Shown here: positions 1-42,862 of the stretch, piece after piece | Layout of the letters: every line of letters starts with the position of its first letter | Position numbering within the stretch: the stretch's first letter is position 1 | Assembly: GCA_900319855.1 (NCBI GenBank) | Contig: ONQC01000020.1 | Span: 1 to 42,862 of the forward strand | Direction: 5' to 3' | Origin: an uncultured Bacteroidales bacterium | GTDB taxonomy: Bacteria; Bacteroidota; Bacteroidia; Bacteroidales; UBA932 | DNA: 42,862 nucleotides | Notes under the pieces: model-generated | Database searches by the model: none | Seen by the model: the letters and a program-made list of their open reading frames with translations, nothing else | Told to the model about the DNA's origin: nothing | Translations under genes and position numbers: made by a program

Positions 1-1
1 T

Positions 2-283
2 GGCAATCAAATCAGTAAGAGTATCTTACTTCTTGCCATCGAAAATTTGACTTCAAATCAGGAACTGGCTCCACGGCTGGCTTATTTCCCGGCATACGAG
101 ATCCTGCTGGACGAATTGCGGGACTACCGCTGGTATGCTCCCGACCTGGTCCATCCCTCCGTCACGGCAGTCGATTACCTATGGGAACGCTTCACGGACT
201 TTGCCCTGGCCGAAGGAGAAAAAGAACAGCTCCTCGCTGCCGAGAAGTTGTTCCGTAGTTCGCAGCACCGTCCGCTGCATTAG
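2..283 (+). CDS. GSCFA domain protein, C-terminal end (partial)
   Basis: This is the 3' end of a gene that begins outside the window. The reading frame is open from the first bases and ends with TAG at 281-283. The visible 93 residues include NQISKS, LAYFPAYEILLDELRDYRWY and HPSVTAVDYLWERF. I recognise these as the C-terminal part of the GSCFA family, found mostly in Bacteroidota and distantly related to SGNH/GDSL hydrolases. The substrate is not known to me. An internal ATG at 47 is not the true start, because the family similarity begins upstream of it. The next gene is convergent and separated by a palindromic spacer. Confidence 0.75.
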   Translation, partial: GNQISKSILLLAIENLTSNQELAPRLAYFPAYEILLDELRDYRWYAPDLVHPSVTAVDYLWERFTDFALAEGEKEQLLAAEKLFRSSQHRPLH

Positions 284-307
284 CTTTTGTTTAAGCGCAT
301 TGTCAAT

Positions 308-423
308 CCTGCAGCCGAAAATATAGTCAGGAGCGATACTCAGCCGCAGCAGACAAGTTCTTCGCTTGCGAAGGACGCAGGATGCGAGAATGGACTGAGC
401 TCCGACTTTTTTTCGGCTGCAGG
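308..423. repeat. Long imperfect palindrome between convergent genes
   Basis: The 151-bp gap between two convergent genes is almost filled by one inverted repeat. The outer arms at 308-321 and 410-423 are perfect 14-bp complements. Inside them, GGAGC and CTCAG (separated by GATA) pair with CTGAGCTCC near 395-403, and a small perfect hairpin (TTCGCTTGCGAA) lies at 361-372. RNA from either strand could fold into a long stem. It could be a bidirectional terminator, a small mobile palindromic repeat, or a structured 3' UTR. No family was recognised. Confidence 0.6.
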
Positions 424-434
424 GTATCAAGCAG

Positions 435-2465
435 TTATCGGTTGAAAGCCTCCAGTCCGGATTGCAGGAATTCCACAAAGCCGTCGACATCGAGATTGTA
501 TCCGCGGATCGGAACCAGCAGGTCGCCGTCGGTGCCGAGCAAGGCGTAGTTCGGCTGGGCATTGACGTTGAAACGGGTCCTGACTATATAGGAATTCTTT
601 CTTCCTAAATCCTTGAGCACTTTCCCGTTATCCAACGTTACCCAATCTTTTTCTTCAAGTTTTGTCTTGTCATCCGTATACAGGGCGACCATGACATAAT
701 CATTCTTCATGATCTCCAGCACCTTCGGATCGCTCCAGACCCGCGCCTCCATTTCCCGGCAGTTGACGCAGCCGTGCCCCGTGATATCCACGAAGACCGG
801 TTTGCCCTCGCGCGCGGATGCGGCCAGTCCCGCCTCGATCGTCGAATACCCCTTCAGTCCGTGCGGCAGGTCCAGGTCCGTGTCGCCGGCTGTGTTCCCG
901 GCGCTGACCGCCAGGGGACCGTCGGCGTGGCTGTACACCACAAAGTCCTGGGTCTCAATGGGCGGGAGGTATCCGGAAAGGGCTTTGAGCGGGGCGCCCC
1001 ACATGCCCGGAATCAGGTAGACGACAAAGGAGAAAACACCAATGACCAGCGCCAGGCGGAATACCGAGAGGGGTTTCTGCTCCGGGCTGTCGTGCGGGAA
1101 CTTGATCTTGCCCAGCAGGTACAGGCCCAGTAGGGAGAAGACCACGATCCAGATGGCCAGGTAGATCTCCCGGTCCAGCAGGCCCCAGTGATACGTCTGG
1201 TCCGCGACGCTGAGGAACTTGAAGCCGAGCGCCACTTCGATGAAGCCCAGCACGACCTTCACGCTGTTCAGCCAGGCGCCGCTCTTCATCTTCGTCAGCA
1301 GGGACGGGAACATGGCCAGGATCGTAAACGGCAGGGCGAAGGCGATGGAGAAGGCCAGCATCGTGACCATCGGGGTCCAGAACTCTCCCTGTGTGGACTT
1401 GATCAGGACCGAGCCGACGATCGGACCGGTGCAGGAGAAGGAGACCAGCACCAGGGTAAGGGCCATGAAGAAAATGCCGGCTAGGCCTTTCTTGTCAGAA
1501 TTCTTGTCGCTCTTGTTGACCAGCGAAGAGGGGAGCGTGATCTCGAATGCCCCGAAGAAGGAAGCCGCGAAGATCATGAACACGGCGAAGAAGATCAGGT
1601 TCGGCAGCCAGTGCGTCGCCAGCCAGTTGAAGATGTCGGCCGTGACGGCATCGCCGCCCACGATCCGGGTGACCAGGATGATGATGCTGATCGGAACGGT
1701 GTAGAGCAAGACGATGAACAGGCCGTACATGAATGCCTTGAAACGGCCGGCCGCAGGGGAGGAGGATCCCTTCATGAAAAAGGAGATCGTCATCGGCACC
1801 ATCGGGAAAACGCAGGGGGTCAGCAGCATCGCAAAGCCCCATAAAATGGCTTCGATGATCAGTGCCCAGAGTCCGGAACGGCCTTCGCTGCCTTCTGAAG
1901 GGTCTTGGATGACTGTACTGTGGCTATCTGAGCTAACATCCTGATTAACATTGTTAGAAACATTATTGTTTAATGTTGTAACATTTTTGTTAACCTCATT
2001 TTCCGCTGTTTTAGCCGCCGATTCCGGACCTTCCAGCGTCACGGAGAAGTCCCAGTCTTCCGGGTTGGCGCAGAACTGATCGCTGCATCCCGTGAAAGTC
2101 ACATACCCCACGGCCTTGCCCGTCTGACCGGTGACGCGGACCTTCTGTCCGAGCTTGAATGTCTCGTAGAAAACCGGATCGCCATTCAGGATCTCCGGGG
2201 TGGTGATATCATACAGCTTCCCTTCCAGCGAACAACCGTCGAGCGTATCAAAGGTGACTGTCGTGGCGGACAGTTCGCACTGGGTACCGTAGGTGTGCCA
2301 CCCGTTGACGGGATTTCCGGTGAAAACGATTTCATACAGGCCTTCTTCAACCTGTCGCGCCTCGGCCCGCCAGCGTACCGTGACCTGCGGAGCCTGGGCA
2401 AAAATGGCAACGTTCCCGAGAAGGAACGCTGCCATCCATGCGAAGAGTATACGGATATGTCTCAT
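435..2465 (-). CDS. dsbD: DsbD-type thiol:disulfide interchange protein
   Basis: This 676-aa inner-membrane protein would carry reducing equivalents from cytoplasmic thioredoxin to periplasmic thiols. Residues 1-23 form a signal peptide ending AIFAQA. The N-terminal DsbD-alpha-like domain has a cysteine pair C127/C132 (GCSDQFC). An Asn/Ser-rich linker follows (about 155-196). The multi-pass DsbD-beta domain has one cysteine in LTPC (C218) and another in SCTGP. The C-terminal thioredoxin-like domain has CVNC at 566-569. All three redox centres of classical DsbD are present. It starts 18 nt after the end of rny on the same strand, so the two are probably co-transcribed. The linker is coded by an AT-rich stretch unlike its surroundings. 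Confidence 0.92.
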   Translation of the reverse strand: MRHIRILFAWMAAFLLGNVAIFAQAPQVTVRWRAEARQVEEGLYEIVFTGNPVNGWHTYGTQCELSATTVTFDTLDGCSLEGKLYDITTPEILNGDPVFYETFKLGQKVRVTGQTGKAVGYVTFTGCSDQFCANPEDWDFSVTLEGPESAAKTAENEVNKNVTTLNNNVSNNVNQDVSSDSHSTVIQDPSEGSEGRSGLWALIIEAILWGFAMLLTPCVFPMVPMTISFFMKGSSSPAAGRFKAFMYGLFIVLLYTVPISIIILVTRIVGGDAVTADIFNWLATHWLPNLIFFAVFMIFAASFFGAFEITLPSSLVNKSDKNSDKKGLAGIFFMALTLVLVSFSCTGPIVGSVLIKSTQGEFWTPMVTMLAFSIAFALPFTILAMFPSLLTKMKSGAWLNSVKVVLGFIEVALGFKFLSVADQTYHWGLLDREIYLAIWIVVFSLLGLYLLGKIKFPHDSPEQKPLSVFRLALVIGVFSFVVYLIPGMWGAPLKALSGYLPPIETQDFVVYSHADGPLAVSAGNTAGDTDLDLPHGLKGYSTIEAGLAASAREGKPVFVDITGHGCVNCREMEARVWSDPKVLEIMKNDYVMVALYTDDKTKLEEKDWVTLDNGKVLKDLGRKNSYIVRTRFNVNAQPNYALLGTDGDLLVPIRGYNLDVDGFVEFLQSGLEAFNR

Positions 2466-2483
2466 GGTTTTCGGGACATGATG

Positions 2484-4028
2484 TTATTTGGCATAGGCGA
2501 CGGAACGGGTCTCGCGGATGACCGTGATCTTGACCTGTCCCGGATACGTCATTTCATTCTGGATCTTCTGGGCGATGTCGGATGAGAGTTTGACGGCCTG
2601 TTCGTCGCTGACTTCCTCCGCACCCACGATGACACGCAGCTCTCGGCCGGCCTGGATGGCGTAGCTCTTGGTCACGCCCGGATAGGATGCGGCCAAGTCT
2701 TCCATGCCTTTGAGGCGCTTGATGTAGGATTCGATGACTTCGCGGCGGGCACCCGGACGGGCGCCGGAAATGGCATCGCCGACCAGGACGATCGGGGAAA
2801 TGATGGACGTCATCTCCGTTTCTTCGTGGTGGGATCCGATCGCATTGCAGATCTCAGGGCGCTCCTTGTACTGCTCGGCGAGTTTCATACCCAACAGGGC
2901 GTGCGGAAGTTCCGGATCCAGGTCGGAGACCTTGCCGATATCGTGCAGGAGACCGGCACGTTTGGCCATCTTGACGTTCAGACCCAGTTCGGAAGCCATG
3001 ATGGCGCAGATGTTGGCCACTTCACGGGAGTGCTGCAGCAGGTTCTGGCCATAGGAAGAGCGGTATTTCATGCGGCCGATCAGCTTGACCAGTTCGATGT
3101 TCATGCCATGGATACCCAGGTCGATGCAGGTACGCTTGCCGGTCTCGAGGATCTCGTCTTCCAACTGTTTCTGGACCTTGGCGACGACCTCCTCGATGCG
3201 GGCCGGGTGGATGCGGCCGTCGATGACAAGCTGGTGCAGGGCCAGGCGGGCGACTTCGCGGCGGACCGGATCGAACGCGGACAGCAGGATGGCATCCGGG
3301 GTGTCGTCCACGACGATCTCAACGCCGGTCGCGGCCTCGAGGGCGCGGATATTGCGGCCCTCACGGCCGATGATGCGGCCCTTGATCTCGTCACTTTCGA
3401 TCGGGAAGGTCGTGACGGCATTCTCAATGGCCGTTTCACTGGCTGTCCGCTGGATCGTGGTGATGACGATGCGTTTGGCCTCCTTGGCGGCATTGAGCCG
3501 GGCCTCGTCCATGGTATCGTTGATATAGGCCTGCGCTTCCGTACGGGCTTCGGCCTTCATGTTCTCGACGAGCTGGTTCTTGGCTTCCTGGGCGGTCATG
3601 CCGGCGACGGCTTCGATCTGTTTGTTGACCTCTGCCTTGAGGCGGTCATATTCCTCGGCTTTGCGCTGGGCATTCTCCCGCTGCGCCTGGAGGCTGTTCT
3701 TCATGTTGTCGGCATCTTTGAGCCGCTTGTCCAGTTCGCTGTTCTTCTGGTTCAGGGTGTTCTCCTTCTGTTTCAGGCGGTTCTCGGTATCGCGGATGGC
3801 AGCGTTCTTTTCGGAGACATATTGCTCATGCTCGCTTTTGAGCTGGAGGAACTTCTCCTTGGCCTGGAGGATCTTTTCTTTCTTGATGTTTTCTCCTTCC
3901 AGTTCCGCTTTTTCCAGGATTTCATCCTTGCGGCCCTTGAGAATGATCCTCCGGACCCCTATATAGACTGCGAGGGCCAGCAGGGCACCGACCACTACGC
4001 CGATCAACAAGGCTATGAATGTGTTCAT
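2484..4028 (-). CDS. rny: Ribonuclease Y
   Basis: Membrane-anchored endoribonuclease that initiates mRNA turnover. The chosen start ([14 protein letters not shown]) gives 514 aa, the usual family length; an upstream in-frame ATG would add 16 residues before the membrane anchor and overlap the poly-T part of a terminator. Order of parts: one N-terminal transmembrane helix, a long charged coiled coil to about residue 200, a KH domain with the [12 protein letters not shown] loop, then an HD domain with the metal-binding LLHDIGK motif and SHHEE. It lies downstream of zapA and 6S RNA and upstream of dsbD. No convincing promoter was seen in the roughly 40 nt between the preceding hairpin and the start, so it may depend on readthrough. 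Confidence 0.95.
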
Positions 4029-4063
4029 AAATCTATTTTGGTTTAAGTTCTTTCCTATTAAAT

Positions 4064-4095
4064 AAAAAGCCGGCACTCCATCACGGAATGCCGGC
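4064..4095 (-). terminator. Intrinsic terminator after 6S RNA
   Basis: On the minus strand an 11-bp stem (arms 4085-4095 and 4069-4079, including GCCGGC/GCCGGC) closes a 5-nt loop and is followed by five Ts, then ATTTAATAGG. The one non-Watson-Crick pair is U-G on minus-strand RNA but C-A on plus-strand RNA, so the hairpin fits minus-strand transcription. It separates 6S RNA from rny. Confidence 0.75.
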
Positions 4096-4104
4096 CTGTA
4101 TCCG

Positions 4105-4288
4105 GAAAAAGCCGTCAGTACTCAGTCAGAAAAATCTCTATGACAAGATTTGAGCTCCAGACTGGTTCAGTAATCCTCCGTCCCGGCCGAAACCGGAATC
4201 CCCCTGAGGGTCACCTAGGCCCGCCATCCCCAGTCCAAGTTACTCTGTTCGGTTGAACGTGTTGTTTTCAGCTTCAGGGCTGACGGCT
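4105..4288 (-). ncRNA. ssrS: 6S RNA
   Basis: About 180 nt between zapA and rny with no ORF. The ends form a perfect 9-bp closing stem (4280-4288 with 4110-4118, AGCCGTCAG/CTGACGGCT), followed on the minus strand by TTTTT. Within it, a long open region on both sides leads to an inner stem (CCAGTC/GACTGG, 4230-4235 with 4160-4165) and an apical CCTC/GAGG hairpin. Closing stem, large central bubble and apical stem are the architecture of 6S RNA, which mimics an open promoter and binds RNA polymerase. Its position beside zapA matches the known gene order in other bacteria. The 5' end overlaps the zapA stop codon, so it is probably processed from the zapA transcript. Assigned from fold and context only. 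Confidence 0.8.
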
Positions 4289-4574
4289 ATTTTCCTTCGT
4301 TTTCTATGTAGGACGCGATGTCCGTCTCCACTGCCTGGGCTTCTTTTTCCATCCGGGCGATCCGCGCCTGCAGTTCAAGGCCGTTCATGGCCTCGTTCAG
4401 GGCGACGAAGCACAGGATGTCCAGCTGGGTCTTGGTGGCGAACTTGCCGGAGTAGGCTGCGATCTTGCGGTTCGTAATTTCGGCCGCTTTGCGGATACGC
4501 TCCTCAATCTCAGGGGTCTTGGCCACGAGATTGAACTCCTTGTTCGCTATGGTAACCTTGATTTTCTGGTCCAT
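4287..4574 (-). CDS. zapA: Cell division protein ZapA
   Basis: This 95-aa cytoplasmic protein would bundle FtsZ protofilaments at the division site. The sequence follows the ZapA pattern: a short N-terminal strand region (KIKVTIANKEFNLVA), a helix with EIEERIRKAAEITNRKI, then a long C-terminal helix (DILCFVALNEAMNGLELQ and onward) that forms a coiled coil. The length is typical. It lies 12 nt downstream of a coiled-coil gene on the same strand, and its stop codon overlaps the 5' end of 6S RNA. Confidence 0.9.
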   Translation of the reverse strand: MDQKIKVTIANKEFNLVAKTPEIEERIRKAAEITNRKIAAYSGKFATKTQLDILCFVALNEAMNGLELQARIARMEKEAQAVETDIASYIENEGK

Positions 4575-4586
4575 CGGTTCCTGCTT

Positions 4587-4859
4587 TTATCGCTCCAGCT
4601 GGGCAATGCACTTGTCCAGCTGACGGATCATCTTTTCTATCTTTTCCTTCGCAGCGGGATTCCCGCCTTCGGAGGAAGTGAAAGCCTGGGTCAGTTTGAG
4701 ATTGTCCACCTGTCTTTCCAGTTCAGCAATCCTTTGCCGATACGCTTCATTGGCGGACCGGCTCTCCCGAAGCTCGTCTGCCAGGCGCTCGCGCGCCTGC
4801 TTCTCAGCCTCATAGAGGGCGATCAGTTTTTCGATATGTTGACGGATTCCTTCAAACAT
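4587..4859 (-). CDS. Small coiled-coil protein upstream of zapA
   Basis: 90 residues beginning MFEGIRQHIEKLIALYEAEK. Heptad-like charged segments continue to about residue 60 (ELRESRSANEAYRQRIAELE), followed by a short break (TSSEGGNPAAKEK) and a second helix ending IAQLER. There is no signal peptide or membrane segment. The longer in-frame extension upstream was rejected because it runs through the promoter and antisense to the next gene. A -7 box (TATATTTG on the minus strand, 4886-4893) lies 26 nt before the start. Size, coiled coil and the operon with zapA suggest a division-related partner comparable in position to ZapB, but I see no clear family match. Confidence 0.75.
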   Translation of the reverse strand: MFEGIRQHIEKLIALYEAEKQARERLADELRESRSANEAYRQRIAELERQVDNLKLTQAFTSSEGGNPAAKEKIEKMIRQLDKCIAQLER

Positions 4860-4877
4860 TTTCAGCCAAACTAAGCA

Positions 4878-4893
4878 TATCTTTGCAAATATA
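4878..4893. promoter_or_regulatory. Overlapping divergent -7 boxes
   Basis: TATCTTTG (4878-4885, plus) directly abuts CAAATATA (4886-4893), which reads TATATTTG on the minus strand. Both fit the Bacteroidota -7 consensus TAnnTTTG. The minus-strand box would serve the coiled coil-zapA operon. The plus-strand box could give a long leader to the ECF operon. Neither has a clear TTTG at -33. Confidence 0.5.
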
Positions 4894-4935
4894 ATAAAAA
4901 ATCCAGAGTGCAGAATCATTTTTGGGCAGAATGTT

Positions 4936-4961
4936 TGTAACATTTCGACGGGTCGACCGTC
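4936..4961 (+). promoter_or_regulatory. Candidate ECF-type promoter of the sigma operon
   Basis: TGTAAC at 4936-4941, then 16 nt, then CGTC at 4958-4961. This AAC-N16-CGTC layout is the general pattern of ECF sigma promoters. It lies about 43 nt upstream of the first gene of an operon that encodes an ECF sigma factor, which would fit autoregulation. Confidence 0.4.
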
Positions 4962-5003
4962 TGTTGGAACGAAACCCGGGCTAAACTGACAAAGACAAGC
5001 AAC

Positions 5004-5519
5004 ATGAAAAAGATCCTTATCCTGATACTCACGACCCTGATCGCCTTCGAGGCGGCCCCGGTGAACGCACCGGCCAGGGGCGTAAACAAAACCAAACTCT
5101 CCGCCCTCGTGCGGCAGTACAGGTCCTGCGACGGCTTCGACGTCGTCAGCCTGGGTTCGCTGGGCATGGGCCTGTTGCGCCTGGCCGCCAAGTCTTCCGC
5201 GGATTCCGCCGAGGACCGGCAGGCGTTGAAGGTACTCGATCATTTGAACCGAGTAGTCATTGTCTCATACGAAGATGCCGATCCTGAACTGAAGAATAAG
5301 TTCAATAAAAGCCTGGATAAGGTCCTGGCAGGGCAGGAGACGCTGATGGAGGCCAAGAGTGACGGAGAAACCGTCCGTGTCTTCGGGCAGCTGGCCGATG
5401 ACGGGGATACCCTGACGGATGTCGTCTTGCATGTCCCTGGTTCGGACGCGCTGATTTGCCTGTTCGGCCGTATGTCCTCCAGCCAGATCGGGGACGCCAT
5501 CGCCTTGAACCGACGCTGA
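5004..5519 (+). CDS. DUF4252 protein (first copy)
   Basis: 171 aa, exported by an N-terminal signal (MKKILILILTTLIAFEAAPVNA). The rest matches the DUF4252 pattern of Bacteroidota: a start domain around FDVVSLGSLGMGLLRLAAK, a middle segment describing a strand-rich fold (VVIVSYEDADPELKNKF), and a C-terminal LICLFGRMSSSQIGDAI. The molecular function of DUF4252 is unknown; the family is often found beside ECF sigma genes. The stop codon overlaps the ATG of the sigma gene (TGATG), so translation is probably coupled. A second, diverged copy ends the operon. Confidence 0.8.
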   Translation: MKKILILILTTLIAFEAAPVNAPARGVNKTKLSALVRQYRSCDGFDVVSLGSLGMGLLRLAAKSSADSAEDRQALKVLDHLNRVVIVSYEDADPELKNKFNKSLDKVLAGQETLMEAKSDGETVRVFGQLADDGDTLTDVVLHVPGSDALICLFGRMSSSQIGDAIALNRR

Positions 5520-6025
5520 TGGACCCGGTTCGATTCACGCAGGTGTGGCTTCCGCTCTCCGGGCGGTTCTACAAGGTGGCCTTCTACATCCTGGAGTCGC
5601 GTCCGGCGGCCGAGGATGCGGTGCAAGACCTATATGTCCGCCTTTGGAACGTCCGCGACCAGCTGGACACGGTGCTGAATCCGGCCGCCTATGGCATCTC
5701 GGTGCTGAAAAACCTGTGCCTGGACCGGATCCGTCATGCCGCGGTGGCCCGGACGGAAACGCTCGATCTTCCGCAAGGCATTCCGATTGCCGGAGACGAT
5801 CCGCCGCCGGACCGCCTGCTGGCCGGACGGATGGCCCTGGAACGGCTGAGGGAGCGGATCCGTGCCTTGCCGGATAAACAGCGCCAGGTCGTCCGGATGC
5901 GGATCTTCGAAGGCCTGGAATACGATGAAATCACCGCCCGGACCGGTTTGTCCGGCATCCACTTGCGGGTCCTTTTGAGCAAAGCCCGGAAGACCTTGAA
6001 ACAAGAAATGGAGGATTGGATATGA
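5519..6025 (+). CDS. ECF RNA polymerase sigma factor
   Basis: 168 aa, sigma-70 family ECF subgroup. Region 2 spans about residues 10-75 (FYILESRPAAEDAVQDLYVRLWN, then AYGISVLKNLCLDRIR). Region 4 spans about 110-165 (LPDKQRQVVRMRIFEGLEYDEITARTGLS, then VLLSKARKTLKQ, the helix-turn-helix). The start overlapping the upstream stop was chosen because an upstream in-frame ATG would place about 21 extra residues inside the previous gene. The order DUF4252-sigma-membrane protein-DUF4252 suggests it controls its own operon. Confidence 0.92.
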   Translation: MDPVRFTQVWLPLSGRFYKVAFYILESRPAAEDAVQDLYVRLWNVRDQLDTVLNPAAYGISVLKNLCLDRIRHAAVARTETLDLPQGIPIAGDDPPPDRLLAGRMALERLRERIRALPDKQRQVVRMRIFEGLEYDEITARTGLSGIHLRVLLSKARKTLKQEMEDWI

Positions 6026-6402
6026 AAGACTGGAAAGAAATTGAAAAGATGAGTCCGGAGCAGCTGGAACAATGGGCTGCCGACGTTGAAATCCCCGGGG
6101 ACCTGGAGCGTCGGGTGGGGGAAACCCTGCAGGTTCTCTCCCGGACGGAAGAGGTTCTGGCGGGGCGCCGCTCCCGGACCCTCTGGCTCTCCGTGATCGG
6201 AACGGCTGCCGCCGCAGCCCTGGCCGTCGGACTTATCCTTCCGGGCCCGAACCGCCTCCGGGATACCTATGACGATCCGGCGCTCGCCTATGCCGAAGTA
6301 GAAAAAGCCCTGGGCCGGATCGCAGAGAAAATGCAATATGGGGCGGAGGTTGTCTCCGACTCCCGCGAACAAATGGAAAAACCTTTGAAAATGTTGGAAT
6401 AA
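6022..6402 (+). CDS. Putative anti-sigma factor, single-pass membrane protein
   Basis: 126 aa with ATG overlapping the sigma stop codon (ATGA). The N-terminal half is charged and cytoplasmic in character (MKDWKEIEKMSPEQLEQWAADVEIPGDLERRVGE). One hydrophobic helix follows at about 57-76 (LWLSVIGTAAAAALAVGLIL). The C-terminal part is short and would lie in the periplasm. No zinc-finger motif is present. Position directly behind an ECF sigma gene and the membrane topology support an anti-sigma role; the sequence itself was not matched to a named family. A TTG two codons upstream is an alternative start. Confidence 0.65.
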   Translation: MKDWKEIEKMSPEQLEQWAADVEIPGDLERRVGETLQVLSRTEEVLAGRRSRTLWLSVIGTAAAAALAVGLILPGPNRLRDTYDDPALAYAEVEKALGRIAEKMQYGAEVVSDSREQMEKPLKMLE

Positions 6403-6403
6403 A

Positions 6404-6892
6404 ATGAAGAAAATACTGTTTATCATCGCACTGACCCTGTTGACTGTCAGTACGTTCGCCCAGGACGGGCGGTCCATCTACAATCGCTATTCCGATCTTG
6501 AAACGGTCGAGGCCGTCTACATTTCTCCGGCGATGTTCCGGCTGATCGGACGGATTCCGGACCTCAATGTAGAAAACGAGGACGGGACAAAGACCGACCT
6601 CTCTCCGCTGATCCAATCCCTGACGGGCTTCTACCTGGTATCGACGAGTGACGCCTCCGTCAAGGAGCGTCTTGACAAGGATGTCCAAGCCTTCATGGAC
6701 AAGGGACATTACGAATTGCTGATGGAGGCCAAGGACCACGGCGAAAAGACCCGTATCTACACGGTCGGTGATGAAAAATTCGTCACCAGCCTGGTGATGA
6801 TCGCCTTAGCTGGTGACGAAACGTCCTTTATCTGCCTGGACGGCAAGATCCGCCAGTCCGATATCGACAAGCTGGCCGAAAAGGTCCGCTAA
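6404..6892 (+). CDS. DUF4252 protein (second copy)
   Basis: 162 aa, with a signal peptide (MKKILFIIALTLLTVSTFAQ). It shares the layout of the first DUF4252 protein: YSDLETVEAVYISPAMFRLIG near the start, LMEAKDHGEKTRIY in the middle (compare LMEAKSDGETVRVF in the first copy), and FICLDGKIRQSDIDKLAEKV at the end. It starts one base after the putative anti-sigma gene. Its stop codon overlaps the stop codon of the convergent kinase gene. Function unknown; probably a target or sensor of the sigma system. Confidence 0.8.
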   Translation: MKKILFIIALTLLTVSTFAQDGRSIYNRYSDLETVEAVYISPAMFRLIGRIPDLNVENEDGTKTDLSPLIQSLTGFYLVSTSDASVKERLDKDVQAFMDKGHYELLMEAKDHGEKTRIYTVGDEKFVTSLVMIALAGDETSFICLDGKIRQSDIDKLAEKVR

Positions 6893-8556
6893 TACTGGAA
6901 CGAACTGCCGCCGAGGAATTCGCGGAGCATAGAGGTCGCAGGGATCTCCTTGTCCGGAACCGGCGTGAAATAATGGATGAACTTGAGGAGCCGATGGGCC
7001 TCGCTGTACTCGGGACAATTCTTGGGGACGCTGGCCAGGATCGGCTCCGCATGGTTCCGCATGACGGCGAACTCCAGCAGGTAGGCGGAGTTGAACATCA
7101 TGTCCGCATTCTCCTGGTAGGGATAGATCCACTTCTCCTCGGCCGCACAGACATTCGGCCACTGGCCGATGGATTCCCGGGCTGAGAAAGCCCCCTTATT
7201 GTAGTCCCGGACGATGCGCCGGAGCAGCCGGTTATCGGAAGTAGGGATGCAATTGTGATTGTCTAATGCGGTACTGGTCAGCGTATTGATGAAAATGCGG
7301 AATTTGCATTCATCACCGATTTGATCCGTCAGCAGGGGATTCAGCGCATGGATGCCCTCGACGAGCAGGACGGTCCCTTTGCCCAGCCGCATTTTCTTTC
7401 CGTTGTACTCCCGCAGGCCGGTCACGAAGTTGAATTCGGGGACGGAAACTTCTTCGCCGGAGAGGATCTTCAACAGGTCGGACTGCATCAGGGCATGGTC
7501 CACGGTGTCGAAGTTGTCAAAATCGAAACTGCCGTCGGGCAGGCGCGGGGTGTCGAGGCGGTTGACGAAGTAGTCGTCGGTCGAAACAGAGATCGGCTGG
7601 AGTCCGCAGGCCTTGAGCTGGACGCTCAGGCGCTTGCAGAACGTGGTCTTTCCGCTGGAGGACGGTCCGGTGATCAGCACCAGCCGCATGGAGGACTCCC
7701 GGTAGCGGCGGTCGATCTCTTCCGCGATCTGGACGATTTTCTTCTCCTGCAGGGCTTCCGCGACGCGGATCAGGTCGCTGGCCTGACCGTGCTGGCACGC
7801 CTCGTTGACGTCTCCGACCGTGCTCAGGCCCATGATGATGTTCCACCGCAGGTTCTCCTTGAACATGTCGAAGGTCTTGGGCTGGTCGACGAAGGGCGTC
7901 AGTTTCGAAGGGTCATGCGGATCGGGGAGCTGGAGGAGGAGTCCGTCATAATACGGGCGGATATCCCATACCGTCAGGTAGCCGGCCGAGGGTACGAGCC
8001 GGCCGTAATAATAGTCCGGCGTGTCTCCCAGAATATAATAGTCCATGTAGACCTCACCGCTGGTTTCCAGCAATTTGACCTTGTCATCACGGCCGTTTTT
8101 CCGGAAGAGTTCTATGGTCTTCTCGGTAGGTGCATCATAGCGGTGGAACGGGATGTTCTTGGCGACGATCTCCCGCATCCGGTCCTTCAGCTTTTCGAGG
8201 TCTTCCGGCGTGACCGGGCTGTCGTCTGCCTTGCGCAGGTGGCAGAAATAGCCGCCGGAGATGGGATGCTCCATGTAGACGCGGCAATCCTCGAAGACAT
8301 CGTAGGCCGCCTTGCAGAGCAGGAAGCAGAGCGAGCGGAAATAGACCCGCCGGCCGCTGGCTTCGCGGGCGTCGATGAATTCGACGTCCTTGCTCTGGTA
8401 GACCTTGAACTTGAGTCCCTGCGAGACGTTGTTGACCTTCGCGGAGATGATCGGATAGGGCTGGTCAAACTCGAAATCGCCCAGGATCTGCATCAGGGAA
8501 GTGCCTTCCGTGTACTTCCGGGACGTCTTGGTGTTCTTGCAATAAATGGTCAGCAT
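6889..8556 (-). CDS. Nucleoside (uridine) kinase-like protein with TGS/ThrRS-like N-terminus
   Basis: 555 aa. The N-terminal part (about 1-70) resembles a TGS domain, and the region to about 200 resembles the second additional domain of threonyl-tRNA synthetase. The kinase part starts near residue 290 with the P-loop GPSSSGKTT (297-305), followed by VSTDDYFVNR and LLVEGIHALNP, typical of the uridine kinase/phosphoribulokinase fold. This large architecture is known as a nucleoside kinase in Bacteroidota and Firmicutes; the exact substrate is not shown by sequence. It starts 3 nt after the end of ettA on the same strand, so the two form an operon. Confidence 0.85.
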   Translation of the reverse strand: MLTIYCKNTKTSRKYTEGTSLMQILGDFEFDQPYPIISAKVNNVSQGLKFKVYQSKDVEFIDAREASGRRVYFRSLCFLLCKAAYDVFEDCRVYMEHPISGGYFCHLRKADDSPVTPEDLEKLKDRMREIVAKNIPFHRYDAPTEKTIELFRKNGRDDKVKLLETSGEVYMDYYILGDTPDYYYGRLVPSAGYLTVWDIRPYYDGLLLQLPDPHDPSKLTPFVDQPKTFDMFKENLRWNIIMGLSTVGDVNEACQHGQASDLIRVAEALQEKKIVQIAEEIDRRYRESSMRLVLITGPSSSGKTTFCKRLSVQLKACGLQPISVSTDDYFVNRLDTPRLPDGSFDFDNFDTVDHALMQSDLLKILSGEEVSVPEFNFVTGLREYNGKKMRLGKGTVLLVEGIHALNPLLTDQIGDECKFRIFINTLTSTALDNHNCIPTSDNRLLRRIVRDYNKGAFSARESIGQWPNVCAAEEKWIYPYQENADMMFNSAYLLEFAVMRNHAEPILASVPKNCPEYSEAHRLLKFIHYFTPVPDKEIPATSMLREFLGGSSFQY

Positions 8557-8559
8557 GGC

Positions 8560-10246
<1,687 letters not shown>

Positions 10247-10262
10247 GTGGTTCGGATTTGCG

Positions 10263-10270
10263 CAAATATA
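10263..10270 (-). promoter_or_regulatory. -7 box for ettA-kinase operon
   Basis: TATATTTG on the minus strand, 16 nt upstream of the ettA ATG. It fits TAnnTTTG; the -33 position is not a clear TTTG. Confidence 0.5.
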
Positions 10271-10301
10271 ACAATTCTTACGCAGATTATTCAGGCTTTG
10301 T

Positions 10302-10332
10302 TTTGCGTGGACGTAGATTTCTCTTATTTTTG
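10302..10332 (+). promoter_or_regulatory. Promoter of a short transcript
   Basis: TTTG at 10302-10305, a 19-nt spacer, then TATTTTTG at 10325-10332, an exact match to the Bacteroidota consensus and spacing. No previously recognised gene follows, only the 31-codon ORF and a terminator. Confidence 0.7.
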
Positions 10333-10338
10333 CCGGTG

Positions 10339-10434
10339 ATGCGCAAAAGACAGGCATATTCCATGACCGGACGTGTCGGCGTCTTTGACATGGGCCGGAA
10401 CGTGACCCTCAAACTGACGGTCCCGATCCTGTAA
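10339..10434 (+). CDS. Possible 31-aa small protein, or small RNA
   Basis: A 31-codon ORF starts 6 nt after the -7 box and ends with TAA two nucleotides before a perfect terminator hairpin. The peptide begins MRKRQAYSMTGRVGVF and ends LKLTVPIL. It has a basic start and an alternating hydrophobic end, with no signal peptide. A second in-frame ATG at 10363 would give 23 residues. Translation from the first ATG would be nearly leaderless. The promoter and terminator define a transcript of about 125 nt, so the functional product could instead be an sRNA. No family recognised. Confidence 0.4.
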   Translation: MRKRQAYSMTGRVGVFDMGRNVTLKLTVPIL

Positions 10435-10436
10435 CG

Positions 10437-10463
10437 AAAAGACCCGCTCCATGCGGGTCTTTT
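10437..10463. terminator. Bidirectional intrinsic terminator
   Basis: Perfect 11-bp stem (AAAAGACCCGC/GCGGGTCTTTT) with a 5-nt loop. The stem ends in four Ts on each strand, so it can end the short plus-strand transcript and the bcp-can-lipoprotein operon on the minus strand. Confidence 0.85.
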
Positions 10464-10468
10464 CAATT

Positions 10469-11068
10469 TTATTTCAGTGCAACGGCCGGCCAGCCGTAAT
10501 CCTGGTAAAAACGGACGGGCAGTTTTTTCTGTTTCACATAGGCGGAGATGACCTCTCCGCGGATCTGATCGCGCTTCTTGTCGTCCGCCTGGGCTTTCGC
10601 GAAATCCTCGTATTTTTCGCCGAAGATGCGCCGGGCGCTCGGCAGGAACTCCGACCCGTCCAGGACCGGGTCGAAGGCCGTCACCTCGAAGTGCTCCCCG
10701 GTCTGCCGTACATGCATCAGGCCGGGATGGTTGCCGCCGGACACGGTCTTGAGGGTATCGCCGGACTGGGTATAGTTGTCGACCCAGAAGTCACCCCAGA
10801 CCTTGATATCGTCCGGATTGCTTTCATCGACGGCGATGTAGTTATGGAAGGGGATACAGAAGTCTCCGGATGCGTAATGACGTCCGATACTGTCTGTCAA
10901 ATATTTATCGATGGCGGTGAAACAGGTCTCGGTTTCCGCGGCGGCTTCAGCGACGGATTGCGCTGCAGGCTCGGTCGCATCCTGTTTGGCGGCTTTCCGG
11001 TTGCCGCAGCCGGTGGCTGCCGCTGCAATAAGCAGGACGGCTGCCAGTTCATATAGGATCTTTTTCAT
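10469..11068 (-). CDS. Lipoprotein of unknown function
   Basis: 199 aa with a lipoprotein signal (MKKILYELAAVLLIAAAATGC, lipobox cysteine at 21), so it is lipid-anchored in the envelope. An Ala/Glu-rich spacer follows (about 25-50), then a soluble domain with FHNYIAVDESNPDDIKVWGDFWV and GGNHPGLMHVRQTGEHFEVTAFD. I do not recognise a named family; the middle looks like a small alpha/beta domain. The start was moved 6 codons downstream of the longest ORF so the signal peptide begins at MKK. It is last in an operon after bcp and carbonic anhydrase, 14 nt behind the latter. Confidence 0.75.
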   Translation of the reverse strand: MKKILYELAAVLLIAAAATGCGNRKAAKQDATEPAAQSVAEAAAETETCFTAIDKYLTDSIGRHYASGDFCIPFHNYIAVDESNPDDIKVWGDFWVDNYTQSGDTLKTVSGGNHPGLMHVRQTGEHFEVTAFDPVLDGSEFLPSARRIFGEKYEDFAKAQADDKKRDQIRGEVISAYVKQKKLPVRFYQDYGWPAVALK

Positions 11069-11082
11069 GGTATCAGGTTGAT

Positions 11083-11622
11083 TCATTCCACTTCAGTCAG
11101 TTCGCCGGTGGCGGAGTCGATGATGAATCCGCGTACCGACACGTCGGAGGGTATGAGCGGATGCTCCTTGACGGCAGCGACCGTCCTGCGGACAGACGCT
11201 TCCGTATCATGGAACCCTTCCAGCCAGGCTTCCAGGTCGACGTCCTTGCGCTCGAGCGCGGACTCCGGGATGCCCCGTCCCAGCATTTCTTCCCGGAAAT
11301 GGGAGAAATGCATGTGGCAGGCTCCGCAGGAGGTATGGGCCACGATCATGATCTCCTGCACGCCCAGTTCATAGACGGCGACAATGAGGCTGCGCATGGC
11401 TGAATCCCAGGGAGAGGGGATGACGGCGCCGGCGTTCTTGATGATCTTGGCATCGCCGTTCTTCAGGCCGAGGGCGTCCTGGAGCAGGACGGACAGGCGG
11501 GTGTCCATGCAACTGACGACGGCCAGTTTCTTGTCGGGGAACTTGTCGGTCAGGTGGGGCTCATATCCCTTGGCGTTTACGTAATTGCGGTTGAACGCAA
11601 GTACTTGATCGATCTGGCTCAT
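11083..11622 (-). CDS. can: Beta-class carbonic anhydrase
   Basis: 179-aa cytoplasmic zinc enzyme converting CO2 and water to bicarbonate. The beta-class signature is present: C38-x-D40-x-R42 (SCMDTR) and H96-x-x-C99 (AHTSCG), giving the Cys/His/Cys zinc ligands and the Asp/Arg dyad. The length is that of the short subclass. It lies 4 nt downstream of bcp and upstream of a lipoprotein gene, all on the minus strand. Confidence 0.92.
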   Translation of the reverse strand: MSQIDQVLAFNRNYVNAKGYEPHLTDKFPDKKLAVVSCMDTRLSVLLQDALGLKNGDAKIIKNAGAVIPSPWDSAMRSLIVAVYELGVQEIMIVAHTSCGACHMHFSHFREEMLGRGIPESALERKDVDLEAWLEGFHDTEASVRRTVAAVKEHPLIPSDVSVRGFIIDSATGELTEVE

Positions 11623-11626
11623 GGTG

Positions 11627-12082
11627 CTATCCGTTTAAGACCTGCCGGGCGGCGTTCTTGGTGTCGACCTTTTCGATGATCCGCTCGAGGATGCCGTTCT
11701 CATCAAAGATGAACGTACGGCGAAGTACCCCCAGGACCGTCTTTCCATACATCTTCTTCTCGCCCCATGCGCCGAATTCCCGGTGCATCTGCGCTCCGGT
11801 ATCCGCCAGCAGGCGGAAAGGAAGCTCGAACTTGGCCCGGAAGCCGGTATGGGAAGCGGAACTGTCCCTGCTGACGCCGATGACATTGTACCCTGCGGCC
11901 GTCAGTTCCGCATAATTGTCCCGGAAGGAACAGGCTTCCGACGTACAGCCGGACGTGTTGTCCTTCGGATAGAAATAAATGATGGTTTTCTTGCCTTTAC
12001 CAATGAAATCTTCCGACTTTACGGTATTGCCGTCCTGGTCCAGGACCTCGAAAGACGGCATTCTGTCTCCGATCTGCAACAT
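11627..12082 (-). CDS. bcp: Thioredoxin-dependent peroxiredoxin, Bcp/PrxQ type
   Basis: 151 aa from the chosen start MLQIGDRMPSFEVLDQDG; an in-frame upstream ATG would add 26 residues unlike the family and overlap the promoter box. The peroxidatic cysteine is C46 and the resolving cysteine C51 (TSGCTSEAC, five residues apart as in PrxQ). The usual Pro before GC is Ser here. FYPKDN and the C-terminal TFIFDENG are also family features. It reduces peroxides with thioredoxin. First gene of the bcp-can-lipoprotein operon. Confidence 0.93.
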   Translation of the reverse strand: MLQIGDRMPSFEVLDQDGNTVKSEDFIGKGKKTIIYFYPKDNTSGCTSEACSFRDNYAELTAAGYNVIGVSRDSSASHTGFRAKFELPFRLLADTGAQMHREFGAWGEKKMYGKTVLGVLRRTFIFDENGILERIIEKVDTKNAARQVLNG

Positions 12083-12138
12083 ATGGGATGATGTGATTTG
12101 AACGGTATTTCCTGAAATAACGGGTGGGTTAACAGAAA

Positions 12139-12146
12139 CAAATGTA
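12139..12146 (-). promoter_or_regulatory. -7 box for bcp operon
   Basis: TACATTTG on the minus strand, 56 nt before the bcp start. It fits TAnnTTTG. No clear -33 TTTG at the expected distance. Confidence 0.45.
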
Positions 12147-12220
12147 CGAATTCTTTTCAAAAATGATTACATTCGCAAAACCTGTACGACTTTTTTGAGG
12201 AACTTGAATTGTTTTGAAAT

Positions 12221-12907
12221 ATGACGGCTAAGACTTCGACCAAGGAGGTCCGGATGTATCTCCGGATCCGGAACCTGTGCGGCCTGCTGGGCATCATCCT
12301 GCCCTGGCTGGCGCTCTTTTCCGCGGGAATCGCGGAGCATCCCAGCAGCGAATGGTGGTGGAGCATCTCTGCGACCTATTACCAGACACCGGCTTTGGTC
12401 GGCGTATTGGTGCCGGCCTGTATCGTGCTGATGTCTTATATCGGATATGACCGGACGGACAACATCATTACTTCACTGTCCGGGCTTTTTGGGTTGGGCA
12501 TCGTCTTGTTCCCTTGCCGGGTAAGCTGGATCCCGGACGGTACGCCGGTCGGTTTTTTCCAGTTGCCGATCGAGTTGTCGAACACCATCCATACCGTATG
12601 CGCCGCCCTGTTCTTCCTGGCGATCGCCATCAACAGTATCTGCCAGTTCACCAAGTCCGGTCCGGTCATGACGGACCGCAAGAAGATCCGCAACCGGATC
12701 TACCGGATCTGCGGATACGGGATGCTGGTCATGGAGGTGATGTTCGTCGTCGCCCGCTTGCTGGGCGCCCCGGGATATATGGTCATGATCATCGAAATCA
12801 TCCTGTTGCACCTTTTCGGTTTTGCTTGGCTGGTCAAAGGTGAGGCCTTCCCGTTCTTGAACGACCGGGAAGAAGACGTCGAGGACGTCCGTTTGGAAAT
12901 AAGGTGA
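12221..12907 (+). CDS. Multi-pass membrane protein, DUF998-like
   Basis: 228 aa with about six hydrophobic helices (near residues 19-37, 58-76, 82-100, 120-140, 165-182 and 187-206). The motif SEWWWSISATYYQTPALVGVL after the first helix and SYIGYDRTDN in the first loop resemble uncharacterised integral membrane proteins of the DUF998 type. Function unknown. Two starts are possible: ATG at 12221, or ATG at 12254, which is preceded by AAGGAGGT, a perfect Shine-Dalgarno that is unusual in this phylum. No clear promoter box was found upstream. Confidence 0.7.
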   Translation: MTAKTSTKEVRMYLRIRNLCGLLGIILPWLALFSAGIAEHPSSEWWWSISATYYQTPALVGVLVPACIVLMSYIGYDRTDNIITSLSGLFGLGIVLFPCRVSWIPDGTPVGFFQLPIELSNTIHTVCAALFFLAIAINSICQFTKSGPVMTDRKKIRNRIYRICGYGMLVMEVMFVVARLLGAPGYMVMIIEIILLHLFGFAWLVKGEAFPFLNDREEDVEDVRLEIR

Positions 12908-12959
12908 TCGTTTTTTGCCTGTTTTTTGACTTTCTGACCGTCTTTGGTTCCGGACGGGC

Positions 12960-12990
12960 TTTGCGGTTTCGCGGTTTCGTCGTATCTTTG
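12960..12990 (+). promoter_or_regulatory. Promoter of Na/Pi cotransporter gene
   Basis: TTTG at 12960-12963, a 19-nt spacer, and TATCTTTG at 12983-12990: an exact consensus match, 19 nt upstream of the ATG. Confidence 0.8.
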
Positions 12991-13009
12991 TATCGCTAAA
13001 ATCTATCCT

Positions 13010-14686
13010 ATGCTGATTGTTCTGAAACTGTTGGGCTCGATCGCCCTTCTGATTTACGGTATGAAGGTGATGAGCGAGGCCCTGCAGAAAATGGCAGGTC
13101 CGCAGCTCCGCCATCTGCTCGGGGCCATGACGACGAACCGTTTCTCGGGCGTAGCGACCGGTGCGCTGGTAACGGTGGCGGTCCAATCTTCTGCGGCGAC
13201 GACCGTCATGACGGTCTCTTTTGTCAATGCCGCTTTGCTTACGCTCGCACAGGCCATCTCCATCATCATGGGTGCCAACATCGGTACGACCATGAGCGCC
13301 TGGATTATGTCGGCGGGCTTTTCCTTCAATGTCACCAATGTAGTCTGGCCGGCTTTCCTGATCGGCATCGTCCTGATCCAGCTGGGCAAGCACCGGTATA
13401 TCGGCGATTTCCTGTTCGGCCTTTCCTTCCTCCTGTTCGCCCTGGGCATGCTCAAGCAGACCGGCACGGAGATGGACCTGGCCAGCAACCAGGCCGTGGT
13501 GGACTTCTTCGCCAGTTTCAAGACCAACTATGGCACCATTCTGCTGTTCCTGCTGATCGGCACCATCCTGACCGCCATCGTGCAAAGTTCCGCAGCCCTG
13601 ATGGCCATTACCATGGTGCTGTGCTCCACCGGGGCGATCACCATCTTCCAAGGTATCGCACTGGTAATGGGTGAAAATATCGGTACCACCGTTACAGCCA
13701 ACCTGGCCGCCCTCAGTGCCAATACCCAGGCGCGGCGCACGGCCATGGCGCACCTGCTGTTCAATGTGTTCGGCGTCATCTGGGTGCTGATCCTCTTCTT
13801 CCCCTTTGTGAAGATGGTGTGCGGCGTGGTCGGTCTGGACCCGGATGCCGATTCCCAGTCGCCCACCCAGCTTTCCTTTGCCCTGGCTACCTTCCATACT
13901 TTCTTCAATGTGATCAATACGGCCATCCTCATCTGGTTCATCCCGCAGATCGAGAAGATCGTTTGCATAATCATCAAACCGAAGAAGGCCGAAGACGAGG
14001 ATGAGTTCCGCCTGACCTACATCCAGAGCGGTATCATGAAGACCCCGGAAATTTCCGTGCTCCAGGCCCAGAAGGAAATCGCCGTGTTCGGCGAGCGCAT
14101 GCAGCGGATGTTCGGCATGGTGCGCGAAATGGTCGGAGCGGAATTGGAGGACGCCGCCTTCCAGAAAATGTTCGATCGGGTAGAGAAATACGAGAATATC
14201 AGCGACAACATGGAGAACGAGATCGGCCGCTACCTGGGACTGGTCGGCGAGGCGCATCTGTCGGACGATACCAAGGAGAAGATCCGCAGGATGCTCCGTC
14301 AGATCGGCGAGCTGGAAAGCATCGGCGACAGTTGCTACAACCTGGCCCGCATCATCCGCCGCGCCCGGGAGACCAAGCCCGAGTTTACCCAGGCCCAGAC
14401 GGAAGGTGTCGGCCATATGATGGATTTGGTCGACAAGGCCATGACGCAGATGAACGTCCTGCTCTCCGGCCGGAAGGATGATGGAAGCATCGCTCCTTCC
14501 GAGGAATTGGAGATGGAAATCAATCAATTACGAAACTCGCTCAAGGATAAGAACGCACAGGACATGGACAACCATGTCTACAGTTACAGCAGTGGTTCGG
14601 TCTATATGGACTTCATCGGCGAGTGCGAGAAGAACGGCGACTATATCATCAATGTGGTTCAAGCCCGTGTGGGCGACGCCAAATAG
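13010..14686 (+). CDS. Na+/phosphate cotransporter with PhoU-like domain
   Basis: 558 aa from MLIVLKLLGSIALLIYGMK. The membrane part (about 1-320) contains the two inverted PNaS repeats, each with a QSSAA signature (59-63 and 192-196), plus GANIGTT and GENIGTT. The cytoplasmic C-terminal part (about 345-550) is helical, with paired segments resembling PhoU (MQRMFGMVREMVG and MRQIGELESIGDSCYNLAR-like helices). It would import inorganic phosphate driven by Na+. A longer upstream start was rejected since it overlaps the promoter. Confidence 0.9.
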   Translation: MLIVLKLLGSIALLIYGMKVMSEALQKMAGPQLRHLLGAMTTNRFSGVATGALVTVAVQSSAATTVMTVSFVNAALLTLAQAISIIMGANIGTTMSAWIMSAGFSFNVTNVVWPAFLIGIVLIQLGKHRYIGDFLFGLSFLLFALGMLKQTGTEMDLASNQAVVDFFASFKTNYGTILLFLLIGTILTAIVQSSAALMAITMVLCSTGAITIFQGIALVMGENIGTTVTANLAALSANTQARRTAMAHLLFNVFGVIWVLILFFPFVKMVCGVVGLDPDADSQSPTQLSFALATFHTFFNVINTAILIWFIPQIEKIVCIIIKPKKAEDEDEFRLTYIQSGIMKTPEISVLQAQKEIAVFGERMQRMFGMVREMVGAELEDAAFQKMFDRVEKYENISDNMENEIGRYLGLVGEAHLSDDTKEKIRRMLRQIGELESIGDSCYNLARIIRRARETKPEFTQAQTEGVGHMMDLVDKAMTQMNVLLSGRKDDGSIAPSEELEMEINQLRNSLKDKNAQDMDNHVYSYSSGSVYMDFIGECEKNGDYIINVVQARVGDAK

Positions 14687-14687
14687 T

Positions 14688-15140
14688 TTATAGCAGCGAA
14701 ACTATCTTTTCAAGGCCGGGGACATCGTCGTCAGAGAATGCGGCGAGTTCCCGGCTGTCTATATCCAGTACGGCCGTAACGGCGCCGATTTCATTGAATA
14801 TCGGGACAACGATCTCGCTCCGGGATGCTGCGCTGCAGGCGATATGACCCGGGAATTGTTCCACATCCGGGACAACGATGGTTTTGTGTCGCGCCCAGGC
14901 TGTTCCGCAGACGCCCTTGGCATACGGGATGTGGATACAGGCGACCGGCCCTTGGAAAGGACCCAGCAGCAGTTCGGTCCCGCCTTCGGGTCGCGGCGTG
15001 ACACGGTAAAAACCGGTCCACCAGAAATCGAATCTTTCGTGAAGGACCGCGGCCATTTCAGCCATCCGGACCACCGGGTCGGTCTCGCCCTCAAGCAGGG
15101 CGGCAAGTTGCTGGTATACGGAGTCGTAGTCTCGTTTCAT
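14688..15140 (-). CDS. msrC: Free methionine-(R)-sulfoxide reductase (GAF domain)
   Basis: 150-aa cytoplasmic GAF-domain enzyme reducing free Met-R-sulfoxide. The three catalytic cysteines are C68, C78 and C102; the spacings of 10 and 24 residues match the characterised E. coli enzyme. The motifs KGVCGTAW and HIACSAASRSEIVVP are diagnostic. The start MKRDYDSVYQQL was chosen because the upstream extension runs antisense into the neighbouring promoter. Convergent with the phosphate transporter gene. Confidence 0.92.
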   Translation of the reverse strand: MKRDYDSVYQQLAALLEGETDPVVRMAEMAAVLHERFDFWWTGFYRVTPRPEGGTELLLGPFQGPVACIHIPYAKGVCGTAWARHKTIVVPDVEQFPGHIACSAASRSEIVVPIFNEIGAVTAVLDIDSRELAAFSDDDVPGLEKIVSLL

Positions 15141-15188
15141 AGCGGGTGGATTGTTGAAAGCAAAGTTAATAAAAACTGCGGATTCCGT

Positions 15189-15220
15189 CTTGCAGGCGCG
15201 GCATTTTCTCTGTATATTTG
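15189..15220 (+). promoter_or_regulatory. Promoter of PRTase-codB operon
   Basis: CTTG at 15189-15192 (one mismatch to TTTG), a 20-nt spacer, and TATATTTG at 15213-15220. Transcription would start around 15226, at the base of the following hairpin. Confidence 0.65.
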
Positions 15221-15224
15221 TTTC

Positions 15225-15249
15225 CCGATTAGTCCTAATCGGTTTTTTT
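15225..15249 (+). promoter_or_regulatory. Terminator-like hairpin filling the leader
   Basis: Perfect 7-bp stem (CCGATTA 15225-15231, TAATCGG 15236-15242), GTCC loop, then seven Ts ending directly at the ATG (15250). It looks like an intrinsic terminator but lies between the transcription start and the start codon. The minus strand has no T-tract here, so it is not the terminator of an opposing gene. Confidence 0.75.
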
Positions 15250-16332
15250 ATGTCCAATTGTCTGCAAGATGCAAGCCTGTATCGGGTCGGCCTGCAGGGT
15301 GACGTACGCCTTTATGAATTGAAGGCCAATCTGTTCCGCAACCGTTATTTCGTTCTGAATTCTCCGGATTCCACGCATCTGCTGGCCAGTCCCGAAGTCG
15401 TCGGCTATGCTTCTTACCTGGCCCTTCTGCCGGCTACGTCCGCGGCGCTCCGCTTCCTGCTTTCCGAAGGCCTGGAGGCGGACGTGGATATCCTGACCAT
15501 CTTGCGGGGAGGGTTGAACTATCCGGTTGAGGAGGCCTGCTATGAATCCGGTATCCGGGTACGGGACATGCATTTTGTTTCCTGTGAACGGATTATCCGG
15601 GACCATGTCATCACCGGACTGGAAATCAAATACGAGAAACTGACCCTGACCCGGGGGCGGACCCTGGTGATCGGGGATATCCTGGCGACCGGAGATACCT
15701 TCCGGATGTGCTTCGACCATATCGTCGAACGCTTCCGGCAAGGCGGTGGCAGCATCCGGAGGATCCTCTTCTTTACCGTGGGCGGTACACGGGCCATCGA
15801 ACTGATGGAGGAGGCCACCCCGCGCATCAAGCGGATCTTCCCCGGTTTCGAAGGCTTTACCTGCTTCTTCTACGAGGGTGTGTTTTCGGTATATGAGGAT
15901 ACGGGCGAGACCGGGATCAATGTTCCGGACATCGATTTCGGCTGGAAAGGCGGGGCCGTTTCACCGGATTTCCGCCAGGCTGTCATGGACCGGCCGGAGG
16001 CCCTGTTGGAAAAGTGCATCATCTATGACGGCGGGGCCCGCCGCTATGAAATCCCCCTGCACTTCTCCGAGGTCATGGAGTATTGGGAGGGAATCCGGGA
16101 GCGGGCCGAGCGGATCGACCTGAAGGCCCTGCTGGAGGAGAAACTGGGTTATTCCGGCCCGATCGGTTATGAAGGATGGCTGGCGGCCACCCATCTGGAT
16201 CCTTCCCGGGATTACCGGGATTTGTGGAAGGCGGAACAGGATCTGGTCCGGAGGTCGGAGGTGATGGACCTTCGGGACATCGCCACCCGGCGGATCGGTG
16301 CGATACAAACCATTCAAAAGCTATATGAGTAA
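15250..16332 (+). CDS. Phosphoribosyltransferase-like protein
   Basis: 360 aa, soluble. LVIGDILATGDTF at about 140-152 is a type I phosphoribosyltransferase PRPP-binding loop, with ILRGGLNYP (about 84) as the likely upstream diphosphate-loop motif. The rest, including RIKRIFPGFEGFTCFFYEGVF and the C-terminal helical part, is unlike the small purine or pyrimidine PRTases, and the protein is longer than they are. It starts at ATG 15250, after the hairpin; the longer ORF crosses the promoter. It overlaps the cytosine permease gene by 8 nt, so a role in base salvage is likely. Substrate not shown. Confidence 0.65.
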   Translation: MSNCLQDASLYRVGLQGDVRLYELKANLFRNRYFVLNSPDSTHLLASPEVVGYASYLALLPATSAALRFLLSEGLEADVDILTILRGGLNYPVEEACYESGIRVRDMHFVSCERIIRDHVITGLEIKYEKLTLTRGRTLVIGDILATGDTFRMCFDHIVERFRQGGGSIRRILFFTVGGTRAIELMEEATPRIKRIFPGFEGFTCFFYEGVFSVYEDTGETGINVPDIDFGWKGGAVSPDFRQAVMDRPEALLEKCIIYDGGARRYEIPLHFSEVMEYWEGIRERAERIDLKALLEEKLGYSGPIGYEGWLAATHLDPSRDYRDLWKAEQDLVRRSEVMDLRDIATRRIGAIQTIQKLYE

Positions 16333-17578
16333 CAAACGGACTGACGCAGATTACGCGACTTCCGCCGTCGACAGAGCCGGCCGGAAGAGCAACCTGAGCA
16401 TGTTTATGGTCATGCTCGGCTTTACCTTCTTTTCCGCGAGCATGTGGGTGGGTCAGCAACTGGCTGACGGCCTGAACTTCACGGATTTCCTGTGGGCCCT
16501 CCTCCTGGGCGGCCTGATCCTGGCTGCGTATACCGGATCGCTGGGCTATATCGGTGCGGAAAGCGGTCTTTCCCTGGATATGCTGGCACGCCGCAGTTTC
16601 GGAGAAAAGGGGAGCTGGCTCCCCAGCGCGATGATCAGTTTCACCCAGATCGGCTGGTTCGGTGTCGGCCTGGCGATGTTCGCCATTCCGGTCGCCAAGG
16701 AGTTCCTCCACCTCGAGGTGACGCCGGAGACCATGCCGTGGCAGGGATACCTGCTGGTCGCCATCGCGGGCGTGCTGATGACGGCGAGCGCCTATTTCGG
16801 CATCAAGAGCCTGACCATCATCAGTTACATCGCCGTCCCGGCCGTTGCGATCCTGGGTACTGTAGCGATGATCATGGCCGTCAGGCAAGGGGACGCGGGC
16901 CTGGTGGAGCAGTTCTCGAAAGGGACGAAGGGCCTGGGCGTCATTGCCGGAGCGGGTCTGGTCGTGGGCAGTTTCGTGTCGGGCGGTACCGCGACGCCGA
17001 ACTTTACCCGGTTCGCCAAAAATGCCAAGGTCGGCCTTTGGACGACCGTGGTCGCGTTCTTCATCGGCAACAGCCTGATGTTCTTCTTCGGAGCGGTCTC
17101 CAGTATCTATGCGGGCGGCAATGACATCTTCGAGGTGATGCTCAATCTCAACCTTTTCTATCTGGCCGTTTTCGTCCTGGGCCTGAACATTTGGACCACC
17201 AATGACAACGCCTTGTATTCCGCCGGTCTCGGCCTGTCGAACATCTTCGGTTTGAGCAAGAAGGCCATGGTGCTGATCGCCGGCGTGATCGGTACGGTCG
17301 CCGCCGTCTGGCTGTACTGGAATTTCGTGGGCTGGCTGAATGTGCTGAACTGCACCCTTCCGCCGGTGGGCATCATCCTGATCCTTTCCTATTTCCTGAA
17401 CCGGAAGGCTTATCTGGAGGACAAGGTCGTCATCCGGAAAGTGAACTGGTTCGCCGTTGCGGGCGTGGTCCTGGGCGCCGTGGTCGCCAACCTGGTCCAC
17501 TGGGGTTTCGCCTCCATCAACGGCATGGTCGTGGCCGCGATTTGCTACCTGGCGGGACAACATCTTTGCAAAAAGTAA
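16325..17578 (+). CDS. codB: Cytosine permease (NCS1 family)
   Basis: 417-aa inner-membrane transporter with about 12 helices. FSASMWVGQQLADGL near the start and the SFVSGGTATPNFTRFAKN segment resemble CodB of the NCS1 nucleobase:cation symporters. The start MSNKRTDADYATS overlaps the end of the PRTase-like gene, indicating translational coupling and a joint role in uptake and use of a base. No cytosine deaminase gene is nearby, so the actual substrate (cytosine or another base) is inferred from the family. Confidence 0.85.
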   Translation: MSNKRTDADYATSAVDRAGRKSNLSMFMVMLGFTFFSASMWVGQQLADGLNFTDFLWALLLGGLILAAYTGSLGYIGAESGLSLDMLARRSFGEKGSWLPSAMISFTQIGWFGVGLAMFAIPVAKEFLHLEVTPETMPWQGYLLVAIAGVLMTASAYFGIKSLTIISYIAVPAVAILGTVAMIMAVRQGDAGLVEQFSKGTKGLGVIAGAGLVVGSFVSGGTATPNFTRFAKNAKVGLWTTVVAFFIGNSLMFFFGAVSSIYAGGNDIFEVMLNLNLFYLAVFVLGLNIWTTNDNALYSAGLGLSNIFGLSKKAMVLIAGVIGTVAAVWLYWNFVGWLNVLNCTLPPVGIILILSYFLNRKAYLEDKVVIRKVNWFAVAGVVLGAVVANLVHWGFASINGMVVAAICYLAGQHLCKK

Positions 17579-17596
17579 GGAAAGTATTTATCTTTG
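17565..17596 (+). promoter_or_regulatory. Promoter of the Hdr-like operon
   Basis: TTTG at 17565-17568 inside the last codons of codB, a 20-nt spacer, and TATCTTTG at 17589-17596. It gives the operon its own start about 10-15 nt before the first ATG. Confidence 0.7.
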
Positions 17597-17609
17597 TACG
17601 TTTACGTAC
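17596..17609 (+). promoter_or_regulatory. Inverted repeat at the Hdr operon start site
   Basis: GTACGT-TT-ACGTAC lies immediately after the -7 box, across the expected transcription start. The position suits a repressor operator. It does not match the FNR or Rex consensus. The regulator is unknown. Confidence 0.45.
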
Positions 17610-17615
17610 AAAAAA

Positions 17616-18317
17616 ATGGGAAAATTATTCGACGAGCTGAGCAAGGATCCCCGTCTGAAAGAGGGGTTGAAGACCTGTATCAATTGCGGGACTTGCACGG
17701 CCATCTGCCCGGCTGCCGAGTTCTACCGCTATGACCCGCGCAAGATCGTGGATACGGTCCAGCGCAAGGACGATGCGGAGATAGAAGCGCTGCTGCGCAG
17801 TGAGACCATCTGGTATTGCGGGGAATGCATGTCGTGCATGACCCGCTGCCCCCGCAAGAACGGGGCGGGCCTGGTCATCATGGCCCTGCGACACCTTTCC
17901 ATCCGGCTGGGCTACTTCACGGAATCAGAAAAGGGACGGCAGATATGGCCGTTGACCAAGGCCTTGAATACGAACGTCCTGCAATATGGCTATTGTGTCC
18001 ATCCCGCGACATTCGCTTTCGAGGACCATCCGGAATCCGGCCCTGTTTTCCAATGGGCGTTGGCGCACAAGGAGGATGTCTATGCCCGCCTCGGTGCCAA
18101 CTACCAGGGCAAGGGTCCCGGTGTGCTGCGGCGCATCCCGCAGGCGGACCTGGATGAACTGAAGGCCATCTATGACGAGACCGGAGGAACGGAACGGATC
18201 GAACTGGTAGAACGGTATTCCCGGGCCAAGGCCGCGGAGATGGGAATGACCCTCGATGAATATACGGCCTATACGTTTAACCATTGCTCTCCGGGCCATT
18301 TCAACAACGGATTATGA
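17616..18317 (+). CDS. HdrC-like iron-sulfur subunit
   Basis: 233-aa soluble protein with two [4Fe-4S] ligand sets: C21/C24/C27/C31 (CINCGTCTAICP) and C68/C71/C74/C78 (CGECMSCMTRCP). This spacing and the intervening RYDPRKIVDTVQR match HdrC of heterodisulfide reductase, the electron carrier between HdrA and HdrB. The C-terminal part (about 100-233) is longer than in methanogen HdrC and has no recognised domain. It is the first of five overlapping hdr-like genes; its stop overlaps the next ATG (ATGA). Confidence 0.85.
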   Translation: MGKLFDELSKDPRLKEGLKTCINCGTCTAICPAAEFYRYDPRKIVDTVQRKDDAEIEALLRSETIWYCGECMSCMTRCPRKNGAGLVIMALRHLSIRLGYFTESEKGRQIWPLTKALNTNVLQYGYCVHPATFAFEDHPESGPVFQWALAHKEDVYARLGANYQGKGPGVLRRIPQADLDELKAIYDETGGTERIELVERYSRAKAAEMGMTLDEYTAYTFNHCSPGHFNNGL

Positions 18318-19384
18318 TCTATCAGGGAAAACAGAAAATATGGTCGGACTATCAGAAGGAAATCCCTTCCGACCATTGGTTCTATGTCCGGAGCTGTATC
18401 CGCCAGAGTTTTTTCCCGGGTTCCGAAAAATGGTTCCTGGGCATCTGCCGGGATATGCTGGGCAAGGATATCCATGAAACCGAGCACCATACGACTTGCG
18501 GCGGCATCGCTTACCACTGCGATGTGATCCCGCAGCTGACGGCCATGACCATCGTAGCCCGGCAGTTCGCGCTGATGACCGAAGCCGGTTACAAGAACCT
18601 GGTAGCCTCGTGCATCACCTCTTTCGGCAATTATACCGAGACGCTGGAGACCTGGCGCGAGTTCCCGGAGCTGGAGGCCCGTGTCCGGGAAGCCCTCTGG
18701 AAGTCTTGCCGGCGGGAGTTTGAAAAGCCGGAGTATGTGGCCCATGCCAGCGACCTGATCTATAAGTTCCGTGGTGAAATCGCTGAAAAAGCGAAGTTCC
18801 GCCTGGTCGACCATCGGACGGGGGAGCCGCTTCGCGTCGTGGAGCATATCGGCTGCCACTATTCGAAGATGTTCCCGCACAAGGGTGTCGGCGGCGCGGA
18901 GTATCCGTGTGTGCTGAGCGGCATGGCTGAGTCTTGGGGCGGCCGGATCATTGACTATCCGGAGCGGCGGCATTGCTGCGGTTTCGGATTCCGCCAGTAC
19001 CTGGTCAAGGCCAACCGGGGTTATTCCATGAGCAATACCCACAAGAAATTCGAATCCATGGAACCCTACCACCCGGATATGATCATCACCAACTGTCCGG
19101 GATGCCCGTATTTCCTGGACCGCTGGCAGTATGTCATTTCCGAGCAGACGGGAAAGACCTATGGACAGAACGGATATGGGATTCCGGTCCTCACCTATGA
19201 AGAACTGGCCGGACTGGTCCTGGGCATCGATCCCTGGGACCTGGGCCTGCAGATCCACCAGGTGGCGGTCGAGCCCTTGCTGGATAAGCTGGGCATCGCC
19301 TATGATCCTGCCAAGAAATACTTGGGCCTTAACGAGAAAGATATCATGAAACCGGGCCTCCCCACGGTCCTCAGATGTTGCTAG
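18314..19384 (+). CDS. HdrB-like protein with one intact and one degenerate CCG motif
   Basis: 356 aa. HdrB carries two cysteine-rich CCG modules that hold non-cubane [4Fe-4S] clusters and cleave disulfides. Here the second module is complete: GCHY, RHCCGFGF and NCPGCPYF in order. The first is incomplete: C28, then TCGG (C62) in place of CC, then C100-I-T-S in place of CxxC. One of the two non-cubane clusters may therefore be absent or bound differently. The start overlaps the HdrC stop. An extra 10 residues upstream are possible but lie inside the previous gene. Confidence 0.82.
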   Translation: MIYQGKQKIWSDYQKEIPSDHWFYVRSCIRQSFFPGSEKWFLGICRDMLGKDIHETEHHTTCGGIAYHCDVIPQLTAMTIVARQFALMTEAGYKNLVASCITSFGNYTETLETWREFPELEARVREALWKSCRREFEKPEYVAHASDLIYKFRGEIAEKAKFRLVDHRTGEPLRVVEHIGCHYSKMFPHKGVGGAEYPCVLSGMAESWGGRIIDYPERRHCCGFGFRQYLVKANRGYSMSNTHKKFESMEPYHPDMIITNCPGCPYFLDRWQYVISEQTGKTYGQNGYGIPVLTYEELAGLVLGIDPWDLGLQIHQVAVEPLLDKLGIAYDPAKKYLGLNEKDIMKPGLPTVLRCC

Positions 19385-20415
19385 TTATGGAAGGTAAACC
19401 CAATAAAGAGCAAGTCGCCATCATCGGGGCCGGTATCGCCGGCCTGGAGGCTGCGCATCAGTTGCTCCGGCTCGGTTATGCGCCGGTCCTGATTGAACAG
19501 GCGGACCACGCCGGCGGCCATGTCGCCGAATGGAACCGTTTGTTCCCGGACAAGGCACCGGCGGCTCCGCTGGTGGAGGAGTTGTTGGAACAGACCCGTG
19601 AAGCGACCTTGATCCTTCGGGCGAAGATCCTCTCCGCCGGGCGGTTGGGCGATGGCTTCAATATCCGGCTTTCTGACGGAACGTCCCTGCATGTCCGGGC
19701 CATCCTGATGGCTACGGGATTCAGCCTGTTCGAGGCATGGAAAAAGGAAGAGTATGGCTACGGCGTTTATGACCGTGTACTTACAAATGCTGATCTGGAG
19801 CATTGGTTCAATACCGGGGACGATACCCGGATCAAGGGTGACCTGAAGCGTATCGGCTTTGTCCATTGCGTTGGCTCCCGGGATGTGAAGGCCGGGAACA
19901 CCCAGTGTTCCAAGGTCTGCTGCATTACAGCCATCAAACAGGCCATCGAGATGAAGGAACGCTTCCCGGAGGCGGAGATCTGGTGTTTTTACATGGACCT
20001 GCGCCTGTTCGGAAAGAAATATGAAGATTTCTATATCGGCGCCCAGCGGGATTACGGCATCCACTTCATCCGGGGACGCGTGTCGGAGGTGTCCGAAAAC
20101 ATCGACGGGAAGGTGATTGTCAAGGCGGAGGATACGCTGAACGGAAAACCCGTGAAGGTGACCTTGGATGCGTTGGTGCTGATGGCGGGGATGGTCTGCA
20201 ATCGCGACATCCAGCCTTTGGCAAAGGAACTCTCCCTGTCCATCGACGATGACGGCTATCTCAAAAGCCGCGACAACATCGGTTCGGTTACGCGTTCCGA
20301 CCGGAAAGGCATCTTCCTGGCCGGTGCCGCGACGGGTCCCAAGACGATTCCGGAGACCCTTGCGGAAGCGCGCAGCGCTGCCCTGGATATCCATAACTTC
20401 TTAAGCGGCGAGTAA
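19375..20415 (+). CDS. Short HdrA-like FAD protein
   Basis: 346 aa. The dinucleotide-binding motif is IIGAGIAG (18-23), and the HdrA-specific cluster motif is HCVGSRD then CSKVCC (C165, C178, C182, C183). The C-terminal GIFLAGAATGPKTIPETLAEARSAA is the FAD-contacting end typical of HdrA and QmoA. It lacks the ferredoxin-type CxxCxxCxxxC inserts and C-terminal extension of bifurcating HdrA, so it is nearer in size to QmoA. ATG 19387, three bases after the HdrB stop, is an equally good start. The stop overlaps the next ATG (TAATG). Confidence 0.85.
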   Translation: MLLVMEGKPNKEQVAIIGAGIAGLEAAHQLLRLGYAPVLIEQADHAGGHVAEWNRLFPDKAPAAPLVEELLEQTREATLILRAKILSAGRLGDGFNIRLSDGTSLHVRAILMATGFSLFEAWKKEEYGYGVYDRVLTNADLEHWFNTGDDTRIKGDLKRIGFVHCVGSRDVKAGNTQCSKVCCITAIKQAIEMKERFPEAEIWCFYMDLRLFGKKYEDFYIGAQRDYGIHFIRGRVSEVSENIDGKVIVKAEDTLNGKPVKVTLDALVLMAGMVCNRDIQPLAKELSLSIDDDGYLKSRDNIGSVTRSDRKGIFLAGAATGPKTIPETLAEARSAALDIHNFLSGE

Positions 20416-20768
20416 TGGATTTCGGTTTTTCACTGGCGCCCAGTTCCGCCGTCAACCTGGATACGGTCGACCTGTCCCGTTATAACCGTCTGGTCCGATT
20501 GGAACCGGATGCCCGCATCTGCATGGCATGCGGGAGTTGCAGTGCGACCTGCACGGCCGGTCCCTTTTCCGGGATGAGCGTGCGCAAGGTCTTGCTCGGT
20601 CTGCAGCGGGGACAGGATGCGCAGGTCAACAGGATGCTGTCGGCCTGCATGCTGTGCGGGAAATGCACGATGGTCTGTCCGCGTGGTATCAATACGAGGA
20701 ATCTGATCCTGAACCTTTGCCGGATTGCGGCGGATGGTTCCGTTTCGAAAGGGGAGGGCCGTCTATGA
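20415..20768 (+). CDS. Second HdrC-like protein, 2x[4Fe-4S]
   Basis: 117 aa, soluble. Two cluster motifs: C36/C39/C42/C46 (CMACGSCSATCTAG) and C78/C81/C84/C88 (CMLCGKCTMVCPRG), separated by VRKVLLGLQRGQDAQVNRML, the usual HdrC helix. Shorter than the first HdrC-like protein and without its C-terminal part. The gene overlaps both neighbours by 1-4 bases. It probably passes electrons between the FAD subunit and the membrane subunit encoded next. Confidence 0.85.
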   Translation: MDFGFSLAPSSAVNLDTVDLSRYNRLVRLEPDARICMACGSCSATCTAGPFSGMSVRKVLLGLQRGQDAQVNRMLSACMLCGKCTMVCPRGINTRNLILNLCRIAADGSVSKGEGRL

Positions 20769-22582
20769 TTGAACGGATTCCCGGCGCTTTCCATCCTTTC
20801 GTGCTGCCCTTTGTGTTCGGCATGCTGTTCGTCCTGACTTATTGTCTGGTCGGGATGATACGGGTATTCTTCGAGTTGCCGCGGGAGGACCGGAAGCGTT
20901 TCCTGATCAGTCTGGTTACCCCGAAAACGATCTGGAAGAATATCAAGGACATATTCCTGAACTGCCTGATCCACGTGAAACTGTGGAAGCGGAACAAGGT
21001 GTTGGGCTATATGCATTCCAGCATCGCCTTCGGCTGGTTCATGCTGATCTTGCTCGGACACATCGAGGTGATGCTGTTCCTGCCGCACCGGGTCCGTTTT
21101 TTCTATTATCCGATCTTTTTCAATTTCTTCGTTGCCGAGGCCGATGCGACCATCCAGGGGAAGGTCCTGATGTTCCTGATGGATATTTCCCTGTTGTTTG
21201 TCCTGAGCGGTATCCTCCTGGCGATCTACAAACGTTTCCGGTCACGGTTCTTCGGGATGCGGCGGACCACGCGGCCGTCCTTCCTGGACCGGATTGCGAT
21301 GTATGCGCTGTGGGCCATTTTCCCGCTCCGGCTGTTGGCGGAGACCTTTACGGCCCATATCAGCGGCGGCAGTTTCCTGACCGAGCCGGCCGGACTGCTG
21401 TTCCACCGGTTCATCTCGAATGATATCCATGTCCTGCCGACCTGGTGGGCCTATTCGATTGCGCTCTGCATCTTCATGGTGCTGCTGCCGTTTACCCGGT
21501 ATATGCACATTCCGGCCGAGATGCTGCTGATCCCGATGCGGAACGCCGGCATCAAGATCCGTCATCCGCGCAAGGGCTTTGCCAAGCTGGAGTATTACAC
21601 CTGCCCGAATTGCGGTGTTTGTATCGATGCCTGCCCGATGAGCGTCCGGAAAGAGAACCTGAAAGACTGTACGGTGTATCTGAACCGGCAGCTTCGCAGG
21701 GGGAACGAGCGTCGGATTGCGCAGATCAGCGACAAGTGCTTGTTATGCGGTAAGTGTTCGGCTGTCTGCCAGGTAGGCGTCCAGGGCCCTGAACTGCGAC
21801 TGGCCCAGCGGGAACTTCGGCCCTACGCCCTGACGCCGGATTACTCGGCCATCGACACGGCTTCCATGCAGGCGGCCGTAAGCGCAAAGCCGGCCAAGGT
21901 CCTGTATTTCGCCGGTTGCATGACCGCGTTGACCCCCGGGATCCGGCGTGCGACCGAAACGCTCCTCAAAGCCGCCGGGATCGATTACCAGCTGATGGAT
22001 CCGGAAGGCGGGCTGTGCTGCGGACGTCCGTTGATGATGGCCGGCCGGAAGGAGGCTGCGCAGGCGTTGATCCGCAAGAATGTGGAAATCATCCGTGCCA
22101 GCGGCTGCGATACCTTGCTGCTGTCCTGTCCGATCTGTTACCGGGTATTCCTGGAATCCTATCCGCTGGAGGGCATCCGGGTGGTGCACCACAGTGTTTT
22201 CCTGGAAGAACTGATGCGTGAGGGCCGGCTTCCGGTGGAATATACTTCCGGCAGCTATGTGTTCCATGATCCCTGCGAACTGGGGCGCGGATGCGGGATC
22301 TACGAGGAGCCGAGGGCGGCTTTGCGTCGCATCGGATTCCTGCATGAAGCGGAGAAACATCATGCGGAGAGCATCTGCTGCGGCGGGAGCCTGGGCAGTC
22401 TCTCGCTGGGATTTGAAAAGCGGAAGGATATTACGATGAATGCCTTGCATAATTTGACAGCCAACGATCCGGAAACCATCGTGACGGCTTGTCCGTTGTG
22501 CCGGAGTACGTTTGCCCGTTATGCGGACCGGCCGGTGGAGGATTTGTCGGAAGTCCTTGTCAATCATTTAAAAAGTAGATAG
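20765..22582 (+). CDS. Membrane HdrE-HdrD fusion-like iron-sulfur protein
   Basis: 605 aa. The N-terminal 260 residues have about five membrane helices, with histidines (GYMHSSIAFGWFMLILLGH, PFTRYMHIP) placed like the heme b ligands of NarI/HdrE-type subunits. Two [4Fe-4S] sets follow: C280/283/286/290 and C325/328/331/335. The C-terminal half has two complete CCG modules: C385, C418-C419, C455/C458, and C504, C538-C539, C576/C579. This is an HdrE-like plus HdrD-like protein in one chain, suited to exchange electrons with quinone. The start overlaps the previous stop (ATGA). Confidence 0.85.
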   Translation: MIERIPGAFHPFVLPFVFGMLFVLTYCLVGMIRVFFELPREDRKRFLISLVTPKTIWKNIKDIFLNCLIHVKLWKRNKVLGYMHSSIAFGWFMLILLGHIEVMLFLPHRVRFFYYPIFFNFFVAEADATIQGKVLMFLMDISLLFVLSGILLAIYKRFRSRFFGMRRTTRPSFLDRIAMYALWAIFPLRLLAETFTAHISGGSFLTEPAGLLFHRFISNDIHVLPTWWAYSIALCIFMVLLPFTRYMHIPAEMLLIPMRNAGIKIRHPRKGFAKLEYYTCPNCGVCIDACPMSVRKENLKDCTVYLNRQLRRGNERRIAQISDKCLLCGKCSAVCQVGVQGPELRLAQRELRPYALTPDYSAIDTASMQAAVSAKPAKVLYFAGCMTALTPGIRRATETLLKAAGIDYQLMDPEGGLCCGRPLMMAGRKEAAQALIRKNVEIIRASGCDTLLLSCPICYRVFLESYPLEGIRVVHHSVFLEELMREGRLPVEYTSGSYVFHDPCELGRGCGIYEEPRAALRRIGFLHEAEKHHAESICCGGSLGSLSLGFEKRKDITMNALHNLTANDPETIVTACPLCRSTFARYADRPVEDLSEVLVNHLKSR

Positions 22583-22585
22583 ACC

Positions 22586-23347
22586 ATGAGCAAAATCGTC
22601 TTGATTACCGGCGCGACCAGCGGCATCGGAGCCGCTTGCGCCTTCCGTTTTGCGAAAGCAGGCGGCTATGATTTGATCCTGACGGGGCGGAATGCCCGTA
22701 AACTCGAAGACGTGACCGCCCGGGTCAAGGAAACGGGTTGCCGTGTCCTGCCCTTGCTCTTTGATGTCCGTGTCCGCGAATCTTGTATCCGCGCCGTGGA
22801 GCAGTTGCCTTCCGAATGGCGCGAGATCGATATCCTGGTCAACAATGCCGGCCTGGCTTTGGGCCTGGAACCGGAGTTCGAGGGCCGTTTCGAGGATTGG
22901 GACACAATGATCGATACCAATATCAAGGGACTGCTCAACATGACGCGTCTGGTCGTTCCCGGCATGGTGGAACGGGGCAGGGGACATGTGATCAACATCG
23001 GGTCGGTGGCCGGCGACGCGGCCTATGCCAACGGCGGCGTGTACTGTGCGACCAAGGCGGCGGTCAAGACCTTGACGGATGGCCTGCGGCTCGATCTGGC
23101 GGCCACGCCGGTGCGGGTGACCAATGTCAAGCCCGGACTGGTGGAGACCAACTTCAGCAATGTGCGTTTCCATGGCGATACGCAGCGGGCTTCCCGGGTG
23201 TATGAGGGCATCGAGCCGCTGACCGGCGATGATATCGCCGATGTGGTCCTGTATGCGACCCAGGCGCCCGCCCATGTCCAGATCGCGGAAGTGCTTGTCC
23301 TGGCTACGCACCAGGCTAGCGGCAGTGTCATCCATCGCGAATCATGA
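22586..23347 (+). CDS. SDR-family NAD(P)-dependent oxidoreductase
   Basis: 253-aa classical short-chain dehydrogenase. TGATSGIG (8-15) binds the cofactor, NNAG (86-89) stabilises the fold, and S140, Y153 and K157 form the catalytic set. R35 after the second strand (LTGRN) favours NADP. It resembles YdfG-type 3-hydroxy acid dehydrogenases, though substrate cannot be read from sequence. It begins 3 nt after the membrane Hdr-like gene and overlaps the next gene by 4 nt, so it belongs to the same transcript. Confidence 0.88.
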   Translation: MSKIVLITGATSGIGAACAFRFAKAGGYDLILTGRNARKLEDVTARVKETGCRVLPLLFDVRVRESCIRAVEQLPSEWREIDILVNNAGLALGLEPEFEGRFEDWDTMIDTNIKGLLNMTRLVVPGMVERGRGHVINIGSVAGDAAYANGGVYCATKAAVKTLTDGLRLDLAATPVRVTNVKPGLVETNFSNVRFHGDTQRASRVYEGIEPLTGDDIADVVLYATQAPAHVQIAEVLVLATHQASGSVIHRES

Positions 23348-24774
23348 TCCTGAAGGCATTCATAACCATCCTGCTGATCCTGCTGATTGCCGGAACGGCC
23401 GTTGTCATCATTTATGACAATGGCGATTCCGGTCGGAAACTGGCCTGGCTGCTGATCATCGCGCTGCTGCCGATCGTCGGCCTGGTGCTGTATTTCTGCA
23501 TCGGGATCAACCTGCGGCACCATATCTTCTTCAAACGGCGTCACGAACGTTACGAGAAAACCTTCCAGGCCGGGACGGACGAACGGGTGAACCGTCTGCT
23601 GTTCGATCCCGTCCGTACGGACCGGCTTCCTGAGGAGTACCGTCCTTTGGCCCGGCTGCTGGCCAGCCAGTCGAATCTGACGGTGTCGGAGGGCAATGAT
23701 TTCGAGATCATCACGACGGGAAAGCGGAAGTATGAATTGTTGATGGAAGATTTGCGGAATGCCAAGGAATCCATCCATATGGAGTATTTCCATTTTGGAA
23801 ATGACACCGGAAGCCGTGAAATCAAGCACCTGTTGATGGAGAAGGCGAAGGAGGGGGTAGAGGTCCGTTTCATCAACGAGAATATCGCCAATTTCCCGAT
23901 TTCCTCCTTGTACTACGATGACATGAAGAAAGCCGGGGTCCAGGTCGAGAAATTCACCAATCCGCGCTACCATCTGGTGAACCTGGTGACCTTGCTCAAT
24001 TACCGGGATCATCGGAAGATCGTCGTTATCGATGGAAAGATCGGGTACACAGGGGGCATGAATATCAATGACAAGTATTTCCTCCGTTGGCGGGACACGC
24101 ATCTCCGGCTGACCGGGGGCGCTGTCGCGGGTCTGCAGTATCTGTTCCTGGATACTTGGCTGATGGCGGGCGGTTCGCTGGACCGTCCGGTACGGGATTA
24201 TTTTCCGCAGCCGGAGTCGGATTCCGGTAAAATGGTCCAGATCGTCCCGGACGATCCCCAGGCGGAATTGCCGATCCTGCAGATGAGCCATGAATGGGCC
24301 ATCCAGCGTGCCCGTCGCTATATTTGGCTCCAGACCCCTTATTTCGTTCCGCCCGAGCCGGTGCTCAATGCGTTGCTATGTGCTGCCGCCAGCGGGGTGG
24401 ACGTCCGGATCATGCTTCCGGCCCGGGCCGACAACTTCTTCATGCGGCCGGCAAACCGTCTGCATTTCCGGGAATTGGTGGCTGCCGGGGTGAAAATCTA
24501 TCTGCGCGGCGGCGAGTTCATCCATAGCAAGACCTTCGTGTCGGATGATTACCTCTCTTGCGTGGGTACGGCCAACCTGGATTTCCGCAGCTTTACCACG
24601 AATTACGAGGTCAACACGTACATTTATGATGCCGAAACCGCTGTCCGGTGTCGGTCTATCTTTGAGAAAGATATGGAAATCAGCGCATTGGTCGACCAGG
24701 AGTGGCTTTCTCACCTGAAATGGTACCACCGTTTCGCCGAAGGCCTGGTCGGCTTGTTCGCCCCATTGCTATAG
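23344..24774 (+). CDS. cls: Cardiolipin synthase
   Basis: 476-aa membrane enzyme that makes cardiolipin from phosphatidylglycerol. Two N-terminal helices (about 3-23 and 33-53) precede two phospholipase D domains. The HKD motifs are H223/K225/D230 (HRKIVVID) and H394/K396/D401 (HSKTFVSD), each followed by a G-rich or N-containing stretch (YTGGMNIN; GTANLDFRSF). Length and order match bacterial Cls. Overlaps the SDR gene by ATGA and is followed 3 nt later by the editing-domain gene. Confidence 0.93.
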   Translation: MILKAFITILLILLIAGTAVVIIYDNGDSGRKLAWLLIIALLPIVGLVLYFCIGINLRHHIFFKRRHERYEKTFQAGTDERVNRLLFDPVRTDRLPEEYRPLARLLASQSNLTVSEGNDFEIITTGKRKYELLMEDLRNAKESIHMEYFHFGNDTGSREIKHLLMEKAKEGVEVRFINENIANFPISSLYYDDMKKAGVQVEKFTNPRYHLVNLVTLLNYRDHRKIVVIDGKIGYTGGMNINDKYFLRWRDTHLRLTGGAVAGLQYLFLDTWLMAGGSLDRPVRDYFPQPESDSGKMVQIVPDDPQAELPILQMSHEWAIQRARRYIWLQTPYFVPPEPVLNALLCAAASGVDVRIMLPARADNFFMRPANRLHFRELVAAGVKIYLRGGEFIHSKTFVSDDYLSCVGTANLDFRSFTTNYEVNTYIYDAETAVRCRSIFEKDMEISALVDQEWLSHLKWYHRFAEGLVGLFAPLL

Positions 24775-24777
24775 ACG

Positions 24778-25317
24778 ATGATCAATACCAGCCCCATCCT
24801 GACGGAAGCACCGGCGGTCTTCAAGACCGACCTGGAGAAAGATATTTACCGCACCCTCTCCGACCTGGACATCCCTTTTATCCGCACCGACTGTGATCCC
24901 TGCCTGACCATGGAGGATTGCGCGGCCATCGATGCGCGCCTGGATGCGCATACGATCAAGACCCTGCTGCTGACCAACCGGCAGCAGACCCAGTATTACC
25001 TGTTTGTCATGCGGGGTGACAAACCTTTCGTTACCAAGGATTTCGGTCGGGCCCTGGGGGTTGCGCGCGTTTCTTTCGCCCCTGCGGAAAAGCTTCTGGA
25101 GATGCTGGGCACGGTCGTCGGGGCGACGACCATCCTGAGCCTGATCCGGGATCCGGAACACAAAATCCGACTCGTCATCGACGAGGATGTCCTGAAGGAT
25201 CCCTGGTTCTGCGGAACCGACGGAACCACGACCTGCTACATGCGTTTCGCGACCCGTGACCTGCTGGAGAAATTCATTCCCCACATCGGTCACCAACCCT
25301 CTTTCATCACGGTATAG
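24778..25317 (+). CDS. Prolyl-tRNA editing protein, ProXp-ala/PrdX type
   Basis: 179-aa free-standing YbaK/INS-type domain. Family members hydrolyse Ala-tRNA(Pro), a mischarging error of prolyl-tRNA synthetase. Visible features: KTLLLTNRQQTQYYLFVMRGDK, then FGRALGVARVSFAPAEKLLEMLGTVVGATTILSL, and the C-terminal GTDGTTTCYMRF. This is the PrdX-like branch rather than YbaK proper. Last gene of the run that starts with the Hdr-like genes; its stop lies 3 bases before a long palindrome. Confidence 0.85.
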   Translation: MINTSPILTEAPAVFKTDLEKDIYRTLSDLDIPFIRTDCDPCLTMEDCAAIDARLDAHTIKTLLLTNRQQTQYYLFVMRGDKPFVTKDFGRALGVARVSFAPAEKLLEMLGTVVGATTILSLIRDPEHKIRLVIDEDVLKDPWFCGTDGTTTCYMRFATRDLLEKFIPHIGHQPSFITV

Positions 25318-25320
25318 TTT

Positions 25321-25496
25321 ATAACAAGAGCCCTCCTGGCTTCGTCTATCCTCCCCACAATGTGGGTCCCCTCCCTTTTAAGACCAAAAGTCTTTTCCTC
25401 CTCTGGTCTCGGAAAAAAGAAAAGATTTCTCTTTTCACTCGACTTTTCGTCGGTTCGGGAGCCAATGTCGACTTAAGCCAGGAGGACTCTTGTTAT
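25321..25496. repeat. 176-bp imperfect palindrome between convergent genes
   Basis: Arms of 22 bp at 25321-25342 and 25475-25496 are complementary at 21 positions. The single mismatch is C-A for plus-strand RNA but G-U for minus-strand RNA. Between the arms are further hairpins: CCCAC/GTGGG (25354-25366), AAGAC/GTCTT (25380-25394), GAAAAGA/TCTTTTC (25419-25436) and CGAC/GTCG (25440-25452). It fills the whole gap between the editing-protein gene and the M49-like gene. It could be a structured RNA, a palindromic mobile repeat or a complex bidirectional terminator. No family recognised. Confidence 0.7.
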
Positions 25497-25507
25497 CGTG
25501 GAAACGA

Positions 25508-27094
25508 TTATTTGAAGCGGATGTCTACCGGAAGTTCTTCCAGGTGCATCTTGCGGACGTCTGCCTTGAGGGCGGTCGTCATCTTGCCATAGTCAGCAGC
25601 GAACTGACGGGCGGCATCGGCGTCGCCGGTTGCCTGGGTCTTCAGGATGAAGGAGGCCAGGTCGGTAACCGCCTGGAAAGTCTGGTCGAAATGGATGGCG
25701 TAGACGCCGGTCTCGTTGTTGCGGACCACTGCGCCCTGCTTGACCAGCCAGTTCCAGATAGCAACATTCGCCAAACCGGTCGGATCTTCAGCGCCGAACC
25801 GGACAGACCGCAAGGTGCTGGCGACGAAGGTGGCCAGGAAGTCATTGCGCTGCAGGACAGTGGAGAAATTGTGCTTGGCATTGAGATCGCAGGCCAGCCA
25901 GACACCCAGGACATCACCCTTCATCTTCTCGAAGAAATCGGACTCGTTGCCCAGGGCATCCGCAACGGTGCCCTTGCCGTTCACGGTCTCCTTGACGCCC
26001 AGTCCGTGGGCCACTTCGCGGAAAGCGATGTTCCACCAGAAAGCTTCGGCATCCAGGTTCTGCTTCTCGACCAGCATCAGGTTGCCGACGGGGAAGACGG
26101 TGCGGTTGAATTTCTCAGTCAATACGTTACGGAACAGGATCGTACGGGTCCCTTTCTCTTCCTGGACCTTCTCATCGGTCGGCAGGTTGATGGCGATTAC
26201 CTTGAAACCGGCGTTGTAATTACCGGCATAGGTGATGGCGTCGCAGGCGAAAATGTTGGAAGCGGCACCGGGGACGAAAGTCTTGTACTCGTCAGCGCAG
26301 GGGAGGGCCTGCTGCAGCTCAGGAAGCATGGCCGTGAACCGGCGGAGCGCCTCGGTGCGCTCCAGGTCTTTCAGCATCACGAAAGCGCCATAGGAGGCTT
26401 TGTTGGCATACAGGTTGTCATCGGTCGTGACGTTCGGGCCGATCACCAGGTCCATTTTGCTGTCATCCATGTCCAGCCAGGCCAGGGAACTTTCATAGTA
26501 GTTGTCGGTCTTCAGACCTTCGATTTTCTTGAGCAGGTATTCCCGGACGCTGGGAACGATGGTCGCATCGGCCGCTGCCTGCAGGTAGTTGCACATGCGC
26601 TCGATGTTGTCCTTGAAAGCCTCATGGTACCAGACGGTCTTGAGAGATCCGTCCTCGGCACGGCGGATGAGGGTATAGTGGCTGTCCTTGTCCGGGTCGT
26701 CAAATGCCGCGAATTCTTCTGCGGTCATATCGGCCGGATAGAGATTCGCACCGGCGGGACGGACGCCGTAACCTTCCACGAACGGCTGGTTGTCAATACG
26801 GTCCCACGGGCCGTAATTGATCATGGCATACGCCTTCTGGCCGGCATCCGGCAGATTCTCCATGAGGGATTTATCCCCGAAATTCTGCTGCCAGTAAATG
26901 TTGTCGGCTTCTTCCGCGGCCAGTTTGTACAGCTCCAGGACCTTCTTTCCGTGGTCGGAAATCCCCTCGGTAAAATGGGTTTCCAGGTTGACCAGGGCAT
27001 AGCTGTCCGCTTTTTTCTGGATCTGGGAAGTATGCTGCTGGTTGCATCCCGCCATGACGGCGAGACAGGCCAGCGCCATGCACATTTTCTTCAT
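25508..27094 (-). CDS. M49-like (DPP III-related) lipoprotein with altered active site
   Basis: 528 aa, lipid-anchored (lipobox VMAGC, C17). The fold-level resemblance is to dipeptidyl peptidase III-related metallopeptidases common in Bacteroidota: FKVIAINLPTDEKV, then FREVAHGLG, GKGTVADALGN and KGDVLGVWLACDL. In active relatives the zinc motif is HExxH; here it is R359-E360-V-A-H363, the first histidine being Arg (codon CGC). The downstream segment that supplies another metal ligand is also atypical (FFEKMKGD). It may be an inactive relative or use a different metal site. Monocistronic, with its own promoter divergent from nadE. Confidence 0.75.
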   Translation of the reverse strand: MKKMCMALACLAVMAGCNQQHTSQIQKKADSYALVNLETHFTEGISDHGKKVLELYKLAAEEADNIYWQQNFGDKSLMENLPDAGQKAYAMINYGPWDRIDNQPFVEGYGVRPAGANLYPADMTAEEFAAFDDPDKDSHYTLIRRAEDGSLKTVWYHEAFKDNIERMCNYLQAAADATIVPSVREYLLKKIEGLKTDNYYESSLAWLDMDDSKMDLVIGPNVTTDDNLYANKASYGAFVMLKDLERTEALRRFTAMLPELQQALPCADEYKTFVPGAASNIFACDAITYAGNYNAGFKVIAINLPTDEKVQEEKGTRTILFRNVLTEKFNRTVFPVGNLMLVEKQNLDAEAFWWNIAFREVAHGLGVKETVNGKGTVADALGNESDFFEKMKGDVLGVWLACDLNAKHNFSTVLQRNDFLATFVASTLRSVRFGAEDPTGLANVAIWNWLVKQGAVVRNNETGVYAIHFDQTFQAVTDLASFILKTQATGDADAARQFAADYGKMTTALKADVRKMHLEELPVDIRFK

Positions 27095-27130
27095 GATATC
27101 TTGCTTAATATAGATTCAAAAAAACACTTG

Positions 27131-27151
27131 CTTTCCATACACTGTGGAAAG
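27131..27151 (-). promoter_or_regulatory. Hairpin at the 5' end of the M49-like mRNA
   Basis: A perfect 7-bp stem (CTTTCCA/TGGAAAG) with a 7-nt loop lies just after the -7 box and would form the very start of the transcript. It may stabilise the 5' end. No T-tract follows directly. Confidence 0.5.
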
Positions 27152-27156
27152 CGGCG

Positions 27157-27164
27157 CAAATTTA
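27157..27164 (-). promoter_or_regulatory. -7 box for the M49-like gene
   Basis: TAAATTTG on the minus strand, fitting TAnnTTTG. A TTGG lies about 20 nt upstream. The leader would be about 55 nt. Confidence 0.5.
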
Positions 27165-27261
27165 GCGTTTTCTTTAGAAAAGACCAATAAAAAAGCGTAT
27201 TCGGAGCCCGGATTTCCTCCCGATTCCTGCTGCGCGTTAGGATATATTCTGGCTTTTTCCG

Positions 27262-27269
27262 TATCTTTG
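27262..27269 (+). promoter_or_regulatory. -7 box for nadE
   Basis: TATCTTTG, 34 nt before the nadE ATG. The -33 region reads TTAG rather than TTTG. Confidence 0.55.
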
Positions 27270-27303
27270 TCTGTTGCAGGAACCAGAATCCCTGCCAATC
27301 GAT

Positions 27304-29340
27304 ATGGAAAACTACGGATTTTTTCGGGTGGCGGCTGCGACACCGAAGGTCAAAGTGGCCGATGTACAGTTTAACATGGCGGAAATCCAGGCCCTGGTCC
27401 ACCGGGCGGAAGCCGATGGCGTGAGTCTGCTGGTCTTTCCTGAACTGGCGGTTACGGGCTATACCTGTGCCGACCTGTTTGGCCAGGACCTGTTGGTCCG
27501 TGCCGCGGAGAAGGCCATCGCTGATTTGGCAGAATGCCTTAGCGGCAAGGCGGTTACGGTTGTCGTCGGAACTCCGGTCCGCTATGCGGGACGCCTGTAC
27601 AATTGCGCCGTTGTCCTGCGCGACGGCCGGATCGCAGGCATTGTTCCGAAGGTTTTCATGCCTACCTATAATGAGTTTTACGAATCTCGCTGGTTCGCCA
27701 GCGGAACGGATTTCCTGGGGGCTTCCGCTGCCCGGATGACCTTCGCGGGCCAGACGGTCACCCTGGCGCCGAACCAGTTGTTTACCATCGGTGAGATGAC
27801 CTTCGCGATTGAAATCTGCGAAGACCTCTGGACCCCGGTTCCGCCGTCTTCCTGGCATGCGGTCGCCGGCGCGCAGGTCCTCGTCAACCTGTCGGCCAGC
27901 AACGAGGTCATTATGAAGCATCTTTACCGTAAGGACCTGGTCGGAAACCAGAGCGCCCGGACGCTTTCGGGTTATATCTATTGTTCCTGCGGTTATGGGG
28001 AATCGACCCAGGACCTGGTATTCGCCGGCTCATCCATGATTTATGAGAATGGGTCCCTGATGGCTGAGAATGAGCGGTTTTCTTTGACGGAAGGCTTGAT
28101 CGAGGCGGATCTTGACATCCAGAAGCTGACGGTTCTCCGGCAAAAGGAAAGCACCTACCGGGCCTATGCTCCGGACGGAACTTCTTCGGCGGAATATGCC
28201 CGGCAGTATGTCCGGACGGATCTCGGGGCGGCCGCTCCGACGGATTTCTCCGGGAGACTGCTCCGCCACGTCGAACCGCATCCCTTCGTACCGGGCGGCG
28301 ATCCGGCAGAAATCGACCGCCGTGCCCGGGAAATCACCTCCATGCAGGTCCTCGGACTGGCAACGCGACTGGCGCATGTCCGGTGCAAGACGGCCGTAAT
28401 CGGCATTTCCGGTGGCTTGGACAGCACGCTGGCGCTGCTCGTGACCTGCCTGGCGTTCGACAAGCTCGGCTGGCCCCGGGAACGGATCATCGGCATCACG
28501 ATGCCGGGCTTCGGGACGACCGACCGTACCTATAACAATGCAATCGATCTCATGCATTCCCTGGGTATCACCCTTCGGGAGATATCCATCGTCCCTTCCG
28601 TGAACCAGCATTTCGCGGACATCGGCCAGGATCCTTCCGTCCACGATGTTACCTACGAGAACTGCCAGGCCCGTGAACGGACCCAGATCCTGATGGATGT
28701 GGCCAACAAGGAAGATGGCATCGTCATCGGAACCGGAGACCTGTCCGAACTGGCCCTGGGCTGGTGCACCTACAATGGCGATCATATGAGCATGTATGGG
28801 GTCAATGCCAGCATTCCGAAGACATTGGTGAAATACCTTGTCAAATGGGCGGCAGAGCATCGTTTCGACGTCCCGGGCAACAACGGACGCAGCGCGAAGG
28901 ATATCCTCCTGGATGTGGTCGATACGCCCATCAGTCCCGAATTGACCCCCGCCGATGAAAAGGGCGAGATCAAGCAGAAAACCGAGGACCTGGTCGGTCC
29001 GTATGAGCTGCACGATTTCTTCCTGTACAACTGTTTCCGGCTGGGGTATGCTCCTTCCAAGATTTATTTCCTGGCCTGCAAGGCCTTCCTGGGAAAGCAG
29101 GGCGATGCCAGCGTGTTCGTCGGGCCGGAAGGGAAGGCGAATGTCTATACGGAGGAGATCCTGCTCAAGTGGCTGAAAAAATTCTACTGGCGATTCTTCA
29201 GCCAGCAGTTCAAGCGATCCTGCATCCCCGACGGGCCGAAGGTGGGCTCCGTTACGCTGAGTCCCCGCGGGGACTGGCGCATGCCATCCGATGCCCAGGT
29301 CGCCTTGTGGATCGCCGACCTGGAAAAGATAGGGGAATAA
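27304..29340 (+). CDS. nadE: Glutamine-dependent NAD+ synthetase
   Basis: 678-aa cytoplasmic enzyme amidating deamido-NAD+ at the last step of NAD synthesis, using glutamine. The N-terminal nitrilase-like glutaminase has the catalytic triad E47 (FPELAV), K117 (PKVFMP) and C173 (EICEDLW). The C-terminal synthetase has the ATP-pyrophosphatase loop SGGLDS (369-374) and GTGDLSELALGWCTY. Length is typical of the long two-domain form. The start MENYGFFRVAAATPKVKVADV was chosen because it aligns with the family and lies behind a -7 box. Confidence 0.95.
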   Translation: MENYGFFRVAAATPKVKVADVQFNMAEIQALVHRAEADGVSLLVFPELAVTGYTCADLFGQDLLVRAAEKAIADLAECLSGKAVTVVVGTPVRYAGRLYNCAVVLRDGRIAGIVPKVFMPTYNEFYESRWFASGTDFLGASAARMTFAGQTVTLAPNQLFTIGEMTFAIEICEDLWTPVPPSSWHAVAGAQVLVNLSASNEVIMKHLYRKDLVGNQSARTLSGYIYCSCGYGESTQDLVFAGSSMIYENGSLMAENERFSLTEGLIEADLDIQKLTVLRQKESTYRAYAPDGTSSAEYARQYVRTDLGAAAPTDFSGRLLRHVEPHPFVPGGDPAEIDRRAREITSMQVLGLATRLAHVRCKTAVIGISGGLDSTLALLVTCLAFDKLGWPRERIIGITMPGFGTTDRTYNNAIDLMHSLGITLREISIVPSVNQHFADIGQDPSVHDVTYENCQARERTQILMDVANKEDGIVIGTGDLSELALGWCTYNGDHMSMYGVNASIPKTLVKYLVKWAAEHRFDVPGNNGRSAKDILLDVVDTPISPELTPADEKGEIKQKTEDLVGPYELHDFFLYNCFRLGYAPSKIYFLACKAFLGKQGDASVFVGPEGKANVYTEEILLKWLKKFYWRFFSQQFKRSCIPDGPKVGSVTLSPRGDWRMPSDAQVALWIADLEKIGE

Positions 29341-29358
29341 ATCCGGCGTAAAATTATT

Positions 29359-29396
29359 TTGATTGCCAGTCTGTTACAGGCTGGCAATCAATTTTT
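29359..29396 (+). terminator. nadE terminator overlapping the end of the PNP gene
   Basis: Perfect 11-bp stem (29359-29369 and 29381-29391) with an 11-nt loop, followed by TTTTT. The loop carries the stop codon of the convergent PNP gene (29374-29376), and the 3' arm encodes its last residues. Confidence 0.85.
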
Positions 29397-30207
29397 CGAA
29401 GATGCTGCTCATCTTGTCAGCGGCCGCGTCGGCGGCAACGACGACGTCGTGTCCGTCATTCATGTAATCCGGCGCATAGTCGTCATGGGCCTCATTGGTG
29501 ATGACGGACATGCCGAAAACGCGGATGCCGCTGTGGCGGGCGACGATGACTTCCGGAATGGTGCTCATGCCGGTCACGTCTCCGCCGATGATGCGGATGT
29601 ACTTGTATTCGGACGGGGTTTCGTAGGTCGGACCCGTGCCGCCGAAGTAGACCCCTTCATGGACGGGGATATCCAGTTCCGCTGCGATATCCTTGGCCTT
29701 GGCGATGAGTTCCAGGTCATAGGGACGGGTCATGTCGGGGAATCGGGGGCCGAAGTCATCCAGGTTCGGCCCGATCAGCGGGTTGGGCAACTGGTTGATA
29801 TGGTCCCGTATGATCATCAGGTCGCCGACATGGTAGTTGAAGTTGACGCCGCCGGCGGCATTGGAGACGAACAGGTATTTGATTCCGATGACTTTCATGA
29901 CGCGGATCGGCAGGGTGACGAGTTCCATGCCGTACCCTTCATAATAGTGGATGCGCCCCTGCATGGCGATGACGGTTTTCCCGCCGACTTCTCCGACGAT
30001 GAAGTTCCCCTTGTGGCCGATGGCCGTAGAGACCGGGAATCCGGGGATGTCCCGGTAGGGAATGGTGACGGGGTTGATGATCTTGTCGGCCAGCCGTCCC
30101 AGTCCGCTTCCCAGGACGATGCCGATGGTTGGATGCAGGTCAAAATCCGACAGGATGCCGTTGATATAGGCAGCAGCCTTGTAAATCCTTTCTGCTCTCG
30201 GGTCCAT
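29374..30207 (-). CDS. punA: Purine-nucleoside phosphorylase (class I, trimeric type)
   Basis: 277-aa cytoplasmic enzyme cleaving inosine or guanosine with phosphate to base and ribose-1-phosphate. The phosphate loop is GSGLG near residue 33. GRIHYYEGY and SNAAGGVN follow, and the purine site segment includes [17 protein letters not shown] and the [10 protein letters not shown] region. Asn in the ITNEA motif is as in 6-oxopurine-specific enzymes. It lies 11 nt downstream of an MTA/SAH deaminase-like gene, which would supply inosine-type substrates. Confidence 0.92.
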
Positions 30208-30218
30208 GATATATTGTT

Positions 30219-31490
30219 TTAAATAATCTGTTTCAAAACTTTACGGGCTTCTTTCAAAATTTCTTCTTCACCTTCCACCCGGCGTCCCCGCATGACGAAA
30301 CGCCCGCCGGCAATGACGGAATCGATGCAATCGCTGTGGGCGGAGTAGATGAAATTGGCCAGGAAAGAGCCGGGTGACAGGAAGAATGTGCTGTCTGTAT
30401 CTACAATCAGCAGGTCGGCTTCCCGACCTTCTTCCAGGACCCCTGTGTTGATGCCCAGGGCACGGGCTCCGTTGCGCGTGGCGGTATCCAGCAGCTCCTG
30501 CAGCGGCATCGCCTTGGGATCGCGCCGCCAGGCTTTTTGCAACAGCGCCGTCGTCTTCATCGCTTCCAGCATGTCGAGGTTGTTCGAGGAGGCGCACCCG
30601 TCCGTGCCCAGGCAGACGTTGGCACCGGCATCGCGCAATTCTTCGTAATAGAAATGATAGCCGGATGCCAGTTTCAGGTTAGAGTTGATATTGTGGACAC
30701 AGTTGACCTTCCGTTCTCCCAGGATCCGGATGTCTTCCTCGGAAAGCCAGAGGGAATGCGCGGCAACCAGCCGCTCGTCCAGGACGCCCAGTTGGTCCAG
30801 GTATTGGACCGGAGACAGTCCGCCATGGTCTTCCTGGCAGCCCCGGACTTCTTCCTCGGTTTCGCTCAGGTGGATGTGGAGCCGGAGACCGTGATCGCGT
30901 GCGAATTGCGCGGCCCACAGGATCATGGGCTCGCTGACGGAGTAGATGGCGTGGAATGCGATGGCAAACCGGGAAGCATCGTCCCAGCTACGGGATTCCT
31001 CATACAGCCGGATGCATTCTTCCTGCTGGCGGACATTCTCCCAGGGGCCGCTTTTGTCGAGGATGACATAGGAGACAACCGGGCGGATGCCCATTTCAAG
31101 GGCGGCGCGCCGGGCGGCGGGGGAGAACCAGTACTGATCGTTGAAAGTGGTCGTTCCGGTCTTGATCATCTCCAGGGCCGCCACTTTCGAACTCCAGTAG
31201 ACGAACCGCTCATCGATTTTGGATTCGATCCTCCAGATATTCTTGATCCAGTCGCCGAACTCGGTATCTTCCTGGATCCCACGCATCATGGCCATGCCGG
31301 CATGGGTATGCATATTGACGAAACCGGGCAGGGCGGTTTTTCCGGAACAGTCGACGATTTCGGCATCCGCGCCTTGTGCGGACAGGACAACTTCTCCGGC
31401 CGGACAGATTCTGGCGATGAGGCCCCGGTCGATCAGCATATCGCGGACCTGGCCGTCAATGTTGATGTTTTTTAGCAAAATCGTTCCCAT
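30219..31490 (-). CDS. mtaD: 5'-methylthioadenosine/S-adenosylhomocysteine deaminase family amidohydrolase
   Basis: 423 aa, cytoplasmic, metal-dependent amidohydrolase. The HxH motif is H61/H63 ([13 protein letters not shown]). Further ligands lie in [19 protein letters not shown] and [12 protein letters not shown]. This set is typical of the MtaD/SsnA-like branch that deaminates adenosine-type nucleosides. The start [13 protein letters not shown] was chosen over a longer ORF because a full promoter ends 5 bases before it. First gene of an operon with PNP. Substrate could also be adenosine or another N-compound. Confidence 0.85.
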
Positions 31491-31495
31491 GCATA

Positions 31496-31526
31496 CAAAT
31501 ATAAAAAAAAATCCGCCGAGCCCAAA
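31496..31526 (-). promoter_or_regulatory. mtaD promoter nested in the ltaE terminator
   Basis: On the minus strand TTTG (31523-31526), a 19-nt spacer, and TATATTTG (31496-31503): an exact consensus. The -33 box is in the loop of the upstream gene's terminator and the spacer includes its T-tract. The ATG lies 5 nt beyond the -7 box, so the mRNA is probably leaderless. Confidence 0.75.
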
Positions 31527-31537
31527 GACCCGGCGGA
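31503..31537 (-). terminator. Terminator of the DUF3276-gpx-ltaE operon
   Basis: On the minus strand a 7-bp stem (TCCGCCG/CGGCGGA, arms 31531-31537 and 31512-31518) closes a 12-nt loop and is followed by nine Ts. Confidence 0.8.
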
Positions 31538-31557
31538 AAAAAGCGATGCCGTATCGG

Positions 31558-32583
31558 CTAGAGGATTTCGCGGAGCCGTCGCAGGTTTTCTTCCGGCGTG
31601 GCCCAGCTGGTCGCGAACCGGACAACGGTATGATGCGCATCGTATTTCTCCCAGAAGTCGAATCCGACTTGTGACGACAGACGTTTGACGTCTGTGTCGG
31701 AAAGGATGACAAACTGCTGGTTGGTAGGCGATTCCAGGAAGAAGGGAATCCCTTTTTCACGGAGGATCCCTTTCATTTGTTCCGCCATCTCGATGGCGTA
31801 GCGGGCGATTTTCAGGTACAGCCCGTCCGTGAAAAGAACGTCGAACTGGATGCCGAGCAGCCGGCCCTTGGCGAGCAGGGCGCCATGCTGTTTGACCGTC
31901 GTCATGAAATGTGCCGGGGCGTTTCCGCGCGGAAAGACCACGGCCTCTCCGCAAAGGGCGCCGACTTTCGTTCCGCCGATGTAGAATACGTCGCAGAGGG
32001 AAGCCAGCGCAGGCAGGTCGAGGTCCGACTGAAGGCTCTCCAGCCCATACCCAAGCCGAGCCCCGTCGATGAACAGGGGAATCCGGTATTCCCGGCAGAT
32101 GCCATGGATGGCCGACAGTTCGGCTCGGGAGTAGATGGTTCCGTATTCGGTAGGGAAGGAGATGTAGACCATGCCCGGAAAGACCATGTGCTCATGGTTG
32201 GCATCACTGAAGAATGTCGCAAGATAGGACCGGAGTTCCTCCGGATCGATCTTGCCCTGGTGCTCCGGAACCGGCAGGACCTTGTGCCCCGTATACTCGA
32301 CGGCACCGGCTTCGTGTACGCCGATGTGTCCCGTCTTCGCGGCAACGACGCCTTCGTAGTTGCGGAGCAGGGATGCGATGACCGTGGCATTGGTCTGCGT
32401 CCCTCCGACCAGGAAATGGATATCCGCATCGGGGCAGGCGCAAGCCTGGCGGATCTTCTCTTTCGCACGCTGGCAGTAGACATCAGAGCCATACCCGGGA
32501 AGCTGTTCCAGGTTGCTGTCTGTCAAGGCCTTGAGTATGAGGGGATGGGCACCTTCTGCGTAATCGCAGGTAAATGAGAGCAT
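31558..32583 (-). CDS. ltaE: Low-specificity L-threonine aldolase
   Basis: 341-aa PLP enzyme cleaving L-threonine or allo-threonine to glycine and acetaldehyde. Features: LPGYGSDVYCQRAKEKI near the start, FLVGGTQTNATVIASLL, IDGARLGYGL (Asp contacting PLP), and YIGGTKVGALCGEAVVF with the PLP lysine. The last part has HHTVVRFATSWATPEE. Start and length fit the family. It is 3 nt downstream of the peroxidase gene and ends in a strong terminator. Confidence 0.9.
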   Translation of the reverse strand: MLSFTCDYAEGAHPLILKALTDSNLEQLPGYGSDVYCQRAKEKIRQACACPDADIHFLVGGTQTNATVIASLLRNYEGVVAAKTGHIGVHEAGAVEYTGHKVLPVPEHQGKIDPEELRSYLATFFSDANHEHMVFPGMVYISFPTEYGTIYSRAELSAIHGICREYRIPLFIDGARLGYGLESLQSDLDLPALASLCDVFYIGGTKVGALCGEAVVFPRGNAPAHFMTTVKQHGALLAKGRLLGIQFDVLFTDGLYLKIARYAIEMAEQMKGILREKGIPFFLESPTNQQFVILSDTDVKRLSSQVGFDFWEKYDAHHTVVRFATSWATPEENLRRLREIL

Positions 32584-32586
32584 GTG

Positions 32587-33204
32587 CTAGAGCAGTTCCT
32601 TGATTTTTTGTTCGACGGTAAACATCGGGGCGGTCGGTTCGAAACGGGCGACGACGTTGCCCTGACGGTCCAGGAGGAATTTCGTGAAATTCCATTTGAT
32701 GTCCGGTTTCGAGGCGAAGTCCGGATCGTTGCGCTCCATCATGGCCGTCATCATCTTGGCGCGGTCATCCTGCCCGAAGCCTTCGAAACCTTTCTGCTCC
32801 TTGAGCCAGGTAAAGAGCGGCGTGGCGTTGTCGCCGTTGACATCGATCTTGGCAAACTGGGGGAACTGGGTATTGTATTTTCCCGTGCAGAATTCCTTGA
32901 TTTCTTCCGCCGTGCCGGGGGCCTGGCCGCCGAACTGGTTGCAAGGGAAGTCCAGAATTTCCAAACCCTTTTCGTGATACTTTTCGTACATGGCTTCCAA
33001 TTCTTCGTACTGCGGGGTGAAGCCGCAGCGGGTCGCGGTATTGACGACCAGCAGCACCTGGCCCTTGTAGTCGGCCATCGAGGTGGTTGTACCGTCCGCC
33101 TGGAGGATATCAATGGCGTAGACGGGGGATTCTTCAGCCACTTTTTTCTGGCCGCAAGCGCTGAGGGCCATCACGGCCATCAGGGTCAAAAGGATTCGTT
33201 TCAT
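32587..33204 (-). CDS. Glutathione peroxidase-like lipoprotein
   Basis: 205 aa. The signal MKRILLTLMAVMALSAC has a lipobox cysteine at 17, so this is an envelope-anchored form. The thioredoxin-fold domain has the peroxidase signature NTATRCGFTPQY with peroxidatic C60, FPCNQFGGQAPG (Gln of the catalytic set and a second Cys) and KWNFTKFLLDRQG (Trp/Asn). Bacterial members usually take electrons from thioredoxin rather than glutathione. It lies 16 nt behind a DUF3276 gene and 3 nt before ltaE. Confidence 0.9.
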   Translation of the reverse strand: MKRILLTLMAVMALSACGQKKVAEESPVYAIDILQADGTTTSMADYKGQVLLVVNTATRCGFTPQYEELEAMYEKYHEKGLEILDFPCNQFGGQAPGTAEEIKEFCTGKYNTQFPQFAKIDVNGDNATPLFTWLKEQKGFEGFGQDDRAKMMTAMMERNDPDFASKPDIKWNFTKFLLDRQGNVVARFEPTAPMFTVEQKIKELL

Positions 33205-33220
33205 ATACGTATAAAAAAAA

Positions 33221-33550
33221 TCAAAATTCTTCGTCTTCCGTCTGGACAGGCCGTTCCGGCAGGTCCTTCAAGCAGTTGACCCGGATATAGTCGATCACTT
33301 CCTGCAACCCCTCGGCAAACTTGTCAAAATCCTCCTTATACAGGAAAATCTTGTGCTTGTCATAGGTGAAGCGGCCGTCGCGTTCCATTTTCCGCTTGCT
33401 TTCGGTGATGGTCAGGAAGAAGTCATTCCGTCCCTTCGTAGCCTTCACATCAAAGAAATACGTACGTTTCCCCGCGCGGACAGGTTTCGAGTAGACATCC
33501 TCGCCCTGACGCTCCTGCGCATAAGCGCCATCATAATCATCTCTGTACAT
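33221..33550 (-). CDS. DUF3276 (PUR-alpha-like) protein
   Basis: 109-aa small cytoplasmic protein. RTYFFDVKATKGRNDFFLTITESKR, then HKIFLYKEDFDKFAEGLQEVIDYI, is the PUR repeat layout; relatives in spirochaetes and Bacteroidota bind single-stranded nucleic acid. The start MYRDDYDGAYAQERQGE was chosen; the longer ORF would place 11 extra residues over the leader. A -7 box (TAAATTTG) lies 30 nt upstream. Function in this phylum is not established. Confidence 0.85.
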   Translation of the reverse strand: MYRDDYDGAYAQERQGEDVYSKPVRAGKRTYFFDVKATKGRNDFFLTITESKRKMERDGRFTYDKHKIFLYKEDFDKFAEGLQEVIDYIRVNCLKDLPERPVQTEDEEF

Positions 33551-33580
33551 AGTATTCTTGTTTATGTCTTTAAATGTGGT

Positions 33581-33588
33581 CAAATTTA
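33581..33588 (-). promoter_or_regulatory. -7 box for the DUF3276 operon
   Basis: TAAATTTG on the minus strand, 30 nt before the ATG. No clear -33 TTTG. Confidence 0.5.
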
Positions 33589-33610
33589 AGGAAAAATCTG
33601 TAATTGTTGC

Positions 33611-33618
33611 TATCTTTG
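33611..33618 (+). promoter_or_regulatory. -7 box for the nusB operon
   Basis: TATCTTTG, 24 nt before the nusB ATG, divergent from the DUF3276 promoter. No clear -33 TTTG. Confidence 0.5.
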
Positions 33619-33642
33619 CATGAATTTTTGCCAGAAAACACC

Positions 33643-34584
33643 ATGCTCAATCGAAGGATATTACGCATCAAGGCATTCAAGGTTATTTATGGGTATGCCG
33701 TTACCGGCAGCAAAAGCCTTGAAGATGCTTATTCTGAACTGGATGCGTCCTGTGAATCTACCCGCGACCTGTATCTGCTGATGCTATCCGTCGCCGGTCC
33801 GCTGACGGCCGAAGCCCGCAGCCGGATCGAGACCGCCAGTGCCAAATTCCACCCGACCGAGGAGGAGCTGCATCCGAACAGGACGTTCGCGGACAATGCC
33901 CTTGCGAAGGTATTGGCCGAAGATCCGGATTTCCAGAAAATCCTGTCCCGCAAGAAACTGGGGTGGGAACGCTATGACATTTTCATCCGGAACCTGTATG
34001 ACAGCGTCCGGACCAAGCCGTATTTCCAGAAATACATGGCCGCCGGGGATGCCTCCCTTGCCGCAAGCTGCCGCCTTTTCAAGCGGATCTTCGAAGAGGA
34101 GTTCACGGAAAACGACGCCATCGATCCCATTCTTGAGGAGCAGTCCCTCTATTGGAATGATGATCTCGCCTATGCCCTGACATGGTGCTGCCATACCCTG
34201 GATGACCTGGCCAAAGGCCATGCCTGGCAACTGCCCGAACTGTACCAAAGCGATGTCGTCCGGAAACGCAGGCCCGGCGTAGTGATGGACAGCGACCGGG
34301 ACTTCGTCCGGAAACTGGTACGCTGCGCCTTGTCCGGCTATGAGCGTTATTTCGCCAAGGTGACGGCTTCGGTTTCCGATTGGGACAGTGACCGCCTCTT
34401 CTCTACAGATATGGCCATCATCGCCTGCGCGATGGCTGAAATCGAACATTTCCCGGAGATCCCGCAGAATGTCACCCTGAACGAGTACATTGAGATCTCC
34501 AAATTCTATTGCTCTCCGAAGAGCCGTAGTTTCATCAACGGCCTGTTGGACCGTTTCGTCAAGGAAAACAATAAAACTGAATAG
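33643..34584 (+). CDS. nusB: Transcription antitermination factor NusB (long form)
   Basis: 313 aa, about twice the length of E. coli NusB, as is usual in Bacteroidota. The start MLNRRILRIKAFKVIYGYAV holds the RxxALQxLY-like N-terminal helix of NusB. The C-terminal NusB domain (about 215-305) has DRDFVRKLVRCAL, DRLFSTDMAIIACAMAEIEHFPEIP and VTLNEYIEISKFYCSPKSRSFINGLLD, where the SxxFINGLLD end is diagnostic. The middle is family-specific. NusB with NusE supports rRNA antitermination. First gene of the long operon to 39185; yajC follows 3 nt later. Confidence 0.92.
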   Translation: MLNRRILRIKAFKVIYGYAVTGSKSLEDAYSELDASCESTRDLYLLMLSVAGPLTAEARSRIETASAKFHPTEEELHPNRTFADNALAKVLAEDPDFQKILSRKKLGWERYDIFIRNLYDSVRTKPYFQKYMAAGDASLAASCRLFKRIFEEEFTENDAIDPILEEQSLYWNDDLAYALTWCCHTLDDLAKGHAWQLPELYQSDVVRKRRPGVVMDSDRDFVRKLVRCALSGYERYFAKVTASVSDWDSDRLFSTDMAIIACAMAEIEHFPEIPQNVTLNEYIEISKFYCSPKSRSFINGLLDRFVKENNKTE

Positions 34585-34587
34585 ATT

Positions 34588-34908
34588 ATGACACTCTCTA
34601 TGGTTATTCTGCAGTCGGCCGCACCGGCTGCCCCGGCCGCTGGCGGCGGCGCGATGATGTGGATCATGCTTATTATGGTCTTTGTCGTCATGTGGCTCTT
34701 CATGATCCGTCCGCAGCGCAAGCAGCAGAAGGAATTGGAAAAATTCCGCAATGAGCTGAAAAAAGGTGACAAGATTGTGACCATCGGCGGCATTTTCGGC
34801 ACCATCGCCGAGATCCATGAGACGGATGTACTGATCCGCGTGGATGGGGAAACCAAGCTTCGCGTCAGCAAGAACGCAATCCAGAAGGATTTCACTCCTC
34901 AGCAGTAA
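34588..34908 (+). CDS. yajC: Preprotein translocase subunit YajC
   Basis: 106-aa membrane accessory of the Sec translocon. After an Ala/Pro-rich start, one transmembrane helix (about 25-45, MMWIMLIMVFVVMWLFMI) is followed by RPQRKQQKELEKFRNELKKGDKIVTIGGIFGTI, the YajC signature. Usual length. The nusB-yajC-ybbR-coaE order is one I recognise from Bacteroidota genomes. Confidence 0.95.
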   Translation: MTLSMVILQSAAPAAPAAGGGAMMWIMLIMVFVVMWLFMIRPQRKQQKELEKFRNELKKGDKIVTIGGIFGTIAEIHETDVLIRVDGETKLRVSKNAIQKDFTPQQ

Positions 34909-34917
34909 ACCGGCGTC

Positions 34918-35889
34918 ATGAGCCGTCTGTGGGACAAGTTCCGCAGCCTGATGGCTACCAATGGGAAAGACATCATCATTTTCGTGATGTCTCTCCTGTT
35001 GGCTTTCAGTATATGGCTCATCCACAATCTTTCCCTGTATTACAACGAAACGGTCAGCGTCCCTGTGACGGCCCGCAGCAACCTGGATGGCCATGCCCTG
35101 GTCTCCTCCAACAGTTCTGCTGTCCAGGCCCGGCTTCGCCTGACCGGTTTCGATGTGATCCGTTCCCGGGGAGCGATGAACCGCAAACCGGTCGTCGTCG
35201 ATTTCGCTGCTTCTGACTTGCACCCGCGTGGCGGGGAAATGTTTTATGTCACCGGGACCGACCTGAACCGCTACGTCCAGGCTGTATTCGGTGACGATGC
35301 GCGGCTGGAGACCATGCTCTCCGATACGGTCCAATTCCGTTTCCCGTTGGAGAACAGCAAGAAGGTACCTGTGACGGCCGTATATACCGCCGATTTCAGG
35401 TCGCAGTATACGGCCGTCGGCGACCTTCGGCTGGTCCCGGATTCCGTGACGGTCTATGGAGAACCCATGCATCTGGAGCAGGTGGACCGCGTGTATACCC
35501 GGCCCTTTTACCTGCAGGACCTGCGGGTCAGCGCACACGGGCGGGTCCGGCTCGAGGAGACGGGACTGCGCCTGAGCGACAATGCCGTGGATTATACCCT
35601 CGACGTCTCCCGGTATGTGGAAATCCGTGCCGACCTGCCGGTAGAAAGCAGGAACGTCCCTGCAGGCCGCAGCCTGATCATTTATCCGTCCGTGGCGCAG
35701 GTCTCTTTCAAGTGTGCGTTCCCGGTAACGGTGGATCCTTCCGACGTGGCCCGTTTCTACATCGATTATCAGGATTTTACCAACTCCTTGGGCGGGGTCT
35801 GCATTCCACGCCACGACGCCCTCCCGGCGGGCATCCTGGACTATACCATTGAGCCGCAGGTATTTGACTGCGTTGAGAGCATCCGATGA
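34918..35889 (+). CDS. YbbR-like domain protein
   Basis: 323 aa with one N-terminal membrane helix (about 18-38, IIIFVMSLLLAFSIWLIHNL) and an extracytoplasmic part made of strand-rich repeats: VPVTARSNLDGHALVSSNSSAVQARLRLTGFD, then VPVTAVYTADFRSQYTAVGDLRLVPDSVTVYGEP. These are YbbR/CdaR-type repeats. In Firmicutes CdaR regulates a cyclic-di-AMP cyclase; whether that holds here is unknown, and no cyclase gene lies in this window. It overlaps coaE by 4 bases. Confidence 0.82.
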   Translation: MSRLWDKFRSLMATNGKDIIIFVMSLLLAFSIWLIHNLSLYYNETVSVPVTARSNLDGHALVSSNSSAVQARLRLTGFDVIRSRGAMNRKPVVVDFAASDLHPRGGEMFYVTGTDLNRYVQAVFGDDARLETMLSDTVQFRFPLENSKKVPVTAVYTADFRSQYTAVGDLRLVPDSVTVYGEPMHLEQVDRVYTRPFYLQDLRVSAHGRVRLEETGLRLSDNAVDYTLDVSRYVEIRADLPVESRNVPAGRSLIIYPSVAQVSFKCAFPVTVDPSDVARFYIDYQDFTNSLGGVCIPRHDALPAGILDYTIEPQVFDCVESIR

Positions 35890-36464
35890 AAACCTTGCTT
35901 GTGACCGGTGGGATCGGCAGCGGAAAGTCCGCGGTCTGTGCATATCTCCAGGAACGGGACATCCCCGTCTATGATTCCGACGGGGCGGTCAAGCGTTTGT
36001 ACCGGGAAGATCCGGACCTGCTTGCCTCGCTGGAAGCCCGGTTCGGGATTCCGCTCCGGCAGACGGACGGCTCTTTGGACCGACGCCGGCTGGCCGGCCT
36101 GCTCTTCTCGGACCCTGCGGCCCTCGCACAACTGGAGGCTGTGGTCCATCCGGCCGTCCTTCGGGACTTTCTGGCCTGGCGGAGCCGGCAAAACGCCCCC
36201 ATGGTCGCGCTGGAATCCGCCATTGCGCAGCAAAAGCCGTTGTTTGACGGCGTTTACGATGCCGTCCTTCTGGTTACCGCACCGGATCCCCAGCGACTGG
36301 AGCGGGCTTGCCGGCGGGACGGCGCCCAGGCGGATGCGATCCGCGCCCGTATGGCCCTCCAACATTTCGATCCGATGAAAGCCGATGCCGTGGTCAACAA
36401 CGACTTCGACCTTCCGACCTTGCGGCACCGGACCGACATTGCTTTAAAAGTATTATCTTTGTAA
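35886..36464 (+). CDS. coaE: Dephospho-CoA kinase
   Basis: 192-aa cytoplasmic kinase for the last step of coenzyme A synthesis. P-loop GGIGSGKS (8-15), then YDSDGAVKRLY (substrate Asp), VVHPAV near 86-91 and the lid segment. Family length. The start overlaps the YbbR-like stop (ATGA), and the last codons carry a -7 box for the next gene. Confidence 0.92.
   Translation: MKTLLVTGGIGSGKSAVCAYLQERDIPVYDSDGAVKRLYREDPDLLASLEARFGIPLRQTDGSLDRRRLAGLLFSDPAALAQLEAVVHPAVLRDFLAWRSRQNAPMVALESAIAQQKPLFDGVYDAVLLVTAPDPQRLERACRRDGAQADAIRARMALQHFDPMKADAVVNNDFDLPTLRHRTDIALKVLSL
36454..36461 (+). promoter_or_regulatory. Internal -7 box before the DUF5606 gene
   Basis: TATCTTTG within the last codons of coaE, 18 nt before the next ATG. 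The leader contains TACGTACAAA (36469-36478), also found at the Hdr operon start. Confidence 0.45.
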
Positions 36465-36479
36465 CAAATACGTACAAAC

Positions 36480-36923
36480 ATGGAAAACAAAAAAACCGAT
36501 CTCGCGAAAATCCTTTCCGTTTCAGGCTCCCGCGGCCTGTATCAATATTTGGCCCAAGCCCGCAGCGGCGCCATTGCCGAATCCCTTCAGGATGGCCACC
36601 GTACTTGCTTCGACCTGAAGAGCAAGATAACGACCCTGGCGGATATTTCCATCTATACCGATGAGGGTGAACTGAAACTCCAGGAGGTCTTTAACAAGCT
36701 CCACGAAACCCTCGGTGAGAAAGACGCTCCTACGTCCAAAGCTTCCGCCGATGAACTGAAGGCCCTCTTTGCCAAGGCGGTCCCGAATTATGACGGCGAC
36801 CGTTTCTATGTCTCCCACATGAAGAAAGTGGTGGACTGGTACAATGAACTGAAAAACCATGCATCCCTGGACTTCCTTACCGACGAGGAACGGGAAGCGG
36901 AGGCTGCCAAAAACGCGGAATAA
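36480..36923 (+). CDS. DUF5606 protein
   Basis: 147-aa small cytoplasmic protein beginning MENKKTDLAKILSVSGSRGLYQYLAQARSG, with VFNKLHETLGEK and HMKKVVDWYNELKNHASLDF further on. These are the conserved segments of DUF5606, found mainly in Bacteroidota. The N-terminal part forms a small beta-rich domain with a helix (ESLQDGHRTCFDLKSKITTLADISIYT). Function unknown. Its stop overlaps the rimO start (TAATG). Confidence 0.82.
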   Translation: MENKKTDLAKILSVSGSRGLYQYLAQARSGAIAESLQDGHRTCFDLKSKITTLADISIYTDEGELKLQEVFNKLHETLGEKDAPTSKASADELKALFAKAVPNYDGDRFYVSHMKKVVDWYNELKNHASLDFLTDEEREAEAAKNAE

Positions 36924-38236
36924 TGTCCAAACCCTCTTTGCAGGTCATCACCCTCGGGTGTTCCAAAAATAAGGTGGACACCGAACACCTGCTGGCGCAG
37001 GTGCAGGATGACTTCGTGATCGTTCCGGAAGGAGAGGAGGGAAAAGTTGACTGGCTTTTGCTGAATACCTGCGGGTTTATCGGCGATGCCAAGGAAGAGT
37101 CCGTACAGGCGGTATTCGACGCCGTGGACCGGAAAAACCGGGGCCTGGCAGGGAAGATCCTTGTATTCGGCTGTCTGTCACAACGGTATGGGGATGAGCT
37201 GCCCGGCCTGATTCCGGAAGTGGACGGTTGGTACGGGGCCCGTGACCTGGGCCCGGTCGTCCGTGCCCTGGGTGCGGAGATGTCCCCGGAACGCCGGAAC
37301 GTCCGGTATACCGGAGGGCATCCCGGCTCTTATGCGTTCTTGAAGATTTCCGAAGGCTGCGACCGCCGTTGTTCCTATTGCGCCATCCCTTTCATCCGCG
37401 GGGCCCATCATTCGGTTCCGATGGAAGACCTGGTGGAGGAAGCCCGGTCACTCGCCCGCGAAGGCGTGCGGGAACTGGTGCTGATCGCCCAGGATACGAC
37501 GTATTACGGTCTGGACCTGTATGGCCGTCGGGCGCTGGCGGAATTGTTGCAGCGCCTGTCTGAGGTGGAAGGGATCGAATGGATCCGCATCCATTATTCC
37601 TATCCGGCCGGTTTCCCGGAGGACGTGCTGGACCAGATGGCCTCCAATCCGAAAGTCTGTCGTTACATGGATATTCCGCTGCAACATGTGGCTGATACCG
37701 TGCTGGACAACATGCACCGCCATGTTGACGGGGCATGGACGCGCGAGCTGATCCGCAAGATGCGGGAGAAAGTCCCCGGCATCGTCCTCAGGACCACGCT
37801 GATCGTCGGCCATCCCGGCGAGGGACGCAAGGAATTCGCCGAACTGCTGGATTTTGTCCGGGAAGCCCGGTTCGAGCGGCTCGGTGCCTTCACCTATTCG
37901 GAGGAGGAGGGAACCTGGGGCGCGGCCCATCTGAAGGATTCCGTTACCAAAAAAACGAAGCAATCCCGCCTTTCCCGGCTCATGGAATTGCAGCGTGGTA
38001 TATCATTTGCTTACAACCAATCCCGGATCGGCTCCGAAGTCCGCGTGCTGGTGGACGGCTATGCCGACGGCATCCTGGTGTGCCGCAGCGAGTTCGAAAG
38101 TCCGGAAGTAGACGGAGAGATCCTGGTACCTTGCCCGCAAGGCCGGTCGCCGCAGTCGTTTGTCGGCCAGTTCATGATGGTCCGGATCAACGGCGCCGAC
38201 GACTACGACCTGAGGGGAGATTATTTAAGAGATTAG
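36923..38236 (+). CDS. rimO: Ribosomal protein S12 methylthiotransferase RimO
   Basis: 437-aa radical-SAM enzyme adding a methylthio group to an aspartate of ribosomal protein S12. The N-terminal UPF0004 domain supplies three cluster cysteines (C13 in LGCSKN, C50 in NTCGF, C84 in FGCLSQ). The radical SAM cluster is C146/C150/C153 (CDRRCSYC), followed by AIPFIRG. A C-terminal TRAM domain (about 370-437) is present. LGCSKNKVDTE is typical of RimO rather than MiaB. Confidence 0.95.
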   Translation: MSKPSLQVITLGCSKNKVDTEHLLAQVQDDFVIVPEGEEGKVDWLLLNTCGFIGDAKEESVQAVFDAVDRKNRGLAGKILVFGCLSQRYGDELPGLIPEVDGWYGARDLGPVVRALGAEMSPERRNVRYTGGHPGSYAFLKISEGCDRRCSYCAIPFIRGAHHSVPMEDLVEEARSLAREGVRELVLIAQDTTYYGLDLYGRRALAELLQRLSEVEGIEWIRIHYSYPAGFPEDVLDQMASNPKVCRYMDIPLQHVADTVLDNMHRHVDGAWTRELIRKMREKVPGIVLRTTLIVGHPGEGRKEFAELLDFVREARFERLGAFTYSEEEGTWGAAHLKDSVTKKTKQSRLSRLMELQRGISFAYNQSRIGSEVRVLVDGYADGILVCRSEFESPEVDGEILVPCPQGRSPQSFVGQFMMVRINGADDYDLRGDYLRD

Positions 38237-38240
38237 TGCT

Positions 38241-39185
38241 ATGAAACGTTCATCGATCCTGGCTGTATGGGCGCTTGCCCTCGTCGCCGGCGCCTGCAGC
38301 CCGCAGACTTTTACCATGAATCTGGAAACGCGGCAGCCGTCGCTTTCCGGTTTCGACCTCGGCGGAAAGAGCTTGTCCGTCGTTTACCTGGAGGAGGCTG
38401 GAAAGGATACGGTTTTCGCCAAAAACCTGGCGACCGGATTCGCAGAGGCGTTGGAAAAAGACTATTTCGGCGGCCGCCAGGCGGTCGGTGTGTACAAGAT
38501 GGATAAAAAGCCCGGGGCGGATTATGCCTCCCGGGATACCTTGCTGAACCTGGTCATGGACAGCGGGGACGACGTGATTTTCCTATTCGATGCACCGACT
38601 TTCCAGGAAGCATCGCTGGGGGAGAAGAATCCCTCATCCTTGCAGTCGCCGGATTCCGCCCGCGTCGTGGTGGCCAAGGTGCCTTATTCCCTGCGGATGT
38701 ATGCCTATGATTCGATGAACAAGGCGGATACCGTCCGTACCTTTGTCGGGAATAGCACGCTGAACCAGGTGATTTTCGGTTCTGAGAAGATGACCGAAGC
38801 GCAGTACCGGCGCCATCTGTGGGACAATACCGTCAATACGGCCTCCCAGGCAGCGGATGCCGGCAGCCGTTCGGCCGCCAAATTCAAGTCCGTCTGGAAA
38901 GAAGAGGCGTTCTCCTTCTATTATTATGATTCCACGGCCTGGACGGATGCAGCCGAAGCGGCCTATTCCTTCCAGTGGAAAAAAGCTGTTGACAAGTGGA
39001 TGTCCCTGCTGAATACGAAGAATTACGAGAAACGCGCCTATGCGGAGTACAACCTGGCCGCCGCCTGTTTCCTGATGGGCGATGTGGAACTGGCCTCCCA
39101 GTGGCTGGACCAGAGCGATAAGGACGGCAAAGTGTATCTGTCGGACAGCCTTCGCCGCAAGATTACGGCCAAGTTGCAGCGTTAG
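38241..39185 (+). CDS. DUF6340 lipoprotein
   Basis: 314 aa. Lipoprotein signal MKRSSILAVWALALVAGAC (C19). A soluble domain includes VVYLEEAGKDTVFAKNLATGFAEALEKDYFGG and TFVGNSTLNQVIFGSEKMT. The C-terminal quarter (about 230-300) looks like one or two TPR-like helical hairpins (WKKAVDKWMSLLNTKNYEKRAYAEYNLAAACFLMGDVELASQWLDQS). It resembles the DUF6340 group of Bacteroidota lipoproteins; function unknown. Last gene of the nusB operon, 4 nt behind rimO; its stop overlaps the stop of convergent queE. Confidence 0.75.
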   Translation: MKRSSILAVWALALVAGACSPQTFTMNLETRQPSLSGFDLGGKSLSVVYLEEAGKDTVFAKNLATGFAEALEKDYFGGRQAVGVYKMDKKPGADYASRDTLLNLVMDSGDDVIFLFDAPTFQEASLGEKNPSSLQSPDSARVVVAKVPYSLRMYAYDSMNKADTVRTFVGNSTLNQVIFGSEKMTEAQYRRHLWDNTVNTASQAADAGSRSAAKFKSVWKEEAFSFYYYDSTAWTDAAEAAYSFQWKKAVDKWMSLLNTKNYEKRAYAEYNLAAACFLMGDVELASQWLDQSDKDGKVYLSDSLRRKITAKLQR

Positions 39186-39757
39186 CGGATATCCAGAAGT
39201 TTGTGGATCTGCAGGCTCAGGCTCCATCGGGGGTGGTCCAGCACATAGCGGACCACCTCTTTTGTATTTTTCCCGGAACAGGGCTGGAGGAAATAATGGT
39301 CTGCAGGGAAGGAGAGCCAGCGGTCGGCATCCTGGCCGGTGAATACCAGTTTGAGTTCATCCGCCTTTTCCAGCACGACGGTGCCGAGCGGCTGCCAGTC
39401 TTCCTTGGGACTGAGGGTCACCCAGTCGATCCCTTCCGGCAGGGGACGGGTCCCGTTGGTCTCCAGGTGGAGGAGGAAGCCGGCCTCGTGAAAAGCCCGG
39501 ACGAAAGCCTCGTTGATCTGCAGGGAGGGTTCTCCGCCCGTGACGACCACGTGCCGGCATTCTCCGGCCAGGCGCGTTACTTCGGCGAGCACATGGTCGA
39601 GGGACATGGGTACGGAACGGCTGAAATCCGTGTCGCAGAACGGACAGCGCAGGTTGCAGCCCGCCAGGCGGACGAAAACGGCCGGCGTCCCGGTCCACCA
39701 TCCTTCTCCCTGGAGGGAATAGAAGATTTCATTGACGCGCAGCGTCTCAGTCTTCAT
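39182..39757 (-). CDS. queE: 7-carboxy-7-deazaguanine synthase
   Basis: 191-aa radical-SAM enzyme making 7-carboxy-7-deazaguanine from carboxytetrahydropterin in queuosine/preQ0 synthesis. The cluster motif is C34/C38/C41 (CNLRCPFC). YSLQGEGWWTGTPAVFVRLAG precedes it and VTGGEPSLQ follows. The start MKTETLRVNEIFYS overlaps the queD stop; an ATG 3 codons upstream is also possible. Last of the queC-queD-queE operon. Confidence 0.92.
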   Translation of the reverse strand: MKTETLRVNEIFYSLQGEGWWTGTPAVFVRLAGCNLRCPFCDTDFSRSVPMSLDHVLAEVTRLAGECRHVVVTGGEPSLQINEAFVRAFHEAGFLLHLETNGTRPLPEGIDWVTLSPKEDWQPLGTVVLEKADELKLVFTGQDADRWLSFPADHYFLQPCSGKNTKEVVRYVLDHPRWSLSLQIHKLLDIR

Positions 39758-40085
39758 CCCGTTCATAGATGGCCTTGTTGTTCTCGGATTCCCAGATCTC
39801 GACTTTGTAGCAGTTCTCTACATGGTCGCAGATCCACCGGGCGATGTTTTCGGCCGTGGGATTGAAGGGGAGGATCTCGTTGAGGTTCCGGTGGTCCAGC
39901 TGGCCGCTGATCTGCCTCTTGATGGCGGTGAAATCCGTGACCATGCCGTCCTGGTTGAGGGTCTTGGACTTGCAGTGGACCAGTACGATCCAGTTGTGGC
40001 CGTGCAGGGCTTCGCACTTGCTCTCATAGCTGAGATGGAGGCTGTGGGCCGAGGAGATTTCGAGGCGTTTGGTGACGTAATACAT
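39747..40085 (-). CDS. queD: 6-carboxy-5,6,7,8-tetrahydropterin synthase
   Basis: 112 aa, T-fold enzyme converting dihydroneopterin triphosphate to 6-carboxytetrahydropterin. Zinc ligands H14, H28 and H30 (SSAHSL and HGHNW), catalytic C24 (SKC), and the C-terminal NPTAENIARWICDHVE. The start MYYVTKRLEISSAHSLHL was chosen over a longer ORF that enters queC. It lies 4 nt behind queC. Confidence 0.93.
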   Translation of the reverse strand: MYYVTKRLEISSAHSLHLSYESKCEALHGHNWIVLVHCKSKTLNQDGMVTDFTAIKRQISGQLDHRNLNEILPFNPTAENIARWICDHVENCYKVEIWESENNKAIYERDED

Positions 40086-40089
40086 GGCT

Positions 40090-40731
40090 TCAGGCTTTGT
40101 AGGGGGTCGGGTCGAAGCCGGCGAGGGCTTCCTTTCTTTCATGGCAGGTGCCGCACAGGCCGCAGTGGATGGCGTCCCCTTCGTAGCAAGAGTAGGTCTT
40201 CTCGAAAGGAACTTCCAGTTCGCGACCCAGCAGGGCGATCTCCCGCTTGGTCATATTGCAATAGGGGGATACGATACGGATGCCTTCATACGTGCCGGCC
40301 TGGGACGCCTGGTCCATGGCCTGGATGAATTCCGGACGGCAGTCCGGGTAGATGGCATGGTCTCCGGCATGGTTGGCGATCAGGACGGTATCCAGACCGT
40401 TGCTTTCGGCCAGTCCGACGGCGACGGACAGCATGATGCCGTTGCGGAACGGGACGACGGTGCTTTTCATGTTCTGCTCGTCATAGGCCCCGTGCGGAAT
40501 GGCTTCTCCGCCTTCAAACATGCTGCTTTTGAAATACTGGCCCATGAAATCCAGCGGGATGACCAGATGCCGGATGCCCAGCAAGGAGCAGTTCTCCCGC
40601 GCGCAGGCCAGTTGGGCGGCATCCTGGCGGGCGCCATAGGTAAAGGTCACGGCCAGGGAAATGCAGTCTTTGTATTGGTACAGGAGGGTGGTGCTGTCCA
40701 TACCTCCGGAATAAACGATGAGTGCTTTCAA
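40090..40731 (-). CDS. queC: 7-cyano-7-deazaguanine synthase
   Basis: 213 aa from a TTG start (MKALIVYSGGMDS). It converts carboxydeazaguanine and ammonia to preQ0 with ATP. The ATP-pyrophosphatase loop is SGGMDST (8-14), and the zinc knuckle is C182/C190/C193/C196. An in-frame ATG 42 bases upstream was rejected because it precedes the -7 box at 40751-40758, so it would not be in the mRNA, and because family members begin a few residues before the ATP loop. First gene of the queCDE operon. Confidence 0.9.
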   Translation of the reverse strand: MKALIVYSGGMDSTTLLYQYKDCISLAVTFTYGARQDAAQLACARENCSLLGIRHLVIPLDFMGQYFKSSMFEGGEAIPHGAYDEQNMKSTVVPFRNGIMLSVAVGLAESNGLDTVLIANHAGDHAIYPDCRPEFIQAMDQASQAGTYEGIRIVSPYCNMTKREIALLGRELEVPFEKTYSCYEGDAIHCGLCGTCHERKEALAGFDPTPYKA

Positions 40732-40750
40732 ATCTTCGGATTCTTTTCTG

Positions 40751-40758
40751 CAAAGATA
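40751..40758 (-). promoter_or_regulatory. -7 box for queCDE
   Basis: TATCTTTG on the minus strand, 19 nt before the TTG start of queC. No clear -33 TTTG. Confidence 0.55.
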
Positions 40759-40846
40759 GCCATTTTTGCCCATTCCGTATATTTCCTCGATGAAATGCCT
40801 GTATGTGTGAATAAATATTAGAAAATAGTGAATATTCTACGGAAAA

Positions 40847-40879
40847 TTTGCAGAATTCTGAAAAAATATACTATCTTTG
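40847..40879 (+). promoter_or_regulatory. Promoter of the CoA-transferase gene
   Basis: TTTG at 40847-40850, a 21-nt spacer, and TATCTTTG at 40872-40879, just upstream of the first usable ATG. Divergent from queC. Confidence 0.7.
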
Positions 40880-40888
40880 TCGCCGAAG

Positions 40889-42232
40889 ATGGCCGTTCCC
40901 CTGATCCGGCCGATGGACTTGCAAACAGACATGGATCCGATACACTATGTGACCGCCGACCAGGCCGTCCAACTCGTGAAGTCTCACGACCATATCCACT
41001 TGAGCGGCGTTGCCAATGTGCCGCATCCCCTGATTGCCGCCCTCTGCCGGAGGGCTGACGCCGGGGAGTTGGAGGACCTGCACTTCCACCATATCCATAC
41101 CGAAGGACCGGCTCCGTATTCCGATCCGGCTTACGAAGGAATCTTTTTTGAGCAGGGTTTCTTCGTGGGACCGAATGTCCGGGCCAACGTGAATGCGGGT
41201 TACGCCGATTATATTCCGCTGCATCTGGAAGAATCTCCGAAGATGTACCGCAGCGGTATCCTGCCCTGTGATGTGGCGATGGTACAGGTATCGGAACCGG
41301 AGGACGACTATGTCTCTCTGGGGTGTTCGGTGGACTGCTCGGTGGCTGCCATTGAATCCGCTACCCATGTTCTGGCGGTGGTCAATCCGCATGTGCCCTT
41401 CGCCTATGGCGACCTGGTTCCGGTGGAACGGATCGAAGCTTTCGTATGGGACGATACCCCGCTGTATACCATCCCCTTTGCCGAGCCTTCAGCCATCGAC
41501 CTGGCCATCGGCCGCCATTGTGCGGACCTGGTCCCGGACGGGGCCTGCCTGCAGATGGGAATCGGCTCGCTGCCGAATGCGATTGCCTCGCACCTGAAAA
41601 ACCACAAAGACCTGGGCTTGCACACGGAACTGTTCTCCGACGGTGTGCTGGACCTGATCCGCAGCGGGGTGATCAATGGTACCCGGAAGGTGACCGATCC
41701 GGGCAAGGTGGTTGCCGCATTCCTGTTGGGGTCAACGGAACTCTATGATTTCGTGGATCATAACAAGGATGTCCTGATGCGGGACATCAGCTATACCAAC
41801 GACCCGTGGGTCATCGCCCGGAATCCGGGCGTCGTATCCATCAACTTTGCCACCGAAGTAGATCTGACCGGACAGATCTGCGCCGATTCGATCGGGACGC
41901 GGATCTATTCCGGTACGGGCGGACAGTTGGATTTCGTCAAAGGCGCGCGCCGGTCGGAAGGCGGAAAATCGGTCATCGCCCTGCCGTCCCGGACCCGGAA
42001 AGGGAAGAACAAGATCGTTCCGGTCCTGGCCAGCGGAGCGGGGGTTGTCACCCCGCGGGCGGATGCGGAATGGATCGTGACCGAATATGGGGCCGTCAAC
42101 CTGTATGGCCGCTCATTGCAGGAACGGGCGAAACTCCTGACCAGCATTGCCCATCCGGATGACCGGGAGATGCTGGAACAAGCTGCCTTTGAAAGATTTG
42201 GGAAACATTACTTGAATTTAACAATTAGATAA
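40889..42232 (+). CDS. Acetyl-CoA hydrolase/transferase family CoA-transferase
   Basis: 447 aa, cytoplasmic. It follows the 4-hydroxybutyrate/butyrate:acetate CoA-transferase pattern: VTADQAVQLVKSHDHIHLSG at the start, LQMGIGSLPNAIASHL, TELFSDGVLDLIRSGVINGTRK, and FATEVDLTGQICADS with the likely catalytic glutamate, then GTGGQLDFVKGA. The exact acyl substrate cannot be set from sequence. ATG 40889 leaves almost no leader; ATG 40913 (MDLQTDMD) is an alternative. The TTG at 40877 overlaps the promoter. Its stop overlaps the start of the next gene (TAATG). Confidence 0.85.
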   Translation: MAVPLIRPMDLQTDMDPIHYVTADQAVQLVKSHDHIHLSGVANVPHPLIAALCRRADAGELEDLHFHHIHTEGPAPYSDPAYEGIFFEQGFFVGPNVRANVNAGYADYIPLHLEESPKMYRSGILPCDVAMVQVSEPEDDYVSLGCSVDCSVAAIESATHVLAVVNPHVPFAYGDLVPVERIEAFVWDDTPLYTIPFAEPSAIDLAIGRHCADLVPDGACLQMGIGSLPNAIASHLKNHKDLGLHTELFSDGVLDLIRSGVINGTRKVTDPGKVVAAFLLGSTELYDFVDHNKDVLMRDISYTNDPWVIARNPGVVSINFATEVDLTGQICADSIGTRIYSGTGGQLDFVKGARRSEGGKSVIALPSRTRKGKNKIVPVLASGAGVVTPRADAEWIVTEYGAVNLYGRSLQERAKLLTSIAHPDDREMLEQAAFERFGKHYLNLTIR

Positions 42233-42862
42233 TGAGCACTTTTACCGTTACCCGGGCGACTGCCGACCATCTGGGTCTTGTCCCGGAAATCGTGGCTGCC
42301 TTTGAGAATGTCCATGAGAACAAAAGCACCGGATTCGCTTCGCGGACGCCGGAGTACATTACTTCCAAAATCCTGGAAGACAAGGCGGTCATCGCCCTTG
42401 ACGGGGACAAATTCGCCGGATTCTGCTACATCGAGTCGTGGGGACATGACCGTTTCGTGGCCAATTCCGGCTTGCTGGTCAAACCGGAGTACCGGGGCCA
42501 GGGACTGGCCCGCCAGATCAAGAAGATGGCGTTCGACCTGTCCCGGGAAAAGTTCCCGGAGGCAAAGATTTTCGGCCTGACGACCGGCCTGCAGGTCATG
42601 CGGATCAATTCCGCCTTGGGATATGAACCCGTTACCTTCTCCGAACTGACGGACGATCCGGAATTCTGGAAAGGCTGCGAAGGCTGCCCGAATTTCGACA
42701 TCCTGCAGCGGAACCAGTACAACAGCTGCCTGTGTACGGGCATGCTGTTCGATCCCGCCCGCAAGATCAAGAAGGGCAACGGCAAGAAAGTCGTCGTCGC
42801 GTACAGCGGAGGATTGGATACTTCCTATACGGTCATGTATCTGAGCCGGGAAATGGGCTACG
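42232..42862 (+). CDS. argG: GNAT acetyltransferase fused to argininosuccinate synthase (partial)
   Basis: Open to the window end (210 codons visible). Residues 1-165 form a GNAT acyltransferase: VTRATADHLGLVPEIVAAF, then NSGLLVKPEYRGQGLARQIKK with the acetyl-CoA loop, and GLTTGLQVMRINSALGYEPV. A Cys-rich link (GCEGCPNFDILQRNQYNSCLC) follows. Without a stop codon the frame continues into KKVVVAYSGGLDTSYTVMYL, the N-terminus of argininosuccinate synthase with ATP loop SGGLDTS (192-198). It would join citrulline and aspartate in arginine synthesis, with the GNAT part possibly acting in the acetyl or succinyl branch of the same pathway. Whether the cell makes one chain or starts ArgG internally is not shown. 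Confidence 0.85.
   Translation, partial: MSTFTVTRATADHLGLVPEIVAAFENVHENKSTGFASRTPEYITSKILEDKAVIALDGDKFAGFCYIESWGHDRFVANSGLLVKPEYRGQGLARQIKKMAFDLSREKFPEAKIFGLTTGLQVMRINSALGYEPVTFSELTDDPEFWKGCEGCPNFDILQRNQYNSCLCTGMLFDPARKIKKGNGKKVVVAYSGGLDTSYTVMYLSREMGY

Follow-up and report, generated by a model that had tools for sequence, protein, structure and literature searches.

A conserved five-gene heterodisulfide-reductase-like block with a predicted EtfD/HdrDE-type membrane subunit in Bacteroidales

The gene block and its subunits

The window, i.e. the whole stretch of 42,862 nucleotides analysed here, carries on its + strand a block of five genes at 17616-22582 in the order C1, B, A, C2 and ED. Neighbouring genes overlap by 4 (C1/B), 10 (B/A), 1 (A/C2) and 4 bases (C2/ED); a second ATG in A lies at 19387, and a start there would leave B and A without overlap. 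GC content is 0.573-0.585 in the 2-kb windows overlapping the block and 0.540-0.594 across the whole window. The first-pass annotation of this DNA described five genes overlapping by 1-10 bases and encoding HdrC, HdrB, a short HdrA, a second HdrC and a 605-aa HdrE-HdrD fusion, and the coordinates, domains and lengths agree with that description, with refinements for B and ED.

C1 (17616..18317, 233 aa) is HdrC-like with two [4Fe-4S] motifs and a conserved, sHdrC1-like C-terminal extension, and C2 (20415..20768, 117 aa) is a second HdrC-like protein with two [4Fe-4S] motifs; in the domain search both matched 4Fe-4S dicluster domains. B (18314..19384, 356 aa) is HdrB-like with one CCG domain recognised in the same search. 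Its N-module (C28, T61-C62, C100..S103) is degenerate as in sHdrB1, with Thr61 and Ser103 standing at the equivalents of HdrB Cys41 and Cys81; two of the five ligand cysteines are lost, so B is not a plain HdrB. The C-module has the full set C181, C221-C222, C261 and C264, and the predicted model of B (pLDDT 81.8) has 5odc_B as its best PDB match. A (19375..20415, 346 aa) is a short HdrA of the FAD-type fold family that matched Rossmann/FAD families and has one [4Fe-4S] motif (C165, C178, C182, C183). It aligns with the sHdrA of 6TJR in one stretch, 14-338, at 202 bits, and with HdrA chains of 643-671 aa mainly in the middle of these chains (in 9sfi_A, residues 318-559); as first proposed for this gene, the extra ferredoxin domains are absent.

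ED (20765..22582, 605 aa) is a membrane HdrE-HdrD fusion with NarI-like helices, two [4Fe-4S] motifs and two complete CCG noncubane modules, the 4Fe-4S domains and both CCG stretches being recovered in the domain search and the N-terminal helices being present in the predicted model. The initial reading of two complete CCG modules in the fusion holds: all ten noncubane cysteines of these HdrD-type modules are invariant in 38/38 rows. Before residue 250 only three histidines, H70, H84 and H248, are invariant, a set that in sequence terms would fit a single b heme, as EtfD has. The predicted fold of ED is that of EtfD and the histidine spacing is also alike, the heme itself not being seen in the model. 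The cubane-motif cysteines in four of the proteins (C1, A, C2, ED) do not vary across the 37 to 40 rows aligned per protein, and neither do those of both CCG sets of ED and of the C-module of B.

Recurrence and genomic context

ED was found in 65 of 198 genomes of the same order, roughly one in three of the species sampled, and the order C1-B-A-C2-ED is kept in 36/40 enlarged loci and 73/80 named loci. Among the carriers is a cultured, non-pathogenic strain, Muribaculum sp. An289 (locus L136). This ordered recurrence together with the invariant ligand cysteines places the block beyond chance, and the number of carriers and the kept order rule out an oddity of one genome or a decayed relic. The comparison with Bacteroidota genomes that the first-pass annotation had called for, made here within the same order, reveals a block conserved over many genomes rather than an arrangement unique to this one. 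Partial blocks also occur, i.e. C1-C2-ED without A and B (locus L056) and A-C2-ED without C1 and B (locus L042), indicating that the parts can be dissociated.

Ten proteins encoded elsewhere in the window were scanned with Pfam, two of them without any match, and none showed a family of hydrogenases, formate dehydrogenases, MvhD or sulfate reduction, in line with what had been noted initially. Neighbour clustering (non-overlapping frames of 80 aa or more, grouped at 30% identity and 60% length) and direct searches for LbpA, DsrE, EtfA and EtfB at the loci yielded no linked partner gene pointing to a substrate. As the clustering recovered C2 itself in no more than 32 loci, it can overlook small genes in single loci. 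Among the clustered neighbours none was general across loci; those that recurred did so in 2-4 loci and, named by eye, include a sensor kinase/response regulator pair, adenylosuccinate lyase, threonine synthase and an SDR among others. A search for aprA gave 0/43 genomes, with its positive control also silent.

Co-occurrence was analysed in 40 carriers picked from the 65 and 40 listed non-carriers, all at least 95% complete and not independent of each other. MenB exceeded the cut-off in 9/40 carriers vs 16/40 non-carriers (p 0.15), and MqnC-like proteins, counted at E <= 1e-40, were present in 22/40 vs 15/39 (p 0.18; the best matches in G006, G063 and G080, at <= 337 bits, may be paralogues, and G080 has MenB); neither is associated with the block. 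At least one of the two pathways was found in 30/40 carriers vs 30/39 non-carriers, so that carriers are not set apart. GcvH (PF01597, 80 genomes, E <= 1e-15) was, judged by counts, likewise without association (38/40 vs 36/40).

A proposed quinone-linked function and its alternatives

Combining these data, we suggest, with a probability of about 0.5, that the block encodes a thiol/persulfide:menaquinone oxidoreductase in which C1-B-A form an sHdr-type core, C2 is a small ferredoxin-like linker and ED is an EtfD/HdrDE-type membrane subunit, and in which the five proteins, of which B and ED were modelled here as single chains, would assemble into one membrane-anchored complex. In this model, (i) the complete noncubane [4Fe-4S] cluster of B would oxidise a thiol, dithiol or protein-bound persulfide, (ii) the cubanes of C1 would carry the electrons on to A with its FAD and its cluster, (iii) C2 would hand them over from A to ED, where they enter the noncubane and cubane clusters, and (iv) one b heme would pass them to menaquinone. 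The thiol or persulfide nature of the substrate and the order of electron flow are inferred. Common dithiols have potentials more negative than that of menaquinone, which suggests a direction towards the quinone. The two complete HdrD-type clusters of ED could provide a second substrate site.

A quinone link, as the first-pass annotation had it, is plausible given the EtfD fold and the conserved histidines. It is weakened by the quinone pathway: in the window genome (about 91% complete) MenB and MqnC were not found, the only quinone-related matches being MenA and a b558 fumarate/succinate subunit, and both MenB and MqnC are missing in 10/40 carriers tested, in one of which (G001) MenA and the b558 subunit, searched in 26 genomes, were likewise not found. 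In the window organism quinone would have to be salvaged with the help of MenA; otherwise the quinone link fails. The partial blocks and the lack of a linked gene that points to a substrate also count against the proposed model. The ferredoxin route proposed alongside has gained no direct support.

The complex might instead run in the reductive direction, as a quinol-driven disulfide, polysulfide or heterodisulfide reductase with its active site at the ED clusters and C1-B-A as a side branch. Methanogen HdrDE uses methanophenazine and reduces CoM-S-S-CoB, and the invariance of all ten noncubane cysteines of ED, unlike in EtfD, as well as the locus with C1-C2-ED but no A and B, speak for this direction. 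However, menaquinol has little reducing power towards common disulfides, and the supposed side branch includes B, the best conserved of four aligned subunits (mean column identity 72% vs 60% for C1, 55% for A and 44% for ED, on different row sets), and we regard reduction as unlikely. A ferredoxin-linked or flavin-bifurcating heterodisulfide-reductase-like complex would account for a FAD-type HdrA homologue between two HdrC-like ferredoxins; the match of A to mainly the middle of long HdrA chains and the absence of MvhD, hydrogenase and formate dehydrogenase from the nearby proteins scanned make it a poor candidate.

The sHdr-type C1, the B1-like N-module and A in sHdr order, as well as the distant relation of part of ED to type II-like B3 (E about 1e-19 to 1e-20), could also reflect true sHdr sulfane-sulfur oxidation, with lipoate-bound sulfur on LbpA as substrate and ED as a new quinone outlet. 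LbpA genes are reported to be "inevitably" associated with hdr-like genes, and LbpA has two conserved cysteines, some archaeal ones excepted (PMC6067878). Yet no relative of LbpA or DsrE from the reference loci G202 and G284, which detect each other, was found at E <= 1e-5 at 41 loci (40 + window) and 80 named loci, where a very divergent LbpA could escape, as the LbpA queries failed to reach the ordinary GcvH of locus L166. The only strong GcvH-family protein of the window genome is cysteine-free and adjoins a frame that reads as gcvP-like, and a second PF01597 match reads as biotin-carrier-like. Moreover, the C-module of B differs (NCPGC vs HDTGC/QDTGC), and we give this scheme little credence. 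An ETF:menaquinone oxidoreductase (EtfD/EMO), fed with electrons by ETF, would explain the predicted fold of ED, and ETF alpha is present in 38/40 carriers; also, a type II-like sHdr locus in the relative G284 has, by reading, EtfBA beside an EtfD-like 701-aa fusion. ETF alpha is, however, equally frequent in non-carriers (38/40), EtfA and EtfB relatives are absent at the 41 + 80 loci, ED has Cys419 and Ile457 where EtfD has Thr539 and His583, and four extra Hdr subunits would be left unexplained, which makes ETF feeding improbable.

Bacteroidales are a major order of gut and rumen, and about a third of the species sampled encode the membrane subunit, nearly always within the block. If the thiol:quinone oxidoreductase model is correct, the block would give electrons a previously unrecognised way into the anaerobic respiratory chain of these bacteria and would join sHdr, HdrDE and EtfD in one machine; the labels "CoB-CoM heterodisulfide reductase" and "sHdr sulfur oxidation", where gut metagenomes carry them, may then mislead.

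Relation to known Hdr-like systems

Methanogen and bifurcating HdrABC have a long HdrA with ferredoxin domains and an HdrB in which both noncubane clusters (at the equivalents of Cys81 and Cys234) are complete, whereas the short A has no such domains and B has the degenerate N-module; these differences rule out a methanogen-type HdrABC. QmoABC is a quinone-interacting Hdr-like membrane complex with two HdrA-like subunits and QmoC, and AprAB as partner. The block, in contrast, has only one short HdrA, an HdrB and an HdrD-fused membrane subunit, and the qmoC model scores 42 bits on C1 and 24 on C2 (cut-off 300); Qmo is ruled out by subunit composition. ED shares with methanogen HdrDE an HdrE-like and an HdrD-like part with two complete CCG modules, but the parts are fused in one chain and encoded with C1-B-A-C2. 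Compared to EtfD (mycobacteria, PDB 9OJN), FadF and DgcB, ED has a complete HdrD-type cysteine set in place of the non-catalytic clusters of EtfD, and it is embedded in a five-gene Hdr block rather than linked to etf.

The published sHdr systems form single syntenic clusters of core genes shdrC1B1AHC2B2 (type I) or shdrC1B1AHB3 and etfAB (type II) (PMC11582611). The block has in common with both the C1-B1-A core, the B1 N-module and a short HdrA of the 6TJR kind. It keeps the C1-B-A-C2 order of type I, but without H between A and C2 and with ED instead of a separate B2; unlike type II, it has no etfAB (41 + 80 loci) and no B3 beyond distant matches, as type II-like B3 queries gave only E about 1e-17 to 1e-20 with the best places within ED. 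Differing from both types, no lbpA was found, the C-module of B is complete and the membrane subunit ED is present. The sequences compared came from two type II-like loci, a single cyanobacterium and, for B, one Acidithiobacillus; identities are 28-33% to G202 and 29-31% to G284, with 28-29% for C1 against the two sHdrC1. By composition the block matches neither Qmo nor either of the published sHdr types, the outcome that the first-pass annotation had envisaged for a separate type. Its statement that the block combines both known Hdr types stands for the HdrDE-like membrane part and not for the soluble part, which is an sHdr-type C1-B1-A core instead of HdrABC; the wording becomes "sHdr-type core plus EtfD/HdrDE-type membrane subunit".

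Searches of open-licence literature, including PMC10266427, PMC13083937, PMC13384644, PMC8002359, PMC10332631, PMC12345210, PMC6085437, PMC6067878 and PMC11582611, yielded no description of the block. An hdr-like cluster on a plasmid of Picosynechococcus sp. PCC 7003 (NZ_CP016476.1) has the same order C1-B-A-C2, with identities to the block of 48% (C1), 41% (B) and 41% (A), and its B likewise combines an N-module degenerate in the same way with a complete C-module; where the block has ED, the plasmid encodes an HdrB-like B2 as a protein of its own and an SQR-like flavoprotein of 428 aa. More tentatively, it is conceivable that a third, LbpA-free Hdr-like class exists, i.e. a thiol-/persulfide-oxidising, quinone-reducing C1-B-A-C2-ED that is widespread in anaerobic Bacteroidales, with some gut carriers relying on salvaged menaquinone, and that is sister to the cyanobacterial form with its SQR-like quinone module. 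The sHdr core would then be a general sulfur-redox head, original or derived, that has been plugged into different quinone modules.

A conserved five-gene Hdr-like block

The plus-strand block at 17616-22582 consists of five genes that successively overlap by 4, 10, 1 and 4 bases and encode the HdrC-like C1 (233 aa), the HdrB-like B (356 aa), the HdrA-like A (346 aa), the HdrC-like C2 (117 aa) and ED, a 605-aa protein with membrane helices, two 4Fe-4S motifs and two CCG domains. Coordinates, domains and overlaps bear out the first-pass annotation, which had described overlapping Hdr-like genes ending in a membrane HdrE-HdrD fusion. The 5' neighbour is a cytosine/purine-type permease, its frame closing at 17578; downstream, a plus-strand short-chain dehydrogenase (22586-23347) starts 3 bases past the ED stop and is probably co-transcribed with the block in the window, and it is not a conserved neighbour. 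About 15 kb from the block, the minus strand encodes a thiol/disulfide protein with DsbD-type membrane and thioredoxin domains (435-2465); no evidence links it to the block.

ED matches (E <= 1e-70) occurred in 65 of 198 same-order genomes, the window's own counted, and enlarged flanks from 40 of the 64 others kept the order C1-B-A-C2-ED in 36 cases. The complete order was likewise present in 73/80 named loci, the block lying at or almost at a contig end in the remaining 7 (for L112, from its coordinates), and a genome-collection scan returned at least 576 relatives among at least 595 matching stretches. C1-B-A-C2-ED is a conserved unit, and the possibility raised earlier, that the order is unique to this genome, is refuted. 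The exceptions (C1-C2-ED-B-A in L060 and L062, C1-C2-ED in L056, and A-C2-ED lacking C1 and B in L042) could help to show which parts are needed. Of 296 genomes drawn from across the phylum, 7 matched the HdrB profile at E <= 1e-20, with the window genome at 670 bits and the next best at 149. The block is missing from some close kin too, because the ED search in G126, a 99% complete genome of the same family, gave nothing better than E 3.8e-4.

In MAFFT alignments (C1 n=37, B n=39, A n=37, C2 n=40, ED n=38; rows with stops or predicted lengths outside 0.8-1.3 of the window protein left out), every cysteine of the cubane motifs in C1, C2 and ED is invariant, as are C165/C178/C182/C183 of A and both CCG sets of ED (C385, C418, C419, C455, C458; C504, C538, C539, C576, C579); H70, H84 and H248 are the sole invariant histidines before ED residue 250. 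B has invariant C181, C221, C222, C261 and C264 in its C-module and C28, C62 and C100 in its N-module, where profile alignment to 5odc_B places Thr61 at Cys41 and Ser103 at bridging Cys81.

Proposed substrate, electron path and quinone link

From the observed gene and cluster anatomy we infer complex formation, electron path, direction and substrate, and give a probability of about one half to electron transfer from a thiol or persulfide to menaquinone via one five-protein membrane complex. The thiol or persulfide would be oxidised at the complete C-terminal noncubane cluster of B, and electrons would pass from C1 via A (FAD) to C2 and on through the ED clusters and heme b to menaquinone. Disulfide reduction driven by quinol appears rather unlikely.

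MenB was above cut-off in 9/40 carriers (genomes with an ED match) versus 16/40 non-carriers, an MqnC-family match was found in 22/40 versus 15/39, and one or both in 30/40 versus 30/39. Neither was found in 10 of the 40 carriers, among them G008, which belongs to the same genus as the window, nor in the window genome itself (2.15 Mb, 60 contigs, completeness 90.9%; nearest named relatives among the matches listed are rumen and gut Bacteroidales MAGs, some of them Candidatus Cryptobacteroides). The window genome has MenA above cut-off and a b558-type fumarate/succinate subunit, and G008 also has MenA and a b558 subunit; this genus likely salvages quinone, as is familiar from vitamin-K-requiring Bacteroidales. 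Among the 26 genomes tested for MenA and b558, carrier G001 has neither of them and no MenB or MqnC either, which is hard to reconcile with an obligate quinone link in that genome; G120, the source of L056 with only C1-C2-ED, belongs to the same genus.

Sulfur oxidation of the LbpA type, as in the sulfur-oxidising Hdr-like system (sHdr), is improbable. A strong GcvH-family match is present in 38/40 carriers; in the window genome it is a cysteine-free 125-aa frame adjoining a gcvP-like frame, a second match being biotin-carrier-like, and the additional matches in five carriers lie in open frames of at least 245 aa. No evidence of a dedicated LbpA emerged in the window genome or among the GcvH-family matches of the 40 carriers. 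Oxidation of ETF has a similarly poor claim, and we also give little credence to ferredoxin coupling. With LbpA, DsrE, EtfA and EtfB of two sHdr loci as queries, neither the 41 loci (the 40 enlarged ones and the window) nor the 80 named ones gave a relative at E <= 1e-5, and both reference loci retrieved each other. Clustering of neighbouring frames in 41 neighbourhoods (non-overlapping, at least 80 aa, 30% identity, 60% length) yielded five clusters in 32-40 loci, all block genes, and no other in more than 4 loci; the C2 cluster reached only 32, so a small gene may escape in individual loci. The block works alone or with partners encoded elsewhere. In L052 (G024), a second, Hdr/Qmo-like set by reading (6-5633) lies 5' of the block beyond one opposite-strand gene; it comprises a flavoprotein frame of 851 aa, an HdrA-like frame that is long (657 aa), and a QmoC-like HdrC-membrane protein of 355 aa.

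Kinship of the core and comparison with sHdr

A single unbroken alignment links A to sHdrA (6TJR) along almost its full length (202 bits); the best long HdrA scores equally, its main match being only its middle part. The motifs T[ST]C and CxTSF/Y are common to B of Bacteroidales, the cyanobacterium Picosynechococcus, Acidithiobacillus and G202/G284, and are missing in the compared HdrB, B2 and SdhE-like proteins; the branch parting these 17 B proteins from four HdrB/B2/SdhE-like ones has support 100/99, on long branches. The three sHdrB1-type proteins carry HDTGC or QDTGC where the Bacteroidales and cyanobacterial B have NCPGC. A lone sHdrB1-like gene lies on an Acidithiobacillus ferrooxidans plasmid (L153:787-4490), with hemerythrin-domain genes and a gene annotated as glycine cleavage H protein nearby.

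The nearest relative found of the C1-B-A core is a Picosynechococcus sp. PCC 7003 plasmid cluster (48, 41 and 41% identity for C1, B and A), whose quinone-type module differs: C1-B1-A-C2-B2 (L152:8242-13982) is followed by a 428-aa flavoprotein with weak likeness to type III sulfide:quinone reductase. Identities are lower to G202 (28, 29, 33%) and G284 (29, 29, 31%), from another family of the phylum, which hold type II-like sHdr loci (L163:608-10127 in G284) with DsrE-like, 153-aa LbpA-like, C1, B1, A, 428-aa fused C2B2-like, EtfB and EtfA proteins; these assignments come from comparing sequences and gene order by eye with the definitions of PMC11582611, and the H gene was not identified. G284 has in addition a 701-aa EtfD-like membrane fusion, and its sHdr seems to reach quinone via ETF.

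In the published definitions, type I sHdr is C1B1AHC2B2 and type II is C1B1AHB3 with etfAB (PMC11582611); C1-B-A-C2-ED fits neither of these, as the first-pass annotation would expect of a separate type. An open-licence literature search found no published description of it. The block is a novel variant of Hdr-like complexes and, because every part has a known relative, no novel principle.
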